A stretch of 64,000 nt of DNA from a virus, in IMG/VR virus record IMGVR_UViG_3300048588_001019, positions 16,486 to 80,485 of that record, one strand, 5' to 3'. The notes under the pieces are model-generated. The model was not told the origin of the DNA. It did no database searches and saw only the letters and a list, made by a program, of their open reading frames with translations. Numbering within the stretch: position 1 is the stretch's first letter; each line of letters opens with the position of its first letter. Of the stretch, positions 1 through 64,000 are shown one piece after another. The translations under genes were made by a program, and so were the position numbers.

Positions 1-405
1 GTCCTGGGTAAATTTTCCTTAACTATTACTGTCAAAATAGCTTGGATGGACTATTTCATTTGAAACAAACAGCAATTTCGATTCACTCCTTGTTTCAAAT
101 GAAACAACTCCTGTTCCTTTTTTTTCGATAGTTTACGGGGCGAATGACCTCATCTGAAAGAAAACCTGATTCATCTGCCGAATCATTTTCCTTTCGTTCT
201 CTGCAAGTCGTTGCCTGCTCTCAATTCGTTGCGTATTCCGACTTCTGAAAATGAACCGAGATGGATAACTTTCAAGGTCAGTCGAGTTTTCTCTCAAAGT
301 CATTCTCGTCCCTGTGTAATGCCACGCGGCTCCCACCACTCGGGCGATTAAATCTTTTGAAGGCGGGCTTCTTTGGAAGCTCCGCCTGATTTCAAATTCT
401 AAGAG
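1..405. other. Intergenic stretch at the window edge with paired near-palindromes
   Basis: No gene can be supported here. Positions 54-68 (TTTCATTTGAAACAA) and 90-104 (TTGTTTCAAATGAAA) are exact reverse complements, and each arm is itself nearly palindromic. They could be two operator half-sites or a hairpin with a loop of about 21 nt. A run of T starts about ten bases after the second arm, but the distance is longer than in a normal terminator. Confidence 0.4.
361..387 (+). other. Strong hairpin upstream of the first operon
   Basis: AGGCGG-CTTC pairs with GAAG-CCGCCT around a short TTT loop, with one or two bulged bases. It sits 37 bp before the ATG of the first gene. No T tract follows on either strand, so it could be an attenuator, an mRNA-stabilising 5' structure or a weak terminator of an upstream minus-strand transcript. 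Only the hairpin itself is seen. Confidence 0.4.
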
Positions 406-423
406 ATGTTATTGGAGAGAAAT

Positions 424-1620
424 ATGAGGAATTTAAGAATGTTTCGAACGCTTTTGGGCGCATGTGCTCTCTTAGCATTTACGTCGGTGACTGGATTTGG
501 TTTCACTCAGCAAACGAGACGAGACGAGCTCTGCGGCGTTGAGCTTTACGAAGAGAGAAGCGATCGTCCGGACGTTTGTGGCAATAGACACGCCGTGAAG
601 GCATCGCCTGCATGCCCTTTTGATAGATTCGAGTCTGGCACCGACCTAGCCTGCCCTGGTGCAGATGCAGGTGGCCGGAAAGTTAAGCCCCAGGCCAGGT
701 TTTTCGGCAATACCGCAGTGACAATCGACTGGGGCAGAGCCCAGGGCGGCTCGATCGTACAAGGCGACGAGAACTTGAGTCAGCTCGTAGGATCCTCCTA
801 CGCTGACTATAAGACCTTTGGCACCCCCGCTAGCGGCGGCGGCGGTTATAGGTGGGTAAAAGAGAGCAGGTATTGGAGCTGCGTGCTGGAAGCTCAGAAA
901 AATCCTCAGTTCAGTTATGTCTCGGTTGAATGCACAGCCAAGCCGTACGCAACGACCTGCGAAGCGGAAAGGTTCGGAAAGATATACAAATCTTGCGAAT
1001 CCACGACTCACGAAATCGTCGGGGCGAAGACCTGCAGAAGCGATCAATTCCGACCTGAGCTTTATAAGAGCTGCAGCTTTTACAAGACGAGAGATGAACT
1101 CAATGTTTACCTCACTGAGGTCAGTTCATCTGCTGATAACTATATCATGATCCTCCCGACTCGACAGGCGGACCTTTATAGCAAACTCCGCGACGAGGCG
1201 TCTTTCAAATGCCTAATTGAAAAATATGACGGGACACCATTCATGGATGAAGTTGTAGTGGATCTGAAGGAAAAATTCTTCCTAATCTTCGGATTGCAGT
1301 ACGACGAGTCCGAGGTGGATTGCAAAAACGTTTCTATCAACGTCAATCCAGAGGTTACGGCAGGCAAATTGAATTGCAAAAATTACACCTACGATAGCTT
1401 GAAAGCTCTCATTCTTCCAGAGGGCATGAGCAAGGGGCTATTCGATAGTTTCGTTAAGAAATGTCAGTCAAAAATAGTATACGACAATCTCTCCAGCTGG
1501 TTTGAGACCAAAAAGGATGAAATCTCACTTCTGGAAGATGACTTAGCGGCTCAAAAGGACACCGGATTGCGTAACAGGCTTCTTGAATTGAAAACCAGGC
1601 TTGATGACGCCACCAAATAA
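424..1620 (+). CDS. Exported cysteine-rich hypothetical protein
   Basis: A 398 aa protein of unknown function. The ATG at 424 is preferred over one at 406 because GGAGAG lies just upstream of it. The N-terminus has a Sec-type signal (basic MRNLRMFR, then a hydrophobic stretch LLGACALLAFTSVTGFGF). The mature part carries more than a dozen cysteines, including repeated short C-containing units with SxxxCE patterns between about residues 150 and 230, which suggests disulfides outside the cytoplasm. The last 60 residues are charged and probably helical. It is the first gene of a tight plus-strand set with two more exported proteins and a nuclease-toxin lipoprotein, so a role in export or display of that toxin is possible, but this is inference. 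No known family was recognised. Confidence 0.75.
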   Translation: MRNLRMFRTLLGACALLAFTSVTGFGFTQQTRRDELCGVELYEERSDRPDVCGNRHAVKASPACPFDRFESGTDLACPGADAGGRKVKPQARFFGNTAVTIDWGRAQGGSIVQGDENLSQLVGSSYADYKTFGTPASGGGGYRWVKESRYWSCVLEAQKNPQFSYVSVECTAKPYATTCEAERFGKIYKSCESTTHEIVGAKTCRSDQFRPELYKSCSFYKTRDELNVYLTEVSSSADNYIMILPTRQADLYSKLRDEASFKCLIEKYDGTPFMDEVVVDLKEKFFLIFGLQYDESEVDCKNVSINVNPEVTAGKLNCKNYTYDSLKALILPEGMSKGLFDSFVKKCQSKIVYDNLSSWFETKKDEISLLEDDLAAQKDTGLRNRLLELKTRLDDATK

Positions 1621-1645
1621 CGCGATGAATCGGGAGCGCTGTCCT

Positions 1646-2905
1646 ATGAAAAGCAGGTTCATTTTAGGGGTATTGGCCCTGGTGCTAAGTATGAATGTGC
1701 GTCCGGTTACTGTTTTGGGCCAAGGTATCGAGATACCTTCATGCACGATGAGCTATGGAATGGATGCCTTTCCTTTAGAGAGCCTTCGTGCGACAAAATA
1801 TTATGTTAGCTTTTGCGCCCAAAAACTCCAGAAAGCGAAGCAATGTTTCGAAAAGGCTGAGCGTGTCACTGCTGATCTTCAGCGGATTTCAGAAAGCTTT
1901 GCAAAAAGGCTAGAGCAGGGTGGGGTTGGCACCGGCAACATCTGGAATCGGTATCTTTCTTTGAAACAATCCACTCTCCAGAACCAGGAGAGAATAGGTT
2001 TATTGATAAGAGATTTTAAGGATGTTCCGACCGACGAGGCGCGTATCCTGCAGCAGATGTCGAATCTTCATACGAGGTTTGCGGCTGATATAGAGTCCCT
2101 GAACTCGGTATACAATGCCGAAAGTCAGCTTCTCGGGGCTTTGGACGAACTTCAGGCAGAGCTTGAGTCCGCGGGTCTCTCCGATGGCATGAAACTTCAG
2201 GCAAATGACGGATCTGCATGCGATCAAAAGGAATTCAGTCCGACAGCAACAAAGCTTGAACAGTTGCCTCGTCAGATGTACTCCGACTCCGTTATCATAA
2301 AAGATTCTATCACGAAGACCAGGCAAGCTCGAGAAGCGCTTGTTCAATACGCTTTCTTCTACTTTAAGCTGGCATTGGAGAATGCGTATAAGAACGCAAT
2401 CAACGGCGGTCTGTCCGATCTGGGAGGAAAACTGGATGCAGTACTGCAGGCTAAGACCGTAGGCGCTGAGTTCGAAGCCTGGGTCACCTATACAGCCACG
2501 GAGAATGACCGGAACTATCTTGAGTCGGTCTACCTTCAGTTTACAAAGCCTTTTGCCCTGGCTGTCTTGGATCAGAAAACCGCCCAAAACTTTCTCGACA
2601 GGATGCGTGTCATTAGAGATGCGTACCCTGAGGTAGCGGCACCCTACGTCACCAGAATCGAAAGTATGATCAAGTTTTTTGGTGATAAAGTGGCCCGTAT
2701 CGAGAAAAAAGGCTGGAACGGGTATCTGAGTAGCCAAAAATCCTGGGCTGACAGATACGTAGCAAACCCAGCACAAGTCTCCAAAGAGTGTGTCGCTGCA
2801 ATGAGCGAATATTTGAAATCCTATTCGGCCGTCGAGAGTTTTGACGTATTTCAGCAAGCTGAAGACGCTTACAAAGCTGCCGCCACAATTTGCAGAAGGA
2901 AATAA
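1646..2905 (+). CDS. Exported alpha-helical hypothetical protein
   Basis: A 419 aa protein. An in-frame run allows earlier starts overlapping the preceding gene, but ATG 1646 follows GGGAGCG with about 8 bp spacing and opens a clean signal peptide (MKSRFILGVLALVLSM). The mature protein is rich in Leu, Gln, Lys and Glu and looks almost wholly alpha-helical, with several probable coiled-coil stretches between residues 50 and 180. Five or so cysteines flank the helices. The stop is 2 bp before the next start, so it is almost certainly cotranscribed with the toxin lipoprotein. The family is not recognised. It could be a periplasmic scaffold or carrier for its neighbours. Confidence 0.75.
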   Translation: MKSRFILGVLALVLSMNVRPVTVLGQGIEIPSCTMSYGMDAFPLESLRATKYYVSFCAQKLQKAKQCFEKAERVTADLQRISESFAKRLEQGGVGTGNIWNRYLSLKQSTLQNQERIGLLIRDFKDVPTDEARILQQMSNLHTRFAADIESLNSVYNAESQLLGALDELQAELESAGLSDGMKLQANDGSACDQKEFSPTATKLEQLPRQMYSDSVIIKDSITKTRQAREALVQYAFFYFKLALENAYKNAINGGLSDLGGKLDAVLQAKTVGAEFEAWVTYTATENDRNYLESVYLQFTKPFALAVLDQKTAQNFLDRMRVIRDAYPEVAAPYVTRIESMIKFFGDKVARIEKKGWNGYLSSQKSWADRYVANPAQVSKECVAAMSEYLKSYSAVESFDVFQQAEDAYKAAATICRRK

Positions 2906-2907
2906 GA

Positions 2908-4380
2908 ATGAGATCCCTTTTTATTCTTATCGTATCTATTCTGATTTCAAGCTGCACCCCAGGCGTTCAATCGGTATCGACTCTTAAGGATATTGATTGT
3001 GCGGGATTGGTGATTCAGCCGGGGCAGCCACCTGCGGTCTGTAACGGTTCGATTGTTTATATAGACCCCGAAACAGGACAGCTCAAATTTTCAAACTTGG
3101 TCGCCACCGTCACACAGCAAGCGGCCCAGGACATGACCAAAGACGAAATCGTTTATGCGGCTGTCGCCCCATACCTACCACCCCTGGCCGATGGTCTGTA
3201 CAAGGCAGCTATCAAAAAGAATTACAGGGACGCCTGCGAGAAAGAGCGGGACGAGATCGCGGTGAAAGAGGCAGAGGTTAAAAAACTAACAGCTGACACG
3301 AACGTCCTGCTTGCCACTGCCAACACTGAATTGCCTCGCCTCGAAAATAGTGCGAGCCAAAACGGTTTCGGACTACGAGAGAATCACGCCAGTGAGCTCG
3401 CTTCCTTCGAGCAGGCGTCGAAAGAACAGCTTGCGTCTTTGGCACAACAACTTCCGCCACCGAGCGATATTCCAGACGTAGGCCAAACCCCTGGCCAGCA
3501 ATTCCCTGAGCAGGCGAAGGTCGAAAGAGGACAGGCCCTCATAGATAACGCCGAAGCAAAAATCGGAGCGTTCCGCGGACAAAGCGATTTCGAGACGAGA
3601 AGAGGATTACTTGCTTTGGCCAAGGAGGCCATGGGAGCGGCGCGTTTATCGTACCGAAACGGGCAAGTCGCACAGGGAGACTATCTCTACAACATCGCTG
3701 TTGCGGCAGCCGACATAACTATGTCCATTGCACCGGTATTTGGTTGGGGCAAAGATTTCTACGAGGCACGATACGGCATAAATGCTTTGACTGGTAAGGA
3801 GCTGACCAAATTCGAAAGAACCATGGCCTGGGTGGGGGTAGTAACCGCAGGCATCGGTAGTAAGGTTGTGCTGGCAGTTAAGCTGGGGGCCTTCATAAAA
3901 ATAGGCAAGAATGGTCTTCAGGAGCTAGCGGAAGCGGAGAAGTTCATTAGGGCTGCAGAATCATTAGGTTTAAGAAGCACCAGTGAGATAAAAGCCTTTA
4001 GTGATGTTGCTGATAAGATGGGAAAATCTGCCGAGGAGCTTGCCGACGCCATAAAAACTGGTGTAGGTAAATCAGGCCAAGATTTCGAACAGCACCTGAT
4101 GAAAAAGCTTGGCGGTGAGCCGCCCTTCAAAGTTTCCAATTCTCGCGGTACTAGAGAATTCGACGGTAGGGTGGGAAAAGCTTGGTACGAGGCAAAGACT
4201 GGCTGGGAAGACCTTAACTTGGAAAAGTTCAAGTCAGACATGGGGAAAGGTTTATCTATATCGTCGGACGAAGGGGCTTCTTACCATTTGCTCACCAACT
4301 CAACCATTCCTGTAGATTTACAGGAATGGCTTACGAAAAAAGGTATAACGTTCGTTCATTACACTGAGGTTCCCAAATGA
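2908..4380 (+). CDS. Lipoprotein with C-terminal PD-(D/E)XK nuclease-type toxin domain
   Basis: A 490 aa protein. The start at ATG 2908 gives a lipoprotein signal with lipobox LISSC (Cys16). Residues about 110-250 are charged and probably coiled coil. A hydrophobic, glycine-rich segment follows (FGWGKDFYEARYGINALTG and beyond), which resembles the pre-toxin PT-TG-type module of polymorphic toxins. The last 100 residues look like a restriction-endonuclease-fold toxin: Asp419 in EFDGRV, then Glu428-x-Lys430 in WYEAKTG, then a C-terminal helix and strand pattern typical of the fold. Known members of such toxins cleave DNA or RNA of competitors. The next gene overlaps by 4 bp (ATGA), as expected for an immunity partner. 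Being a lipoprotein rather than a Rhs, CdiA or VgrG carrier is unusual. The nuclease fold is inferred from motif spacing only. Confidence 0.65.
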   Translation: MRSLFILIVSILISSCTPGVQSVSTLKDIDCAGLVIQPGQPPAVCNGSIVYIDPETGQLKFSNLVATVTQQAAQDMTKDEIVYAAVAPYLPPLADGLYKAAIKKNYRDACEKERDEIAVKEAEVKKLTADTNVLLATANTELPRLENSASQNGFGLRENHASELASFEQASKEQLASLAQQLPPPSDIPDVGQTPGQQFPEQAKVERGQALIDNAEAKIGAFRGQSDFETRRGLLALAKEAMGAARLSYRNGQVAQGDYLYNIAVAAADITMSIAPVFGWGKDFYEARYGINALTGKELTKFERTMAWVGVVTAGIGSKVVLAVKLGAFIKIGKNGLQELAEAEKFIRAAESLGLRSTSEIKAFSDVADKMGKSAEELADAIKTGVGKSGQDFEQHLMKKLGGEPPFKVSNSRGTREFDGRVGKAWYEAKTGWEDLNLEKFKSDMGKGLSISSDEGASYHLLTNSTIPVDLQEWLTKKGITFVHYTEVPK

Positions 4381-4841
4381 ATTCTTCTATGAGTGTCACG
4401 CAACTCAAGAGTGGCATGGACTTTGTTGAACTGCTGAAGTGCTTTCTTTCAGCCTCCTGGGCGTTGGAGTATCAAGGCAAGGTCAACTTTACTCCAGTTG
4501 GGGGAGATTTTGGTGATTGGGTGTCGGAACCTTTTGTTTCTAACGAAAAGGTTTTCGAAATCATCGCAAAGAAATTATCACTCAAAGAAGACATTGCAGT
4601 TACAATCTTTTATAACGGATCTACCCACGGCGCCGATTTGCTTTTTAATCCTGCAAAAAATCAATTGACCATTAGCTGGGATGTTGATCGGGTCTTGGAT
4701 AAAGCAGGCAATTTGGATTTTCCTTGGTATATAGAAAAAGTTAAGGTCGCATTATCGGGCAGATTCGCAGGATTGGTGTTACGCTCGGAAGAGCATGATT
4801 CTGGAGGTCGCTCTTTACAAGCCAGAGAAGACGTTCTTTAA
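4377..4841 (+). CDS. Probable immunity protein for the lipoprotein toxin
   Basis: A 154 aa soluble protein with no signal peptide. Its ATG overlaps the toxin stop codon (ATGA at 4377-4380), so translation is likely coupled. The sequence is acidic and mixed alpha/beta with no motif I can name. The position directly after a C-terminal toxin domain, the small size and the cytoplasmic character are the usual signs of a cognate immunity protein. Its C-terminal tail (GGRSLQAREDV) recurs in a decayed copy at about 5242-5436, and tandem immunity copies are common in polymorphic toxin loci. Function is inferred from context. Confidence 0.55.
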   Translation: MNSSMSVTQLKSGMDFVELLKCFLSASWALEYQGKVNFTPVGGDFGDWVSEPFVSNEKVFEIIAKKLSLKEDIAVTIFYNGSTHGADLLFNPAKNQLTISWDVDRVLDKAGNLDFPWYIEKVKVALSGRFAGLVLRSEEHDSGGRSLQAREDVL

Positions 4842-4880
4842 GAGTGGAAAATATGAGCGTCGGATTCATTCTTGGTAAAC

Positions 4881-5210
4881 ATGACGAAAAAAGAACGACT
4901 ATCTTGGTCGCACCTTTCAATTAATTCCAAGCAGGAAATCCTGCATAGCCCTGTAGGTCGCGCCCTTGTAACAGGTTACGTGCTCGATAACACTGGAGAT
5001 TCGATCGTTTTCGTGCCTGAACTAGTTGAATTAGGTTGGCCTGAAGGCCTCGACAACAAAACGTTACGGTCGTTCAGCGATGTCACCGAAGCCCAGCTGG
5101 AAAAATTAGAAAAGCAGGGACTTTTAACCGGCCGTCGGAAGCGCATAATAGACGAAGAACAAAATGCTTATGTTTGGGATTTTGATCAGGATTCGGGAGC
5201 CCTGCGATGA
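4881..5210 (+). CDS. Hypothetical protein of the toxin-immunity locus
   Basis: A 109 aa protein without recognised domains, predicted cytoplasmic and mostly helical at the C-terminus (EAQLEKLEKQGLL). The start is uncertain: ATG 4881 has a poor ribosome site, while ATG 4853 has a better one (GTGGAAAAT) but reads only 22 codons (MSVGFILGKHDEK...) before a stop. The N-terminus may therefore have suffered a frameshift. It lies between the probable immunity gene and the decayed second immunity copy, so it could be part of a second toxin or immunity cassette. Confidence 0.45.
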   Translation: MTKKERLSWSHLSINSKQEILHSPVGRALVTGYVLDNTGDSIVFVPELVELGWPEGLDNKTLRSFSDVTEAQLEKLEKQGLLTGRRKRIIDEEQNAYVWDFDQDSGALR

Positions 5211-5241
5211 CGTTCGTTGCCGCAAGGAATTGAAATAAATT

Positions 5242-5436
5242 TTCTTTGAGCGTTACCCACCTCAAGAATGGAAGAGTGATTCTTTAGGTCGCTCATTGCA
5301 GTCCAGGAAAGACGTTGTTAAGACATTCCGCGGATCAGACAGCACACGGCTGAAAGAGTTCGAACTCGATGGCTTCGAAATAAACCTTAGAAATCTGCAA
5401 TTTGGATACAAGGCTTCCCTGCGGTCTCATACATAG
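5242..5436 (+). pseudogene. Decayed second copy of the immunity gene (3' part)
   Basis: No start codon, but the frame is open to TAG at 5434. The translated stretch DSLGRSLQSRKDVV matches the C-terminal tail of the upstream immunity protein (DSGGRSLQAREDVL). Just before it, DNA at about 5247-5272 resembles the 5' end of that gene (both carry a GTTACCCACCTCAAG / GTCACGCAACTCAAG-like string), so most of the middle has been deleted. The frame then continues for about 38 residues that the intact copy lacks. Confidence 0.5.
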
Positions 5437-5556
5437 TCACGACGGATTGAGAATTCTGGTGAAGCTTGAGTCTCCATATACCACAGCCATTGTGCCATCT
5501 TCATACAGCAAAAGCGATCCCATCCAAAACAAAGAATTCGCCAGGGGAAGGGCACT

Positions 5557-5805
5557 GTGAAATATCTGGACAAAATGTTGTTTATAATGTGCCTAGCGTT
5601 TTATGCCTGGGGAATGATCGACGGCCGCGCTAAGTTTTGGGGAATGATCGGTGGAAATTCCACCTTCATATTTTATATTTTACTGTTGCGCAAACGGAAG
5701 GGGCAACGCCTCGTTGATGTGAGTGTTATGGTATTGATCGTATGCGTAGTCCTCCTTCTAGGCTTGCAGATCCTCGACTATATGAGAGATTTGCAGAAGG
5801 CCTGA
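5557..5805 (+). CDS. Small two-helix membrane protein
   Basis: An 82 aa protein starting at GTG 5557 behind a strong ribosome site (AGGGGAAGG). Two or three hydrophobic segments can be seen: residues 7-20, 29-45 (FWGMIGGNSTFIFYILLL) and 53-72 (VMVLIVCVVLLLGLQI). A short basic loop (RKRKGQR) separates the last two. It closes the plus-strand toxin region. It may be a small inner-membrane immunity-type protein, but nothing beyond topology supports that. Confidence 0.55.
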   Translation: MKYLDKMLFIMCLAFYAWGMIDGRAKFWGMIGGNSTFIFYILLLRKRKGQRLVDVSVMVLIVCVVLLLGLQILDYMRDLQKA

Positions 5806-5931
5806 ACGTTGACTATTCTGCGACTCCGTATTTTTGTTAAAGACCTTTTTCAGGGGAGAAGCTGAGGCATGCTGAGTTGTCATGCCTTCTGCTTATGAGA
5901 GCCTGTTGACGTTTGTCATGCTTTCGTGGAC

Positions 5932-6405
5932 TTACTGAAACAGAGTTTGAATCATTCGTATTGTCTCTCTCTGATTCTCGATTTCAATCTGGCGCTGCTC
6001 CATTTCAAGCCGCCCTTTTTGTATATCGATCTGAGCCTCGGCACCCTTGCGATGCAGCTCGACCTGCTCTTCTTGAAGGGCAAGATATTCTTCTTCGGCT
6101 TTGGCTTTGCGTTCTTCCTGCATTTTCTTTGCCTTTTCTTCCTCGTCTTTGGCACTATTTGCTGCGACCATTGGAGCCAATTTAAGGCGAACTAATCTGC
6201 AAAATTTTGGGGTGCTTAGGCAGTCCTCACTCGCATCTGCAAGCCTTTTGCATGAAATCTGGATTTGGGAGTTACATTCCTCGGCGAGAAGGGCTACCCC
6301 CTTCTCATAGAGCTGAGAGGAAAGACGGCCATTTTTTACCTTAATGCGAAGGGTGTCGGCGCTTTTTGCAGCTTCCACACATGCAGCGCCGTCAAGCGTC
6401 CCCAT
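5932..6405 (-). CDS. Coiled-coil hypothetical protein
   Basis: A 157 aa protein with CAGGA about 9 bp before the ATG. Residues 1-75 hold cysteines in a pattern similar to the end of the upstream 225 aa protein (CVEAAK, EECNSQIQISCKRLADAS), and residues 80-157 form a long, highly charged coiled coil rich in Glu, Lys and Gln. It starts only 17 bp after the stop of the upstream lipoprotein gene. The frame is open further upstream without a start, so the two could be halves of one gene split by a frameshift. Function unknown. Confidence 0.5.
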   Translation of the reverse strand: MGTLDGAACVEAAKSADTLRIKVKNGRLSSQLYEKGVALLAEECNSQIQISCKRLADASEDCLSTPKFCRLVRLKLAPMVAANSAKDEEEKAKKMQEERKAKAEEEYLALQEEQVELHRKGAEAQIDIQKGRLEMEQRQIEIENQRETIRMIQTLFQ

Positions 6406-6422
6406 GCAAAGTATTCCTGCTG

Positions 6423-7100
6423 CTAAAAGCTCGTTTCTGGTGTCCTGGTTTGGCTGGCCACACTAAGCGCTTCACTACAGTTCTTCTTAATTGCAGCGAT
6501 TCCCTGATCCTTTTGTGCTGCAATACAGAGACCAATACGAGCCCTGGTTCTAAAGGAGTTCGCCCCTGGTCCAGAGTATGTTTCAAGAATCTTGAGTGCG
6601 TTTGAACAGTGGTCAGCATATTCGCTTTTCTGCGGCACCATACGACACTTTTGTGACAGCTCTGTCAGAAGTTTTTCTTCTTCCAGAACCTTGGCGTTGT
6701 CCGTGACACCATTCTTGCTTGGAGACAAAGGGGAGCTGATTGCGGCTTGATAAGCTTCGTATGATGGCTCAATACACTGAATTACGAGCTTGGCTTGAAC
6801 CCAACGATTGAAGGTATTAGGGTCAATTTTTCGCTCAGTAACTACTGAGTCAAAGAGCTTGGATCCTTTTGGGCAGATTGCGTCGATTTTCGGCTTTAGC
6901 GATGCCTGCGCGGATGCAAGAATCTGTTCTTTATTGAACTCAGTATGAAGATTCTGGATAGTGGTTTCGACCTCATAACGCCGCGGCTTTACAACTTCGG
7001 GAGGCAGCGACTCATGCCAGCTAATCTCAGAAATACTGTCAGTCGCGCAAGAGAGCTGAGTGAAAGCAGTCAATAAAAATAGGTGCTGTAAACACTTCAT
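6423..7100 (-). CDS. Putative lipoprotein of unknown function
   Basis: A 225 aa protein with a lipoprotein-like N-terminus: MKCLQHLFLLTAFTQLSC, Cys18 in a TQLSC lipobox. The mature protein has paired cysteines and helical segments near the C-terminus (ARIGLCIAAQKDQGIAAIKK) that resemble Sel1 or TPR-type helices, though no clear repeat could be counted. It precedes the coiled-coil gene by 17 bp, and the two are likely one transcript or one broken gene. Confidence 0.55.
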   Translation of the reverse strand: MKCLQHLFLLTAFTQLSCATDSISEISWHESLPPEVVKPRRYEVETTIQNLHTEFNKEQILASAQASLKPKIDAICPKGSKLFDSVVTERKIDPNTFNRWVQAKLVIQCIEPSYEAYQAAISSPLSPSKNGVTDNAKVLEEEKLLTELSQKCRMVPQKSEYADHCSNALKILETYSGPGANSFRTRARIGLCIAAQKDQGIAAIKKNCSEALSVASQTRTPETSF

Positions 7101-7169
7101 GAATGAGTCTCATCAGGATTGTTCGCCTCGCCCGATGTGAAGCGAGCTTCAATAGTAGTTGCAAGGTAA

Positions 7170-7430
7170 TCAGCTGGCTTTTGCCATCCCCGTCTTTGCA
7201 GTAGCTTGATTCCTAGCCTTTTTCTTTAACTTTTTTGCTTCCGATGTTTCTAAATTTTTCTGAATGACGCTTAAACCGCCTCCGCACTTTGCGCTTAATT
7301 GAGTGCCGTCGCAGCATTGATTGGAGCAGACGCCTCCTTGGTGAGAACAGCATCCTCGTCGACCTTCCGCGACTTGCGATATCGGAAGTAAGACTGCGGT
7401 GGCGAATATGAATCTCTTCAACAGCTTCAT
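7170..7430 (-). CDS. Small secreted cysteine-rich protein
   Basis: An 86 aa protein. ATG 7430 is preferred over an upstream in-frame start because GAGGT lies 6-7 bp before it. A signal peptide (MKLLKRFIFATAVLLPISQVAEG) is followed by a cysteine-rich segment: RRGCCSHQGGVCSNQCCDG and then SAKC, six or seven cysteines within 35 residues. The C-terminus is basic. Short exported proteins with a GCCSHHGG-like motif are widespread in Proteobacteria and of unknown function. Cotranscription with neighbours is not evident. Confidence 0.6.
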   Translation of the reverse strand: MKLLKRFIFATAVLLPISQVAEGRRGCCSHQGGVCSNQCCDGTQLSAKCGGGLSVIQKNLETSEAKKLKKKARNQATAKTGMAKAS

Positions 7431-7689
7431 AAGTAACCTCAAATTTTTGAGCAACCTATCACTTCCACCAGACCTGTAAAGACCATTCTCTACGAAAATC
7501 GAATGTTCGGCGAGTTGGGCATTTATCCGAACAATAAATGAGCAATAGTAGCAAGAAAATGTCCATCATGCCTTGGCGATATCCTGCAAATGACGGAATT
7601 TATGTAACTTTGAAAGTTAAGAGGTGCTTGGACGCCGGGACCTTAAGCGCGGAACTATCAAGTTTTCTATTATGCCTTAGGGGCTAGGC

Positions 7690-8040
7690 CACCAAATGGC
7701 CTTATAGGAGAAGCATCGTGAAAGCATTTCCTCTGACAATGCTAATCCGACGAAGACTGATTTGCTGGTTGAGATGGTAGGGCAGTAAAGAAATCTTAAC
7801 CTTTGGATGCCATCGAGGTGATGCTTCAAGTGTGCGCAGCCACTTCCTATATCATGGGTCAGTGGTTTGTGATTGACCATCGCAATGAGGGCAGCGGTCA
7901 ATAGATCCCCAGATAGCCAAGGATAGTGTTCCGCACTCTGAACACGCAGCGGCAATTTCCATTTGTTCCAGGATAGTAAAAACCAGTGCTTCAAATTCGG
8001 GTTTCGATGATTTCCTTTTGGCGAAGGTTAATGGTGACAC
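7690..8040. repeat. Degenerate copy A of a two-gene repeat module
   Basis: DNA from about 7695 to 8000 aligns by eye with 12700-12990 and in part with 13160-13320. The plus-strand half is the end of a decayed coding sequence (residues like NPTKTDLLVEMVGQ before TAA), then the shared motif TAAAGAAATCTTAACC at 7786-7801, then a minus-strand zinc-ribbon gene. No other gene can be supported between 7431 and 8358. Confidence 0.55.
7852..8040 (-). CDS. Small zinc-ribbon protein, copy A
   Basis: Up to 62 aa. The last 45 residues hold CSECG and CPHC knuckles around LSLAIWGS, a four-cysteine zinc ribbon. The same protein occurs at 12858-13013 (CPDCG...CPHC, ending DGQSQSTNP). The start is unclear because the region that carries the ribosome site in copy B is not conserved here, so this copy may be decayed. 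Function unknown. Confidence 0.35.
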   Translation of the reverse strand: MSPLTFAKRKSSKPEFEALVFTILEQMEIAAACSECGTLSLAIWGSIDRCPHCDGQSQTTDP

Positions 8041-8358
8041 TCCTAATCAATCATCTTCAGAAGTGTTGAGCTAGGGAGGTGGATCATTACAGTATGTCAG
8101 ACCCAAAGGGTAGGAAATTGATTTCATCCGCGGAATTGTGAGTTGCTTACCAAAGAAGTATCCAGGCAACGTCTTGTATTTCGCTCAGCACAGAACATAG
8201 CCCCTACAGAGTATTTATTAAACAATCGAAAGTATTGACAATATTCAGCTGATGAAGGGGCGTGGTACCCAGGAAATATCTCAGTCGGAATTGCTAAAGC
8301 TTTCATCCGCTTCACCGATCCTTCTCTCAGATGGGTTTGCGCAAACGAGGCTTAAAAG

Positions 8359-10674
8359 ATGAAGAGTCTTCTGATATTCCTGATAGCGACCGTGATAACT
8401 TCATGCGGAGTGGACAAAAAGTCCAGTAGCGAAACGAGCGATGGATTGTCGTGCCCATCAGCGATAGTCAGTCCCGCTGTCCCGGCAGCCGCAGGTCAAT
8501 TGGTTTTCACTCTTCCCGAAACTATTGATAGCTGTTCAGTGGAAGGTTATGTCGTTGGCTATGAAGGTACTCTTAAAGTTGAGAGAACTAATGAAGGTTT
8601 TTTTGTTCTAAACAATATTCCCGCAGGCCAGCTCGACATTATTATCACAGGTAACGACGTTGGAGCAGGTTTATGGCTCGACAAGAAGGAAAAAGAGCGT
8701 GGCAAGAGGATCAAGAAAACCAAAATCCTAAATGGTGTTAAAACAGACGGCGGTGAAATCGATCTTCCTAGAATGGGCATAATTGTAGGCAAAGCAGTAC
8801 TTAATGGCCAAACAGATCATGCCGGTATTGATGTTTATGTTCCTGGTACTGAATACACTGCAAAGACAGATACTGAGGGAAAATTCTCGTTCACTGCAGT
8901 TCCAGTAGGTGAACATAACCTTTATTTTGAAAAAGATGGGTATCACCGTGGCCAGATTGAAGGGATTAAAGTTGCAGAGTCGATCGAGACGAAGCTCGAT
9001 GATTTGACATTGGTTTTGTCGACTGGAGCTGAAGGTTTCATTATTATTGAAAACGGTGCAGCTTTAGTGAATTCCAGAACTGTAAACCTCAATATTGGTG
9101 CTACGGAAGATGCTGTGCTGATGAAAATATCTGAATCAAACGTGTTCGAAGGCGTTTCTTGGAAACCAGTGAAAAGCTCCCTGCAATATGTTTTTGATAG
9201 CCAAGGTGAAAAAAAGCTATATGTAAAATTTGCAAATGCCAATGGTCTTGAAAGTTCCCCGTTCACAGATGAAGTAATTGTAGATATTTTTTCGAATGGC
9301 AGCGCGATATTTGCACCATCATATTCAGTGTCGTCTGTTGTTCCTCCCTCTAGTACCTTTACTCTTTCAAATATCGCATTGCCTGGAAATGCAACTGAAA
9401 TGATGGTTTCTACATCATCGACTTTTTCGGGAGCATCATGGGAAACGCCGACAACGAACAAACAGATTGTTTTTCCGGCAAACTATTCCAGTTGTGGCAC
9501 CAAAAAGTTCTACCTGAAATTTAAGGATTCGGATGGTTACGAGAGTCCTACTACAAGCAAAAGTGCTGATTTATTGTGCTGGGAAAGTATGTCATCGTCC
9601 GGTGCGCCAATTGTCAGTAGCGGTATTAATGGAGCGAACGGGTATCAACCCAATCCTTTACCGTGGACGGGTTCTGAGGTTTTGTTGGTTGGTTACAACT
9701 CTGGAATGTTGGGGGGGAATACCATTGGTGCAGGAGCATATAACCCTGAAACTGATACGTGGCGAAGCTTGTCTACAACCGGACACACGGGTACTTTGTT
9801 CGGCTATGTTTCGGTGCTCACTAACACTGGAAAGCTAATAACATGGGGCGGCAGTGATCTTGATGGAACGCCTCTTCATAGCGATGGAGCAATATTTTCC
9901 ATTGGCAGTAATTCTTGGACTCCAATGTCAAATATCAATTCGCCCTCTGCTAGATACAACCTGTCCGGTATTTGGACTGGTGAAACAGGTAATGCTATTA
10001 CAAGCAATCGCCTAATTTTGTGGGGTGGACAATCATATTCTTATCCAACAGATGGCTTCATATATCGAGCTGATAATGATAGTTGGTCGTCAATCAATTC
10101 TACAAATGCTCCTCAAGCAAGGTCATCAGCGAATATTACCTGGGCCAGTAATAACATGATCGTTTGGGGTGGGTATAGCACGTGTCCTGGTTGTCAACCA
10201 ATTAACGATGGGGGTCTGTATGATCCGTCAAATGACACCTGGACAGCGACTGCTATCGGGCCGACAGCAAGATACGGTCATGCATTTGTGAAGACTTCCG
10301 ATGATGAAATATTTGTGTGGGGTGGATTCGCGCCAAATGGCCTCTCAGTTTTTGCCGATGGAATGATCTTTACGCCATCTACAAATTCTTGGAGATCAAT
10401 TTCAAGTACTGGGGCACCTTTGCCAAGAGGTAATGTTGCAGCAGTCGCATTGGACAATGGGAGAGTTTTCGTGTTCGGTGGTCAAGATGCTGCCAGCGGT
10501 TGCTTCAATACGACTGGTGCAATTTATGATTCAAGAGCCAACACATGGACTTCGGTCACCTACGGAGACACAGCACTCGATAGATCGGGGTGTGCGCAGT
10601 ATTACTTATCTTGGACCGGGTCAAAGGTGGTGATTTGGGCATTGGATCGTGGGGTTATTTTTAGTCCTTTTTGA
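8359..10674 (+). CDS. Kelch-repeat lipoprotein with carboxypeptidase-regulatory-like domain
   Basis: A 771 aa surface lipoprotein: signal MKSLLIFLIATVITSC with Cys16 as the lipidation site. Residues about 140-205 resemble a CarboxypepD_reg-like beta sandwich (VYVPGTEYTAKTDTEGKFSF, PVGEHNLYFEKDGY). Two Ig-like or fibronectin-like segments follow. From about residue 420 to the end there are at least six Kelch-type blades, each with a gly-gly (WGG, VWGG, FGG) and a spaced Tyr/Trp pattern ending in NxWxS, so a beta-propeller is likely. Such proteins bind ligands or sugars at the cell surface. The gene stands alone; nothing indicates its partner. Confidence 0.75.
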   Translation: MKSLLIFLIATVITSCGVDKKSSSETSDGLSCPSAIVSPAVPAAAGQLVFTLPETIDSCSVEGYVVGYEGTLKVERTNEGFFVLNNIPAGQLDIIITGNDVGAGLWLDKKEKERGKRIKKTKILNGVKTDGGEIDLPRMGIIVGKAVLNGQTDHAGIDVYVPGTEYTAKTDTEGKFSFTAVPVGEHNLYFEKDGYHRGQIEGIKVAESIETKLDDLTLVLSTGAEGFIIIENGAALVNSRTVNLNIGATEDAVLMKISESNVFEGVSWKPVKSSLQYVFDSQGEKKLYVKFANANGLESSPFTDEVIVDIFSNGSAIFAPSYSVSSVVPPSSTFTLSNIALPGNATEMMVSTSSTFSGASWETPTTNKQIVFPANYSSCGTKKFYLKFKDSDGYESPTTSKSADLLCWESMSSSGAPIVSSGINGANGYQPNPLPWTGSEVLLVGYNSGMLGGNTIGAGAYNPETDTWRSLSTTGHTGTLFGYVSVLTNTGKLITWGGSDLDGTPLHSDGAIFSIGSNSWTPMSNINSPSARYNLSGIWTGETGNAITSNRLILWGGQSYSYPTDGFIYRADNDSWSSINSTNAPQARSSANITWASNNMIVWGGYSTCPGCQPINDGGLYDPSNDTWTATAIGPTARYGHAFVKTSDDEIFVWGGFAPNGLSVFADGMIFTPSTNSWRSISSTGAPLPRGNVAAVALDNGRVFVFGGQDAASGCFNTTGAIYDSRANTWTSVTYGDTALDRSGCAQYYLSWTGSKVVIWALDRGVIFSPF

Positions 10675-11015
10675 TACTCAACGGGATTACGTGCGAGCTG
10701 ATAAACTCAGAAAAAATGCGCGAAATCAAATCCATTGTATGCCTTGATAAGAAATGTTGTGTGGGCTTTAGTGATCTGTATGTATTGTCGTATTTTCTAT
10801 CTGATGGTTGAATAGCGTGTATCGCCTTCATATCTGCGACTACAATATATTAATAGAAATATCTAAACTGCACAATAACCGGGCATCGTATGGGTAACAA
10901 CCCTATTTGGGTCCTTCATGGCAGGGGGGCCTCACTAGCTGGCTGATTCCTTTTCTTTGCGGAAGAAAATCAGGGGTATGTTCGGTGGCATTAAGAGGAT
11001 TTGTCGAACCACAGC
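10675..11015. other. Intergenic region between convergent genes
   Basis: About 340 bp without a supportable gene. An imperfect hairpin near 10940-10975 (CTGATT...TTTTCTT / AAGAAAATCAG) lies between the convergent Kelch and lipase genes and may end transcription from one or both sides. Confidence 0.4.
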
Positions 11016-12248
11016 TTAGCCGGCAGAATCAAGATCCCAATGTTCTGCAAGAAAGGCATCTCTGACTTTTTCTCGCTCTCGCTCGTATGCTCTGAACTTT
11101 TCAACATCCTCCAAGACACTGCGCATTCCGTGAGCCCGTATAGAAACGAGCAACGATCTGCCCCAGAACAATATCTGCATAGCAAACCCAATCCCAAAAG
11201 AACCCAAAAGGCAGACGCTTGTGTATTGTTTTAGCCCAAGATTAGGCAAGTTCAATGCAATTATCGAGCCTGCTGTGAAGGCTGCTGTTGAAGCCATGCT
11301 GCCAAGCCAGACAGCCCAAGGGAATCGTTTGTCAGAGTCGACGATCCATGCCGACAAATGAGCATGCGCAAATCCAAGTCCGCGAGTAAGGATATCGTCC
11401 TTGGTTGTCAAATTGAATGCACTTCCACAAAGGGCATAGGAGTATGCTACACCGGGTGCAGAGTTGAATCCCAACGATACACACCTTTCTGCGATCGATG
11501 CTGAAACCATTGAAATTCCGCCGCCAAGGCTATGTCCGACAGTAAGAATAAATTCCGCCGCCTCAGAATCACATTTTTTTAGGATTTCCCTCGTTGCAAC
11601 TTCATAACGATGATGACGCGTTACCAAAGAAGGAAATCTGAAAGCCAATTCATTCCAAAAAAGATGAAATACGTACGTCACGGCTATCATCCAGAGGAGT
11701 ATGAAGAAAGTCTTCTTAAAATCGGAGACTGAATAACTTGAATAGTATAGACCAGTTGCCAGGATAAAACTCGACACCACAAGAAGAGTAGTGCACATCA
11801 AGATCGGGAGGACAGGTATCAAGCGCATAGCATTGGTGAACGAAATCTCGCCCCGGAGCAGCATCAAATTTTGCCTCCAATTTGAAATAGAAGGCACGGT
11901 GCCTCGGACTACCACAATCCTATGTCTGCCCCCATTGGCTTTAAAAACCCACGCTTTCAACTTCTTCTCTGGAATGTAGCATCGCGAAAAACTTTCGGGA
12001 ATTTTTTCAATCAGTTCCTTATCGAGTTCATCATAGTATACGGCATCAGACAGCAATGCACAGCGTTCAACGACATCCAGATTCTCTCGTTTGAATTTGT
12101 TGACAATCCATCTCAACTCTTCTCTTCGCTCTGCAAAGGAGAGTTTAGTTAAACGCTCTTGTTGTGGTTTCTCCGTTCTCAAAGCGTTTCTACTAAGCAC
12201 TTCCTCGATTGTTCGGAAATGCCCGACTATGTCGTCGGCTATGTACGG
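11016..12248 (-). CDS. Class 3 lipase-like alpha/beta hydrolase with membrane segments
   Basis: A 410 aa protein. ATG 12248 follows TGGAGAG with 5 bp spacing and is preferred over an in-frame ATG 32 codons upstream. The nucleophile elbow TVGHSLGGG is at about residue 237 and the fold of a class 3 (Rhizomucor-type) lipase is suggested by the upstream VVVRGT strand. Two hydrophobic segments between about residues 140 and 200 (LIPVLPILMCTTLLVVSSFI and FFILLWMIAVTYVFHLFW) interrupt the hydrolase core, and another pair lies near residues 320-370, so it is probably anchored in the inner membrane. Candidate catalytic Asp and His follow the elbow (for example DSDKRFP and AHGM). Substrate is unknown. 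It is transcribed alone. Confidence 0.7.
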   Translation of the reverse strand, partial: PYIADDIVGHFRTIEEVLSRNALRTEKPQQERLTKLSFAERREELRWIVNKFKRENLDVVERCALLSDAVYYDELDKELIEKIPESFSRCYIPEKKLKAWVFKANGGRHRIVVVRGTVPSISNWRQNLMLLRGEISFTNAMRLIPVLPILMCTTLLVVSSFILATGLYYSSYSVSDFKKTFFILLWMIAVTYVFHLFWNELAFRFPSLVTRHHRYEVATREILKKCDSEAAEFILTVGHSLGGGISMVSASIAERCVSLGFNSAPGVAYSYALCGSAFNLTTKDDILTRGLGFAHAHLSAWIVDSDKRFPWAVWLGSMASTAAFTAGSIIALNLPNLGLKQYTSVCLLGSFGIGFAMQILFWGRSLLVSIRAHGMRSVLEDVEKFRAYEREREKVRDAFLAEHWDLDSAG

Positions 12249-12689
12249 CATGTTCTCTCCAGGCGAGAAATTGAATGTAAGAGATAATTGTAAGCCACCT
12301 AGCCAAAGTCGGTAGTAAAGATTTTCGGTTTTCAAACTCTGCATTCATATAATTAACCATACCCCAGTATATTGGCTTTCCAGGCACCTGCATTCTTACA
12401 GACCAGAGGATTGTGATGGGATGAAGTTTTCGAGTTGATGAGCGTTTGATCACCACGTGTGCGACAACTACTGAACCAAGACTCAACTCCGATAGGATCC
12501 CTTAGCTCAGACGGCACCGGATGACAGCTGCGGCCCGACAGTCTAAATGGGTAGCAAAAAATGCGGGTCTTAACACACTGATTCTATGAATAAAAAAAAC
12601 TTCTCTGTGACGGTAGTCGGGTGGATTTAGTGAGGGCGCTTTTCCTAAGTGTTCTGTGAATCCTAGTGAATGTGGGCTTCAGGATAGTT

Positions 12690-13013
12690 TGTTGAGAAGG
12701 CCTTTTGGGATGAGCATCGTGGTGCATATCCCCCTGACAACACGAATCCGAGCAAGACTCATTTTGTTAAGCAGCAGGCAGGGTTATGGCGGTAAAGGAT
12801 TCTTAACCTGCGAAAGGATGTCGGAGCCACGCCTCAAGCTTCCACAGGTTGTCTTCATCACGGGTTTGTTGATTGCGACTGACCATCGCAATGTGGACAA
12901 GGTCCTGTTGCTCCCCAGATTGCCAGTGATAGCTTCCCGCAGTCGGGGCACGCTGCATCGAATTGCATTTGTTCGAGGAGCGATGTTACTTGCTTTTCAT
13001 GGTCGATCATCAT
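12690..13013. repeat. Copy B of the two-gene repeat module
   Basis: The best preserved copy. A plus-strand coding end (AFWDEHRGAYPPDNTNPSKT, then HFVKQQAGLWR and TAA at 12792) meets a minus-strand zinc-ribbon gene that stops at 12858. Between them is a roughly 60 bp shared element with arms AACCTGCGAAAG (12805-12816) and CTTCCACAGGTT (12839-12850). The plus-strand gene has no visible start and is probably truncated. The stretch 12249-12690 holds nothing else I can support. Confidence 0.6.
12858..13013 (-). CDS. Small zinc-ribbon protein, copy B
   Basis: A 51 aa protein starting at the ATG pair near 13013, behind AAAGGA with suitable spacing. The order is a short helix (HEKQVTSLLEQMQF), then CPDCG, LSLAIWGATG, CPHC and the tail DGQSQSTNP. 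Four cysteines in two knuckles make a zinc ribbon. It is convergent with a truncated plus-strand gene, an arrangement seen again at 7.7-8.0 kb, so this pair travels together. No known function. Confidence 0.5.
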   Translation of the reverse strand: MMIDHEKQVTSLLEQMQFDAACPDCGKLSLAIWGATGPCPHCDGQSQSTNP

Positions 13014-13159
13014 TTTATTTCCTTTGAAAGGGTTATCGTTGACCCATTCAATCAATCATTTTCCGCCTCGGTCTTCCACGGAGATGAACTGGCAATAAAA
13101 TGTCTCTTGCTAAGTGACTTTCAACAAAACCCACTCTGCCTTTGAGTGTGGAATGCAGC

Positions 13160-13325
13160 CTGGCCGTAAAGAAATCTTAACCGTGCATTAGGGCCATCGA
13201 GGCGATGCTTCAAGCTTCCGCATGGCCTTGCCTCTACCGCCTATATCATGGGTTTGCAGTTTGTGATTGACCATCACAATATGGGCAATGGCCTGTGGAT
13301 CCCCAGGCATGTTGGCCTTACTGCT
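13160..13325. repeat. Partial copy C of the repeat module
   Basis: Starts with CCGTAAAGAAATCTTAACC and continues with sequence parallel to copies A and B (GCGATGCTTCAAGCTTCCGC, then ATATCATGGGTTTG and TTGTGATTGACCATCACAAT). It ends abruptly near GGATCCCCAG, before the cysteine knuckles of the zinc-ribbon gene. It is therefore a 3' fragment only. Confidence 0.5.
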
Positions 13326-13485
13326 AAGTTGATAGGGATTGACCGAGGTGCTTACTTCAGATCGGGGCAACTCAATCAGGCATGGAGGACGACGTTGCAA
13401 GAAAACTATATTAGATAAGGGATATGGTAGCGATAAATCGCTAGTCCAAAATTCCGATCTATTATAGCGTAATCTCGCTTTTTCC

Positions 13486-13812
13486 TTAGATTTCCGACGG
13501 ATTGTTTCCAGGATAGTTGGGATTGACTCGCATAAGCCCTTCCGCATCCACATAAACCATGTTCCTGTCTTCCATCGAGCTGATTGCGCTACGCAAATTG
13601 GAGATTGCTTTGTCTTCCTTCATAACTTGCAGAATATAATTCATAAATATTACCTCCTCTTCTATGCTCATAGCTTCAATAATGTCACGCTTGTAATAAG
13701 GTGAAGGATAATAGTCAGTATAACTGCCCTGGATAGAGTCGGACATCTTGCGCTTAAATTGTTCTTTGAAAAGTTTGCACTTATGACTATAAGAAGCATT
13801 TCCTCTATTCAT
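13486..13812 (-). CDS. Hypothetical protein, third gene of the DGQHR operon
   Basis: A 108 aa cytoplasmic protein with GAGG 7 bp before its ATG. It is basic and helical at the N-terminus (KLFKEQFKRKMSDSI) and acidic in the middle (MSIEEEVIFMNYILQVMKED). No motif is recognised. It follows the DGQHR gene by 34 bp on the same strand and so is the last gene of a three-gene operon with a small nuclease-like protein. It could be an accessory or DNA-binding subunit. Confidence 0.55.
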   Translation of the reverse strand: MNRGNASYSHKCKLFKEQFKRKMSDSIQGSYTDYYPSPYYKRDIIEAMSIEEEVIFMNYILQVMKEDKAISNLRSAISSMEDRNMVYVDAEGLMRVNPNYPGNNPSEI

Positions 13813-13846
13813 ATTTTTGCCTCACAATTCGGATTGATTTTTAGTG

Positions 13847-15127
13847 CTATTCTCTCGAATGTCTAGCATATTCCCAATCCAGAGTTGTCTCGCCTTTTGA
13901 CCACCAGAATGTTCTGAAAGCACGTTCAGTAAGGTTCTTAATTGTTGCGCTCCTGCTGCTTTGAATATTGTCGAGCTCTCTGTAGTAAGATTCCAACTGA
14001 AAAACATCCTCGCCTGCCTTGATTAGGTCTATTATCTTTCTAATTGACTTTGTTATGAGTTGGTTGTCGCCTTTTTTTTCCACATAGCTTCCTAGAGATG
14101 CCATCATAGGAATCAAAAACGTACTGGTGCTGTTTGGCAGGATGTTCATGTACTTTGGTTCTTCAGTGTCTTCATAGAATCGATGAATGACCGGGTGAAG
14201 CTCATTTGTAATCATGGCGACTGCTTTGCAAACTTCGTCAAGCTTCTCGTCGACTATATCCTCTTCTTCCTTTATGCTCCAAAATAAAGAATCCGTCGAA
14301 GTGCTCTTAGAAAGCATATGATTTCTTTCCAAGAACGCTTGAATAGCCATAATAAGCTCAGCACCTACAAATTGATTTCTCTTCGATCCTGTATGCGAGT
14401 CTTTCAAGAAAGTTGCACCATGGCTCTTCTCGAGGTTCTGAAGTATGTTATGCTGCATTATTTCAAGTTGGTGGTTGAGAGACATGCGCTTTTGCGCGGT
14501 GTTGAAAATTATCATATATTTCAATAAATCTTTGATTTCTAGGTTATAATATACTTCCAATCTGATGTGCGCATTCAATACACGGTCTAAGACGCCTTTG
14601 TCCAAATGGGGCTGAAACTCTTCGAACTCAACGGGTTTCAAAATACCTTGCTCAATTATCTTTTCTTTGTGAATAGCAAGATAGAAAGCTATCAAAAAGC
14701 ACGCATATCTTTGCAAACCGTCAATGATGGATACTTTGTAATCACCACGTGCAAAAGCCTGAATATCAAATTTAGATAGCTTAGCGGAATCCTTGAGAAC
14801 GGCTACTCGTAATTCTGGTATTAGATGTCCATCGAGAATTGAGATTACAAGCTTTTTGTAGATCTTATCCGTCAAATGGTTTTGGAGCTTGCGTTGAAAG
14901 AAATTTTCCTTCAAGCTGGCAATTGGAATGAGTGCATGTAGATAAGTATGAACATGGGTTACAATGGCCCCAGTTCTTATATCCCTGAGATTTCTGTCTG
15001 TGCTGATCTCCCAAAAATCAACTGTATTCCGCGATCTCTTGGACGGCGAAGGTACGTTCTGGGTAGTTTGCTCAATCAACGAAAATAATGCTCTTTGCTT
15101 TTCATCAGATGTAAGATTTTTTTTCAT
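13847..15127 (-). CDS. DGQHR-domain (DndB/ParB-like fold) protein
   Basis: A 426 aa protein with AAAGG before the ATG. Residues 134-140 read IIDGLQR, the signature region of DGQHR and DUF262-type domains, and residues 207-216 read FNTAQKRMS, matching the second conserved block (N-x-x-Q-K-x-x-S) of this family. DGQHR proteins include DndB and other parts of phosphorothioation and restriction systems, and the related DUF262 is the GTPase/nuclease part of GmrSD. The C-terminal 200 residues are helical and unassigned. The upstream gene 11 bp away encodes a small PD-(D/E)XK protein, so a nuclease pair is plausible. No Dnd or BREX partner is present. Confidence 0.6.
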   Translation of the reverse strand: MKKNLTSDEKQRALFSLIEQTTQNVPSPSKRSRNTVDFWEISTDRNLRDIRTGAIVTHVHTYLHALIPIASLKENFFQRKLQNHLTDKIYKKLVISILDGHLIPELRVAVLKDSAKLSKFDIQAFARGDYKVSIIDGLQRYACFLIAFYLAIHKEKIIEQGILKPVEFEEFQPHLDKGVLDRVLNAHIRLEVYYNLEIKDLLKYMIIFNTAQKRMSLNHQLEIMQHNILQNLEKSHGATFLKDSHTGSKRNQFVGAELIMAIQAFLERNHMLSKSTSTDSLFWSIKEEEDIVDEKLDEVCKAVAMITNELHPVIHRFYEDTEEPKYMNILPNSTSTFLIPMMASLGSYVEKKGDNQLITKSIRKIIDLIKAGEDVFQLESYYRELDNIQSSRSATIKNLTERAFRTFWWSKGETTLDWEYARHSRE

Positions 15128-15138
15128 TGCTAAACCTT

Positions 15139-15537
15139 TTAAAGAAATTTCCTGTTATTAAATTCCTCTACTAACGAGCCGATGATATCGAGGCTTTTCC
15201 GGATAGCATTAATATCAATACCGCCTGCGCTAACAAAATACTGGTTCTTGATCCATTTTACAGGAGTCCGTTGATATCCATCCACAATGCAATACCACGG
15301 AGCATTTATTAGACGAGCATACAATTGGGGTTGAAATATCGACGATGATCGATTTATTTTTAGTTCTACTACAGCGGCTGTAACTATTTTGCGTCCTATA
15401 AGTGCTTCTATTTCAAGATCGGGAAATAGATATCCAGAGCAATAACGAATTCTGTGACCCTTGACTAGCCACATGTTCAGGCAATTAGGAATTGTTATGC
15501 TATTTAACAAAGCCTCGCAGTAGTCTACCTCTCGCAT
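15139..15537 (-). CDS. Small PD-(D/E)XK nuclease-like protein
   Basis: A 132 aa protein. ATG 15537 has GGAG 8 bp upstream. Residues 38-59 hold the motif order of a restriction-endonuclease fold: FPDLEIEAL, then a strand ending in VELK (Pro-Asp at 39-40, Glu57-x-Lys59), followed by a helix starting IFQPQLYARLI and a strand WYCIVDGY. The fold is minimal, like small Holliday-junction or type II enzymes. It heads a three-gene operon with a DGQHR protein, so it may be the effector of a defence module. The fold is inferred from motif spacing only. Confidence 0.55.
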   Translation of the reverse strand: MREVDYCEALLNSITIPNCLNMWLVKGHRIRYCSGYLFPDLEIEALIGRKIVTAAVVELKINRSSSIFQPQLYARLINAPWYCIVDGYQRTPVKWIKNQYFVSAGGIDINAIRKSLDIIGSLVEEFNNRKFL

Positions 15538-15569
15538 CAAAACATCTCCATGAAAACCCTAGCTGGCAA

Positions 15570-15598
15570 TAGATATGAGGTTTAACTAATGCTGTCAA
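15570..15598 (-). promoter_or_regulatory. Candidate promoter of the DGQHR operon
   Basis: On the minus strand TTGACA (15598-15593) is followed after 17 bp by TATCTA (15575-15570), 30-odd bases before the nuclease ATG. The -35 is a perfect consensus and the -10 is weak. Confidence 0.4.
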
Positions 15599-15769
15599 TG
15601 ATAAGTTGTGCTATGTAAATTGATAGCATGAAGTTTTCTAATAGCCAGCCAGAGGTCCAATTATCAAGGGTTTCATGAACCTGGTTAGGATCATAAAAAC
15701 GTCTTTTGATATTCGGTAGATAGAAAATAGTTGCGCGAGATATGCAGGTGACTGCCTCTTGAGTTACAG

Positions 15770-16135
15770 CCATGGACGAAAATCACAAGGAGTTCGGAGG
15801 CAGCGGCAGTATTCCTGGTCGAGTTAAACGTTGCGGAACAACAGCCGGAATATCAAGTCCTGAGGCTATAAGGAGATGGCCAAGAAGAAGCCAACTTCGA
15901 CTCAGGGAACTTTCCCTAATTCGAAGGTGGCAGATTTCAAGAACAGCTAGAAATCCTCGAGATGCTAATGACTTCCACGGTCAAGGGTGCAGAAGTGCAT
16001 CGAAAGCCCTGGGCCATTACCTCACGAGCCATGCGTTTGCATGGTATTGCGAGGTATGGCTTTGGTCAAGCAACAGGGTGGAGGTCCATGTGCGGCTGAT
16101 TGGCGTTAGGCGTAGGAATCAAAACGCCAAGTAGA
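15770..16135 (+). pseudogene. Decayed coding remnants
   Basis: Frames are broken by stops, but protein-like stretches such as FQEQLEILEMLMTSTVKGAE can be read near 15935-15995. No family is recognised. The wider region 15600-16694 between the two divergent defence operons contains no intact gene. Confidence 0.35.
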
Positions 16136-16149
16136 AAATCACTAGCAAA

Positions 16150-16335
16150 TGCCCTTGTGTCGATTCTTGCCTCAATATCGTCGTGTCTTCAGGGTCCTCG
16201 TCGTGCATTGTCAAAGCCAAGGAGGACCTTATGGAAGACACGAAGACCCAACAGCCCCCCAGAAAAGAAGCAATTGCAACCTCTCCAGGTAATTCACTGT
16301 ACCGATGCTTACGCCTGCCTGCGGTTCTGATCGAT
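16150..16335 (+). repeat. Degenerate copy of a small gene and its leader
   Basis: AAGGAGGACCTTATGGAAGA at about 16216-16235 is shared with 34922-34941, and the preceding 70 bp also align (CTCAATAT, CGGGTCTTC-like, GCATTGTC). The reading MEDTKTQ is kept, then a frameshift separates it from QVIHCTD, which matches QVIHASD of the other copy. This copy is probably a pseudogene. Confidence 0.5.
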
Positions 16336-16694
16336 GACGGCCTTATGAGCTGACGTTTTTGTTTTGGAAGAACGTAGAACATGGACGCTTAACGGCGAAA
16401 TCGAATAAGAGCAGGAGAGCATTGTTGGTTAGAAGTCGAAATAGATTCCAGCTCTCCAACTCGCACACAGAAGAAGCCTTTCGCCGAAAAGAGGAGTTAT
16501 CTGAAATCTTGATCTGATAAAGGAGTGCTTGTTAGAAGCAACTTTACTATTCCGAAATAATTGTCTTGATTAGTCGTAATCAGACGAAAACATTAATAGT
16601 AGGAGAGGTTTGTGACTTGTATTAAAGATACTATTTTAGCTCGTTGATCTAGTTCCGATAGTTGCACTGCGTTAAAAATATCCAAGGAATTGCC

Positions 16695-18731
16695 ATGCAC
16701 AACGATCTTCGAACTTCCTTAACCCGTAGCGCCATTGAGAAAGCATTGAGCTACATCGATGGTGGTGGAACGTCTCGATTAGACCGGACAAGTGATTATG
16801 TGCTGCAGTCGCGACATAATTCATACCAGCTTACCCAAGTCATAGGCATTGCTTCGAAATGGGCCATAGGAGAATACCTTCAGGATGAGGATTTGCCAGA
16901 AGACCTAGATAAATGGTGTGTTAGCACGTTACGCATGCTGGGCTATTCGATTAGGAAGACCTCAGGAACAGATAATCAAAAAATATGGATAGAAAATGTA
17001 TTGGATTGCCACGAGCAACTATCCCCGTTCTGGAGAATAGGGGAGCGGCTCATTGCCCCAATTAATCTCGAATCCAATTCAGCTAACCTTATTAAGAATA
17101 TAAAATCCGGAGACCTTGTATTGCATTGCCAAGGTGGAGAATTTGTCGGGCTTTCTGAAGTTGCGCTAGAGTGCCTGCCTGTTATTTGCTCAGCGCCACA
17201 AAAAGGCCAATGGAAAGGATGTCGAGCATTTTTCGAGGTTACTTTGAGGGATTTTCGAAGGTTTTCAAAGCCAGTTCCAAATCCAGGTGGTGAAGCGAAT
17301 GATTATATATGCGTGAGTAGCTTAGATGCCTTAGATCATGTTTCGAGTGCTGCATGGTCACGTGAATCGGATGAGATCAGTGATTCAATGAACGTGTGGT
17401 TGGTTTCGATAGGAAGAAATAGAAAAGCGTGGCATGAATTTTCGGAGAAGTCCATCGTCGCGTTAGCAGCAGATCATCTTGGAGACCTTAGTCACTACCC
17501 CAGTGCTTCGAGTATAGAGGAATCCCTTGTGGCAGAGGGTATCTGTGACAGTCGTGACTTGAAAAAGCTCACAGATGCTTACTTCAGTTTTCGTTCAGGG
17601 ATGGTTGTCGGTTCGTGGATCGCTCTAAGGACGGGTGGCAATGAAATTGTGGGCCTAGGCAGGGTTACGTCGGACTACTTTTTCGATTCGACTGAACGTA
17701 GGCATGTACGTTCGGTTGAGTGGCTATCGTCAGAAAAAAGAGTAATACCCAACTTTGAGTTAAGCGAAGATGATTCTGTACAGAAAGTTGAACTAAATAG
17801 GTACCTGCATCCTGGCATTAGGAATGTTCTTAATGCAAGTGGATTGGAGTTTAGTCCAAACATTGTTACAAAGAGTCAGTGCATTTCGAATATCTTCATT
17901 CCTAAGGGGTCTTTTGATGAAATAGTTGCGTCGTTGGAAATGAAGAAAAACATCATTCTTCAAGGGCCTCCAGGAGTCGGGAAGACCTTTGTTGCAAGAG
18001 TGATCGCAAATTGTCTGATGGGTGTAGATGATAATGGAAAAGTTGAATTGGTCCAGTTTCACCAATCTTATGCTTACGAAGATTTCATTCAAGGATGGAA
18101 GCCCAACAAAAATGGTGGATTTGAAATTAGGAACGGAATTTTTTATGAATTCTGCAATAGGGCGAGGTTGCAGCCGAAGAAGCGGCATGTCTTCATAATT
18201 GACGAGATTAATCGAGGGAACCTTAGTAGGATTTTTGGAGAATTGTTACTTCTCATCGAGGCAGATAAGCGTGGCTATAAGCATGCGATACCTCTAACTT
18301 ATGCGCCATCGGAAGTCTTCTGCGTACCTCCCAATGTTTTCATAATTGGATTGATGAATACCGCAGATAAATCTGTATCATCATTTGACTACGCTTTAAG
18401 AAGGCGGTTTACGTTTTTTACAGTAGACCCCTGTTTCAGCTCACCTGAAGGAGCTGAAAAATTTAAGAGCTACCTCATATCTAAGAATGTGACGGAAACA
18501 TGCGTCGAAAAAATTATTCGAGTCATGACAGATCTCAATCAACATATTGCTAGTAAAAAGTACGCGAAGAGACTTGGGAAAGGTTTTCAGATAGGGCACA
18601 GCTACTTTTGTCCTTCGGATGATCGTAGCAAGGACGACACTTGGTTTGAGCAAATATGGCAGCATGAAATCATCCCAATTCTGCAGGACTATGGTATCGA
18701 TGATGACGAAATTAAGAAAGTAGCTGGATGA
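16695..18731 (+). CDS. mcrB: McrB-type AAA+ GTPase with EVE/PUA-like recognition domains
   Basis: A 678 aa protein, starting at ATG 16695 behind AAGGA. The C-terminal half is an McrB AAA+ domain: Walker A GPPGVGKT at about residue 424, FHQSYAYEDFIQGWKP, Walker B VFIIDEINRGN at about 498, sensor GLMNTADKSVSSFDYALRRRF. McrB hydrolyses GTP and drives McrC cleavage of modified DNA. The N-terminal half carries two segments that look like EVE/PUA modified-base readers, one near LVLHCQGGEFVGLSEVALEC and one near SWIALRTGGNEIVGLGRV. It overlaps the McrC gene by 4 bp. Compared with E. coli McrB (about 460 aa) it is long because of these readers. An m5C methyltransferase is encoded 2 kb away on the other strand. 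Confidence 0.85.
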   Translation: MHNDLRTSLTRSAIEKALSYIDGGGTSRLDRTSDYVLQSRHNSYQLTQVIGIASKWAIGEYLQDEDLPEDLDKWCVSTLRMLGYSIRKTSGTDNQKIWIENVLDCHEQLSPFWRIGERLIAPINLESNSANLIKNIKSGDLVLHCQGGEFVGLSEVALECLPVICSAPQKGQWKGCRAFFEVTLRDFRRFSKPVPNPGGEANDYICVSSLDALDHVSSAAWSRESDEISDSMNVWLVSIGRNRKAWHEFSEKSIVALAADHLGDLSHYPSASSIEESLVAEGICDSRDLKKLTDAYFSFRSGMVVGSWIALRTGGNEIVGLGRVTSDYFFDSTERRHVRSVEWLSSEKRVIPNFELSEDDSVQKVELNRYLHPGIRNVLNASGLEFSPNIVTKSQCISNIFIPKGSFDEIVASLEMKKNIILQGPPGVGKTFVARVIANCLMGVDDNGKVELVQFHQSYAYEDFIQGWKPNKNGGFEIRNGIFYEFCNRARLQPKKRHVFIIDEINRGNLSRIFGELLLLIEADKRGYKHAIPLTYAPSEVFCVPPNVFIIGLMNTADKSVSSFDYALRRRFTFFTVDPCFSSPEGAEKFKSYLISKNVTETCVEKIIRVMTDLNQHIASKKYAKRLGKGFQIGHSYFCPSDDRSKDDTWFEQIWQHEIIPILQDYGIDDDEIKKVAG

Positions 18732-19795
18732 AGCTGCCTCTAAAAACTCTTTTCTACATGTTATCTTATGCTGGCAACATGCTCGATGAAGCTGATGCGA
18801 TTGATCTTGAGCTGTCCGACGACTGTGGTGCAAACGATTTGCTCGCAGATATACTTTGTGGCGGAATAGAGCTGCTGATCCGACGTGGAATGAGTCAATC
18901 CTATCTCGAATACTTGGAGAAAACAGCAACACCAAGAGGGAAGATTGACTTTTCTGCAACGATAAATTCCTCGGCGCTTCAAGTTGGGCAACTCATTTGT
19001 GCAGTGGAATGTTTGTCTTTGAATTCAATCAAACACCAAATTTTGAAAGAGTCACTATATCTCTTATGCGCTAAGGGCCTGCTTTCTAGCAAAATTAGGA
19101 AACGGGTTGAGCATGTTTTGCATGCGTTGAGTGAAGTCGATCGCATAATGCTGAGTGAGCAGATTTGTCTTGATGCTCTAAGGGAGCCTGCACAGCCAAT
19201 TTATCGCTTCCTACTAGAAATTTCATTCCTGATATTTGTGTCGTCAAAAGTGGGTGATGCAGGATCAGAAGTAAAACTTGTTGATTTTACCCAAAATGAT
19301 CGTCTGATGCGAAGAGTTTATGAAGCATTTGTCAGAAATTTCTTTAGATATGAAACCGACTTCCTAATCCAGGGGCGCCAGACTCCATGGCAGAACCTAC
19401 TTGCTAGGGGGTCTAAGGCCGATCTGAAGCTCTTTCCAAAGCTTGAGGCTGACATTAGATTGGCTAGTAAGGATGGTGCACGCAGAATCATTATTGAAAC
19501 AAAGTATATGTGGAGGCATTTTCAGATATACAAAGAAAAGAAATCGTTTATATCAGCTCATTTAAATCAGCTCTTTGCTTATTTAGCAAATTTCCAAATT
19601 CAAGATCCCGGTCCGATGTATGAGGGAATTCTTCTGTACCCTACAAACGGAGAAGTGAGCTTTAACCACTCGTATAATCTTCATGGATTCACGCTAAGAA
19701 TCGCTACAGTAAACTTGTTTCAATCGCCTATGGAAATTGAAGAAGAACTTCTTGGTATAGCGAATTGTGAAAAATCAATACGCAGGGTTTCATAA
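18728..19795 (+). CDS. mcrC: McrC-type restriction endonuclease subunit
   Basis: A 355 aa protein, start codon overlapping the McrB stop (ATGA). McrC is the nuclease partner of McrB. The PD-(D/E)XK site is visible at about residues 238-258: PKLEADIRL, then IIIETKYMW, giving Asp and Glu-x-Lys. The N-terminal region begins with PLKTLFYMLSYAGNML, as in the McrC/DUF2357-type family, and the usual helical middle follows. Length fits E. coli McrC (about 348 aa). Its 3' end is 7 bp from the end of a convergent gene, with no separate terminator visible. Confidence 0.85.
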   Translation: MKLPLKTLFYMLSYAGNMLDEADAIDLELSDDCGANDLLADILCGGIELLIRRGMSQSYLEYLEKTATPRGKIDFSATINSSALQVGQLICAVECLSLNSIKHQILKESLYLLCAKGLLSSKIRKRVEHVLHALSEVDRIMLSEQICLDALREPAQPIYRFLLEISFLIFVSSKVGDAGSEVKLVDFTQNDRLMRRVYEAFVRNFFRYETDFLIQGRQTPWQNLLARGSKADLKLFPKLEADIRLASKDGARRIIIETKYMWRHFQIYKEKKSFISAHLNQLFAYLANFQIQDPGPMYEGILLYPTNGEVSFNHSYNLHGFTLRIATVNLFQSPMEIEEELLGIANCEKSIRRVS

Positions 19796-19802
19796 TTGCA
19801 GG

Positions 19803-20621
19803 CTAAGCAGAAATCTGGTGTTTGCCTTTTACCATTGAATTCGAAAGATTTCTCATATTTGCATAAATTCTAATGCCATCGTTGCTCTGAGCGAGGTATC
19901 CAGAGGAAAGGGCCGATTTAAGTGTCAAGTCTAATGGTTCATTTGAAAGGAAGAGCGATACAGCTGTGTTGGTCCACTTTAGGTCATTAAGCGAATATTC
20001 GAAAGTTGTATCCACTGTTGAGCTGAATTGGCTATCACCCAAGCATAGTCCATACGCTAGTGCCTGGGGGGCAATTTCACCATGGCGACGCATCTCGACC
20101 ACAACTGTTGATTCGTTTGCTTTTATCGTAGCTAGGTCAGATCCAAGGCGAGCTTCCTTTAGCCATCTCGCTAACGGCCCTCGGGATGTATTATCGACGC
20201 CTTTTGAAATCCATGCAAAAAACATGCTTTCAAACCTTGGACCGAAAACTACGAGTTCACCTTGTGACCGTGTTACTTCGCGATAGAGCCCGCGTATTGC
20301 TTCGAGAGCTTTAGCAGTGCCGAATACATAATCAATCCACAAACATTGCCTGAGAGCAAGTGAGTCTTTGCCTGCTAGTAATGCGATTGGATATACTTCA
20401 CGATCTGCCTTTGGTAATGACAGCCATAAAAAAAAGCGGCGTACAAAAGCGTCCCTGGAGCGCGAATCGCCCAAGTCTTCTGGATGGTCTTTAAGTAAAG
20501 CGATTGAAGTGCGTAAGTCAATCCCCTCATTTATTTCCTCATGTTGCCAGATAGTTTTCCAGTGCTCTAGAAGATGGAAAACTGAAGAATAATGAGTTTT
20601 TTTTCCAAACGAGTCAGCCAT
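19803..20621 (-). CDS. Unknown protein cotranscribed with the m5C methyltransferase
   Basis: A 272 aa cytoplasmic protein I do not recognise. It is mixed alpha/beta with no signal peptide or membrane helices. A run SRDAFVRRFFLWLSLPKADR and a later WLKEARLGSDLATIKANEST can be seen but match no motif I can name. It starts 15 bp after the methyltransferase stop, so it belongs to that operon, and it ends tail to tail with McrC. The position suggests a specificity, regulatory or restriction accessory subunit of the same modification-restriction locus. Confidence 0.6.
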   Translation of the reverse strand: MADSFGKKTHYSSVFHLLEHWKTIWQHEEINEGIDLRTSIALLKDHPEDLGDSRSRDAFVRRFFLWLSLPKADREVYPIALLAGKDSLALRQCLWIDYVFGTAKALEAIRGLYREVTRSQGELVVFGPRFESMFFAWISKGVDNTSRGPLARWLKEARLGSDLATIKANESTVVVEMRRHGEIAPQALAYGLCLGDSQFSSTVDTTFEYSLNDLKWTNTAVSLFLSNEPLDLTLKSALSSGYLAQSNDGIRIYANMRNLSNSMVKGKHQISA

Positions 20622-20636
20622 TCATCGGCTCCCGGA

Positions 20637-21812
20637 TCAAATTGACCGCTTTAGTGACATTCTTTTGGAATCCAGTCCTTGAAGAAACTCTAGAAGACTT
20701 CTTGCGTATGCCTCAGCTAATCGCACTGGCACTGCGTTACCAACTAAGCGATGTTGTGTTGAAATGCTTCCTCGGAAAATAAAATTATCGGGGAAACTTT
20801 GCAGTCTCGCAGCTTCTCTGGGTGTCACTCGCCTAGCGGGAACTGGAGATGTGTAAACATCTTTTTTTGTATACTTTTCGCTTTCAATGGGTGATGCGCC
20901 TTGATCGGTATAGCGAAGGTCAGGTGCAAGTACTCCACCTAGCGAGGGGTTGGTATCTGCGGGTATAGTTTGAGATGGTAAATAAGGGTCTGGTTTTGGA
21001 AATAGTCTAGGGCTTCTATACTTTGCAGGATTATCTAATATTCTTTGGAGGCGTTCTGGAAGTGTATCTCTGGGAGCATCTCTGAAACAGCCGCCATTGG
21101 GTACATGACGCATAAATGCTTGTACGCTCAGAGGAAGAGACTTGTAGATATGTGCGTTAATTATAGGAGTAATGTCAAGGGAGCCCTCAGGATCTTGCTT
21201 TACTGGGGGAGGAAGATTTCCAATGGCGTCCAGAATCGATTTATCTGACTTTTTGACTTTGCATGCTTTTGCTGATGAGATGTCGTAGTCAACTGTTATA
21301 TCGTTGCGAACTCCAACAATGATTAAGCGCTCACGACGTTGCGCGACACCAAAATCGACGGCATTTGCGATACTCACATTAATCCGATATCCTGCAGAAG
21401 TAAATGCTGCCTTTACTTCATCTAGAGCCATTGCCTGCATTCCACGGACATTTTCCATCAAGAACATTCGAGGTTGTTTGCGTTTAACAATTTGTACAAA
21501 ATTAAGATACAGTTTATTTCTCGGATCATCTAGAAACTGTCGGCCGGCAAAGGAGAAGCCTTGACAAGGGGGGCCGCCTACTATTACTTCGCTCCAAGGA
21601 AGATCATCAATTGCCAATTCGCGGTCAGCTAAGTCAAGACTTTTATTAAGTATATCACTGCCGCCAAACAGTTTGGCGTTGGCCTTGTATGTTTCAACAG
21701 CAGGTTTCCAATTGTCAATCGCGGACACAATATGAAATCCTGCCTGTACGAAACCAAGATCCATACCGCCGCAGCCGCTGAACAAGGATAGTACTGAGCG
21801 ACGCATAGACAT
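20637..21812 (-). CDS. dcm: DNA (cytosine-5-) methyltransferase
   Basis: A 391 aa m5C methyltransferase with AGGAAG before the ATG. Motifs in order: I at residues 9-20 (SLFSGCGGMDLG), IV with catalytic Cys83 (GGPPCQGFSF), VI at 120-122 (ENV), VIII near 159 (QRRERL), and X near the C-terminus (GNAVP). The segment between VIII and X (about residues 175-320) is the target recognition region, with the common GGVLAPD-like loop. It transfers a methyl group from SAM to carbon 5 of cytosine. It heads a two-gene operon facing McrBC, so it may protect the host from that nuclease or be the modification half of one system. The symbol is used only for the family. Confidence 0.9.
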   Translation of the reverse strand: MSMRRSVLSLFSGCGGMDLGFVQAGFHIVSAIDNWKPAVETYKANAKLFGGSDILNKSLDLADRELAIDDLPWSEVIVGGPPCQGFSFAGRQFLDDPRNKLYLNFVQIVKRKQPRMFLMENVRGMQAMALDEVKAAFTSAGYRINVSIANAVDFGVAQRRERLIIVGVRNDITVDYDISSAKACKVKKSDKSILDAIGNLPPPVKQDPEGSLDITPIINAHIYKSLPLSVQAFMRHVPNGGCFRDAPRDTLPERLQRILDNPAKYRSPRLFPKPDPYLPSQTIPADTNPSLGGVLAPDLRYTDQGASPIESEKYTKKDVYTSPVPARRVTPREAARLQSFPDNFIFRGSISTQHRLVGNAVPVRLAEAYARSLLEFLQGLDSKRMSLKRSI

Positions 21813-22195
21813 CGTTTTCTTCCTGTCAAGAATTCTGAAAGTAGCTTTGCTATTTCATTCTATCATCAACGGAATGCTAAGAAAGGAAGTGGGCATTTTA
21901 TTCCTACTGTTTATGCTTGGCTTTGTGTGGTGCGTTAGAAGGAATTGATTGTTTCGATTCCGTAATTGACTGAAAGGAAAAGCAAAATTTAAAGGCAGCC
22001 TTAAACGTTTCACGCATATAGTCGTGGAGCTCAAGGACACGATGAATTAGCCCTCTTCCTGTGCGCTACGCTGAACTTCGCCCGAGAATAAGCCATTTGC
22101 TGGATGCCTGTTTTTTAAAGAATGTTTTGGATTTGGCGATGATGGTGCAAGAGAATAAGTATTAAGGGTCCTTCCTTGGGCTATATTTGCAAGGT

Positions 22196-22317
22196 TGACG
22201 ATCAACCGCCCGCTCCCGCTTGGTTTCAAAAAAAATTTGCGTCACCGGCACCACTTGCCTTCGTGAACGTCTTCAGCTGAAAGACTTCCAGATTAATTCC
22301 TGGTAAATTTGTGGACA
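22196..22317 (+). repeat. 122 bp repeat, copy 1 (cryptic element)
   Basis: Matches 43813-43934 over its full length with about five mismatches and no gaps. It holds an A8 run, ATTTGCGTCACCGGCACCAC, and ends with AAATTTGTGGACA. The other copy lies directly in front of the prophage terminase genes, so this one probably marks the start of a related, now decayed element. No gene is supported between 21855 and 22600. Confidence 0.75.
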
Positions 22318-22619
22318 CTGCGTCTACCTGCTGGATGCTTTGAGTGGACAGAGAATGCTCGGTTGAGCCAAACACCGGGACGTCAAAAGCAATCGGCCTG
22401 ATAGCCATGGCGCTGCTACGAAGGCTAGTGATAAGCGCAGAGGAGGTCCTGCAGTGTTGCAGTTGAATACGATGATTCAACAGAGGCTCTGATTATCCGC
22501 AACACCTGGAGGTGAGGATTGGGGCGAATACGGCTATGGATACCTGCACTATGCCTTCATCGAGCATCCGAAGCGGTCCGGAGATTTCTGGACCATCCGT
22601 TAAATCTGTCGAGGCCTGT

Positions 22620-23036
22620 ATGCTGATAATCGTTGTGATTGACGACAATCGTACTGACAACTGGTCAGTGGCTGAGATGATCGAGGAGATCAATCGTCTC
22701 AGGCAGGCTTTGAATCAAACGACTCAGCAGGCAACCAAATCCCTCAAGGCAGACATGCAATCCCGTTTCACCCTGCGCAAAAACTGGGCTCAAAAAGGGA
22801 TTCGATTCGATCGGGCAAATCAGGATAGTCTTCAGTCCCGGGTCTTCTCAATAGATCCCTGGCTTGTGAAACAGGAGGAGGGCGAGACGTATAAGCCCTC
22901 TGGCCATGTTGCGATCCCGAAAGCGGCCCGTCTGTCAGATAAGTCCCTTATTCCGAGCTCCATGTTTCCAAATGCTTTGCGCGGCCGTAAGGATGTCTTC
23001 GCATTCGACTTCTCGAAGAACTTATCCTGGAAGCCT
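22620..23036 (+). pseudogene. Phage structural gene remnant, 5' part, interrupted by an IS
   Basis: About 139 codons from ATG 22620. The frame reads SLKADMQSRFTLRKNWAQKG, then VFSIDPWLVKQEEG, HVAIPKAAR and MFPNALRGRKDVFAF. This pattern resembles phage minor tail or neck proteins of the tail-protein-Z type, which begin with a FTLR-W-KGI motif. It stops at the IS insertion (target AGCCT at 23032-23036) and resumes exactly in frame at 24346. Joined, the protein would be about 210 aa. A truncated second copy lies at 30493-30776. Function by family is tentative. Confidence 0.5.
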
Positions 23037-23064
23037 TGGAGTTGCCCCCGGCAAAACATACACA

Positions 23065-23817
23065 TCAATCAGCTGATATAGTTCGGCGATATTCTCGCGG
23101 TGACATCATCTTTAGGCCCTTGTGCGGGGCGTTTTCGTTGTAATCTTCAAACCATGCCGGCAGTTGACAGAGGATATCCTCTTCAGACTTCAGGTCACTA
23201 AGATAGGCGTAATCGCGCTTGAAAGTCTTGACGAACGCTTCGGCCATTCCATTGCTTTCAGGGCTATAAGGGGCTGTTGTGCAGACTTCAAAGCCAAGTC
23301 GCCTGCCGAATTCAACCGTGTCCCTGGCAACGTAACAAGGCCCATTGTCGCTGAGCCACTGCAGGGCGCGAGGAACTCTGGTCAGGCCTTGAAATCTCTT
23401 CTCAAGCGCTTCAGTCATGAGATCCCGGATCATTTCACCGGAGATGCCCTTCGTTGATGCGATCCAGGTTATGACTTCGCGATCGTGGCAGTCAAGTACA
23501 AACGCGATTTGAACGAGATCTCCGTTCCAGCAGCGCAGCCCGAAGGTATCTGAACACCATCGCAGATTGCTTTTCAGAGTAATGATTTTGCCATCATGAG
23601 TGCGGGTTGGTCTTGTTCCGTGCCTAGCCAATAGCATCCCGCTGGCCTTCATTATTCGATAAACCCGCTTGTGATTGACGGACTGGAATCCTGACGACTG
23701 AAGCTCCTTGGAGAGAAGTCGGGTTACGCGTCGATAACCATAGGACGATTTACGGGAGACAATTTCCTTGATCAAAGGCAATAGGCGAGCATCGTCAGCT
23801 CTTTGAACTGGCTTCAT
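23065..23817 (-). CDS. IS2-type transposase OrfB (DDE catalytic domain)
   Basis: 250 aa from its first ATG. It carries the HTH_21-like region (SYGYRRVTRLLSKE) and an rve integrase core: Asp in WCSDTFGLR, Asp in WLSDNGPCYVA, and Glu in YSPESNGMAEAFVKTFKRDY, the D-D-E triad of IS3-family enzymes. In the -1 frame the sequence is open upstream as far as the A8 run inside orfA (T8 at 23934-23941), so the active protein is probably an OrfAB fusion made by frameshifting, adding TDLAHAIARGGRFRVKRIS and more before this ATG. Confidence 0.85.
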   Translation of the reverse strand: MKPVQRADDARLLPLIKEIVSRKSSYGYRRVTRLLSKELQSSGFQSVNHKRVYRIMKASGMLLARHGTRPTRTHDGKIITLKSNLRWCSDTFGLRCWNGDLVQIAFVLDCHDREVITWIASTKGISGEMIRDLMTEALEKRFQGLTRVPRALQWLSDNGPCYVARDTVEFGRRLGFEVCTTAPYSPESNGMAEAFVKTFKRDYAYLSDLKSEEDILCQLPAWFEDYNENAPHKGLKMMSPREYRRTISAD

Positions 23818-23888
23818 AGCGGTCTCTTCCTGATTGAGACGATGGATTAAGTTTGAACGGGATACTTCGAGAGTGTCAGAGATTCGCT

Positions 23889-24278
23889 TTACTCGAAATC
23901 GTCCACCCCTTGCAATGGCATGCGCGAGATCAGTTTTTTTTCACGACCGATTCGGACGGCTTCCTTAAGAATCTCAACCTCTTCAGTCTTGCGTCCAAGA
24001 AGGCGTTCAAGCCGCTTGACGCGGTCCTCGAGCTTCTTCATTTCGCTCTCTGGAATCACACGCTCCTCGGATCCCACACCTGTCAAAGCTCCATTTTCCA
24101 TCGCTCGCCTCCAACTGAAGAGCTGGTTGGGAGCTATACCATGCTTGCGGGCAACCAAGGAAACCGACATTGCGGGTTGGTAAGTCTCATCCACGATTGC
24201 CTTTTTCTCTTCGGGGGACCAGCGACGACGACGTTGGGGACTGGTCAGAACTTCAACCCGGGACTTGGTGTTAGTCAT
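23889..24278 (-). CDS. IS2-type transposase OrfA
   Basis: 129 aa. An HTH of the transposase_8 type (RRRRWSPEEKKAIVDETYQ, then SVSLVARKHGIAPNQLFSWRR) is followed by a leucine-zipper-like coiled coil (MKKLEDRVKRLERLLGRKTE). The codons GAA AAA AAA CTG near the end give a slippery A8 run where -1 frameshifting would join OrfB. The start lies about 65 bp inside the IS end. Confidence 0.85.
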   Translation of the reverse strand: MTNTKSRVEVLTSPQRRRRWSPEEKKAIVDETYQPAMSVSLVARKHGIAPNQLFSWRRAMENGALTGVGSEERVIPESEMKKLEDRVKRLERLLGRKTEEVEILKEAVRIGREKKLISRMPLQGVDDFE

Positions 24279-24345
24279 AGTGTTGGTCTTACTCCTAGTT
24301 GTTAGGAGCTGACCGAAGTGTATGGTCTAAACAGGGGCTACTACA

Positions 24346-24560
24346 AGCCTTATCATCATAATGGAATTTTTCAGCGGCTGAGGGGCAGCAAACATTTGCG
24401 GTTTCTCTATCTGCTCAAAGACAAAAAGACGACGTTAGCACGCTGGCAATTCAGCGAGCAGGTAGAGGGCGTGGTCGATGAATACTTCGAAAAATACTCT
24501 GCAATGGAAGTGGAATTAGTCGCGGACCGCAAAGCTTATTCTAAATGGGAGAGGATATAA
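24346..24560 (+). pseudogene. Phage structural gene remnant, 3' part after the IS
   Basis: Continues the frame broken at 23036: PYHHNGIFQRLRG, FLYLLKDKKTTLARWQFSEQ, VVDEYFEKY, ending at TAA 24558-24560. The C-terminal pattern (G-I-F-x-R, then W-x-F and a VVDEYF helix) fits the end of tail-protein-Z-like phage proteins. It aligns closely with 30590-30745. Confidence 0.5.
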
Positions 24561-24608
24561 ACGACGGTAGTTCTAACTGAGAAACGAAAGGTTAATCAAG
24601 AAGATTAG

Positions 24609-24644
24609 GCCACACATCTAACCCTGGAATGTAAGACGTGTGGC
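24609..24644. terminator. Hairpin between convergent ends
   Basis: GCCACACATCT pairs with AGACGTGTGGC (one mismatch) around a 14-nt loop. It sits between the end of the phage remnant and the end of the minus-strand 63 aa gene. No strong T run follows, so termination is only suggested. Confidence 0.35.
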
Positions 24645-24679
24645 ACTCTGAATTCAAATTTCCGAACTTAGAATGACTT

Positions 24680-24871
24680 CTAGTCGATTTTATCGACAGA
24701 ATTCATTGATTCGGGACGCATCGGAGTAGATGAATTGATTCGCATATTAGTGTGTGGACGTTCAGGATCAGTTTTTCCAATTCCTTTAGGGGCGCGAAAA
24801 TACCATATAATAAAGAGTACAACGCTTAGAATCACACCCAATCCAATTAATATCTGATAAATATCTGACAT
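24680..24871 (-). CDS. Small membrane protein downstream of the Rhs gene
   Basis: A 63 aa protein with one transmembrane helix (residues 7-26, ILIGLGVILSVVLFIIWYF) and a polar C-terminal tail. It follows the Rhs stop by 29 bp on the same strand, so it is probably cotranscribed. In this position one expects an immunity or membrane-anchoring partner, but the Rhs tail shows no known toxin domain, so this remains open. Confidence 0.5.
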   Translation of the reverse strand: MSDIYQILIGLGVILSVVLFIIWYFRAPKGIGKTDPERPHTNMRINSSTPMRPESMNSVDKID

Positions 24872-24900
24872 ACTCTTAGCTCCCTAACAGATCTTTGAAG

Positions 24901-27900
24901 TTAAGTATTCGGAACAGGCCCTGGTATGGGAATTCTTGGCGTGGAGGGCGGTACAACGCTTGGACTCGGAATTAAAATCGGCCCTCTCGGATAACCATAA
25001 TATTTTTCGTCTACAGGTTCGCCTGGATTTGTCAAAACGGGTACTTTAGGGCCATATGTAGGCTGTGCGTTGCGAATATTTTCAATGGCTTGATCCAGTT
25101 CAGTTTTAGTCTTGATTTGTTTCATAACGTCTTTGACGGCTTCCCCCATGGGTCCATAATTGGGCGAATATCGAGGAACAGGGGGTAATGGACGTGCAGA
25201 CGGCACCATCGGAATACATTGCATCCCATCCGGATCTATTTTGTTAATTGGGTCATTGTCCGCATACACATAAAAATTGGAGCCTGCATCAAACCGAAGT
25301 GGGTCTTTGTTCAACCATCTTCCTATTGAAGGGTCGTAGTCTCGTGCTCCGAACTTGATTAGACCAGTTTCTCCGTCATAAATTCCACCTGCAAATCCAA
25401 ACGGTTGAAAACCGGGGTTGGAGTCACTCAAAACGTTACCCCACATATCATAAACAATCTTTTGAACAATCTCACCATTTTCTGAATTGATTACATATAT
25501 AGGACTGCCGACATGATCATGTATGATACGATAAGTTACATTATTTTTTATGATCAAGTCTGGACTATTGGTTTTTGTTCCGTAAACAAAGGTCGCGCTA
25601 ACTGAACCGTCTTCTGCAAGTTGAGCCACTGGCCTAAGAGCATCTTGGTAGAGAAATGCATATGTGAAGATTCCATTGACTTTACGACTCAGCCTGTGAT
25701 TTTCCGTGTCCGTATCATATGCTACCGTACTCCCAGAGGAGTCAGTTACTGAAAGCAAATTTCCCACAGCATCGTAATTGTAGGAGATCTTTCTTCCACT
25801 TGGGTCAGTCTTTTCTTCGAGATTTCCATTCAAGTTGTATTTATAGACCCATTCGCTTGAGGATACTAAGCGATCGTGGCTGTCATATTGCTCTCCTTTC
25901 CCTTTTTGAAAGCGATTTCCGTTCGCGTCGTAACTGTAGGATGCAATTAGAGTTCCGTTAGATCTTTCAGATATCAACTGGCCAATAGCGTCGTATCCAA
26001 ACTTCTTGAGTTCAACTCCATTTGGATCCGAGCTCTCTCTTGAGACTATATTTCCAAGAAGGTTGCGTGTATAGACCTGTTTATTTAGCTGAATGCCATT
26101 CGAGCTAGTCTCTTGAGAAATGAGCTCTCCGAAATTATTATAGGTCATAGCTGTTGTAACAACTCCAACCGAGCTGGAACTGATAAGGCCATTAATTTCG
26201 GATCTATTGATAGTCAAAGTATTTGCGCTAACAATTTCGTTTTCTGTATTGTAGGTATAGCTAACCGCTGGTTGCCCATTTACTGAGATCGAAGACAGAG
26301 TATAGTAAGGAGTCCACGACAGGTTTACTTTTCCTTTCACGGGGCCATTCCACTCTCTTCCAGTAATTAGACTGCCGTCGTATTCATAACTCAAAAATTG
26401 TTCACCGGATTGAGCATAAATCAATCTATCGGTGGCGATGTCATACTGAAAGGTTTGAGCGACTGACTTACCTTGCACTGAGTATAATTTCCCGACTGTT
26501 TGATCATATCCCATTACAATGGCAGTGCCATCAGGTTGATTAATTCTGATAGGTTCATCGTCCAGCGAGTATTCCCAACTCCATGTAGGTCTGTCACTAC
26601 CGAGCCGGGGCTCGAGAGATTGACTGAGGAGATTTTTCTGATCGAATGTAAAATCATAGGTCTTATCGATAGGGACAGAAACTTGGGTTCTATTACCGTT
26701 GTTATCGAATTGCATCTTCACAACTTGACCATTCGCTAGAGTTTGCGAAGTGAGGCGACGATTAGCATCATATGCAAATTGTGTGGTTTGGCCCAAAGGG
26801 TTACTTAGAGATGTCAATAGGCCTGTACTATCGTAGGTTAATGTATAGGTCCGGGGTCCACGTGTAATCGATGTTAGTTGACCTCTCTCGTTATAGGTAT
26901 TCAAAGTTGCTGCTAGCCCGCCTGAAGTTATTTTTGTTGGATCGCCTTTATTATTAAGTGCAATGGTTGTTTTTCTGCCACTTGGGCTGACAATCGTATA
27001 CTGCATGTTTGCCTTCGAGAATCTCGTCCTGGTGATTCCAAGGCCCAGTTTGTTGAAAGTTTTATTGAAAACGATGAGGCTAAGAGGGTTTGTAGCATCC
27101 TCATAATTAGCTGCCTCAGAAATGGTTGTTTGCGCTGTCAGGCCTGAAGGAAGTCTTTCTATGATGTTACTTAAAAAAACTCTTTGGGGGAAAAGTGGAC
27201 TGGATTTGTAATCCATGCTTGTCTCTGTCCCATCCCTTGTTCTGGATATCTTTTGTTTGCCATTGATAGATGACCTTAGAATATTGCCGCGATCATTTTC
27301 GTGATTTCGCACGATAGTGTCTGTTGTTCCATCGTGATTACTGACAGTTTGGAAGTAACGATTGCGGTTCAGTGGAGAGGTGACTCGTATTTCTTCCATA
27401 TACGGGCTGGTATTGCTGAATGTTCTACTTGAAGTGCTTTCAACGAATTTTCTGATTAGTCCTTTCGCATCGGTAGTCTGGCTTAAAAGCCCCTGGCTGT
27501 CATAGGTATATACTTTGGTCGAATTGTTGGGGTATGTGTAGGTTAGCATCAGGCCCAGGCTTGGTCCTTCGCCATATGTAAACTTAGTGATGTTTCCGAC
27601 AGGATCCTGTAGATCATAGATATAGCCGTTCTCATTTATGTTGACTTTTGTTAGCTCACCGTGAGGACTTAGAATACCTGTCAGTTGCCCAGTCGCTGAT
27701 CGCTGCAGAGTCGTAGTGTTGCCATATTTGTCTGTGATGCTAATAAGTCTGTTTAAATCGTCGTGTTCAAAGATTGTTGTAGCGATGTTGGATATTGCAT
27801 CAAATGTCTTGAGGTGGAGCCCTCTTGGTGAGAACAAATAGATTTCAGTGGCGTCACTGGACGGAATGTAGATATTGCCTTCAGCGTCAGTTTTCCAAAC

Positions 27901-28848
27901 TGGAGTTGTGTTGAGGTTTAGAAGCGGCATCCTTTGTCCAAAGCCCGTAAACACAAGGTTGCTTGCGCTGTCAAAGCTGTGATAGTGACTTATTGACCAC
28001 CCTCCTAAATTGAAGCGGTCAGAGTAGGTACTATTGTTCATTACAAATCTAAATAGCTTGGCGATGGTTCCATTTCCGTCACCGCCAGGATTGAATTCCG
28101 TTTTTATTACAATCCGAGTTGTTCCTTGAACGGAGCCTTTCACAAGCTGACCTGCAGCATCAAGGCCGTCCCAAACGACCCTTTGTGAGACTGAGTCGCT
28201 CTCTTGTATGTAAGTCCTGTTTATCGGTATGCTTTTGGAATAGGTTCGGTCGCCAATTTTTGTAATAAAATTAACTTTCAGAATCTTGCCATAGTGGGGC
28301 TGCGGATAGAACTGTCTAATTGATTTTGTGACGATTCGGTCGGCATAGGAACCGCCGATTGTATTTCGTGAGGAGTAGGTGAGCGAGTACGGAGTACCGA
28401 CGATTTCATAGCTCTGACTCACACTTCTATCTCTACATTCTATCTTTGATCCAGACACACTTGTGGGTAAGTCTGAGGTCCCGTCGCACGAGCCTCCTTT
28501 AGGCATTGGATCGCCTGGGCCAGAGCCACCACCCGAGCCGGAGTCATCGTCGCCGCTATCACCAACAGCTGGAGTATCTTCAAAACAGACGGGATCTGTT
28601 GGATGTTGCGGGCAATAGTCTGTTCTAACTTGAGCTCTAAACTCTTCAAGAGGTGTACTCTCGTTGCCATCAGAGTAGCAGCTCTCCGATCCGCCGCCAG
28701 AAAATTTGCAGTACTGAAACCTATAGGTCGATCCGCACTCAAATGGCACCGATGATCGCGAATCATAGTTCTTAGACGCATCTGTTGCGCATGACCAAGT
28801 AGACCAAGTTGGGATACCTGTTCCGGATTCTTTGTATGTCCCGAGCAT
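24901..28848 (-). pseudogene. Rhs/YD-repeat lipoprotein, main part, separated from its 5' end by an IS
   Basis: About 1315 residues. After a cysteine-rich region (residues 1-140) comes a DSGSGGGSGPGDP linker, then a long array of YD repeats (for example YDSQGLLSQTTDAKG, YDANGNRFQKGKG, YNYDAVGNLLSVTD) that would build a beta-barrel shell. The conserved Rhs core ends with FGARDYDPSIGRWLNKDPL and NPINK-type IDPDGM. After DPDGM only about 105 residues remain, proline-rich and without a recognised toxin motif. The N-terminal signal lies beyond an IS at 30040-30256; joining the two across the IS keeps the frame (EG then MLGTYKES). ATG 28848 could still start a leaderless protein. Confidence 0.75.
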
Positions 28849-28879
28849 ACCCCTGTTTTTCTTCCAGAAAGAAATTGAA

Positions 28880-29659
28880 TCAGCCTGCTAGACGTAATCC
28901 CTTTGTCTCTGCAAATTTGCTTGGCGTCATTCCTCCCAGAGAGGTGTGAGGCCTTCTTTCGTTGTAATCGATCCGCCAGTCTTCGATGATGCCTCGGGCA
29001 TCTTTCAGATTCGAAAACCAGTACATGTTCAGGCATTCATCCCGAAGGCGTCCATTAAAGCTCTCGATAAACGCGTTCTCGTTTTTCTCTCCAGGGCTTG
29101 CGAAGTGAAGCCTAACTCCGTTGTCCAAAGCCCATTTTGTGAGAGCTTTGCTGATGAATTCCGGGCCCTGGTCAACGCCGATTTCCTCCGGCAATCCCCG
29201 TTCGGCTTTCAACTTCTCCAGGACGCGAACAACGCGATGCCCGGAAAGGGATGTATCAATTTCCATCGCTGGACACTCGCGCGACCATTCGTCGATGATC
29301 GTGAGAATCCTGAACGACCGACCGCTTGCAAGATTGTCGTGCACGAAGTCCATCGACCAACGGGAATTGGCTTTGGTAAGCGGCGGCAGCGGGTTCTCGG
29401 GCTTATAAACCCGACGCTTTGGCTTTCGCTTCTTGAGCTGCAACCCGTTTCCATAATATATGCGCTCGGTGCGCTTATGATTTTTGACAAGGCCTTCACT
29501 TCGCAGTACGAGGTGTACGCGGGGGCATCCGAATCGCGGACGCTCTTCGAGCAGATTCTTCATCCTATCAAGGATTTGGTGGTCCTCGGCCGGCTTTTTC
29601 TCATATCGAACGGTGGAACGGTCTGCGCCCACTATCTTACAGGCCCGACGCTGGCTCAT
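28880..29659 (-). CDS. IS3-family transposase OrfB
   Basis: 259 aa from its first ATG. It has an HTH_21-like start (RFGCPRVHLVLRSEG) and the rve core with DDE residues: Asp in WSMDFVHDNL, Asp in GVDQGPEF, Glu in NAFIESFNGRLRDECLN. The C-terminus RPHTSLGGMTPSKFAE is typical of the IS407/IS3-type enzymes. The frame is open upstream to the orfA frameshift site, giving residues VLGPDEERKAVELVQEAFG before this ATG. Confidence 0.85.
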   Translation of the reverse strand: MSQRRACKIVGADRSTVRYEKKPAEDHQILDRMKNLLEERPRFGCPRVHLVLRSEGLVKNHKRTERIYYGNGLQLKKRKPKRRVYKPENPLPPLTKANSRWSMDFVHDNLASGRSFRILTIIDEWSRECPAMEIDTSLSGHRVVRVLEKLKAERGLPEEIGVDQGPEFISKALTKWALDNGVRLHFASPGEKNENAFIESFNGRLRDECLNMYWFSNLKDARGIIEDWRIDYNERRPHTSLGGMTPSKFAETKGLRLAG

Positions 29660-29709
29660 GCCGAAGGCTTCCTGGACAAGCTCAACGGCTTTGCGCTCCT
29701 CGTCAGGCC

Positions 29710-29976
29710 CTAGAACTTTTTTTCGAGGAGAAACTTGATGGCTTGGATGTCAAGTGCCTGATCCGCCACGATTTGCTTCAATCGACGGTTTTCATCTTCC
29801 AGTGCCTTAAGCTTCTGGGCTTCTGAGACTTCCAGGCCTCCGTATTTGGCCTTCCACTTGTAAAAAGCCTGCTGGCTGATACCAAGGTCGCGGCAGATGT
29901 CCTGAACCTTCTCGCCCGCTTCCTGGCGCTTCAGAGCTTTGATAATTTGTTCTTCCGTGAAACGACTCTTCTTCAT
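29710..29976 (-). CDS. IS3-family transposase OrfA
   Basis: 88 aa. MKKSRFTEEQIIKALKRQEA and the HTH DICRDLGISQQAFYKWKAKY mark a transposase_8 protein, followed by a coiled coil (LEDENRRLKQIVAD). It ends LLEKKF with the slippery heptamer A-AAA-AAG (T7 at 29717-29723 on the plus strand) right before the stop, the classic -1 frameshift signal for an OrfAB fusion. Confidence 0.85.
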   Translation of the reverse strand: MKKSRFTEEQIIKALKRQEAGEKVQDICRDLGISQQAFYKWKAKYGGLEVSEAQKLKALEDENRRLKQIVADQALDIQAIKFLLEKKF

Positions 29977-30042
29977 ACGAATCTCCCTGCTGTGCTCAGT
30001 GACACAGGAGATTCAACTTATCAATGGAGGAATTTGACGGGG

Positions 30043-30256
30043 TACCCTCGGTCCGGCATGCACATCCTATACTCGGTAAAATGGTCTCCACCCAAATGTA
30101 TTCAGGAGAAGTCAGGCGCAGGGGGGTGCTGAGTGATTCACTGTCGGAGTTAAGTGAATATTTTTCGTTGTCGGAATTCGTGCTTTCTGTGCGATTGAAG
30201 CAGCTAAAGTGGAGAATCACAAAGAATCCTGGAAACCAAAACTTTTTAATAAACAT
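30043..30256 (-). pseudogene. 5' end of the Rhs lipoprotein gene
   Basis: About 71 codons starting at ATG 30256 with AAGGCGG upstream. The sequence opens with a lipoprotein signal (MFIKKFWFPGFFVILHFSC, Cys19), then a polar serine-rich spacer and the start of the cysteine-rich domain (SIGCACRTEG), where the IS is inserted. It supplies the export signal that the 28848 part lacks. Confidence 0.65.
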
Positions 30257-30421
30257 ATTGCCGCCTTTAAACCGTATATGAGGACGGTTCGGGCGAGAGT
30301 CTTTTCTGATAAACTTACAATTTCGTATTTATAAGGGGTACTGGGGAGTCCACTAAACAGGATGGCCTAAAGTCGGGTAATCATGAAATATTGGTTTTGT
30401 TCAGATCATAGCAACCCTTGT

Positions 30422-30490
30422 CGGTAAAGGAATCTTAACTGCGAAATCCCAGCGTGGCGATGCCTCAGGCCTCCGCAGGAACTTCCCCAC
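30422..30490 (+). repeat. Dispersed inverted-repeat element, copy D
   Basis: GGTAAAGGAATCTTAAC at 30422-30438, then CTGCGAAAT ... CAGGCCTCCGCAGG. The upstream flank is unrelated to other copies and the downstream flank runs straight into a phage structural gene fragment. Confidence 0.55.
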
Positions 30491-30492
30491 CG

Positions 30493-30776
30493 ATAAGTCT
30501 CTCATTCCCCGGTCGATGTTTCCAAATGCGTTGCGCGGCCGTAAGGATGTCTTCGCGTTAGACTTCTCGAAGAGCTCATGCTGGAAGTCTTATCCTCACA
30601 ATGGGATCTTTCAGCGCGTGAGGGGCGGGCAGCAAGTTAGGATTCTTTTTCTGCTCAAGGATAAAAAGACGACGCCGACTCGCTGGCAATTCAGCGAGCG
30701 GGTGGAGAAGGTGGTCGATGAATACTTTGATCGCTACTACGATGACGATGAACTCGATAGTCCATTAAGGCCGTGA
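30493..30776 (+). pseudogene. Second, 5'-truncated copy of the phage structural gene
   Basis: Parallel to 22940-23036 joined to 24346-24490: DKSLIP, MFPNALRGRKDVFALDFSKS, then HNGIFQRVRGG, LFLLKDKKTTPTRWQFSERV, VVDEYFDRYY. It lacks the N-terminal half, being fused to the repeat element at 30422-30490, and is slightly longer at the C-terminus. It is not interrupted by an IS, which helps to define the IS2-type insertion point in the other copy. Confidence 0.55.
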
Positions 30777-30864
30777 GAGCTAGGCGACCAATCTCAGATA
30801 GCAGTCCATAAAAAAGGGCCCGCATCAAAAGCCGATTAAGCTATACACTCGGCCGATTCTGAGC

Positions 30865-31070
30865 CACAGGGATGTTGGCGACGTCGTTTATGATCCTTTC
30901 GCGGGATCCGGAGTGATCTTTAGAGCTGCGTAGGTGACCGGACGGATTGCGCTGGGTTTCGAGATCGAGCCGCACTTTTGCGGAAGGATCATTGAGCGCC
31001 TGAAAGTGCAGTACAGCCTTAGAGCAAAAATTGTTGGAAGCGTGTTTGACTGCAAAAGCCTGCCTAGGGC
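30865..31070 (+). pseudogene. DNA methyltransferase fragment
   Basis: The frame reads HRDVGDVVYDPFAGSGVIF, then an in-frame TAG, then VTGRIALGFEIEPHFC and GRIIERLK. DPFAGSG followed by G-x-E-I-x-x-x-x-C is the motif I region near the C-terminus of N6-adenine/N4-cytosine methyltransferases (phage-type beta class). No start is seen and the fragment ends at a copy of the dispersed repeat (31072). Confidence 0.6.
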
Positions 31071-31071
31071 C

Positions 31072-31135
31072 GGTAAAGAATTCTTAACCAACGAAAGGTC
31101 GTCGGGGCAGTGCCTCAAGCTTCCGGTAAGTTGAA
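31072..31135 (+). repeat. Dispersed inverted-repeat element, copy E
   Basis: GGTAAAGAATTCTTAACC at 31072-31089, then AACGAAAGG ... CTCAAGCTTCCGGTAAGTT. The region from here to 31565 holds overlapping short frames but no gene I would support. Confidence 0.5.
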
Positions 31136-31565
31136 TTCAGGAGAGTGTCTCCTATGCGGTCTATCGTTAATCTCCAAAGTCACCCATCTGACTGGTCACG
31201 TTTATCTCGAAATTTTTCTTAACCCAAGGCATTAAATTGACCGTATACTGATACAATGGAAGTATTTCTGGAAGATAACATGCGCTTCGCCTGTTTAAGC
31301 AATTCTTGGCAGATGCAGATGCAGGTACAGCCGAAATCAAAACGGACTTCAGGTACGCACTTTGGGCCCGATCTGTTGTATTTAACAACTTCAGGAGGTT
31401 CGCAATCCTGTCGGTTAATGCTAGCTGCTTTTTCCGCCATACATTCGGTGAAAAATACGCGGATATCTACCTCCCGAGCATATCAGAAAGCCGAACCGTT
31501 CAGGTGACATTTGTTTGTTAGATAAACTCCGCGACTGAACTGAAACCTATTGAGTGGATGATGTG

Positions 31566-33446
31566 ATGAGCAAAGTATTTCTTCGCAATTTGCGCTTCTT
31601 CTTAATTCTAATTTGTGCAGTCAAGCCCTCACTGGGGTCTGCCTTCGCTGAGGCTCAGCCAATTCGTAACTTTCATATGGCAGAGATCAAAGATGAATCA
31701 CTTTCTATCGAAGCCATTATAAGGGAAAAGGACTCCCTGTCCTGGAACAAAGTCAGTGATACGGCTGCGAATTTTTATAGAGGGGACACACGAAATGTCG
31801 TCAGATTTAAGTTACAACAACTCGAGTATGATGAGATTGTAATAAGGGTTTTTTATGCCCATATTCAAAACACTCAAGCTTTCGCGGTTGATGGAGATAA
31901 TGCTCGAGAACTTAAAGCTCTCCCTGATAGATATGCAGCCTTTCTAGTTCCTCGGGAATACATAGGTAAGGACATTTTTGTTATTCAGAAATTTTCAGGG
32001 TTTTCCATGTTTGGGCCTAGGCCTATCTTTTTTATGGATCGATATGCGTACCAAATCGACGCTGAGATGGATCGAATGTATATAGGCATAGTGTTCGGTA
32101 TTATCTTCATCATGATCGTGTACAATATAGGAATGTTCCTATTATTTCGAAAAGTCTACTTGTTACTTTACATTCTCTACTGTTTATCGGCAGCGTTTCA
32201 GTTTTCGTTCACAAGTGGTTTGACGTTAAGAGGCTCTCTTGAGGTGGGTCTGTTTTATTACATAGCATCATTTTCAAGCGGATCTTTCGCTGTATTGTTC
32301 TCGATGCATGTCTTGAACATCAAGCGAGAATCAATCTCGCTGTACCGGATTGGACTTTTTGTTCTCACGATCTCTTTTATAAGCCTGATTGGTTCCCTAT
32401 TGGGTCATCATTTTTTCGTCAAGTACTTCGTATCCCTCGCGTTTCCTGTTTTAGGATATTCCACTTTTCTTGCCGTTCGCGCAGCGTACAACGGCTATAG
32501 ACCAGCATATGCCATGCTTCTGGGTTGGTCCGGCCTTTGGCTGTCATTTGTTTTGGTCGCTATGCAGTTCTTAATATCAGGATTTCCAAATATGGGGTGG
32601 GGGCCACCTATCGCGATTTCATTTGAAATCGCTACATTTTCTTTTGCAATGGGCCAGAAGCTGAGGATGAGCGAACTCAAATTCATGAAGGAAAATCAGC
32701 ACGCTTTCGCAGAAATGGCAAAGATGGTGTACTCACATCAACTGTCGGATATCAGGCTTGGAAAGCCTTTAGAAGAAACCATGCCGACCACCACATCTCA
32801 GGCTTGTGTTCTATCTTTTGATATTATTGGATCAAGCAAAATCCAGCACGTAAACGCCAAGATATTTTTCAGAAACACGTTTACTAAGTGCAATGAAATC
32901 ATTTCTGAGGGCTACGATGGCAAGAACCTAAGAGCCAATGCTTATCGCATTAAAGAAATGGGTGACGGTTTCTTGTGCTCTATTGGGTACCCTTTTCAAG
33001 CCATGAGCAATAATCTGGCCCATGATGCAGTTGATTTGGCTAAGAGATTCGCAAAGGTCCTCCATGAAGAGCAAAAAATGCTTCATACCGAAATTCCCAC
33101 TACATGCGGGATTGGTATTGCACTGGACACAATCACGGGTTTTTATCCAGAAGCAGGAACCAAAGAATATGACCTTTATGGTCAGGCCATTGTCCTCGCT
33201 ACTCGTTACGAAGGAATGAGAAAGACGCTTTTTGAAGCGGATAAAGGTCGTTCGGTTCTTATTATTCAAGAAAAGGTTTTTCTAAGCCTGGATCCTTCGC
33301 ATAGATGTGGATTTGCTTCAATTGATCTGAAAGAACTCGGAGTCGTCGTCAGAGACGATCCCGCAGCCACTAAGCTCTACTATCAATATCTGGATCAGGA
33401 TTCGGTTGGCGAAGAGCGACCAGGAGGTCATTTAAAGGTTGTGTGA
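31566..33446 (+). CDS. 7TM-DISM-type membrane receptor with class III nucleotidyl cyclase
   Basis: About 626 aa from ATG 31566. A signal peptide (LRFFLILICAVKPSLGSAFA) is followed by an extracytoplasmic beta domain of about 150 residues resembling 7TMR-DISMED2. Seven transmembrane helices follow, from about residue 178 (IGIVFGIIFIMIVYNIGMFL) to about 365. The C-terminal third is a class III cyclase domain: first metal Asp in LSFDIIGSS, second in EMGDGFLCS, and the A-x-R-Y-E pattern in the dimer-interface helix. It would make cAMP or cGMP in response to an external ligand, perhaps a carbohydrate. Two related cyclases lie at 35.6-38.7 kb. It has its own upstream region and a weak ribosome site. 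Confidence 0.8.
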   Translation: MSKVFLRNLRFFLILICAVKPSLGSAFAEAQPIRNFHMAEIKDESLSIEAIIREKDSLSWNKVSDTAANFYRGDTRNVVRFKLQQLEYDEIVIRVFYAHIQNTQAFAVDGDNARELKALPDRYAAFLVPREYIGKDIFVIQKFSGFSMFGPRPIFFMDRYAYQIDAEMDRMYIGIVFGIIFIMIVYNIGMFLLFRKVYLLLYILYCLSAAFQFSFTSGLTLRGSLEVGLFYYIASFSSGSFAVLFSMHVLNIKRESISLYRIGLFVLTISFISLIGSLLGHHFFVKYFVSLAFPVLGYSTFLAVRAAYNGYRPAYAMLLGWSGLWLSFVLVAMQFLISGFPNMGWGPPIAISFEIATFSFAMGQKLRMSELKFMKENQHAFAEMAKMVYSHQLSDIRLGKPLEETMPTTTSQACVLSFDIIGSSKIQHVNAKIFFRNTFTKCNEIISEGYDGKNLRANAYRIKEMGDGFLCSIGYPFQAMSNNLAHDAVDLAKRFAKVLHEEQKMLHTEIPTTCGIGIALDTITGFYPEAGTKEYDLYGQAIVLATRYEGMRKTLFEADKGRSVLIIQEKVFLSLDPSHRCGFASIDLKELGVVVRDDPAATKLYYQYLDQDSVGEERPGGHLKVV

Positions 33447-33648
33447 TTATTACTTTGGCAATCCTCTGAGCGAGTAAGAGCCGAGTCACAGAGAAGATTA
33501 GCTGTTATCTGACGTCTAGTTCTGTTTCCGCAATTCTATCAACTATCTTTGTCTCTCAATATCGCGGGCTAGAGATCTCCGTAGTTAGAATGCGAGGAGT
33601 TGAAGGTCGGCGAATTAATCGAACTAGGTGGATCAGGGAGGTCCTATA

Positions 33649-33888
33649 ATGAAACTAAACGAACTAAGGGCCAAGCTTGAAGCGGAGAATTTTCCTAACG
33701 ATACTTTCAATCTCGACGGTAACACACCGAAAAATAATGATGGAGTTTACGTTCTATCCAAAGTAGAGGATATATGGATCATACTGCTGATCGATAGGGG
33801 GAATCGCATAGAGAGATTTTCAAGCTTTTCCGAGGAGGAGGCTTGTTCGGAGTTCTATAGGCTAATGAAGAGAGACATTGGCTTCTAA
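33649..33888 (+). CDS. Small immunity-like protein
   Basis: A 79 aa protein, ATG 33649 behind GGGAGG. The sequence (DGVYVLSKVEDIWIILLIDRG, then FSSFSEEEACSEFYRLM) has the pattern of small immunity proteins in which a strand with W-x-V/I-x-Y/L precedes an acidic EEEACEYF helix. No toxin gene is next to it, so it would be an orphan immunity gene. The stretch 33447-33648 shows nothing else. Confidence 0.45.
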   Translation: MKLNELRAKLEAENFPNDTFNLDGNTPKNNDGVYVLSKVEDIWIILLIDRGNRIERFSSFSEEEACSEFYRLMKRDIGF

Positions 33889-33973
33889 CCTGCAGCCTCC
33901 GGAGGTCGACGGTATATTTCCCGCGGCAAACCCTGAACTGTTGGCGGAAATTTTGTCGCGGCATGGGTTTATC

Positions 33974-34264
33974 TTAGCCGTGCAAACTGAAAGGATTAAC
34001 AAGCGAGGGCGTGAGTTCTGAGAGGGATCGGTGGTTGATCGGATAATCCTCTGAGTCGATCGAAACCGAAATCCAGCCGAAAATATTTTGTCGATTGAAA
34101 TCCTCATAGCATATAATCCGGCCAAACTCGGATCGATAGTGCGGATGACCCTGGCCTTGGTCCACACGCGGTACCGACGTACTTCCATAAAATGTGCAGT
34201 CAGGTCGATTAACAAAGCCCATTTCCTCCGTTGCTGGGACGAAAGAGCGAGGAAAACATTGCAT
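33974..34264 (-). CDS. Hypothetical protein, possibly a gene fragment
   Basis: A 96 aa frame that starts 23 bp after the stop of the upstream 128 aa gene. The second half reads like protein (RIICYEDFNRQNIFGWISVS), but no family is recognised and no good ribosome site is seen. It may be the decayed second gene of a two-gene unit. Confidence 0.3.
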   Translation of the reverse strand: MQCFPRSFVPATEEMGFVNRPDCTFYGSTSVPRVDQGQGHPHYRSEFGRIICYEDFNRQNIFGWISVSIDSEDYPINHRSLSELTPSLVNPFSLHG

Positions 34265-34287
34265 CGAAGTCCTGAATTAGATCACGC

Positions 34288-34674
34288 TCATAGTTTTAAC
34301 CGGATCAGCTTGCCGTTCTTCATCTGATACCCGTCCTTTGCCAAGTACTCGTCCAGCTTTCTTGGGATATGCAGCATGGTGTTGGGAATCTTGCTGTGTA
34401 CGAATTCCAGGGTTGGAATAATCGGGAGTATTGAATGGCGGTCGGTCCAGTTGATAGTGGCATAGGAGCGGCATAAGGCTTCATCGAGTGTTGAGATACC
34501 CGCAAGATCACACATGACTTTGTATTTCACCCAGTCGTCAGTTACGAGGCGCGCGCCAAGCGCGAACAGATCGCGAGTTTCCTTGCTTAGCAACTCCCTT
34601 TTTGACGCATTTTCCATTCCCTGCCCCATTAACCATTCATTTGTATGGTATGTGACGCGGTAGTGATTGGTCAA
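34288..34674 (-). CDS. Hypothetical protein
   Basis: Up to 128 aa. The start is uncertain: TTG 34674, ATG 34629 or ATG 34617 (the last has GGGGCAGGGA close upstream). The protein is helical and soluble, with a basic C-terminus (YQMKNGKLIRLKL). A segment LVTDDWVKYKVMCDLAGIST can be seen but no domain is recognised. It lies among decayed repeats, so it may be part of a mobile cassette. Confidence 0.4.
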   Translation of the reverse strand: MTNHYRVTYHTNEWLMGQGMENASKRELLSKETRDLFALGARLVTDDWVKYKVMCDLAGISTLDEALCRSYATINWTDRHSILPIIPTLEFVHSKIPNTMLHIPRKLDEYLAKDGYQMKNGKLIRLKL

Positions 34675-34934
34675 GTGGTCGATTAAACGCGTTAAAGTGG
34701 TGTGGCAAAATGGAAAGGTCTTGAAGTGTCTCGCTCATTTTCAAAACTTGCTTCAGGTGAGCGTGGTCCTTCGCTGCGAAGAAGATTCTGCGGGTGCCAA
34801 GTCAGGTGTTCAGCCTCGCGCCCTGAACTCCGAACAGAAAAACAGTCGTCAGAGCCTTTTTGTTGTTCTTAGGCTCAATATTCTCGGGTCTTCCGACTCC
34901 TGCTCAGGCATTGTCTCGATCCAAGGAGGACCTT

Positions 34935-35084
34935 ATGGAAGACACAAAGACCCAACCAGTCGCAAATGAGAAGCAGGAGCAGCCTACCCAAGTTATCCAT
35001 GCTTCCGATGGATGGATTGCCGTTTTCAGAAAGAGCATTCAAGTTGGCTCTGGAGAGTTTCCTTGGAAGGTAAAGGAATCTTAA
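34935..35084 (+). CDS. Short protein encoded by a repeated leader-gene unit
   Basis: A 49 aa frame with an excellent ribosome site (AAGGAGG, 5 bp spacing). It reads MEDTKTQPVANEKQEQ and ends FPWKVKES where the dispersed repeat motif GGTAAAGGAATCTTAAC begins (35069). The leader and first codons are repeated at 16216-16250. The end is therefore probably a fusion to the repeat rather than the original C-terminus. Confidence 0.35.
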   Translation: MEDTKTQPVANEKQEQPTQVIHASDGWIAVFRKSIQVGSGEFPWKVKES

Positions 35085-35124
35085 CCCCAAGCTGAGCCCC
35101 TAAGGCTTTGAAAGGTCCCAAGCC

Positions 35125-35559
35125 TGATCGTCCACCCCTTGCAATGGCATGCGCGAGATCAGTTTTTTTCACGACCGATTCGAACGGCTTCCTTCAGAAT
35201 CTCGACCTCTACAGTCTTGCGTTCAACGCACTTGATGCGATCCACAAGCTTCTTCATCTCGCTTTCTGGAACCCCACGCGCTCCTCGGATCATGCACCTG
35301 TCAAAGGTCCATTTTCCATAGCTCGCCTCCAACTGAATAGACGGTCGGGAGCCATACTATTGTGGGTAACCAGAGAAACCGACATTGCGTGCTGGTAAGT
35401 CTCGTCCACGATTGCCTTTTTCTCTTTAGGTGTCCATCGACGGCGACATTGGGGGCTGGTCAGAACCTCAACCCGGGATTTGTGTTAGCCATGCTGTTGG
35501 TTCTAATCCTGGTTGTTAGGAGCTGACCGAGTTATATGGGCTAAACGGAGGCTACTACA
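35125..35559 (-). mobile_element. Fragment of an IS2-type element (orfA end)
   Basis: Closely parallels 23899-24345 and ends with the same terminal sequence read inward (TGTAGTAGCCTCCGTTTAG). It keeps the end of orfA but with deletions and frameshifts and has lost all of orfB, so it is an inactive remnant. It directly follows repeat copy F at 35069. Confidence 0.75.
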
Positions 35560-35638
35560 ACAAATAGCAAAGAAAATTCTACAATACATAGACACTGGCA
35601 GTGGGATTTATTTGAACGAACGTACCTGAATGCCTGCC

Positions 35639-36958
35639 TTATACCGCTGACAGAGTATTTATCTGAATTTTTGAGGAAGGAGCTGTTTTTTGCCAGACAG
35701 TACATTGTATGCCAGCAACGTCTTTTGTATCAGCAGTCAAAACCTCAGAATGCCCTGTCTTATAGCAGTCCATGTTAGAGGCCAGCATAGACAACTCTTG
35801 GTCTAAAACCACTATTGGAAACGTGTATTCGTCTTTATCTTGCCCATATCCGGTAATTCTAAGGGCTTTTGCTTGCATTTCGAGCCTCTTCGCCACTCCG
35901 GCCATTTCTCCGGAAATCGTTGTTTTCATTCGTTTTTGAGGCCCTTGAAGACCAATAAATCCGATCCCAGCTGACATTCCAATGTCAAAGTTTAAGGAGA
36001 TATTCAATTTCGATTGAATTTCTTCATGGATTTTTGTGGCTAAGGCATTCGCGAACTCTAGGGCATGTAAAACGACTTCTCCCCTGCTTTCACCTTCTTC
36101 GAAAAAAATCACGAACAGTTCATCGGCCCACCAATCGGCGTAGTAGCAACCGGACGGTACATTACGGTCCAGTTGCTCCCAGACAATGTCATAATATATT
36201 CTGAAAAGTTCGGATATTTGGGCGGGTGTATGAGTCTTGGCAAGGGACTGATACCCTCGCCAGTCCGAAGACAGGCAAACTGCAAAGCGATCTTTGGCCT
36301 CAAAGACCTTTCTCAAATCACGGCTCTTCTCTTGCATCAGGGCTAAATGCCAAGCAAGTTTTGGCGGAACTAGAGCCCGAAAGTTTTCATAGCGAACCTG
36401 TATTCCACTGAAAAATTCCCGTCGCAAATAAAACATTATTCCGTAGCTAAACAAGTGGCAGAGAATATAATGTAGGATTTCATTTTGTTGAGTCGATTGT
36501 GATAAATAGTTTGTTAGTAAAGCTCCTGCTGTTGATAATGCGAGAAGTATGGTGTTGGCCTGTCCGAAGCGATGGGTGATAAATGACGAAAAGAATGCAA
36601 TTAGGAGTGAGCCAGTGGACACGGTTTGAATATAATCTTTTCCCGTGATTTGTAAAAACACCATAAACAGCCAGTTAATACCGACTACTGGCACTACTAG
36701 CAAAACGAGGTCTCTTAATCGACTCTTGGGGAGTAGTTTTTCGCCTATAAGAACTCCGGCACAAAAGAGTAAAAAGGCCACCCGCCAGGGAAGATAAGGC
36801 GCTGCGCCGCCTTGCTTGAAAGTAACGTGGTCTAGCGGAATCTGAATAGCCATATTAATCAGACCTATCCAGCCGATGACCTTGATGTAGCGAGGAGCAT
36901 GTAAATCGGCCCATTCCCGAGCCAGCGATTTCGCTCCCAATCTAGACAAAATAGACAT
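35639..36958 (-). CDS. Membrane protein with divergent class III cyclase domain
   Basis: A 439 aa protein with AGGAG 8 bp before the ATG. Five or six transmembrane helices occupy residues 25-185 (for example VGINWLFMVFLQITG and GSLLIAFFSSFITH). The C-terminal half resembles a class III cyclase: SSDWRGYQSLAKTH where the first metal Asp is expected, DWWADELFVIFF for the second with the usual GD changed to AD, and EMAGVAKRLEMQ for the interface helix. It may still bind nucleotide, but catalysis is less sure than for the other two cyclases here. It is the last of a three-gene minus-strand unit. Confidence 0.65.
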   Translation of the reverse strand: MSILSRLGAKSLAREWADLHAPRYIKVIGWIGLINMAIQIPLDHVTFKQGGAAPYLPWRVAFLLFCAGVLIGEKLLPKSRLRDLVLLVVPVVGINWLFMVFLQITGKDYIQTVSTGSLLIAFFSSFITHRFGQANTILLALSTAGALLTNYLSQSTQQNEILHYILCHLFSYGIMFYLRREFFSGIQVRYENFRALVPPKLAWHLALMQEKSRDLRKVFEAKDRFAVCLSSDWRGYQSLAKTHTPAQISELFRIYYDIVWEQLDRNVPSGCYYADWWADELFVIFFEEGESRGEVVLHALEFANALATKIHEEIQSKLNISLNFDIGMSAGIGFIGLQGPQKRMKTTISGEMAGVAKRLEMQAKALRITGYGQDKDEYTFPIVVLDQELSMLASNMDCYKTGHSEVLTADTKDVAGIQCTVWQKTAPSSKIQINTLSAV

Positions 36959-36991
36959 CCACCATGCTCCTAATAAATAATCGGGTTTAGG

Positions 36992-37330
36992 TTAAAATAA
37001 CCCGACTTCTTTGCAGGTCCACATCAACCCGCACTTTCTTGGCTGTTCGCACTCAACAATCATCTGACTTGGTATCCTCTGAGGATAGGGGAGTCTGAGG
37101 CCTTCCTGGCAATCACACTTCCAGCTATAAAAAGCAAGAATTGCTTCGCACTGTTCAAGTGCAGACTTATAGGTTGACCCATAGAACGATATCGAATCGT
37201 ACTCTTTTTTGCCAGAATCCTTCCATGTGTAATATAGGTCGACTCGTTTTTGGCAGCCGCCGAAAAATATAGCCAATAAAAATAGCACTGAGATTGAACG
37301 AAAGCTCTGGATATCGAGATGGATTCGCAA
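36992..37330 (-). CDS. Small lipoprotein between two cyclases
   Basis: A 112 aa protein starting at TTG 37330 with AGAGGA 7 bp upstream. A hydrophobic segment (VLFLLAIFFGGC) ends in a lipobox with Cys26. The mature part has several cysteines (CEAILAFYSWKCDCQ, CEQPRKCGLMWTC) and is probably disulfide-bonded. It lies 30 bp after one cyclase gene and 33 bp before another, so it is likely cotranscribed and may act as a periplasmic sensor partner. No family recognised. Confidence 0.6.
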   Translation of the reverse strand: MRIHLDIQSFRSISVLFLLAIFFGGCQKRVDLYYTWKDSGKKEYDSISFYGSTYKSALEQCEAILAFYSWKCDCQEGLRLPYPQRIPSQMIVECEQPRKCGLMWTCKEVGLF

Positions 37331-37360
37331 AGAATGTTCCTCTAGGTTGGTGAGTGTTGT

Positions 37361-38704
37361 TTAACCAGCTTTTGATTTGGCAGCCAAAGCTTCTGCCCAG
37401 TAGTAAACAGAAGAAGCTGAGGGTGCATCTCTTACCTTTTCTGAGGTAAGGCTAAAGCTGTTATAGTCAGTCTTGTGCGATGCCGAAAGATTGCTAAAAA
37501 ATTCTTCAGAAACAATTATTATATTTCCTTCTGCCCCCAAAAGCGGAAGGAGGGTCTTTCTAAACGACTCATAACGAGTTGCCAAAACAATTCCATTTCC
37601 AAATAAGTCGTATTCTTGAGCTCCAGTGGCTGGAAATCCACCAATTACTGTGTCATAGACTATGCCGATGCCGCAGTATATATTCCCATTTTTACTCGTA
37701 AAATATCGCTCGACTTCACTATTAAATACCTGCACAAAACTCATAGCTAAAGAATGAGCTTCGTCAAACATGGAAGCTCCACTTACTTTGAAAGGGAATC
37801 CGACTGAGCAAAGAAAGCCGTCGCCCATCTCTTTTATTCTGAAGGCCGAGGCGAACACATCCGTGCCCTCGAATCTATATCCCGTCATCATAAGCTTGTG
37901 GCATCGCTTCATAACATTTTCAAAGAAGAGGTGGTTCTCTTTGTGACCGATTTTTGAGGAATTTTGAATATCAAATGAAATAATGCAGCATTTTGATTCG
38001 CCGCTAGGCATGGTTGATTGAAGTTTAACCCCGTCTTCAATCATGTTGACTTGGTGTTTGTAGAGGATTTTTGATATTTCCTCGTAAGCGTGAACTTTCG
38101 CGTCATTTGCTAATCCAGATACATAGAACTTGTATCGCATTAAAATAGCCGCGAACACTGAAAGAGCCAATGCCATGGAAAGATATGCAATTGTCTCGAT
38201 GGAATTTTTTAGCAGAGCTTCGATATTAAAAATAATGAAAATAAGAGAATTAAGGAATATACATATCGTTTGGCGAATAAAAAGGTTTTTAAGCCAAGGA
38301 TGAAATGCGAAGGCCACAGTGAAGAATATGTTCATGCCAAGATAATTGTGGTTAAGGAAGTCCTCGTGTCTCAGTGCAGAATAGACGGAAACAATCCAGG
38401 CGGTTTCGATAATAAAAACGGAGCAAATTATTTCCCAGAATATCCAAGGCCTTTCTTGAATGAGTTTGAAATGCTTGGCGAATAAAGAGTATGAGAAAAA
38501 CAGTAACGCTGTTGTAAAGTGACTGAGGCATAGTACTGGTGTTTTGGTTTCAATTCCGCATATTACACCAACAATCAAAATCGCTGCGCCACCAAACCGA
38601 TAGGGCATTGCCGCAGCGTAGTATTGATGATAGTCACGAGCGAAAGCTTTAAGATATCGCTGCTTGTGGTTTTTGCAATACTTGGTGACTTCAAGTCTGT
38701 CCAT
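37361..38704 (-). CDS. Six-helix membrane class III nucleotidyl cyclase
   Basis: A 447 aa protein. About six transmembrane helices lie in residues 35-210, without the extracellular domain of its homologue at 31.6 kb. The cyclase domain has both metal sites: ISFDIQNSSKIGHK and KEMGDGFLCSVGFPF, then EYDLFGNGIVLATRYESFRK. These motifs are nearly the same as in the 31566 gene, so the two are close paralogues. It should synthesise a cyclic nucleotide at the inner membrane. It is the first gene of a unit with a lipoprotein and a second, divergent cyclase. Confidence 0.75.
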   Translation of the reverse strand: MDRLEVTKYCKNHKQRYLKAFARDYHQYYAAAMPYRFGGAAILIVGVICGIETKTPVLCLSHFTTALLFFSYSLFAKHFKLIQERPWIFWEIICSVFIIETAWIVSVYSALRHEDFLNHNYLGMNIFFTVAFAFHPWLKNLFIRQTICIFLNSLIFIIFNIEALLKNSIETIAYLSMALALSVFAAILMRYKFYVSGLANDAKVHAYEEISKILYKHQVNMIEDGVKLQSTMPSGESKCCIISFDIQNSSKIGHKENHLFFENVMKRCHKLMMTGYRFEGTDVFASAFRIKEMGDGFLCSVGFPFKVSGASMFDEAHSLAMSFVQVFNSEVERYFTSKNGNIYCGIGIVYDTVIGGFPATGAQEYDLFGNGIVLATRYESFRKTLLPLLGAEGNIIIVSEEFFSNLSASHKTDYNSFSLTSEKVRDAPSASSVYYWAEALAAKSKAG

Positions 38705-39026
38705 TTTAGATTTTCCAATATGTCTGGATATTTGCTCTTATTATAACGGCAAGGTTAAGGGATTCACAATGTAGTGAACCGAGCGAGAGGTGAGAAATTA
38801 AGCAGTAGGCGGGGTTCCACTTTATTGTGAATCAAAATGAGGTCTGAAAGAGTGGTTGTGGGGTCCGCGATGGGGACTATGAGCCGCGGCAGGTTATTAT
38901 CTATATTTGCTCTCAACCGACCAAGCAGAGTGTTTTGATGATGGGGGATTGTTCGCTTTTCGGATGGCTGGTATACAAAGGGGCTGGTTTTCTCACCGAT
39001 CCAGCGGACCGGCCAAAGGGAGGCGA
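38705..39026. other. Intergenic region, no gene supported
   Basis: About 320 bp between divergent genes. Short frames are present on both strands but none has a ribosome site or a recognisable product. Confidence 0.4.
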
Positions 39027-39461
39027 ATGCGGACTTATCCATGGGCAAAGGTTAAAGAGCTGATTGATAAGGGTCTCGTGACCATCCCTGGTTCCTGTCA
39101 AGCTCGGTATATGCTCGACCGCGGCATCTTAAATTCCGCGTCTGGCAGAGTGCAAGCTAAGCAAGAGATGAAAGCTGGAATCCGGCTCCTTGAAAACGAA
39201 CTTTTTAGCCACGTCTTCTCACCAGAACCTACTAAAAAATTCGATGTCTATGGTCTACCAAATTATCTTAGTTGGGATTGGTATGTTAAAGTTACAATAA
39301 TGGATTTCGATGATGGCCAGGGCGACATTGTTGTTAATGCTTCGTTTCATCTCCCTGAACGCGATCTGCATAACGAGGCTAAAACAAAAATAATCTGTAT
39401 GTGCGAGGATAAGCAGAGGCAGCGCAAGGTCGAGTTAGGCGAAATTGATGGTGATTTATAG
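39027..39461 (+). CDS. Hypothetical protein, possible toxin partner of the MqsA-like regulator
   Basis: A 144 aa protein; ATG 39027 is chosen because GGGAGG lies 4 bp upstream of it. Charged and soluble. The segment ARYMLDRGILNSASGRV is loosely like the A-x-x-R-M-x-x-R-G-I start of DUF4258-type toxins, and WDWYVKVTIMDFDDGQGDIV could be their later strands. Genes of MqsA-type antitoxins are often preceded by such small toxins, and one follows here after 99 bp. The link is inference. Confidence 0.4.
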   Translation: MRTYPWAKVKELIDKGLVTIPGSCQARYMLDRGILNSASGRVQAKQEMKAGIRLLENELFSHVFSPEPTKKFDVYGLPNYLSWDWYVKVTIMDFDDGQGDIVVNASFHLPERDLHNEAKTKIICMCEDKQRQRKVELGEIDGDL

Positions 39462-39490
39462 AGCTAGTCATTTCAGTGTATTAATGACAT

Positions 39491-39509
39491 ACTTGACATT
39501 ATGTCAAGT
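39491..39509. promoter_or_regulatory. Palindromic operator over a -35 box
   Basis: ACTTGACATTATGTCAAGT is an inverted repeat (8 bp arms, 3 bp centre) that contains TTGACA. It lies 52 bp before the start of the MqsA-like regulator, which suggests autorepression by that protein. Confidence 0.6.
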
Positions 39510-39560
39510 TTTTCCTGGAAATGCCGATAGAATCTGTGTTATGAGGACCTCGGAGGATCT

Positions 39561-40271
39561 ATGGCTATCTCTTGCACAAATTGCGATGGTAATATCCTGA
39601 AACGACAGGCAAAAGGAGAATTCTTCTCTTTTGGTGAATTTGGCAAGGTTAGACTTACTCAAGATCTCGAAATTCGATTTTGCGACAAATGTCATGAAAC
39701 TTACCTACTTATGGATGATTCTAGTCTTGACGACGCGTTAGAAGCATCCTTATCTGAAAATGTCCGTGAAGTGTTGGAAGAAATAAAGTCACGACATTCT
39801 ATCAAAGCAAAAGAAATTGCGAATTTCTGCGGAATCACACCTGAAACGCTTTCCCGCTTTAAACAAAGTGGAGAAAATGGAAGGCTTGTTCCTTCTGAAA
39901 TATTCCTGATTCTAAAAAGAATTGCAATTGAAGGTCGGTCCTTTATAGACAAAGCCCTCAATGAAACATGGGAACGGAAAGAAAATCCTCGCGCTGTTCG
40001 GCCTTATGCTGATAATCCACAGAATTCAAGGTTCGATCTTGATCTTGTTGTCTATAGTAGACATGGGCATATAGTGGCTTTTGAAGCAAAAAATGCCGGC
40101 TGGAGCCAGGGGACCAATCAAACCCGCACTTCTATCAACCGAATGAAATATGTTTTCGATAATGAACGCGAATCGTTGTGGCATGCTTCTCGGTTTTCTA
40201 CTTTTAATAATAGTGAACTATTGCCTGTCAGCCGTCTAGAATGTAAATCCCGGAATCAACGCGCTAAGTGA
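39561..40271 (+). CDS. MqsA/YgiT-type zinc-finger HTH protein with nuclease-like C-terminus
   Basis: A 236 aa protein with GGAGG before the ATG. The N-terminus has a YgiT-type zinc finger (Cys5-x-x-Cys8 and Cys41-x-x-Cys44). Residues 80-120 are an HTH (IKAKEIANFCGITPETLSRF). Ordinary MqsA-like antitoxins (about 130 aa) end there. Here about 100 residues follow, including FDLDLVVYSRHGHIVAFEAKN, with Asp161 and Glu175-x-Lys177 in the spacing of a PD-(D/E)XK nuclease. It may be an antitoxin-like repressor fused to a nuclease, or the similarity may be structural only. A palindromic operator lies in front. Confidence 0.6.
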   Translation: MAISCTNCDGNILKRQAKGEFFSFGEFGKVRLTQDLEIRFCDKCHETYLLMDDSSLDDALEASLSENVREVLEEIKSRHSIKAKEIANFCGITPETLSRFKQSGENGRLVPSEIFLILKRIAIEGRSFIDKALNETWERKENPRAVRPYADNPQNSRFDLDLVVYSRHGHIVAFEAKNAGWSQGTNQTRTSINRMKYVFDNERESLWHASRFSTFNNSELLPVSRLECKSRNQRAK

Positions 40272-40300
40272 TTCCCATTCAACGCTCCTAATCACCCATC

Positions 40301-40441
40301 CTAATTTTTGTATTGCGTGTCCGAATCTTCTGCTGGACTGAATGCAAGCGTGTCCATTAGCTCGTCCACACTCATGACTTCGCTAATATCTTTGAGGCAC
40401 TCTAAATCTAAAGTAAATGGATCGTCTAAAAGGCAGTTCAT
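40301..40441 (-). CDS. Short acidic protein, last gene of the AbiTii operon
   Basis: A 46 aa frame, MNCLLDDPFTLDLECLKDIS to AEDSDTQYKN, very acidic. Its ATG overlaps the stop of the upstream gene (ATGA at 40438-40441), so coupled translation is likely. No family recognised. It could be a DNA-mimic-like or antitoxin-like partner, but that rests on charge alone. Confidence 0.45.
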   Translation of the reverse strand: MNCLLDDPFTLDLECLKDISEVMSVDELMDTLAFSPAEDSDTQYKN

Positions 40442-40747
40442 TTTGCTGAATAGGACCGTAGTTCTCTTTCATGCTGATACCCAATATCTTTTACGAATCC
40501 CAGCTCTTGATCGCTGATATGGACCTTGGTCCCTTTAAGTGGTCTGTAGTCCACAAGCCTTGCTTCAATATCGATTCCAAATGATTGGGCTGCCCGCTTT
40601 GGTCTGACATTGAACTGGGTCCAACCAAACATAAGGCTTTTCGTGCCTTCCGAAACTATTCATTCTTTTTGAAATACTTAGTGTGCTAACAAACTGGGCA
40701 ATATTTTCATCAGTCATGGGCTCGCTGCCCCAAAAGGCGATATTCAA
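40438..40747 (-). pseudogene. Middle gene of the AbiTii operon, apparently frameshifted
   Basis: The first frame begins at TTG 40747, overlapping the AbiTii stop, and reads NIAFWGSEPMTDENIAQFVS. Near 40640 the protein-like reading moves to another frame (SEGTKSLMFGWTQFNVRPKR, then DIEARLVDYRPLKGTKVHIS) and continues to 40438. A one-base indel would join them into a protein of about 100 aa. Alternatively the 64 aa part starting at ATG 40632 is a gene of its own. Confidence 0.45.
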
Positions 40748-41781
40748 GTTGGTATGACTTCTACCCCAGGTCCTGGAACTTCTAGCGAACGGATTGGTGG
40801 AGTATTTGGCAACGAGAGAATCTCTCCTAAATATGTTAGCGTTTGAATGAATAACGCTTGTGCTTCAGACCCGGTCACATCACTATGCACGCCTGTCGAT
40901 ACCCTTTCATATAGATTCGAAAGTGCCTGCCGGAATTTTTTCCTCCTAGAATCACTCGTTACTCTCGCCCGAATATACGCATTGAGCCGATTTAAGTGAT
41001 TGGACGGACCTAACTTGACCTCATTGTCATCCATCTCCATTGTTTCTGCTTGCGGGGGGAAGATTGCGTCAGAGAAGGAATCAATAATTCTTCGGCAGGA
41101 AGATAAAGCTTGGCTTATAGCTTCCGCATCGCCATCCGCAAGCCTTTCGTATACTGCAGGAATTTTTTTGAGAACGTCAGCAGAGATTGATGCTAGCCTC
41201 TTATCAAGCTCAATCTTGTATCTTTCAAATATGCTCTCTGCGACAGCACTAAATTTCCGTTCATAATAGATCCTTGAAGTAAAATCATGAATCAACCCAA
41301 TTACTTTAGATCGAATGCCGGCAGCCTTTACAATATAGTCTCCCAACCCACGCCTTTCCAGGGCTTGGGAACTCAAATGGCTTTGAATTTGGGCAAAACC
41401 GTCGGTAACTCGTTCATGTGGATTCGCACTGGTTGGAGCCCAATTGATGCTTAAGGTGCTGATAGTGTTTAGCCGTGTTTGACTGGTTTCCATCGACGCA
41501 AGTATTTCAGATAGCGAACCCCAGTAACCAGTATTCTTGGAAGCATCAATCCATCTGCCTGTGAATCCCATGTATCGCTTACCGGTTTCGTCTGCTCGGA
41601 AGCCCATCACTTCATATTGCAACCATGTTAGAGTTTCAGACGTGTCGGTGATACGGGCAAGGCGGGTTGCTTTAAGAACGATTTGGGTAGGAGTAATACG
41701 GCTAAGTTCTATGTCGTCTAAGATTTCTTGGGCTAATGAGATTACGTGCTGACCTTTGTTCTCGATAGCTTTGTCGCTCAT
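40744..41781 (-). CDS. AbiTii-domain abortive infection protein
   Basis: A 345 aa protein starting at ATG 41781. Residues 10-60 match the AbiTii domain pattern: VISLAQEILDDIELSRITPT, then QIVLKATRLARITD, then LTWLQYEVMGF, the helix pair plus W-x-x-x-E-x-x-G-Y/F. AbiTii proteins are associated with phage resistance by abortive infection. The long C-terminal region is helical and unassigned. Two small coupled genes follow. It is one of several defence-type genes in this window. Confidence 0.7.
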   Translation of the reverse strand: MSDKAIENKGQHVISLAQEILDDIELSRITPTQIVLKATRLARITDTSETLTWLQYEVMGFRADETGKRYMGFTGRWIDASKNTGYWGSLSEILASMETSQTRLNTISTLSINWAPTSANPHERVTDGFAQIQSHLSSQALERRGLGDYIVKAAGIRSKVIGLIHDFTSRIYYERKFSAVAESIFERYKIELDKRLASISADVLKKIPAVYERLADGDAEAISQALSSCRRIIDSFSDAIFPPQAETMEMDDNEVKLGPSNHLNRLNAYIRARVTSDSRRKKFRQALSNLYERVSTGVHSDVTGSEAQALFIQTLTYLGEILSLPNTPPIRSLEVPGPGVEVIPT

Positions 41782-41989
41782 ATTGGAATCACCATAATGC
41801 AAGGATTAGTGAGTTTTAGAAGTATAGTAGCGATTTTTTTGCTTACTATGCTGAATTTCAACTAATGTCGTGGCACGGAGCTCTTAACCAACATTCATAT
41901 CAAAAATTTGCCTCGGAAATCAATAAAATGCGCGACGCATTCTCGATTTTTAGGAGAATATAGAATTTGAAGTGCGAAACCAGCGCCGC

Positions 41990-42210
41990 ATTCACTTTCT
42001 TAAAAAGGCAGGTTATAGTGGCGTCTGAATTGAAGGAAGGCTATATGCGACGCGTATTTGCAGACATCGAAGATTGAGAGATAGACAGCTTGGGCTTTCA
42101 TTGCCTGTACTGCAAAAGTCCACCTGATTGAAGAAAAGCCTACGGCGAGTTCCATTGGTGCTCTCCGTGCTGACTGCGACGCAGGATTTTTGTTACGCTT
42201 TTAGAAAATG
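41990..42210 (+). repeat. Degenerate small gene, copy 1
   Basis: ATGCGACGCGTATTTGCAGA at 42044 starts a frame soon broken by stops. The remains encode cysteine pairs (HCLYCKS and WCSPC), perhaps a zinc finger. About 200 bp align with 43495-43720. The stretch 41782-42305 holds nothing else. Confidence 0.5.
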
Positions 42211-42305
42211 AACGGAATCATATCGCAATGTGAATTCAGAGGGATTTCATGTGAGATAAAATGCCTGAAGTCTTCTTTGATATTTTGTCAGTTTTTCTCG
42301 TCAGC

Positions 42306-43349
42306 CTATCGCTTTGCGATGTATGTGGTCATAGATTGAATGCCGGTAAGTACACTCTGAAGTAATGTCTGCTGAAATGCTTTTGCATAGTCTGGTAGTT
42401 CATGCATACAGAATGTGCCCTTGAGAATCCAGCTGCACGATGAGGCTGCTAAATCTGCACCCTGAATTCCTTTGGACTTATTTGAACTCAGGAAATCAAC
42501 TTGACCATTAAAGAATGGACCCACTGTTATTCCACGACTTGGGTCATCGTCATACGGATTTGAAATGTGTTTGCTTTTCTCTCCATTTACAGCTTTAGCC
42601 ACCCAAGAGAATGATTTTTGATACTGAAGTTGCTCATCGAAATACAGCTTTCCATGCGAAAAATCTTCTCTAACGAATAATCTTGATAGACATTGAATCA
42701 TCATCGAAAAGGCATGGAAATTTGGACTGCAATGCTCGATAAATGGATGCTCGATCCCTCCAGGATCGGGGGGTATAGTACACTCAAGGAACTCTTCTTC
42801 ACGCAACCTAAGAATCCAGGAAAACACTTCTTCTTTCAATTTTGAGTCAATGATGTATCTATCAATGTCCATCTTGGCTTTCAAAAGTTTATCTTTGTTT
42901 GAGGCTGCTAGCGCATGAATAAAATTTTGACGCAATGTGATAGGTATTTTTTCGCAAATCGTAGCAGTTAAGCTCTGCTTTATGTCAGGAGTAAAGAATG
43001 TTTCATACGGCACATTTTCATTGTAGGCCGAATCGAGTAAGTATTCTGTACACATTATACCGCCGAAGAAGTCCTTCTCAATAATGCTATAGCAGAGTTC
43101 AATACTATTCCTTTTGAGTTCGGACATCAGAAGCTCAAATGTTGGAAAGTTTCGTCTTCTCTTTAAGGAACCAAATTTAAGCTCTTCGAGACCATTTCTT
43201 GCGTTTAAAATCATGTGTTCGATTAAATCGACTTTCGATTCTCTGAATGCAAAAGCCGCGATCACAAAATATGGCTGTTCTTGATCAAGGATGTTTGATC
43301 CTGTATTGCCTGACTCGTCCATGAATATTACTAGGTCGTCATTATTCAA
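42306..43349 (-). CDS. DUF3800 protein
   Basis: A 347 aa protein. It opens with the DUF3800 signature FMDESGNTG, an acidic pair at the first strand of an RNase H-like fold, and has the late motif IQGADLAASSC where DUF3800 proteins carry a conserved Asp. These are widespread in mobile and defence-associated regions and are suspected nucleases, but no activity is established. It stands alone between two degenerate repeats, near the left edge of the prophage. Confidence 0.8.
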   Translation of the reverse strand: MNNDDLVIFMDESGNTGSNILDQEQPYFVIAAFAFRESKVDLIEHMILNARNGLEELKFGSLKRRRNFPTFELLMSELKRNSIELCYSIIEKDFFGGIMCTEYLLDSAYNENVPYETFFTPDIKQSLTATICEKIPITLRQNFIHALAASNKDKLLKAKMDIDRYIIDSKLKEEVFSWILRLREEEFLECTIPPDPGGIEHPFIEHCSPNFHAFSMMIQCLSRLFVREDFSHGKLYFDEQLQYQKSFSWVAKAVNGEKSKHISNPYDDDPSRGITVGPFFNGQVDFLSSNKSKGIQGADLAASSCSWILKGTFCMHELPDYAKAFQQTLLQSVLTGIQSMTTYIAKR

Positions 43350-43494
43350 TTTCTAAGCTCCGGCTTGGATGGCTTGTCTAAATAGCTGACCAAAAAGATC
43401 TGATCGAAGCAAGTTAATTTTTTATGTCACATTGTTTGAACGCAAAGACTTCCCTCATTCCGCGGCAGGCACTTCACGTGCGGAAGTTGTCCCG

Positions 43495-43720
43495 CATTAC
43501 CTTTCGAAAAAAGCTGGTTTATAGTCGCTTCTGAACTGAAGGAAAGACTTATGCAACGTGTATTTGCCGACATCGAAGATAGATAATCAGATAGCCGGGG
43601 CTGCCATTGTCCCTAGTGTAAAGTTTACTTGACTGAAGATAAGTCAACGAGAGTTCCATTGATACCCGATGCAGAGATTGCGATGCAGATTTTCTTGTTA
43701 CCTTTTTTGACGAGAAAGGG
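43495..43720 (+). repeat. Degenerate small gene, copy 2
   Basis: ATGCAACGTGTATTTGCCGA begins at 43551, parallel to 42044. Stops and indels differ from copy 1. Together they flank the DUF3800 gene as direct repeats. Confidence 0.5.
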
Positions 43721-43812
43721 AACGATGCCGCATGTGATTTCTTGCAAATTAGTTGCGCACGAATTCAAGATCTTTCGCCGCACGGGTCCTTTCCCCAATA
43801 AAAACGCGAGGG

Positions 43813-43934
43813 TGACGATCAACCGCCCCCTCCCGCTTGGTTTCAAAAAAAATTTGCGTCACCGGCACCACTTGCCTTCGTGAACGCCTTTAGCTGAAAG
43901 ACTTCCAGATTAGGTCCTGGTAAATTTGTGGACA
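43813..43934 (+). repeat. 122 bp repeat, copy 2 (prophage leader)
   Basis: Near-identical to 22196-22317 (about five mismatches). It lies directly upstream of the terminase genes and ends in the operator-like AAATTTGTGGACA. Confidence 0.75.
43914..43933. promoter_or_regulatory. Operator-like half palindrome in the prophage leader
   Basis: GTCCTGGTAAATTTGTGGAC shares the GTCC...AAATTTG-GGAC frame of the perfect palindrome at 43995-44012, with 2 bp more spacing. It may be a second binding site for the same regulator. Confidence 0.4.
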
Positions 43935-43994
43935 TTACGATGCCCCTGCCCACCGGATGAAGCCGGACCGTCAAGGGATTTATGCATTCCCTGC

Positions 43995-44012
43995 GTCCGC
44001 AAATTTGCGGAC
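43995..44012. promoter_or_regulatory. Perfect 18 bp palindrome before the terminase genes
   Basis: GTCCGCAAATTTGCGGAC is its own reverse complement. It is 28 bp before ATG 44040. A near copy, GTCCGCAAACTAGCGGAC, lies at 48430-48447 before the protease gene. This is a likely operator for a phage regulator not encoded in the window. Confidence 0.6.
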
Positions 44013-44046
44013 ACTCACAAACTTTCTGGTGGATCAGATATGAGTT

Positions 44047-44697
44047 ATGAATCGATTCTGCCGGATAAGCCGGCTCAGGAGTCATGCTTTGGATTTGCCA
44101 ACAGCTTCGATCAGAGAATTTGCCCGGATAGTTGGGGTCAACCATTCGGCTGTGCTGAGGGCGATCAAGAATGGGACAAGGCTTGAGGGAGCGGTCATTC
44201 AGGATAAGGATGGCACTCGAATCATAATTTCGCTTGGGTGCCACGCCTGGATTCAGAACAAGGATCATAGAAAGGACAATCGGCCGGCGGATACAGCATC
44301 TGACTGGTCCCATGATGAAATGAGCGTGACCGAGGCCAACCGGGTCAAGCGACACTATGAAGCCCTGCTGGAGAAACTGACCTTTGAGCGGGAGGCCGGG
44401 AGGCTGACAAGCATTGATAAGTTCCGTACCGAGGCATTTACCGTCGCCCGTGGCGCGAGGGACAGCCTCCTCAATATCCCCAATGAAAGTGAAAATGAGT
44501 TGAAGCGACTTATCGTGGAATTTCTCCGAAAAAGGCATGGGGACGATTCGGTGACAGTTCATGCGAAGGATCTTGATGAGATGGGACTCGCATTCCGCAC
44601 CTTTCAAAAGGCCACGATCAAAAAAGCACTAAGAGATATGCTCCACGAACGCTTTGGTGCTGCGGTGCTCTCATCGGAGAAGTCCGTTGAAGCGTGA
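44047..44697 (+). CDS. Phage terminase small subunit (Nu1-like)
   Basis: A 216 aa protein. An HTH near residues 20-45 (SIREFARIVGVNHSAVLRAI) is the DNA-recognition element of Nu1-type small subunits, and a long helical segment (EANRVKRHYEALLEKLTFER) fits their oligomerisation region. It marks phage DNA for packaging by the large subunit, encoded next with an 11 bp overlap. The start is a problem: a good ribosome site (GGTGGA) serves ATG 44040, which is in another frame (MSYESILPDKPAQES), while ATG 44047 in the HTH frame gives an odd basic leader. A frameshift near 44090 may have occurred. Confidence 0.7.
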   Translation: MNRFCRISRLRSHALDLPTASIREFARIVGVNHSAVLRAIKNGTRLEGAVIQDKDGTRIIISLGCHAWIQNKDHRKDNRPADTASDWSHDEMSVTEANRVKRHYEALLEKLTFEREAGRLTSIDKFRTEAFTVARGARDSLLNIPNESENELKRLIVEFLRKRHGDDSVTVHAKDLDEMGLAFRTFQKATIKKALRDMLHERFGAAVLSSEKSVEA

Positions 44698-46540
44698 CCT
44701 GATCACTTCAAACCTCGGATCGGTGGTTCCCGACTTTTATTACGGTTTGATGCCAAACCCTGACATCAGTATTGCTGAATATGCCGAAAAAAACCTTTAT
44801 CTCGTATCCGGCAAAAACCCCTTCCCGGGCCTCGTCGATTTTTCTCGAACTCCCTATCTCTGCGAGCTCATGGAAGCACTTATGCCCGATAACGGCATCG
44901 AGCGTGTTGTTCTGATGAAAGGCTGGCAGACAGGAGGAACACTCACAATCCTCGCCTGGATGCTTTGGGTGATGGGGGTGGCGCCAGCTCCCATGATCAT
45001 CGTGCAGCCGACCGATGAGCTTCGTGAAAAGTTTTCCAAGCAGAGGATCAATCCCATTATTGCAAACTGCAAGGATCTTCGTGAAAAGGTCGCAGAGCAT
45101 CAAAAACAGGTGCCCGATAGCAAAAGAGAAAAGGACACCTTGATCTCAAAGCAATTTCCAGGCGGACATATCAACCTTGCAACATCCACCTCGGAACCAT
45201 CCCTGCGCTCGGAGTCGGCCCAATACTTGGCGTTCGATGAGGTTTCTGCTTACGACGAGGACTGCCAGGGGCATGGGGATCCCTGTGGGCTTGCTCTTGG
45301 CCGCACGTCGGCCTATGACGGCCGCAAAAAGATTTTCTATAACTCCACGCCTACCATTCGGGACCACTGCCGGATAGAGCGGGAATACCTGACCACCGAT
45401 CAGCGAAAGCTCTTTGTGCCTTGCCTCAGCTGCAGTGAAATGCAGGTTTTGGTGTGGGCGAATTTTGATCTTTCTACGGATGATCCCGCCTATCCTTGCA
45501 TCCTCTGTGGCTATCGGCATTTCGAGCAGGACAAAACCCGGATGCTGGCCCGCGCGGAGTGGCGCCCTACTGCCACTTCGGTGGATGGGGGTCGAGGCTA
45601 TCACTTGCCGGCCCTCTATGCTCCGCCGGGCATGTGGTCATGGAAAAGCAGCCTCCAGCAGTTTCGCAAGGGGCTGGCAAATCCCGTCGAAATGAAGGTC
45701 TTTGTCAATAATTGCCTGGGCGAACCCTACGAGGATGACACAATTACAAGCTGCGATCCGAACGACCTGATGCAGCTGCGTGAAAATTATTGGCCAGCAG
45801 CGAGGCTTCCGGATGGGATAGGCGTAATTACTGCTGGGGTCGATACCCACCCGACTCATGTTGATATCGTGGTCGTGGGCTGGGGACGCGGCAATGAAAG
45901 CTGGGTGCTCGATTACTGGATTGAACCGGGGGATTCGAACGCTCCAGAGCTCTGGGCCCGGGTTCACAGAAGGCTGAAGGCCTCCTATCCGCACAGCAAC
46001 GGCATATCAAGGCTTCGTATTGCAACAACGTGCGTCGATACCGGTGGTCACAACACCGGAGCGGTTTATGACTTCTGCAGCCGGCACATCAAGCAAAGGA
46101 TCCTGCCGATCAAAGGCGCCAAAGGCCCGGCCGCTCCCTATATCGATCATCCCACAGTGAAAAAGGAGGCCAAGGTCTTCCTTTTCCCGGTTGGAAAGCT
46201 TGCGACCCATGGCCGCCTTTTTTCGTCCCTGGAGCGCTCGATGGAGAGAATGAAGGAGTATCGGGAGGCCCTCAGCACCAATCCAAAGGCCAGGTATCGT
46301 GATGCGGAGATCATCCACTTTCATAAAAACCTTCCCGATTCCTTTTTCAAGGAGCTTGCGGCTCCCAAGAAAATCTGGCGAAAGGTCGAAGGGAAGTTTC
46401 AGATGGTCTATGAAACCGTTGCGGGTGTTGCGGATCATGCTCATGACTGCCTGAGATACGCGCATGCAGCACGCGAAAACATGGATGGAATTGATATCGA
46501 TCTGGTCTGTGACAACTTTGAGAAAAAGGCGAGGATATGA
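44687..46540 (+). CDS. Phage terminase large subunit (GpA family)
   Basis: A 617 aa protein. TTG 44687 is chosen because GGAG lies 7 bp upstream and it overlaps the small-subunit stop. The ATPase region has GWQTGGTLTILAWMLW in the Walker A position, as in GpA proteins, and LAFDEVSAYDED as Walker B. Cysteine pairs CLSCSEM and CILCGY form the zinc finger common in this family. The nuclease part follows (GVDTHPTHVDIVVVGWG, CVDTGGHNTGAVYDF). It packages DNA into the prohead. Length fits lambda A (641 aa). Confidence 0.85.
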   Translation: MKRDLITSNLGSVVPDFYYGLMPNPDISIAEYAEKNLYLVSGKNPFPGLVDFSRTPYLCELMEALMPDNGIERVVLMKGWQTGGTLTILAWMLWVMGVAPAPMIIVQPTDELREKFSKQRINPIIANCKDLREKVAEHQKQVPDSKREKDTLISKQFPGGHINLATSTSEPSLRSESAQYLAFDEVSAYDEDCQGHGDPCGLALGRTSAYDGRKKIFYNSTPTIRDHCRIEREYLTTDQRKLFVPCLSCSEMQVLVWANFDLSTDDPAYPCILCGYRHFEQDKTRMLARAEWRPTATSVDGGRGYHLPALYAPPGMWSWKSSLQQFRKGLANPVEMKVFVNNCLGEPYEDDTITSCDPNDLMQLRENYWPAARLPDGIGVITAGVDTHPTHVDIVVVGWGRGNESWVLDYWIEPGDSNAPELWARVHRRLKASYPHSNGISRLRIATTCVDTGGHNTGAVYDFCSRHIKQRILPIKGAKGPAAPYIDHPTVKKEAKVFLFPVGKLATHGRLFSSLERSMERMKEYREALSTNPKARYRDAEIIHFHKNLPDSFFKELAAPKKIWRKVEGKFQMVYETVAGVADHAHDCLRYAHAARENMDGIDIDLVCDNFEKKARI

Positions 46541-46743
46541 CACTTGAAGAACAATTGAAATCTGTGCAGCAGGCGATCGCCAGGATCGAGGAGAACGGTC
46601 AGGAGACCGACATTGAAGTCAATCAGAATCGCCGAAGGGTTTCAAGGGCGGATCTTCAGGACCTCTATCGTCGGGAAGCCCAACTGAAACTGGCGATTAC
46701 ACGCCGGATGGGTGGAGGCGCGGTTGATGCGATACCCCGATAA
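46537..46743 (+). CDS. Head-tail joining protein, gpW-like
   Basis: 68 aa, start overlapping the terminase stop (ATGA). The helical N-terminus (LEEQLKSVQQAIARIEENG) and the beta hairpin with VSRADLQDLYRREAQL fit lambda gpW-type proteins, which sit between the terminase and portal genes in the same order. It would stabilise the filled head and prepare the connector for tail attachment. Confidence 0.7.
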   Translation: MTLEEQLKSVQQAIARIEENGQETDIEVNQNRRRVSRADLQDLYRREAQLKLAITRRMGGGAVDAIPR

Positions 46744-48256
46744 GGCCCGAAAGCTATCATTTGCAGCCCGGCTCAAGGGATTTTTTACCGGGGAATCCTC
46801 CTGGTCCAAGGCGATGGCCGATGCTCCGTATCGATCAACTTCCCGGCGCAGTATGGCGTCTTCCGAGTGGTTCCCTGCCTCTGCAAGCGCTGATGAGGCG
46901 CTGATTGGAGCCATACCCACTCTTCGTGATCAGTCGCGCGATCTTGATCGGAACGAGGGCATCGCCCGGGGTGCCGTGGAAAATTTTGTTACCAACGTAG
47001 TGTCTGATGGTATCAGGCCTCAGGCCAGGATTGACCATGAGCTGATCGGGATTCCTGAGTCCAAAGCGCGGGAGTTTGAGCGGCGGGCTGAGAAAATTTT
47101 TGAGCTGCATATGAAATCGGATACGGCCGACTTTCATGGAAAGGCCAGCTTCCCGATGATGCAGGCTCAGGTGCTGCGAGCGGCCTTTCTTGATGGGGAT
47201 TGCGTGGCCATCCGAAGGCATGCGATGCGCCCAGGCGCCATACTATCGACCACAGTTCAGCTGATCGATGGCGCAAGACTTCAGAATCCCGACCGCTGCA
47301 CTGATCCGAATATTGATATACGCGAAGGAGTGGAGCTGAGGGATGGCTTTCCGGTCGCCTATCACATCGTAAAGGCCGGTCCTGATCGTTTTGTAGGCAG
47401 GGAAACTGTTCGTGTGCCGCGCTTTGATGATGCAGGAATGCCTCTGGTTCTTCACGTCTATCATCAAAGGCTCCTCGGGCAGAGTCGTGGCGAGCCGGCC
47501 CTGGCTCCGATAATTGAGAAGTTTAAGCAGATTTCAAGGTATTCCGACGCCGAGATCGCGGCGGCTGTAATCAATGCCTATTTCTCAATGTTTGTCACAT
47601 CAGAATCCGACATTTTTGGCAATGATATCGATGCCATTGAGGATCGGGATTCTCCTCCTTCAGGGCAGCAGGAGCCGAAGCGACAGATGGTCAAATTCGG
47701 TCCAGGAAAGCTGGTTCGGCTCTTGCCTAACGAGAAGGTCAGTACCACCGCTCCCGGCCGCCCTAATTCCAACTATGACCCTTTTGTTCAGGCCGTCATC
47801 AAGCAAATAGGGATTGGACTGAGCATTCCCTATGAAGTGCTGACACAACACTTTCAATCGTCCTACTCTGCCGCGAGAGGCGCAATACTGGAGGCCTGGA
47901 AGGCATTCAAAACGCGAAGGGCCTGGCTGGTTTCCGAATTCTGTCAGCCGGTGTGGGAATGGGTTATTACTGATGCGATTCGCTCAGGCATGCTCGAAGC
48001 TCCGGAGTTCTTCAAGGACCCACTTAAACGCCGTGCGTACCTCTGCACCCAGTGGTGCGGAAGCGAGATGGAGTCAATTGATCCTTTGAAGGAGGCCAGG
48101 GCAAATGAAGTGGACATTGAAAATGGTGTCAAATCCCGGCGTACGATTGTCGAGAACCAGGGACGCGACTTTGACAAGCATATTCGCGAGTATGAAGAGG
48201 AGCAGAGAATTTTTAAGACTGGACCAGACATAAGAAACACAATGAGCGGCATGTAA
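46727..48256 (+). CDS. Phage portal protein, lambda B family
   Basis: A 509 aa protein; ATG 46727 has GGAGG 8 bp upstream and overlaps the gpW-like gene by 17 bp. Lambda-type portal features include DRNEGIARGAVENFVTNVVS near residue 70, ETVRVPRFDD, and QSSYSAARGAILEAWKAF near residue 385. The dodecameric portal forms the DNA entry channel. Unlike in lambda, 280 bp separate it from the protease gene, and that gap holds an operator-like palindrome. Confidence 0.85.
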   Translation: MRYPDKARKLSFAARLKGFFTGESSWSKAMADAPYRSTSRRSMASSEWFPASASADEALIGAIPTLRDQSRDLDRNEGIARGAVENFVTNVVSDGIRPQARIDHELIGIPESKAREFERRAEKIFELHMKSDTADFHGKASFPMMQAQVLRAAFLDGDCVAIRRHAMRPGAILSTTVQLIDGARLQNPDRCTDPNIDIREGVELRDGFPVAYHIVKAGPDRFVGRETVRVPRFDDAGMPLVLHVYHQRLLGQSRGEPALAPIIEKFKQISRYSDAEIAAAVINAYFSMFVTSESDIFGNDIDAIEDRDSPPSGQQEPKRQMVKFGPGKLVRLLPNEKVSTTAPGRPNSNYDPFVQAVIKQIGIGLSIPYEVLTQHFQSSYSAARGAILEAWKAFKTRRAWLVSEFCQPVWEWVITDAIRSGMLEAPEFFKDPLKRRAYLCTQWCGSEMESIDPLKEARANEVDIENGVKSRRTIVENQGRDFDKHIREYEEEQRIFKTGPDIRNTMSGM

Positions 48257-48536
48257 TTTCTTGGGTAAAAGATCAGAATCCGGAAAATTTTGGCCTATTG
48301 ATAGGAGGCCTCAAACCATTCAATCGTTTTTTTGCTGCTAGCTATCTCATTCATCAAAGCAGAGAGTTGAACTGGAAAGAACCGAATTCGGTAAATAACG
48401 CCTGTCAATGCTTTTACGTGTTCGTAAATGTCCGCAAACTAGCGGACACTCGAAAGCTTCACAATTATCTGCGAGCGTTCTATCTTCTCCTCGTGTCAAC
48501 GCGAGGTGCCTTTTGTCCTACGCTCTTAACTATCTA
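48257..48536. other. Gap between portal and protease genes with operator-like site
   Basis: No gene is supported. GTCCGCAAACTAGCGGAC at 48430-48447 nearly repeats the palindrome in front of the terminase genes, followed by the similar ACTCGAAAGCTT / ACTCACAAACTT. A second transcription start for the head genes may be located here. Confidence 0.5.
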
Positions 48537-49736
48537 ATGAAAACCAACTGGGCCATGACTGATGAGGCTTTGCTAAATCTGATCTCGGTGGTCAGGACTC
48601 ACAAAAGGGAAAGAGCACTTGAAAGGTTTCCTGGCGAATCGGTGAAGAATGCCCACAGGGCTTACAATCGGGGCGGGGTGGGCATCATCCCGGTCCGTGA
48701 CTCACTCTTCATGCGCGCAAATCTCATGACCAGGCACTGCGGAGCCACCGCCTACGAAACGCTAATGCACGATTTCCATAGACTGATAGAGGACGCTTCG
48801 ATTCAAAGCATTCTATTTGAAATCGACAGTCCCGGCGGTGAAGCCGGAGGCTGCTCAGAGCTTTCAGACGCTATTTTTGAGGCCCGCGGCCGAAAACCGA
48901 TTTTCGCTTATATCTCAGACTATGGCGCGTCCGCTGCATACTGGATTGCAAGCGCCTGTGACAGGATTTATGCCTCGGATTCCGCCATCGTCGGAAGCAT
49001 TGGCGTTCAAATAGTGGCTCACTCCGAAACATCAGATAGTGAAATCCGCATCGTCGCCAGCCAATCACCAAACAAAAATATCGATCCAGGAACAGAGGCA
49101 GGAGAAAAGGCTCTTCAGGAGCGTGCCGACGCTCTGGCTGAGATTTTTATACAAAAAGTGGCCAGAAATCGCGGCATAAGCCGTGAGACTGTCCTGGAAA
49201 CGTACGGCCAGGGCGGGGTCCTGGTGGGTGAAAACGCCCGTAAGGAGGGACTTGTCGATGAAATTTCAACTTTTGAAAAAATCATATCATTTCTCGGGGA
49301 GAAGACTGTGAAACCAGAAGAAATTACGACGGCATATATCGCCGAAGAACACCCGGATATTGCCAGGTATTTCATGGCGGAAGGCGAAAAGGCGACTCTT
49401 GCCCGCATTGCTGCTGAGGATGAGCGCAAATCCCGAATCCGGGCACTCGGAAAGGGCCAGGTGTCGGATGGGTTTTTGAGCATACTGATCGATCGCGGCG
49501 TTTCAGTTCAGGATGCCGCGATGCAAATTCTTGAGGAAGCGCAAAAAAATCCGCTCCGAACCATTTCGAATGCCGTTCAGAAGGAACACGATGCACAGCT
49601 GGCTGAACTCAACACACCTCCAGTGTCAGAGGCTGCCAGGACCGGGGACGAAAAAGCGATACTTGATCGGCAACTTGAGGCAGCTCTCCATCTATCGCAA
49701 AAAATCGATGAGTTTAAAATCAGGGGGGTCAAATGA
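48537..49736 (+). CDS. S49-family prohead protease (lambda C-like)
   Basis: A 399 aa protein from ATG 48537; no strong ribosome site is visible, and ATG 48555 is an alternative. The S49 peptidase core is clear: EIDSPGGEAGGCSELSDAI, then the nucleophile region DYGASAAYWIASACDRIYAS with the catalytic Ser, then VGSIGVQIVAHSE. The C-terminal 120 residues are helical (ARIAAEDERKSRIRALGKG) and may act as an internal scaffold, as with the lambda C/Nu3 nested product. It matures the prohead. Confidence 0.8.
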   Translation: MKTNWAMTDEALLNLISVVRTHKRERALERFPGESVKNAHRAYNRGGVGIIPVRDSLFMRANLMTRHCGATAYETLMHDFHRLIEDASIQSILFEIDSPGGEAGGCSELSDAIFEARGRKPIFAYISDYGASAAYWIASACDRIYASDSAIVGSIGVQIVAHSETSDSEIRIVASQSPNKNIDPGTEAGEKALQERADALAEIFIQKVARNRGISRETVLETYGQGGVLVGENARKEGLVDEISTFEKIISFLGEKTVKPEEITTAYIAEEHPDIARYFMAEGEKATLARIAAEDERKSRIRALGKGQVSDGFLSILIDRGVSVQDAAMQILEEAQKNPLRTISNAVQKEHDAQLAELNTPPVSEAARTGDEKAILDRQLEAALHLSQKIDEFKIRGVK

Positions 49737-50131
49737 GTTACGACTATCAGCCTTCGTGGCGAACAGCCGGTGAATATAGACCGGCTTTTATTCATAGAGG
49801 CAATTTTCCGGCTCGCCGTGATTCGGTGACGATTGAAAAAGGCCAAAGGCTCACAGCCGGCGCCATTCTCGGGCGGAAAACAGCCTCCGGAAAATACGTT
49901 TTGTGCTCAAAAACGGCAAAGGACGGAACAGCCATCGCGGACGGAAGTGAAAAACCGGTCTGCATTCTCCAGCATGACGCCGACGCCACTGATGCCGACA
50001 GGAAAGCTCTGATTTTCAGAACAGGTGCCTTTCTGGGTCTTGATCTTAATGTGGGGAGCGGCCACACGGTTTTGGGTGTGGAGGAGGACCTGATCCTTCG
50101 CTGCATTTTTATCGACAAGGGTGAGGACTGA
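49733..50131 (+). CDS. Head decoration protein (lambda gpD-like)
   Basis: 132 aa, start overlapping the protease stop by 4 bp. GQRLTAGAILGRKTASGKYV and the KPVCILQHDADATDADRKA region are typical of gpD-type decoration proteins, which trimerise on the expanded capsid and stabilise it. Its place between protease and capsid genes is as in lambda. Confidence 0.8.
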   Translation: MSYDYQPSWRTAGEYRPAFIHRGNFPARRDSVTIEKGQRLTAGAILGRKTASGKYVLCSKTAKDGTAIADGSEKPVCILQHDADATDADRKALIFRTGAFLGLDLNVGSGHTVLGVEEDLILRCIFIDKGED

Positions 50132-50134
50132 TTC

Positions 50135-51163
50135 ATGAATACGCTGCCCATTTACAGCACCTACTATCTGAACCGTCTTGTCGAGCGTCTTGTGCCGCGC
50201 CCGATGTTTTTTGCGGATAGATTCTTCCCGACAGTGGTCCAGTCGCTGCGGGAGGAGGTTTACTTTGATGAGGCTCCTGGCGTCAAAGCCGGTATTGCCC
50301 CTTTCGTTCACCCGCTCAACGAAGCCCCGATGATCAGAAGCCAGGGCTATCGGACGAAGTCCTTCAAGCCTGCCTACATCAAGGAAAAAACGGATCTGAC
50401 GCCCGACCGTGGATTCACCCGCCTCGCAGGCGAAGGTTTTGGCGGGGAGTTGACCCCAATGCAGCGTCTTGAAGTCCTTCTGACACGGGACATCAAGCGC
50501 CTTCAGGATAGATGGATGAACAGGATCGAACTCATGGCGGCCGAGGTGGTCAAAACAGGAATGCTTACCATCAAAGGCGATGGCCTTGATGCTGTGCTCG
50601 ACTTCGAGCGCGACAAATCACTGGGCACCAAACTCACGGGTGACAAGTCCTGGGCCAACAAGGCTTTTCCGATGCGCTCCTGGATTCAGAAAAGACAGGC
50701 GAACATGGCCCGTCTAAACCTGAGACAAAGGCGGCCAGGGATGATGATCATGCACGAGAGCGCCTATGACCTTTTTCTTGCCTGCGATGAAGTGCAAAGA
50801 ATGCTGCCTGACTATATTCGTGGCGCGGAGCTTCGGCTCCTGCAAACACCCGGTGCCCAGTCTTTTGATAGCCTCGTCTACAAAGGAAATTTTGGAAACG
50901 TTGATATCTACGTGTACGACGCCGTTTCCGATGACGGAAAGGCCTATATCGATGAAAATCAGGTGCTTTTATGCTGCGATGGGGTGGACGGCATCCGATT
51001 CTTTGGGGCAATTCATGATCTTGATGCCAATCTGGTTCCACAAAAAACCTTCCTGAAGTCATGGACCATTGAGGATCCAAGCCAGCGGCTGGTCATGCTG
51101 CAATCGGCGCCGCTCCTTGCGACCTTTGACCCCAACACTGCAGAACTTATTACGGTGGCCTGA
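50135..51163 (+). CDS. Major capsid protein (lambda gpE family)
   Basis: 342 aa, close to lambda E (341 aa). The N-terminus LVERLVPRPMFFADRFFP and the segments EKTDLTPDRGFTRLAGEGFG, RDIKRLQDRWMNRIELMAAE and YVYDAVSDDGKAYID follow the gpE pattern. It builds the icosahedral shell. It starts 3 bp after the decoration gene and ends 1 bp into the next gene. Confidence 0.85.
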   Translation: MNTLPIYSTYYLNRLVERLVPRPMFFADRFFPTVVQSLREEVYFDEAPGVKAGIAPFVHPLNEAPMIRSQGYRTKSFKPAYIKEKTDLTPDRGFTRLAGEGFGGELTPMQRLEVLLTRDIKRLQDRWMNRIELMAAEVVKTGMLTIKGDGLDAVLDFERDKSLGTKLTGDKSWANKAFPMRSWIQKRQANMARLNLRQRRPGMMIMHESAYDLFLACDEVQRMLPDYIRGAELRLLQTPGAQSFDSLVYKGNFGNVDIYVYDAVSDDGKAYIDENQVLLCCDGVDGIRFFGAIHDLDANLVPQKTFLKSWTIEDPSQRLVMLQSAPLLATFDPNTAELITVA

Positions 51164-51453
51164 TGCCGGCTACTGAATTTTCCGAAAGCTTCGAGATTAA
51201 CAGGTATGTATTTCAGGCAATTTTCACAGAGTTTGATGAAAAAGCGGAAGGATTCGAGCCTGGCCGCCTTGCGCGGGTGATCCGGATCCTGGTTTTTGAT
51301 GAGGATGCGGCGCTGATGGAGAGCGGCGATGTTATCAGGCGTCTCAGGACCGGTCAGACGTATTCGCTCAAACCCAAAAAAATGTCCGGCGTAGGCCTCG
51401 TGGAGATTGATCTTCACCCGGTCGATGGACGAAGCGTGGAAAGAACATTCTGA
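51163..51453 (+). CDS. Phage hypothetical, probable head completion protein
   Basis: 96 aa, acidic, mostly beta by appearance (ARVIRILVFDEDAALMESGD, GLVEIDLHPVDG). Position after the capsid gene and before the tail terminator fits a head-tail completion protein, but the family is not recognised. Confidence 0.5.
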   Translation: MPATEFSESFEINRYVFQAIFTEFDEKAEGFEPGRLARVIRILVFDEDAALMESGDVIRRLRTGQTYSLKPKKMSGVGLVEIDLHPVDGRSVERTF

Positions 51454-51924
51454 ATGCTAATGGATATCCGAACCGAACTTGAACGTGCGCTGGGAAAAGC
51501 CCTTCCTGAATGGAAACGCTTTTCCGCCAGGGTGCAAAGGATATCCGAGGGGGATCTGCCATGCGTGAATATGTTCCTTCACAGGGATAGGCTGATCGAG
51601 GAAGGCAATGGTCTTGAGCGGCGGCAGGTCATGATCGAAATCGAAGCCGGCTTTATAGTCAAGGCCGATGCCGAAGAGGAATTATCCGATCTGCGCGCCC
51701 GTATTGAGCATGGGGTTGAATCGAGCGAGACTCTGGCGCGGAAGGCTTTAAAATTTCTTTTTATGAATGTGGAATTTTCACACGACATGGCGGGAAGCCA
51801 GCGGGTGGGAGTGCTCACAATGTCAGCACGGATCGATTACGAGCGGCCGTACCCACGTCCGGCAGAGCAAATCATAAGTCCGGTCCTCAGGCCCACCATC
51901 AACGGGGAGAAGGCTGATGGATAA
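51454..51924 (+). CDS. Phage tail terminator-like protein
   Basis: 156 aa, starting directly after the previous stop. DIRTELERALGKALPEWKRF, then RQVMIEIEAGFIVKADAEEE and VGVLTMSARIDYERPYPRP, gives the alpha/beta pattern of gpU-like or minor tail Z-type terminators that cap the tail. The next gene overlaps it by 8 bp. Confidence 0.55.
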   Translation: MLMDIRTELERALGKALPEWKRFSARVQRISEGDLPCVNMFLHRDRLIEEGNGLERRQVMIEIEAGFIVKADAEEELSDLRARIEHGVESSETLARKALKFLFMNVEFSHDMAGSQRVGVLTMSARIDYERPYPRPAEQIISPVLRPTINGEKADG

Positions 51925-52513
51925 TGAGCTGGCGGTCCAGGATCTCTCGCGGCGCATGGATAACCTCCTAAGGCCAGGGAAGATCCTGGCTGTGGATTAT
52001 GAAAGGGCCAGGGCCACGGTAAGGCTCGCTGAGAATCTCGTCACGACCTGGCTTCCCTATTTTGCCCGTCGCGCCGGAAATACAATCGACTGGGATCCGC
52101 CTGAACCTGGCGAGCAGTGTCTTGTCCTTGCCCCGGGCGGAGAGCTGGCGGGAGGCTTTATCCTGACCGGGCTTTATTCCGCGGCCCATCCGGCTCCGGC
52201 AAAGGAAAAAAACTTCACACTTAGAAAATATCCGGACGGCCTTGAGCTTTCCTATGACCATGTCGCCCACACGCTTACCATCGCGCGGCAGGATGATCTC
52301 AGCGTGATTGTGAAAGGCTCGCGGATGGAATTCTGGGCGGACAAATTCGAGGTGTTCAGCAGGGCGAAGGTTGGGCTTATGAAGACGATCTCCGACGCCT
52401 TGAAGTCGATCAGTAAGTCCAGCACTTCAACCATGATGGGACCTCAGCCCCTCTTGCCCTCCGCCACGGAGCTGCCAGAGCTGATTGAAAAAATTGATTT
52501 CTTTGGAGGATGA
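51917..52513 (+). CDS. Baseplate spike protein (P2 gpV-like)
   Basis: 198 aa. An OB-fold-like N-terminus (GKILAVDYERARATVRLAEN, LPYFARRAGNTIDWDPPEPG EQC region) followed by beta-helical strands (GGFILTGLYS, GLELSYDHVAHTLTIARQDD) is the P2 V pattern. The trimer forms the membrane-piercing tip of the contractile tail. This is the first of the P2-type tail genes. Confidence 0.8.
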   Translation: MDNELAVQDLSRRMDNLLRPGKILAVDYERARATVRLAENLVTTWLPYFARRAGNTIDWDPPEPGEQCLVLAPGGELAGGFILTGLYSAAHPAPAKEKNFTLRKYPDGLELSYDHVAHTLTIARQDDLSVIVKGSRMEFWADKFEVFSRAKVGLMKTISDALKSISKSSTSTMMGPQPLLPSATELPELIEKIDFFGG

Positions 52514-52514
52514 A

Positions 52515-52703
52515 GTGCCGCTTCAGGGTTCTGAACAAAGCCTCGCAGACGCGCTCACGTCGGCAGCGAAATCCACGGATGGGGATGCGGACAGGGCCTG
52601 GGAAAAGGTCGCTGACACGATTATCCGCCATATTACGGAGAACGCTGTGATCACAGGTACAACGCCCAATGGCGGACCAATCATGGAGGGAAAAATCACA
52701 TGA
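52515..52703 (+). CDS. Small phage protein of the baseplate cluster
   Basis: 62 aa. GTG 52515 is preferred because TTGGAGG lies 5 bp upstream, inside the end of gene V. It is acidic, with a central helix (DRAWEKVADTIIRHITENAV). The last residues, TTPNGGPIMEGKIT, look like the glycine-rich end of short phage proteins encoded between V and W genes. Role unknown. Confidence 0.5.
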   Translation: MPLQGSEQSLADALTSAAKSTDGDADRAWEKVADTIIRHITENAVITGTTPNGGPIMEGKIT

Positions 52704-53011
52704 TTGGAATGGACGAGATAACAGGAAAACTTATCAGTGGCGAAGCCTGGATTCGTCAGGCGGTGAGGCGGGCCATAAAAACCCGGAAAGGCTCGCGGCC
52801 GATGCTCCGCTGGTACGGGGTCAATCATCTGAAATACCTCGACCGCCAGATTACAGCCGGCTCGGTTCTGGATCTCACAGCGGACCTTTCTGACAGCATC
52901 GAGGCCACGATTCCCGGAGCAAGGCTCCAAACGGTCATCGGCCAGGAAAACGGCGAGCGGATCAAAGTCTCGCTTGAACTAGAAACAAACAACATCGAAG
53001 TGGAAGCATAG
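52700..53011 (+). CDS. Baseplate wedge protein (P2 gpW / T4 gp25-like)
   Basis: 103 aa, ATG overlapping the previous stop. IGMDEITGKLISGEAWIRQA followed by VRRAIKTRKGSRPMLRWYG is the gp25/gpW signature (hydrophobic helix, then TRKGSR loop). The protein nucleates sheath assembly at the baseplate. Confidence 0.8.
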   Translation: MIGMDEITGKLISGEAWIRQAVRRAIKTRKGSRPMLRWYGVNHLKYLDRQITAGSVLDLTADLSDSIEATIPGARLQTVIGQENGERIKVSLELETNNIEVEA

Positions 53012-53012
53012 G

Positions 53013-53852
53013 ATGCAGCTACCCAAAATTATCGAAACACCCGACTTTCAAAAAAGCCTTGAGGACAACCTCGATCGCTTTACGGCTCTCGCTCGGGAGA
53101 AAATCCCAGGTTTCACAAGGCCGACTGCTGCGGACCCTGCGTACCATCTTCTGGTCGAGATCACCCTCCTTCGGGTCATAATCACGGAGAAGACAAACGC
53201 CGCAGCTTATGCGCAGCTTATAAAGCTGTCGAATGATCTCGAATTCATCTTCAAGGGCAAACTCCGTTCGGGCGAGGACTATGAAGCCTTTCGGGCGAGA
53301 ATGCGCGGAACCAGGTATCTCGCTTCGTCAGCAGGGACGGTGGCCATGTATAAGGCCCTGTCGTTTCTTTATGGCGAGGCCACCCTTGGCACAGGAAGGG
53401 ATGCACGATCAGCTTCAGTCAAGGATGCCCATGTTCAGGTTTCAGGCGGGGCCATTCTTGTTCATGTGCTCGTGAGCAGCGAGGCGGCTGATATGAAGGC
53501 GGCTGTGGTTTCCGCCCTGACCGAAGCCTTCAAGCAGGAAGGGGTCAAACCTGCACTGGATTCGGTGACATTCCGTGCGGCTCTCACAACGCCGTTTCCG
53601 ATTGCAGCGACGATTTCCCTCATGCCGGGATTTGGTCAGGATCATAAGGCCACGATTGAGAAGAATTTCCGGGAAAGGTTTGAGTCTGAGAAGCGCCTCG
53701 GCTGGGTTCCGACCGTAAGCTGGATCATCAAGGAGCTGCACCAGACGGGTGTCCGGTCCGTGGCGCTGCGCTCGCCTATGAGTAATATCCCAGTTCAGCC
53801 TGAGCGCTATGCTGTGATCTCCACACTCGATCTTACGATGGAGATGGCATGA
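53013..53852 (+). CDS. Baseplate assembly protein J
   Basis: 279 aa, starting 1 bp after the gp25-like gene. The sequence (LLVEITLLRVIITEKTNAAA, YEAFRARMRGTRYLASSAGT, then HVQVSGGAILVHVLVSSEAA) fits P2 gpJ, the wedge protein that links the hub to gpI. Length is near that of P2 J (302 aa). Confidence 0.8.
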   Translation: MQLPKIIETPDFQKSLEDNLDRFTALAREKIPGFTRPTAADPAYHLLVEITLLRVIITEKTNAAAYAQLIKLSNDLEFIFKGKLRSGEDYEAFRARMRGTRYLASSAGTVAMYKALSFLYGEATLGTGRDARSASVKDAHVQVSGGAILVHVLVSSEAADMKAAVVSALTEAFKQEGVKPALDSVTFRAALTTPFPIAATISLMPGFGQDHKATIEKNFRERFESEKRLGWVPTVSWIIKELHQTGVRSVALRSPMSNIPVQPERYAVISTLDLTMEMA

Positions 53853-54253
53853 TTGAGCCCATCTTCCGAAAGCTATACCCGGCATTCGACCCGGAGCCGA
53901 TTGAAAACATCCGGCTTCGCGCGAACCCCGAGATCAGGGAGGCCATCCTCTGGGAATACAGCCTTGAGCCGCTCCTTCCGTATGCCGTCGACCCCCAAAT
54001 GCTCGATGAGGAAGTCCAGGATTTCATGCGGCTTCATGGGACGCTTTTTGCGATCCGTACAGCCATGCGCTGGGTGGGATTTGAAAGCATAAGGTTCATC
54101 CCGCTTTCCTACTTTGAATATGAAGTCGATCCCGGTCGCATCCCATCGGAGCGGGAAATTGAGGCCATTCGCGCCGCTCTATATGTATCAGTTCAGGCCC
54201 GCGGCAAGCTTAAACGAATCTTTCATGGATCATTCGAGGTCAAATATGAGTGA
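53849..54253 (+). CDS. Phage tail protein I
   Basis: 134 aa, overlapping J by 4 bp. IENIRLRANPEIREAILWEY and LPYAVDPQMLDEEVQDFMRL are variants of the P2 gpI pattern of baseplate protein I. Shorter than P2 I (176 aa). A host-specificity fibre gene (H) normally follows I; here the sheath gene follows at once. Confidence 0.7.
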   Translation: MIEPIFRKLYPAFDPEPIENIRLRANPEIREAILWEYSLEPLLPYAVDPQMLDEEVQDFMRLHGTLFAIRTAMRWVGFESIRFIPLSYFEYEVDPGRIPSEREIEAIRAALYVSVQARGKLKRIFHGSFEVKYE

Positions 54254-54743
54254 CGCACTCTACGTGCATGGAATCATCATCAGTCAGGCGACTGGCGAAG
54301 CCCAGGAGATACGCTCGCCATCGACGAGTGTTGTGGGAATTGTGGGGACAGCACCCGCCAGCAAGGATCTAACTGTCAATTTTCCTCGGGATTTCCTCGG
54401 GAAAAAGGCTGCACTTGACATTATTTATCCTGAGGGGGCAACGGGCGACAAGGGAACGCTTTATGATGCCGTGATCGGTGTTCAGGAGCAGGGCCTTGCC
54501 CGTATGGTCCTTGTGAAGTCCGCATCGGGATCTCAGTCTGATATTTTAAAAGCCATTGATGCTTTGCCAATGGCCAAATCGGTGACGGGTCATAAGCCCA
54601 AGATTCTGATTGTGCCCGGCTTTGGCAGTGAGATCACGCAGGCCACGGTGAATCCTGCACCGACACCAAACCCGACGCCTTCGCCCAATCCGATGCCTTC
54701 GCCGGAACCCGAAAACAATCGAAACAGACCCCGGGGGACCTGA
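54246..54743 (+). CDS. Contractile tail sheath, N-terminal half
   Basis: 165 aa from ATG 54246, overlapping I by 8 bp. YVHGIIISQATGEAQEIRSP and STSVVGIVGTAPASKD are the start of a P2 FI-type sheath, and HKPKILIVPGFGSEITQA is the usual middle segment. Then, instead of the next sheath helix, comes a proline-rich tail with NPTPSPNPMPSPEPE, and a TGA at 54741. The next gene is in the same frame and carries the rest of the sheath. Either two polypeptides assemble or the TGA is read through at some rate. Confidence 0.75.
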   Translation: MSDALYVHGIIISQATGEAQEIRSPSTSVVGIVGTAPASKDLTVNFPRDFLGKKAALDIIYPEGATGDKGTLYDAVIGVQEQGLARMVLVKSASGSQSDILKAIDALPMAKSVTGHKPKILIVPGFGSEITQATVNPAPTPNPTPSPNPMPSPEPENNRNRPRGT

Positions 54744-54746
54744 TCC

Positions 54747-55505
54747 ATGGCTGACACCGCAAATCCAATTGTGACAAAACTCGTGTCCGTAGCGCGGCGC
54801 CTAAAGGCCATTGCAGTTGTCGATGGCCCGGAGGATGAAAAGCAGCTGAAAAAGTTCCGTGACCTTAATGGCAACACCCGCCTTTACATCGTTTCGCCAA
54901 AGGTCAAGGTCGCGGCTGACGACAAAACAATTTCCGCTCCCGCGAGTTCGTATGTGGCTGGTGTATTTTCAAGAATCAACTTCTGGCAGTCGCCATCGAA
55001 TCAGCCACTTTATGGAATTCTTGGAACAAGCGTTGGGATCTCGTTTGAGATGGATGATCCCGAGTCCACGGCCCAGCAGTATAACGCCATGCAAATTGCG
55101 ACTCTTATCCGTGAGGATGGGGGCTTCAGAGTCTGGGGAGCAAAGGGTACAGGAAGTCCTTCGGACTCAAAAACGAGTCAGATTCAAAAGGTCCGAATCG
55201 CCGATGCCATCGAGGAAGCCATTGCCGCTTCAACACGCTGGGCGGTGGCGGCAGGGATCAATCGCGACTTCATAGGAGCGGTCGAAAGAAAGGTGAATAA
55301 CTTTTTTTCAGATCTGATCCGTGAAGGGGCCATTGTCGGCGGCGAATGTAAGGGTGATGCGGAGCGCAATACAGCCGACGCTCTGGCCCGCGGCGATGTC
55401 TATTGGAAGTATAGCTTCACGCCAGCCGCCGTGGCCGAGACGCTTCACTTTGAAGGATTCAACACCAATAAATACTACGAAAATTTTGGAGAAGGAGCCC
55501 AATGA
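54747..55505 (+). CDS. Contractile tail sheath, C-terminal half
   Basis: 252 aa. ATG 54747 follows GGGGGA by about 9 bp and lies 3 bp after the in-frame TGA. The sequence starts at the sheath helix that normally follows the APGF segment (LVSVARRLKAIAVVDGPEDE) and continues through VKVAADDKTISAPASSYVAG, FRVWGAKGTG and RWAVAAGINRDFIGAVE, to a normal FI C-terminus. Neither half alone is a full sheath (P2 FI is 396 aa; the two add to 417). Confidence 0.75.
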   Translation: MADTANPIVTKLVSVARRLKAIAVVDGPEDEKQLKKFRDLNGNTRLYIVSPKVKVAADDKTISAPASSYVAGVFSRINFWQSPSNQPLYGILGTSVGISFEMDDPESTAQQYNAMQIATLIREDGGFRVWGAKGTGSPSDSKTSQIQKVRIADAIEEAIAASTRWAVAAGINRDFIGAVERKVNNFFSDLIREGAIVGGECKGDAERNTADALARGDVYWKYSFTPAAVAETLHFEGFNTNKYYENFGEGAQ

Positions 55506-56716
55506 ATTCATTTCGTCTGATTTTATTCGCAGCCATTTTATGTTTAGGCTTTGCCGCTTTCGCCCAGCAAACAGCGCCGCTTTTTTCCGATAATGAAAGT
55601 CCCACGTTTGAAAGCACATATCTTATCGACAACATAGGGACAAACAGCAAGGGAGGGGACCTCACGCTCAGGATCCACAAGACCGCCCCATTCGGTGAGT
55701 GCAAGGACAGGGTCAACTGCCCTGCATCGGTGATTGTTTCCGGGGCCACGGGAAATGTGAACATGCCTGTTGACGTGAATGTCCGCTCACTTCATGTCGG
55801 AAAGAATCCGGTGATTGATGCCGGAGGAAAATGGGTTGGTCCTTCCACAGGACTCATCGGTCCCAAGGGTGACAAAGGCGATCCCGGCATCCCGGGTCCC
55901 AAAGGGGACAGGGGTGAACCGGGGCCTCTTGGTCCGCGCGGTGAACGTGGCTTTGATGGTGCCCTGGGACCAGCCGGCCCCAAAGGTGACAAGGGCGATC
56001 CCGGCATTCAAGGCCCTTCAGGGGAAAAAGGCGAAGCGGGACCTCCCGGACTTCGTGGTGAGCGCGGCCCTGAAGGCCTTCAGGGACTCATCGGTCCCAA
56101 AGGTGACAAGGGTGATCCCGGAAAGCCCGGCGACGGCTGCTGGTACGACGATCAAACGCAAAGAATCAGATGCGGGGAGACCTGGATTGAAATCGCGAAT
56201 CTCAAAGGTCCGAAAGGTGATTCCGGATCTGCAGGACCGAAGGGTGATAGAGGCGACAAGGGCGAGAAGGGCGAGAAGGGCGACAAGGGTGATCGGGGAA
56301 TTCCAGGTGAAAGCTGCTGGTATGACGACCAGGCGCAAAGGATCAACTGTGCGGGAGGCACCTGGATTCCGATTGCTCTTCTGAAAGGACCGCAGGGTGA
56401 AAGAGGACCGATGGGGCTGACAGGGCCAATGGGCAGCGCCGGACCCATGGGTCCTCAAGGGCCAAAAGGAACTGTAGGCAGCTGCAGGAAGGTCCTATCT
56501 GAAACAACTCTTCTCAACATTGCAGAGGTATCCGCCTCCTGCGATGAGGGTGAAATTCTGACTGGTGGAGGCTGCTACATCTCAAACGGAATAGGGCATC
56601 AACTGCAGTCCTCTGTTCCCATCCTTGAGGAAGGCACATGGTATTGCGAGTGGATCTGGAAGTCAGGCGTGAGCCCACAGGCCAAAGGTCAGGCCTTTGC
56701 CACCTGCTGCAAATGA
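55502..56716 (+). CDS. Collagen-like protein with Sec signal in the tail operon
   Basis: 404 aa, ATG overlapping the sheath stop (ATGA). The N-terminus is a Sec signal (MNSFRLILFAAILCLGFAAF, cleavage after AFA). Residues about 118-330 contain two long G-x-y triple-helix blocks (GPKGDKGDPGIPGPKGD and similar), separated by a CWYDDQTQRIRCGETW unit that recurs as CWYDDQAQRINCAGGTW. The C-terminal 80 residues form a small cysteine-containing domain. Collagen-like stalks occur in phage fibres, but a signal peptide is not expected in a virion part. It may be a lysogenic-conversion surface protein expressed with the tail genes. Confidence 0.75.
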   Translation: MNSFRLILFAAILCLGFAAFAQQTAPLFSDNESPTFESTYLIDNIGTNSKGGDLTLRIHKTAPFGECKDRVNCPASVIVSGATGNVNMPVDVNVRSLHVGKNPVIDAGGKWVGPSTGLIGPKGDKGDPGIPGPKGDRGEPGPLGPRGERGFDGALGPAGPKGDKGDPGIQGPSGEKGEAGPPGLRGERGPEGLQGLIGPKGDKGDPGKPGDGCWYDDQTQRIRCGETWIEIANLKGPKGDSGSAGPKGDRGDKGEKGEKGDKGDRGIPGESCWYDDQAQRINCAGGTWIPIALLKGPQGERGPMGLTGPMGSAGPMGPQGPKGTVGSCRKVLSETTLLNIAEVSASCDEGEILTGGGCYISNGIGHQLQSSVPILEEGTWYCEWIWKSGVSPQAKGQAFATCCK

Positions 56717-56726
56717 GGAGCCGTGA

Positions 56727-57248
56727 ATGTCCGTTAAATTTCCTTTGTACCTCAAAAATTTCAATCTGATCCTCGGTCCAACCGATTATGCCGGCGTTGC
56801 TGAAGAGGTCACGTTCCCAAAGATCGCCTACAAAACCGAGGAGGTGTTGAACGCCGGCATGGCGATGCCCATCAAGATGCCGACCGTGCTTGAGGCAATG
56901 GATGTGACCTTCAAGTTGAGCGAGCAGACCTTTGAAGGATTTGTTCTGGCGGGCGCTCCGACCGCAGGGCTGGTTGATGCCGTGGTTTATGGGCACATGC
57001 AAAATGCACTCGGTGCAACCTCCGAGCTGATTTACGCGATGCGCGGGACCATCCTCAAGATTGACCCAGGATCTGCAAAGAATGGGGATCTCAAGGCGGG
57101 CGTGCAAACGCTGGAGATGAATCTCATGTCGCTCGTTGTCACGCGCGACAGCATTCCAATTTTCGCTGTCGATGCTCAGAACGGAGTCATCAAACACGGT
57201 CCCCTTGATCACTTCGAGTCGGCGCGAAAGAATTTGAAGCTTGGTTAA
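56727..57248 (+). CDS. Tail tube protein (P2 FII family)
   Basis: 173 aa, like P2 FII (172 aa). FPLYLKNFNLILGPTDYAGV, EEVTFPKIAYKTEEVLNAGM and AVDAQNGVIKHGPLDHFES are family features. Monomers stack into the tube inside the sheath. Confidence 0.85.
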   Translation: MSVKFPLYLKNFNLILGPTDYAGVAEEVTFPKIAYKTEEVLNAGMAMPIKMPTVLEAMDVTFKLSEQTFEGFVLAGAPTAGLVDAVVYGHMQNALGATSELIYAMRGTILKIDPGSAKNGDLKAGVQTLEMNLMSLVVTRDSIPIFAVDAQNGVIKHGPLDHFESARKNLKLG

Positions 57249-57284
57249 TAGCATGAAAAAGGTTTTAAGAAGGGAAAATTTCAG

Positions 57285-57680
57285 ATGATCCATAGGCTTA
57301 TTCACCCCTTTGAGCACGAGGGAACGACCTATACCACTATTGAATTGCCCGATGCCGCAAGGCTCAGGCATCAGGTCGCATCGCTTCGTGTGGCAAGAGA
57401 TGCCGCGGAGAAAAGTGCCGGGCTTAAGGTGGACCTTTCCCTCTCTGATGATGCTCTATTAAACCCGGATCTAGTCCGCATGCTGGAGATCAACCTTGAA
57501 AGTGATCGGGCCATGATCGAAGCCTTCTGTGAGGATCTTCCGGCTGATGCGCTTGATGAACTTTCGATCGAGGACATGGAAGTGATCAACGCCCATATCA
57601 GGCGGCTCATGCACCGTGAGGCCAAAGCGGGCGAGGCGGAGCCTGGAAAAAAGCCGACCCGTCCCGGTCACTCCGCATGA
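57285..57680 (+). CDS. Tail assembly chaperone E
   Basis: 131 aa. The N-terminal GTTYTTIELPDAARLRHQVA and a central acidic helix (EAFCEDLPADALDELSIEDM) fit the P2 gpE group of tape-measure chaperones. The C-terminal tail is polar. The stop overlaps the next ATG. Confidence 0.65.
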   Translation: MIHRLIHPFEHEGTTYTTIELPDAARLRHQVASLRVARDAAEKSAGLKVDLSLSDDALLNPDLVRMLEINLESDRAMIEAFCEDLPADALDELSIEDMEVINAHIRRLMHREAKAGEAEPGKKPTRPGHSA

Positions 57681-57898
57681 TCATGCGGGCCGTCGCTGTC
57701 ATGCGGGAGCGCTATGGTTTCACGGCCTTTGAATGCATGGAGATGACCATGGACGAATTTGAGGAATGGCTCGGGGCGCTGGATGATTCGAAAGACGATC
57801 CGAATGAGGGAGAGGTGGCGGTATATGTCGAGACAGGTCAGCGTGTTGATCCGCGCAGTATTAGACAGCGCGTTCAAGAGCACTTTTCAAACGGCTGA
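57677..57898 (+). CDS. Tail assembly chaperone, second component (E'-like)
   Basis: 73 aa. MRERYGFTAFECMEMTMDEF EEW and a following acidic stretch resemble the E' extension that P2-like phages usually make by ribosomal frameshift from E. Here it has its own ATG in an ATGA overlap, so coupled re-initiation may replace frameshifting. It overlaps the tape measure gene by 74 bp. Confidence 0.6.
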   Translation: MIMRAVAVMRERYGFTAFECMEMTMDEFEEWLGALDDSKDDPNEGEVAVYVETGQRVDPRSIRQRVQEHFSNG

Positions 57899-60800
57899 TG
57901 AAAGGCTCCGCGGGGTAAACTCTGCGCTAAAGGAAATGAAGCGGACCGCATCTGAAATGCGTGTGCTGGAGCGGACAAGAGATGACATCGCCGGGCTGAC
58001 CGGGAAGCTCGAAGTCCAGAAAAAAGCCCTTTCAGATGTTCAGGTGGAGCTTGAGCAGCAGAAGGGAGCCTATGCCGTACTTGATCCGAGGATTGACTTG
58101 GCTCGCGAAAAAGTGAAACAGGCAACCGAGGCTTATGCACGGCACCGCGAGGAACTCGGCAGGGAGCGGGCCGCGATTGAAGCTTTGCGGCGTCCCACAG
58201 AGGAGCAGATTGCGAGGCTTGAAAGGCTTGGAAATGCCCTGAAGGAGGCCAGGGATGCGAAAGTATCCGCTGACCGCATGCTTCGCGGTGCCGAGGGAAC
58301 GCTCAAAGGCAAACAGCAGTTTCTAGCCGTTACGCATTCGAGAATTGGAACCCTTAAGGCGGCCCGCAGTGCAGCAATCGAAGGAGGTGCTCCGGACGCG
58401 GAAATCCAACGGATCACCCAGGCACTGGAGAAGGAAAGGCTCAAGGCCCAGGAGCTTTCCGATGCCATGCACATTTATGAAGCTGAAGTCCAGAGAGCCA
58501 CAGCTGCGTCTGCTGACGCTAGTGTCAGGCTTGATGAAATGAATCGTCAGCTCTCAGAGCAGAAAAAGCTCATGTCAGGCATGCCTACTGCAGAGGAAAC
58601 GGCCCGCCTTCAGGCTTTGGAGAAACAGGTTCAAGATTCCGGAAAGGCCATGTCTGAGGCCAAAAAGGAGGAAAAGGACGCCACCGACGCCCATCGTGCA
58701 CATGCCAAAGCCGCCTCCCAAGCCGGGGAAAGTCTGGAGCAGCTTGAAAAGAAGGAGCGCGACCATGCGGCATCCGTGGCAGGGACTGAGCATCAAATTG
58801 AAAAGGCGAGGGAGGCATCCGATCGCTACTCTTCATCCCTTCAAAAGCAGGGGCACAATGTCGAGGATCTGACCGAGGCTCAAAGACGGCATAATCAGTC
58901 GATTGAGCGTCAGCAGTATCTGGCCCGTCGCCAGGAGGAACTGAATCAGCTTCGTGATCGCGCCCAGGATCTAAGGTCACAGGCCATGAGTCATCTTTAT
59001 TTCACGCTTGGAAGTGGCTATCTCTTTACCACTCCGCTCAGGCATGCCCTCGAATTTGAAAAGGCGATGGTCAGGGTCAAGGCCATGTCGGGTGCAAATT
59101 CTGAGGAATACAGGCGCCTCAAGGATGAAGCGAGGAGGCTTGGCTCGGAGACCATATTTTCCGCCAGGGAGGTGGCTGAAGCCTATAACGAGCTGGCCAC
59201 CGCGGGTTATCGCACAAATGATATGATCGCGATCATGCCCAGCATGCTGGCCCTTTCGGAAAGCTCGATGACCTCCCTGGCTCGCACGGCTGAGATCACA
59301 AGCGAGGTGCTGCAGGGCTTTCGGATTGACGTTTCGGAGATGGCCAGGGTTGGTGATGCCCTGACGGCCGCATACTCTTCATCGGCATCCAGCCTTGAAT
59401 CACTCGGGGAAATGCTGAAATACGCTGCGGCGCCGGCCGTGGATGTAGGCTCATCCCTTGAGCAGACCCTCGCCGCTTCATCCATTCTTCATAATACCGG
59501 CATCAAAGGGTCCATGGCAGGAACGAGCATGCGGGCTATATTCCTTCGCATGGCCAAGCCTCCCAAGGAGCTGAAAAAGATTCTTGATGACATGGATATT
59601 AGCACCGTGGACAAGGACAACAATGTCAGAAACTGGATGGATGTTCTTTCGGATATCAATCTGAGGCTCAAGGGTGCCGGCAGCGCGAAACGGGCCGGCT
59701 TCTCCAAGGCCCTTGGCGGCGAGGATCACGCACCGGCCGCCTCGAATCTTCTGGCTGCCGTCGACAGTGGTGCGCTTCGATTCATGGAGAAAACGCTCAG
59801 GCTCGCCAGCCCATTCAACCTTATGGCCAAAAGGCTTCTTTCCATGCCAGATCAGGATCTGAAAATGGCTTCTGACAGTCTAGGAGTCAAACTCACCAAG
59901 GCCATGAGCGGAGGCGGAATGGCTCTGGCTTTCGCTGAGTCCCTCAAAGGTCTCAAAGGCAAGGCATTTGAGCAGCGGATGCAGGCCATTTTCAGCGAGC
60001 TGAAGCTGACGCCGAAGCTGGAGGATATCAGGCCCGATGAGTTTATGGGCACCGGAAAACACATCGATGACGCTTTAAAGATCCTTCAAATCAGCCGCAA
60101 GAAACCTCTTGGGGGAACGAAGACCAGCGAGGAACTGACATCTGAGATCAAAACACGCATTCAGATGCTGCCCAAGTCCGAGCAGCTGAAATTCATCGAA
60201 ATATTTTTCTCACGCACGCGAAGCGGGGCAAAAGAGCTTTTCACCGAGTTTCAAAAGGGCGGAAAGAATGCGGACCAGCTACTGAAGGGACTTGATGAAG
60301 TGCTTAACATGGAAAAGGCAAAGAAGGGGCTTAGTGAATCGACCATCAATGATCTTAAAAAGCTGGAAAGTGCCTGGGATGACATCAAAATCTCGCTCGG
60401 AAACTCCCTGATACCCATGCTTAAGGACCTTCTTGTCTCAATTCAGCCCATCGTCGATGGCCTGGGCAAATGGCTGAGGGAGAACCAGACGATGGCCAAA
60501 AACATCATGCTCGGCGTCGGATCTCTCTTCGCATTCAGCGCGGCGATGGCCGCAGCGAAATTTGCGCTTTCAGGCTTTGTTGACCTTTGGCGCGTGGGGA
60601 AATGGGGCTCAGGACTTTTCGAGTCTGGCACCCGCGGCCGCAGAGGTCTTGGATTGCTGCGAACAGGCCTTGGCATTGGTAAAAATTTTCTTGTGGGAGG
60701 GCTCGTCAAATCAGGCTCCCTTGCACGCTCATCGCTTGGTTTGATTATAAACGTCGCCCGCGCAGCAGGTGCCGCTCTCCTCGCGATCGGGCCTGCGGGC

Positions 60801-61400
60801 TGGGCTGTGGCCGCAGCCGTTGTAGCTGTCGCAGCAGCCGGGATTTATCTCTGGCGAAACTGGGATGAGATCGGACCGAAATTGAAAAAAACCTGGGCCG
60901 GAATCAAAGTGTGGTTTCAGAATCTTTGGGGATCGATTGCCAATACCGCGGGCGCCTTCTGGGGCTGGATTCTCGAAAGAATCGGCATGGATCCTCTGAT
61001 CTGGGTAAAGGAAAAGTGGGAGCGTTTCCTGCAGTTTTTCAAGGGGATTTACGAACGAATCAGGCCCTATATCTCAGGGATTTTCCCATGGGTGCAGAAT
61101 GCCGGATCCGATATCAAAGGCTTTTTATCAGATGCCGCTTCCACAGGGAAGGATGTGATTGGAGGCATGTTTGATTTTTCCGGATTCAAATACGTGGCGC
61201 CACCATCCGAGGCGATTGAGAAGGCTGTGGAAAGGGCAACAGTCACGCATCGCAATGTGATCACGGTAAACGCCACGATTCATGTGGAGGCAGGACCAGC
61301 AGCACCGCTGCAGGTGGCCAGCCGAATCAAAGGTGAAATCCAGTCTGCATTCCGAAGCGTTCCCTCCTTTTCATTTCTTGATCCGGTTGTGGTGAGCTGA
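57825..61400 (+). CDS. Tail tape measure protein
   Basis: 1191 aa; ATG 57825 with GAGAGGTGG upstream gives the normal start MSRQVSVLIRAVLDSAFKST. Residues 20-400 are almost continuous coiled coil. The TP901-type core is at about 400-560 (FEKAMVRVKAMSGANSEEYR, LATAGYRTNDMIAIMPSMLA, AAPAVDVGSSLEQTLAASSI). Hydrophobic segments near residues 900-1025 (LLAIGPAGWAVAAAVVAVAA) would enter the host membrane. The protein sets tail length. It is longer than P2 T (815 aa), which predicts a longer tail. Confidence 0.85.
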   Translation: MSRQVSVLIRAVLDSAFKSTFQTADERLRGVNSALKEMKRTASEMRVLERTRDDIAGLTGKLEVQKKALSDVQVELEQQKGAYAVLDPRIDLAREKVKQATEAYARHREELGRERAAIEALRRPTEEQIARLERLGNALKEARDAKVSADRMLRGAEGTLKGKQQFLAVTHSRIGTLKAARSAAIEGGAPDAEIQRITQALEKERLKAQELSDAMHIYEAEVQRATAASADASVRLDEMNRQLSEQKKLMSGMPTAEETARLQALEKQVQDSGKAMSEAKKEEKDATDAHRAHAKAASQAGESLEQLEKKERDHAASVAGTEHQIEKAREASDRYSSSLQKQGHNVEDLTEAQRRHNQSIERQQYLARRQEELNQLRDRAQDLRSQAMSHLYFTLGSGYLFTTPLRHALEFEKAMVRVKAMSGANSEEYRRLKDEARRLGSETIFSAREVAEAYNELATAGYRTNDMIAIMPSMLALSESSMTSLARTAEITSEVLQGFRIDVSEMARVGDALTAAYSSSASSLESLGEMLKYAAAPAVDVGSSLEQTLAASSILHNTGIKGSMAGTSMRAIFLRMAKPPKELKKILDDMDISTVDKDNNVRNWMDVLSDINLRLKGAGSAKRAGFSKALGGEDHAPAASNLLAAVDSGALRFMEKTLRLASPFNLMAKRLLSMPDQDLKMASDSLGVKLTKAMSGGGMALAFAESLKGLKGKAFEQRMQAIFSELKLTPKLEDIRPDEFMGTGKHIDDALKILQISRKKPLGGTKTSEELTSEIKTRIQMLPKSEQLKFIEIFFSRTRSGAKELFTEFQKGGKNADQLLKGLDEVLNMEKAKKGLSESTINDLKKLESAWDDIKISLGNSLIPMLKDLLVSIQPIVDGLGKWLRENQTMAKNIMLGVGSLFAFSAAMAAAKFALSGFVDLWRVGKWGSGLFESGTRGRRGLGLLRTGLGIGKNFLVGGLVKSGSLARSSLGLIINVARAAGAALLAIGPAGWAVAAAVVAVAAAGIYLWRNWDEIGPKLKKTWAGIKVWFQNLWGSIANTAGAFWGWILERIGMDPLIWVKEKWERFLQFFKGIYERIRPYISGIFPWVQNAGSDIKGFLSDAASTGKDVIGGMFDFSGFKYVAPPSEAIEKAVERATVTHRNVITVNATIHVEAGPAAPLQVASRIKGEIQSAFRSVPSFSFLDPVVVS

Positions 61401-61403
61401 AAG

Positions 61404-61844
61404 ATGGCATTTGATCCCATTCCGCTTTTCAAAAAAGAGGTTTTTGCAAGGCTCGGGGATTTCAGTTTCGAGCTTCTGACGCTTTCCCCGGAGAAAGTCG
61501 AGCGTGAAACAGGCTATAGGTGGGTGAAGCTGGAGCCGATCGGCGCGCCTGCCATTCACCAGTACATCGGGCCCATGGGAAAAATTGCGGCACCTTCCGA
61601 GGATAAACTGATCATTGCCGGTGTTCTGCACCCGGAGTTTTCGGGGCGGATTGATCACTTGAAAAAGCTGCGGGACATGGCTGCTACGGGAAAGCCACAG
61701 CGGCTCATCTATGCCGACACCCAAATCGGGCAGAACATGGGCCTATGGATCGTTCAGAAGATCAAGGAATCACGCTCGATCTTTTATGGCGACGGCATTC
61801 CACGACGCATTGAATTCAGCCTGGAGCTTGATTTTTATGGCTGA
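61404..61844 (+). CDS. Phage tail protein U
   Basis: 146 aa. A P2 gpU-type protein: LGDFSFELLTLSPEKVERET, HPEFSGRIDHLKKLRDMAAT, then KESRSIFYGDGIPRRIEFSL. Role in tail completion. Confidence 0.8.
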   Translation: MAFDPIPLFKKEVFARLGDFSFELLTLSPEKVERETGYRWVKLEPIGAPAIHQYIGPMGKIAAPSEDKLIIAGVLHPEFSGRIDHLKKLRDMAATGKPQRLIYADTQIGQNMGLWIVQKIKESRSIFYGDGIPRRIEFSLELDFYG

Positions 61845-62064
61845 ATGGCAGCTCAGGGATGGCGACGAACTCGACCGCATTTGCTGGAAGCATTATGGAG
61901 ATCTTCCCGGCGCACTCGAAGCTGTACTGAGAGCCAACTGGGAAAGGCTTCATCTTTTCGATGATCTTGGAACGGTGAAGGAATTGTCAAAAGTGGCATT
62001 CATCATCCTTCCCGATTTGAAACGACCAACCAATATTTCAAACAGCATAAGGCTATTCGAATGA
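61837..62064 (+). CDS. Phage tail protein X (LysM-like)
   Basis: 75 aa; ATG 61837 overlaps U by 8 bp. DGDELDRICWKHYGDLPGAL EAVL and IILPDLKRP match the P2 gpX/LysM-like pattern of a short domain that binds near the baseplate hub. Confidence 0.75.
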   Translation: MAEWQLRDGDELDRICWKHYGDLPGALEAVLRANWERLHLFDDLGTVKELSKVAFIILPDLKRPTNISNSIRLFE

Positions 62065-63083
62065 TCCCAAACTTCCGTATCGAAACCAATGGCAAGGATC
62101 TGACCGAGGCGATCCGCTCGCGGCTTTTAAGGCTGACGGTCAAGGACGAGGCTGCCTGGAAATCCGATGCAATGACCCTGGAGCTGATCGACGATGGCAT
62201 CGAATGGCCAAAGGCCGGCCAGGAATTTTCCATAGCACTTGGCTATGACAATGTCCTAACCAGCGTCGGGCGCTTTGCCACAAAGCATGTCGGAGTAACA
62301 ATGGACGGAAAGCGTGTCCTCAAGATCGAGGCCGCGGCCATGGAGCAAAGCTCATCCCTTAAGAGTCAGCGGGAGCAGTCCTGGGACGGGACCACGCTTG
62401 GCGCCTTCGCGGAGGAAATCGCACGAAGAAATGGGCTCAAACCGGCTATCTTTGATGAGCTGAAATCCATTGTGATTGAACACGAGGACCAGACCGAGTC
62501 AGATCTGGCCTTTCTTTGCCGGCTTGGACGACGTCATGACCTTACGATCAAGGTCAGCGGCCGCTATTTGATGCTGACTCCTGCTGATAAAAGCGGAGCT
62601 GATCCGGATGGCACCATCCCCGTCATCCGCATCGAAAAGCCAATCCGATTTGAATACTCAGGTGACCAAACGAGCCGCTATACCGGGGTCCGTGCCTTCT
62701 GGTACGACAATGACGCCGGGGAGAAGCGTCATGTCATGTACGGCAAAGAAGGAGTTGTGCTTGAACTTGAGTACAACAAGATCACGGAAGCAGGCGCGCG
62801 CAAGGCAGCTGAGACAAAATTCCGTGAAGTGGTACGCAAAGGGAAGACCCTCACACTCACAGTCCCCGGCAACGTGCAGCTGGCTGCCGAACGGAAAATT
62901 GATGTCCAAGGCTTCGGGGCCGGCATTGATGGGGAATGGGTGATCAAGTCGGTGGAGCATGCGATCGATGGGTCGGGTTGGGTGACTGGAATTGAGTGCA
63001 GTGTCGATGGGTACAAAGAGGCTCATGAAACTAATGAAGAATATGACAATGGTAATTCGGAATCATTATTCAACAGGGAATGA
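62061..63083 (+). CDS. Late control protein D (baseplate hub)
   Basis: 340 aa, ATG overlapping X by 4 bp. Features of P2 gpD: LRLTVKDEAAWKSDAMTLEL, FAEEIARRNGLKPAIFDELK, ESDLAFLCRLGRRHDLTIKV and YTGVRAFWYDNDAGEKRHVM. The protein forms the hub at the tube end. The last residues after GIECSVDGY are unusually polar. No P2 ogr-like activator is next to it. Confidence 0.8.
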   Translation: MIPNFRIETNGKDLTEAIRSRLLRLTVKDEAAWKSDAMTLELIDDGIEWPKAGQEFSIALGYDNVLTSVGRFATKHVGVTMDGKRVLKIEAAAMEQSSSLKSQREQSWDGTTLGAFAEEIARRNGLKPAIFDELKSIVIEHEDQTESDLAFLCRLGRRHDLTIKVSGRYLMLTPADKSGADPDGTIPVIRIEKPIRFEYSGDQTSRYTGVRAFWYDNDAGEKRHVMYGKEGVVLELEYNKITEAGARKAAETKFREVVRKGKTLTLTVPGNVQLAAERKIDVQGFGAGIDGEWVIKSVEHAIDGSGWVTGIECSVDGYKEAHETNEEYDNGNSESLFNRE

Positions 63084-63113
63084 ACCATCATTGGATGTGG
63101 AGATTGTAACAGA

Positions 63114-63368
63114 ATGGTAGTCAAAAAAAATCTCAAGCGGATGTCTTCCCACAAAGCAAAGTTAAATGTATCCTCTGGGAACTTTGCAAAAGATGAGCTC
63201 TTTGAAAATTGGATAACGAAAAAACTGCTCGCCTCGCATATCGGAATGTCCATTAGTTTCGTGAATAAATACATGAAGGAAGGACTGCCGTATAGGCGGC
63301 GAGGCCGTTCAGTGAGATTTCGAGTGTTTGAAGTTGAAGATTGGCTTCAACGGAGATTCACTCAATGA
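63114..63368 (+). CDS. Excisionase-like HTH protein
   Basis: 84 aa, basic. Residues 35-75 form a MerR/excisionase-type winged HTH: LLASHIGMSISFVNKYMKEG, then RRRGRSVRFRVFEVEDWL, the HTH_17 pattern. Its stop overlaps the integrase ATG, which supports an excisionase or directionality role. Confidence 0.7.
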   Translation: MVVKKNLKRMSSHKAKLNVSSGNFAKDELFENWITKKLLASHIGMSISFVNKYMKEGLPYRRRGRSVRFRVFEVEDWLQRRFTQ

Positions 63369-64000
63369 AAAAATTTAATCCGAAAGTTTTTCAAGATAAA
63401 GATCGTGTTTATCCTCCTGTTGCTGGGGCACCAAATATCAGAAAAATCTATATTTGGGACGAAGCCAGGAAGGAGTATAGACCGCCATCTAGGGGTAAGA
63501 TCTATGTCGCTCGTCGATATGAGATCAATGCAGGCGGCAAAAAAAAGAGAATGTCGGGGTACTTTGAGAGTCTCGAAGATGCTCGTAATTGGCAATCTTT
63601 TATAGATAATTCTGCATCCCAATCACAGCCAAATGTTTCCTCACCAATGCTCAAAAGCTGTCCTACATTCCAACAGATTATGCTTGAGTGGAGGGTGCGA
63701 AAATTCCCAACTTTACGGAAAGCTACCAGGATACAATACCAAGCTCTGTCAGATAGGCATTTCCAGATGTTGTCTGAATTCCCGATCAACGCGATTACTT
63801 CGAAGGACATTGATGCATGGCTGGCAGATAGGAAAGCGAATTTGGGCGATCATCCACAAGCCAAGAGGCGCCTGAGCTTTGACCGAGAACTGATGATTCT
63901 CAGCCTCATACTGGAATATTACGGAGAATATTATGAAGAAGATACTAGCTTCCGACTTCCAGTTAAAAAGCGACATTGGAGAGATTCGAAGCTGAATGTT
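63365..64000 (+). CDS. Tyrosine-type phage integrase, N-terminal part (runs off the window)
   Basis: 212 codons are open from ATG 63365 to the window end. A basic beta-rich arm-binding region (KIYVARRYEINAGGKKKRMS GYF) is followed by a SAM-like core-binding domain: FQQIMLEWRVRKFPTLRKAT, INAITSKDIDAWLADRKANL. The catalytic R-H-R-Y domain would lie beyond 64000, so the family is inferred from the N-terminal layout and the coupled excisionase-like gene. Confidence 0.7.
   Translation, partial: MKKFNPKVFQDKDRVYPPVAGAPNIRKIYIWDEARKEYRPPSRGKIYVARRYEINAGGKKKRMSGYFESLEDARNWQSFIDNSASQSQPNVSSPMLKSCPTFQQIMLEWRVRKFPTLRKATRIQYQALSDRHFQMLSEFPINAITSKDIDAWLADRKANLGDHPQAKRRLSFDRELMILSLILEYYGEYYEEDTSFRLPVKKRHWRDSKLNV

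What the first reader, a model, noticed from the sequence alone, without database searches (positions are those of the whole stretch)
54246..55505. Tail sheath split by one in-frame TGA after a proline-rich linker
Both halves are in the same frame; the first ends with a PTPSPNP-type linker and TGA, and the second starts 3 bp later with its own ribosome site at the sheath helix. The split lies between two sheath domains, and the halves sum to a normal length. This could be a two-chain sheath, or a read-through product mixed with short forms, or a recently killed gene. The linker makes simple decay less likely.
Basis: partly seen in the sequence, partly recalled or inferred. Interest (0 to 1): 0.7.

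Follow-up and report, generated by a model that had tools for sequence, protein, structure and literature searches.

The report
Phage tail sheath in two chains
In one group of phages the protein that contracts the tail appears to be made as two separate chains instead of one; [quoted passage not shown]

Summary
In detail: the sheath gene (54246-55505) is cut by TGA at 54741-54743 after a Pro-rich tail, and a second in-frame ORF starts at ATG 54747. It is not an error, a strain mutation or a dying gene. The same loop is cut in 31 other IMG/VR records (about 49-98% identical in the C-terminal chain), and both halves are under purifying selection (omega mostly 0.05-0.15). Read-through is not the general mechanism: across the clade the junction uses TGA, TAA or TAG, in all relative frames, with gaps or stop/start overlaps, usually with a Shine-Dalgarno. 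Best reading: one gene fission in the clade's ancestor gave two translationally coupled genes whose products fold together as one sheath protomer; the Pro-rich stretch is a disordered tail. One nested member (L212) is a single chain again. Of 153 mostly more distant loci 143 are one ORF, and 10 of 42 representatives carry 85-97 residues at this loop. The cut lies inside the subtilisin-like domain, not between domains. It works like TssB/TssC of the T6SS but belongs to the P2/pyocin sheath family. Assembly of the two chains is inferred, not shown.

The parts
54246..54743 (+). Sheath chain 1 (N-terminal half, 165 aa): N-terminal arm plus the first strands and helices of the sheath core
   Evidence: dN/dS 0.06-0.22 among relatives
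54624..54740 (+). Low-complexity, Pro-rich C-terminal tail of chain 1, predicted disordered, at a loop where other sheaths carry extra sequence
   Evidence: pLDDT <50 for residues 132-170; length and composition vary in relatives; 10 of 42 single-chain sheaths have 85-97 residues here
54733..54738 (+). Shine-Dalgarno-like GGGGGA of chain 2, inside the last codons of chain 1
   Evidence: -8.6 kcal/mol with anti-SD, 1.6% of control ATGs as strong; AGGAGG at this place in L010/L199; 7 of 8 informative codons identical here against 106 of 289 elsewhere, p=0.006
54741..54743 (+). TGA stop of chain 1, three bases before the ATG of chain 2
   Evidence: TGA at this place in all records of this subclade
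54747..55505 (+). Sheath chain 2 (C-terminal half, 252 aa): rest of the subtilisin-like domain and the C-terminal domain
   Evidence: PF04984 and PF17482 over cut-off; PHROG 23 E=6.5e-58; dN/dS mostly 0.05-0.08
55502..56716 (+). Collagen-like protein with a signal-peptide-like N-terminus, start overlapping the stop of chain 2 (ATGA); a neighbour, not part of the sheath
   Evidence: PF01391 E=7e-28; next to the split sheath in most of the clade, absent in L213-L215 and L217
56727..57248 (+). Tail tube protein FII, neighbour
   Evidence: PF04985 E=1.2e-24

Best explanation
This is a natural two-chain contractile tail sheath. Shown: in this phage clade the sheath gene is cut, within one loop of the conserved core, into two adjacent genes that have been kept under selection. 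Inferred: ribosomes that finish chain 1 restart at once at the start of chain 2, helped by its Shine-Dalgarno and the very short stop-to-start distance, so both chains are made in similar amounts. Inferred: the two chains fold together into one protomer, because the strands of one sheet are divided between them, and such heterodimers build the sheath as single chains do in other phages. The Pro-rich stretch is then a free, disordered C-terminal tail of chain 1, probably on the outer side of the sheath.
For: The same cut is in all eight near relatives compared with both chains in hand (window included), with TGA and ATG kept while the codon between varies. The wider clade is cut at the same loop: L118-L120, L200-L211, L213-L221, L268. 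Junction types differ: in-frame TGA + 3 nt; in-frame TGA + 9 nt; TAATTG with no gap; ATGGCTGA and ATGCCTGA 8-nt overlaps out of frame; TAA + 4 nt, TGA + 7 nt and TGA + 8 nt out of frame; TAG overlapping an ATA start. Both chains are under strong purifying selection. Most junctions have a Shine-Dalgarno and the rest have overlapping or adjoining stop and start. In the tree of chain 2 the split clade is one branch, 100/100, beside 42 single-chain outgroups. The read-through model has a well-folded core and a disordered linker and matches the pyocin R2 sheath, TM 0.74. No second sheath gene is in the 80 kb record. L212, nested in the split clade, is a single 472-aa chain with a long KEEE/Pro linker at the same loop.
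Against: No protein data: heterodimer formation and stoichiometry are inferred. The model was made on the read-through sequence, so it cannot test whether separate chains associate. L213-L215 and L217 have weak Shine-Dalgarno energies (-0.4 to -3.0 kcal/mol) and two have TTG starts, so expression of chain 2 there would rest on coupling alone. Nearly all records come from one series of metagenomes plus one isolate, so the known range is narrow.
Confidence: 0.86

Rival explanations
1. Stop-codon read-through (or recoding): the TGA is read at some rate, so a full-length sheath is made together with short forms.
For: In the window's subclade the cut is in frame and the stop is TGA, generally the leakiest stop, in every record.
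Against: The base after TGA is T, A or G, not the leaky C, and the next codon varies (TCC, TAC, AAC, GCC). Sister groups have TAA or TAG, or the second chain out of frame. The junction keeps a ribosome site and an ATG that read-through would not need.
Confidence: 0.06
2. Decaying gene or assembly/sequencing error: a once single sheath hit by a recent nonsense mutation.
For: Such cases exist: a Wolbachia sheath (L104) has one in-frame TGA inside the core.
Against: The cut is present in 31 other records; dN/dS is low at synonymous distances up to saturation; the cut is always at one loop, with a new start at the right place.
Confidence: 0.02
3. Programmed frameshift or hopping joins the two ORFs into one chain.
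For: In several sister junctions the ORFs overlap or the second frame is open upstream (L200, L201, L205), so a shift could join them.
Against: Relative frames differ between sister groups, and in the window's subclade the halves are already in frame; in L207 the second frame is closed by TAA one codon before its ATG. No shared slippery site was seen by eye; it was not tested formally.
Confidence: 0.03
4. The halves no longer work together: chain 2 alone forms the sheath and chain 1 has another role.
For: Chain 2 is slightly better conserved than chain 1.
Against: Chain 1 still matches the tail sheath PHROG on its own, E=2.6e-8, and in the model holds core strands; the pair stays adjacent in all records; a nested member carries them as one chain.
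Confidence: 0.03

Closest known systems
Single-chain tail sheath of P2 (FI), VHML-type phages and R2 pyocin (PA0622, PDB 3J9Q/3J9R)
   Same: Same protein family: PF04984 + PF17482, PHROG 23; PDB profile match to PA0622 at E=6e-130; fold match TM 0.74; P2-like tail gene order
   Different: Those are one chain of about 380-400 aa, and 143 of 153 loci fetched from outside the near clade are one ORF; here two chains with a disordered tail at the cut
Type VI secretion sheath TssB/TssC (VipA/VipB; IglA/IglB)
   Same: A contractile sheath of two chains, a short N-terminal one (about 170 aa) and a long C-terminal one; the middle-layer sheet is shared by both chains, and the free ends (TssB C-terminus, TssC N-terminus) were not traced in the map (PMC5807055)
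   Different: No sequence relation at family level: no TssB/TssC family match, hhalign E=0.18 and 0.42. TssC has extra helices and the T6SS sheath is recycled by ClpV. Whether the cut is at the same place in the fold was not resolved
Single-chain phage sheaths with an inserted segment at the same loop (e.g. Xanthomonas phage FoX3, L123, L126, L151)
   Same: Extra sequence at the same loop, after the PGF motif
   Different: There the insert is inside one continuous chain; here the chain ends in it

Membership tests
Phage tail sheath, P2/pyocin type (PF04984 + PF17482) | Sheath profile matched across both halves | tested here: met
   PHROG 23 over residues 4-414, E=1.8e-68; PF04984 and PF17482 over cut-off
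Phage tail sheath, P2/pyocin type (PF04984 + PF17482) | Sheath fold | tested here: met
   Model of the read-through chain; best PDB matches are pyocin R2 sheath, E=2e-27
Phage tail sheath, P2/pyocin type (PF04984 + PF17482) | In a tail operon before the tube gene | tested here: met
   Baseplate V and a weak gp25-like W upstream; tube FII, tape measure, U and D downstream; a collagen-like gene lies between sheath and tube
Phage tail sheath, P2/pyocin type (PF04984 + PF17482) | Single polypeptide per protomer (usual, seen in all outgroups) | tested here: not met
   Two ORFs in the window and in nearly the whole clade; family membership rests on sequence and fold, so it is filed as a variant
T6SS sheath TssB/TssC | Two chains encoded by adjacent genes | tested here: met
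   At gene level only; association of the chains not testable here
T6SS sheath TssB/TssC | Sequence membership of the TssB and TssC families | tested here: not met
   No such family among Pfam matches at E<=0.1; hhalign against 14 TssB and 3 TssC: E=0.18 and 0.42, no meaningful alignment
T6SS sheath TssB/TssC | Same break point in the fold | not testable with these tools
   Needs superposition on 5N8N or 3J9G coordinates
Stop-codon read-through genes | Second half always in frame with the first | tested here: not met
   Out-of-frame junctions in L118-L120, L200-L210, L217, L220 and others
Stop-codon read-through genes | Leaky stop context conserved (e.g. TGA-C) | tested here: not met
   TGA-T, TGA-A and TGA-G in the window subclade; TAA and TAG elsewhere
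Pseudogene | Relaxed selection and no conservation of the break | tested here: not met
   dN/dS mostly 0.05-0.15; break conserved
Split intein | Intein sequence at the break | tested here: not met
   No intein family matched in either half

The most novel reading that the evidence does not exclude
A phage lineage has independently evolved an obligate two-chain contractile sheath by gene fission at a loop that other sheaths use for extra sequence, and one member has since rejoined it. If the chains do assemble, this is a second, separate origin of the two-chain sheath known from the T6SS, and a living model of how TssB/TssC could have arisen.
Probability: 0.6. Interest if true: 0.72.

Novelty: new variant of a known kind. 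Interest (0 to 1): 0.6.

Why it matters
The phage and pyocin sheaths compared here are one chain, and the T6SS sheath is two; how a two-chain sheath arises is open. Here a phage clade shows fission, several re-made junctions and one rejoining, so the order of steps can be tested. It also marks a loop where a sheath can be cut or extended by evolution without loss, which is useful for work on contractile particles. Annotation pipelines will tend to call such sheaths broken.

Tried and rejected
Host identity: two genome-contig scans and searches for the IMG ids in papers gave no host; a draw of 198 genomes from the phylum of L069 held no close match. Profile comparison with TssB/TssC to place the cut: no usable alignment. 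Reading L104 (Wolbachia) as a second split lineage: rejected, a point nonsense codon inside the core at another place. Read-through, frameshift, decay and intein: see rivals and membership test. Literature: searches for split or two-gene phage sheaths found none in the held library, which misses most subscription journals.

Full report
Observation. The sheath gene is as described: chain 1 at 54246-54743, TGA at 54741-54743, one sense codon, ATG at 54747, chain 2 to 55505, all in one frame. Read as one chain it is a complete sheath (PHROG 23, residues 4-414). The window is part of an IMG/VR record of 80,485 bases, in which no second sheath gene was found. GC rises from about 0.43 to about 0.53 near 44 kb, where the terminase begins, so the left two thirds look like host chromosome and the right third is a P2-like prophage.

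Near relatives. Scans of viral contigs with each half found nine records at 86-98% identity in chain 2. All that hold the junction have the same TGA, one sense codon and the same ATG; the codon between is TCC, TAC, AAC or GCC. Chain 1 varies from 159 to 196 residues, the change being in the Pro-rich tail. dN/dS is mostly 0.05-0.15 for both halves, with dS often above 0.5 and up to saturation. In the last nine codons of chain 1, seven of eight informative codons are identical in the seven records compared, against 106 of 289 elsewhere (Fisher p=0.006), as expected if that DNA also serves as the ribosome site of chain 2.

Wider clade. Further scans found more distant members, about 49-62% identical. 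They are cut at the same loop, but the junction differs: ATGGCTGA or ATGCCTGA overlaps out of frame (L118-L120, L202-L210, L213, L217, L218), TAA + 4 nt out of frame (L200, L201), TAATTG in frame (L214, L215), in-frame TGA + 9 nt (L216), TGA + 8 nt out of frame (L220, L221), TGA + 7 nt out of frame (L268), and TAG overlapping an ATA start (L211, L219). Such changes are what separate genes allow and what read-through does not. Tail composition turns over as well: PNP repeats, NPSGG repeats, DPVNPT repeats, or a short plain tail. In all, 31 other records are split. Some are near-duplicates of each other (for example L220 and L221, or L195 and L196), so the number of independent sequences is smaller.

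Outgroups. Of 153 loci from 80 genome and 73 viral hits (all but L118-L120 at most 41% identical), 143 have one ORF, six are cut by the contig end, three are the split L118-L120, and one is a Wolbachia gene with a nonsense codon inside the core. The tree of chain 2 puts all split members in one branch (100/100), with one single-chain member, L212, nested in it. The simplest history is one fission and one rejoining. L212 is a 472-residue chain whose halves are joined by a long linker rich in K, E and P.

Where the cut lies. The read-through model (53-sequence alignment, mean pLDDT 78.8, most of the core 85-96) has the linker, residues 132-170, disordered between strand 120-122 and helix 174-186, and its best PDB matches are pyocin R2 sheath structures. 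The cut is therefore inside the main domain and not between domains. In 10 of 42 representative single-chain sheaths the same stretch holds 85-97 residues, while the shortest are 8-9. Published work places extra sheath domains away from the tube (PMC9230969), which fits an outer-surface loop; that this loop is on the outside here is inference.

How it most likely works. Shown: a conserved, selected two-ORF layout. Inferred: coupled translation. The anti-SD energy at the window junction is -8.6 kcal/mol, among the best of the operon, and the mean over 22 junctions is -7.0 against -2.5 for control ATGs; the four weak ones have overlapping or adjoining stop and start. Inferred: the chains fold together, since neither half holds the whole sheet, and assemble as a normal sheath. 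The model used a joined chain, so it cannot show association.

Compared with known systems. It works like the T6SS sheath, where TssB and TssC share one sheet (PMC5807055). It is not a member: no family match and no profile alignment. It is a P2/pyocin-type sheath. Searches of the held literature found no report of a split phage sheath; that library is partial.

Limits. Nearly all records come from one metagenome series and one isolate, the host could not be named, and there are no protein data.

Noticed in passing
55502-56716: A collagen-like protein with a signal-peptide-like N-terminus (MNSFRLILFAAILCLGFAAFAQQ) sits between sheath and tube. It goes with the split sheath in most of the clade but is absent from L213-L215 and L217, where the tube follows the sheath directly; no fibre-like gene was seen between gpI and the sheath.
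   Followed up: partly
L211:3926 and L219:3926: Chain 2 in these two prophages seems to start at ATA (GAGGTGA upstream, overlapping the TAG stop of chain 1), a rare start codon kept in both.
   Followed up: partly
L212:2461-4218: Only member of the clade found with a single-chain sheath: 472 aa with a KEEE/Pro linker at the same loop.
   Followed up: yes
L104: Wolbachia sheath gene with one in-frame TGA inside the core, a likely pseudogene and a useful contrast.
   Followed up: partly
24901-28848: Large RHS/YD-repeat protein on the minus strand beside an integrase-like IS ORF (28880-29659, by eye), in the host part of the record.
   Followed up: no
16662-21812: McrB-like AAA ATPase and McrC next to a cytosine-5 DNA methylase: a likely restriction island in the host part.
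   Followed up: no
31554-33446: 7TMR-DISM receptor with a cyclase domain; two cyclase-like ORFs at 35639-36958 and 37361-38704 look similar by eye.
   Followed up: no
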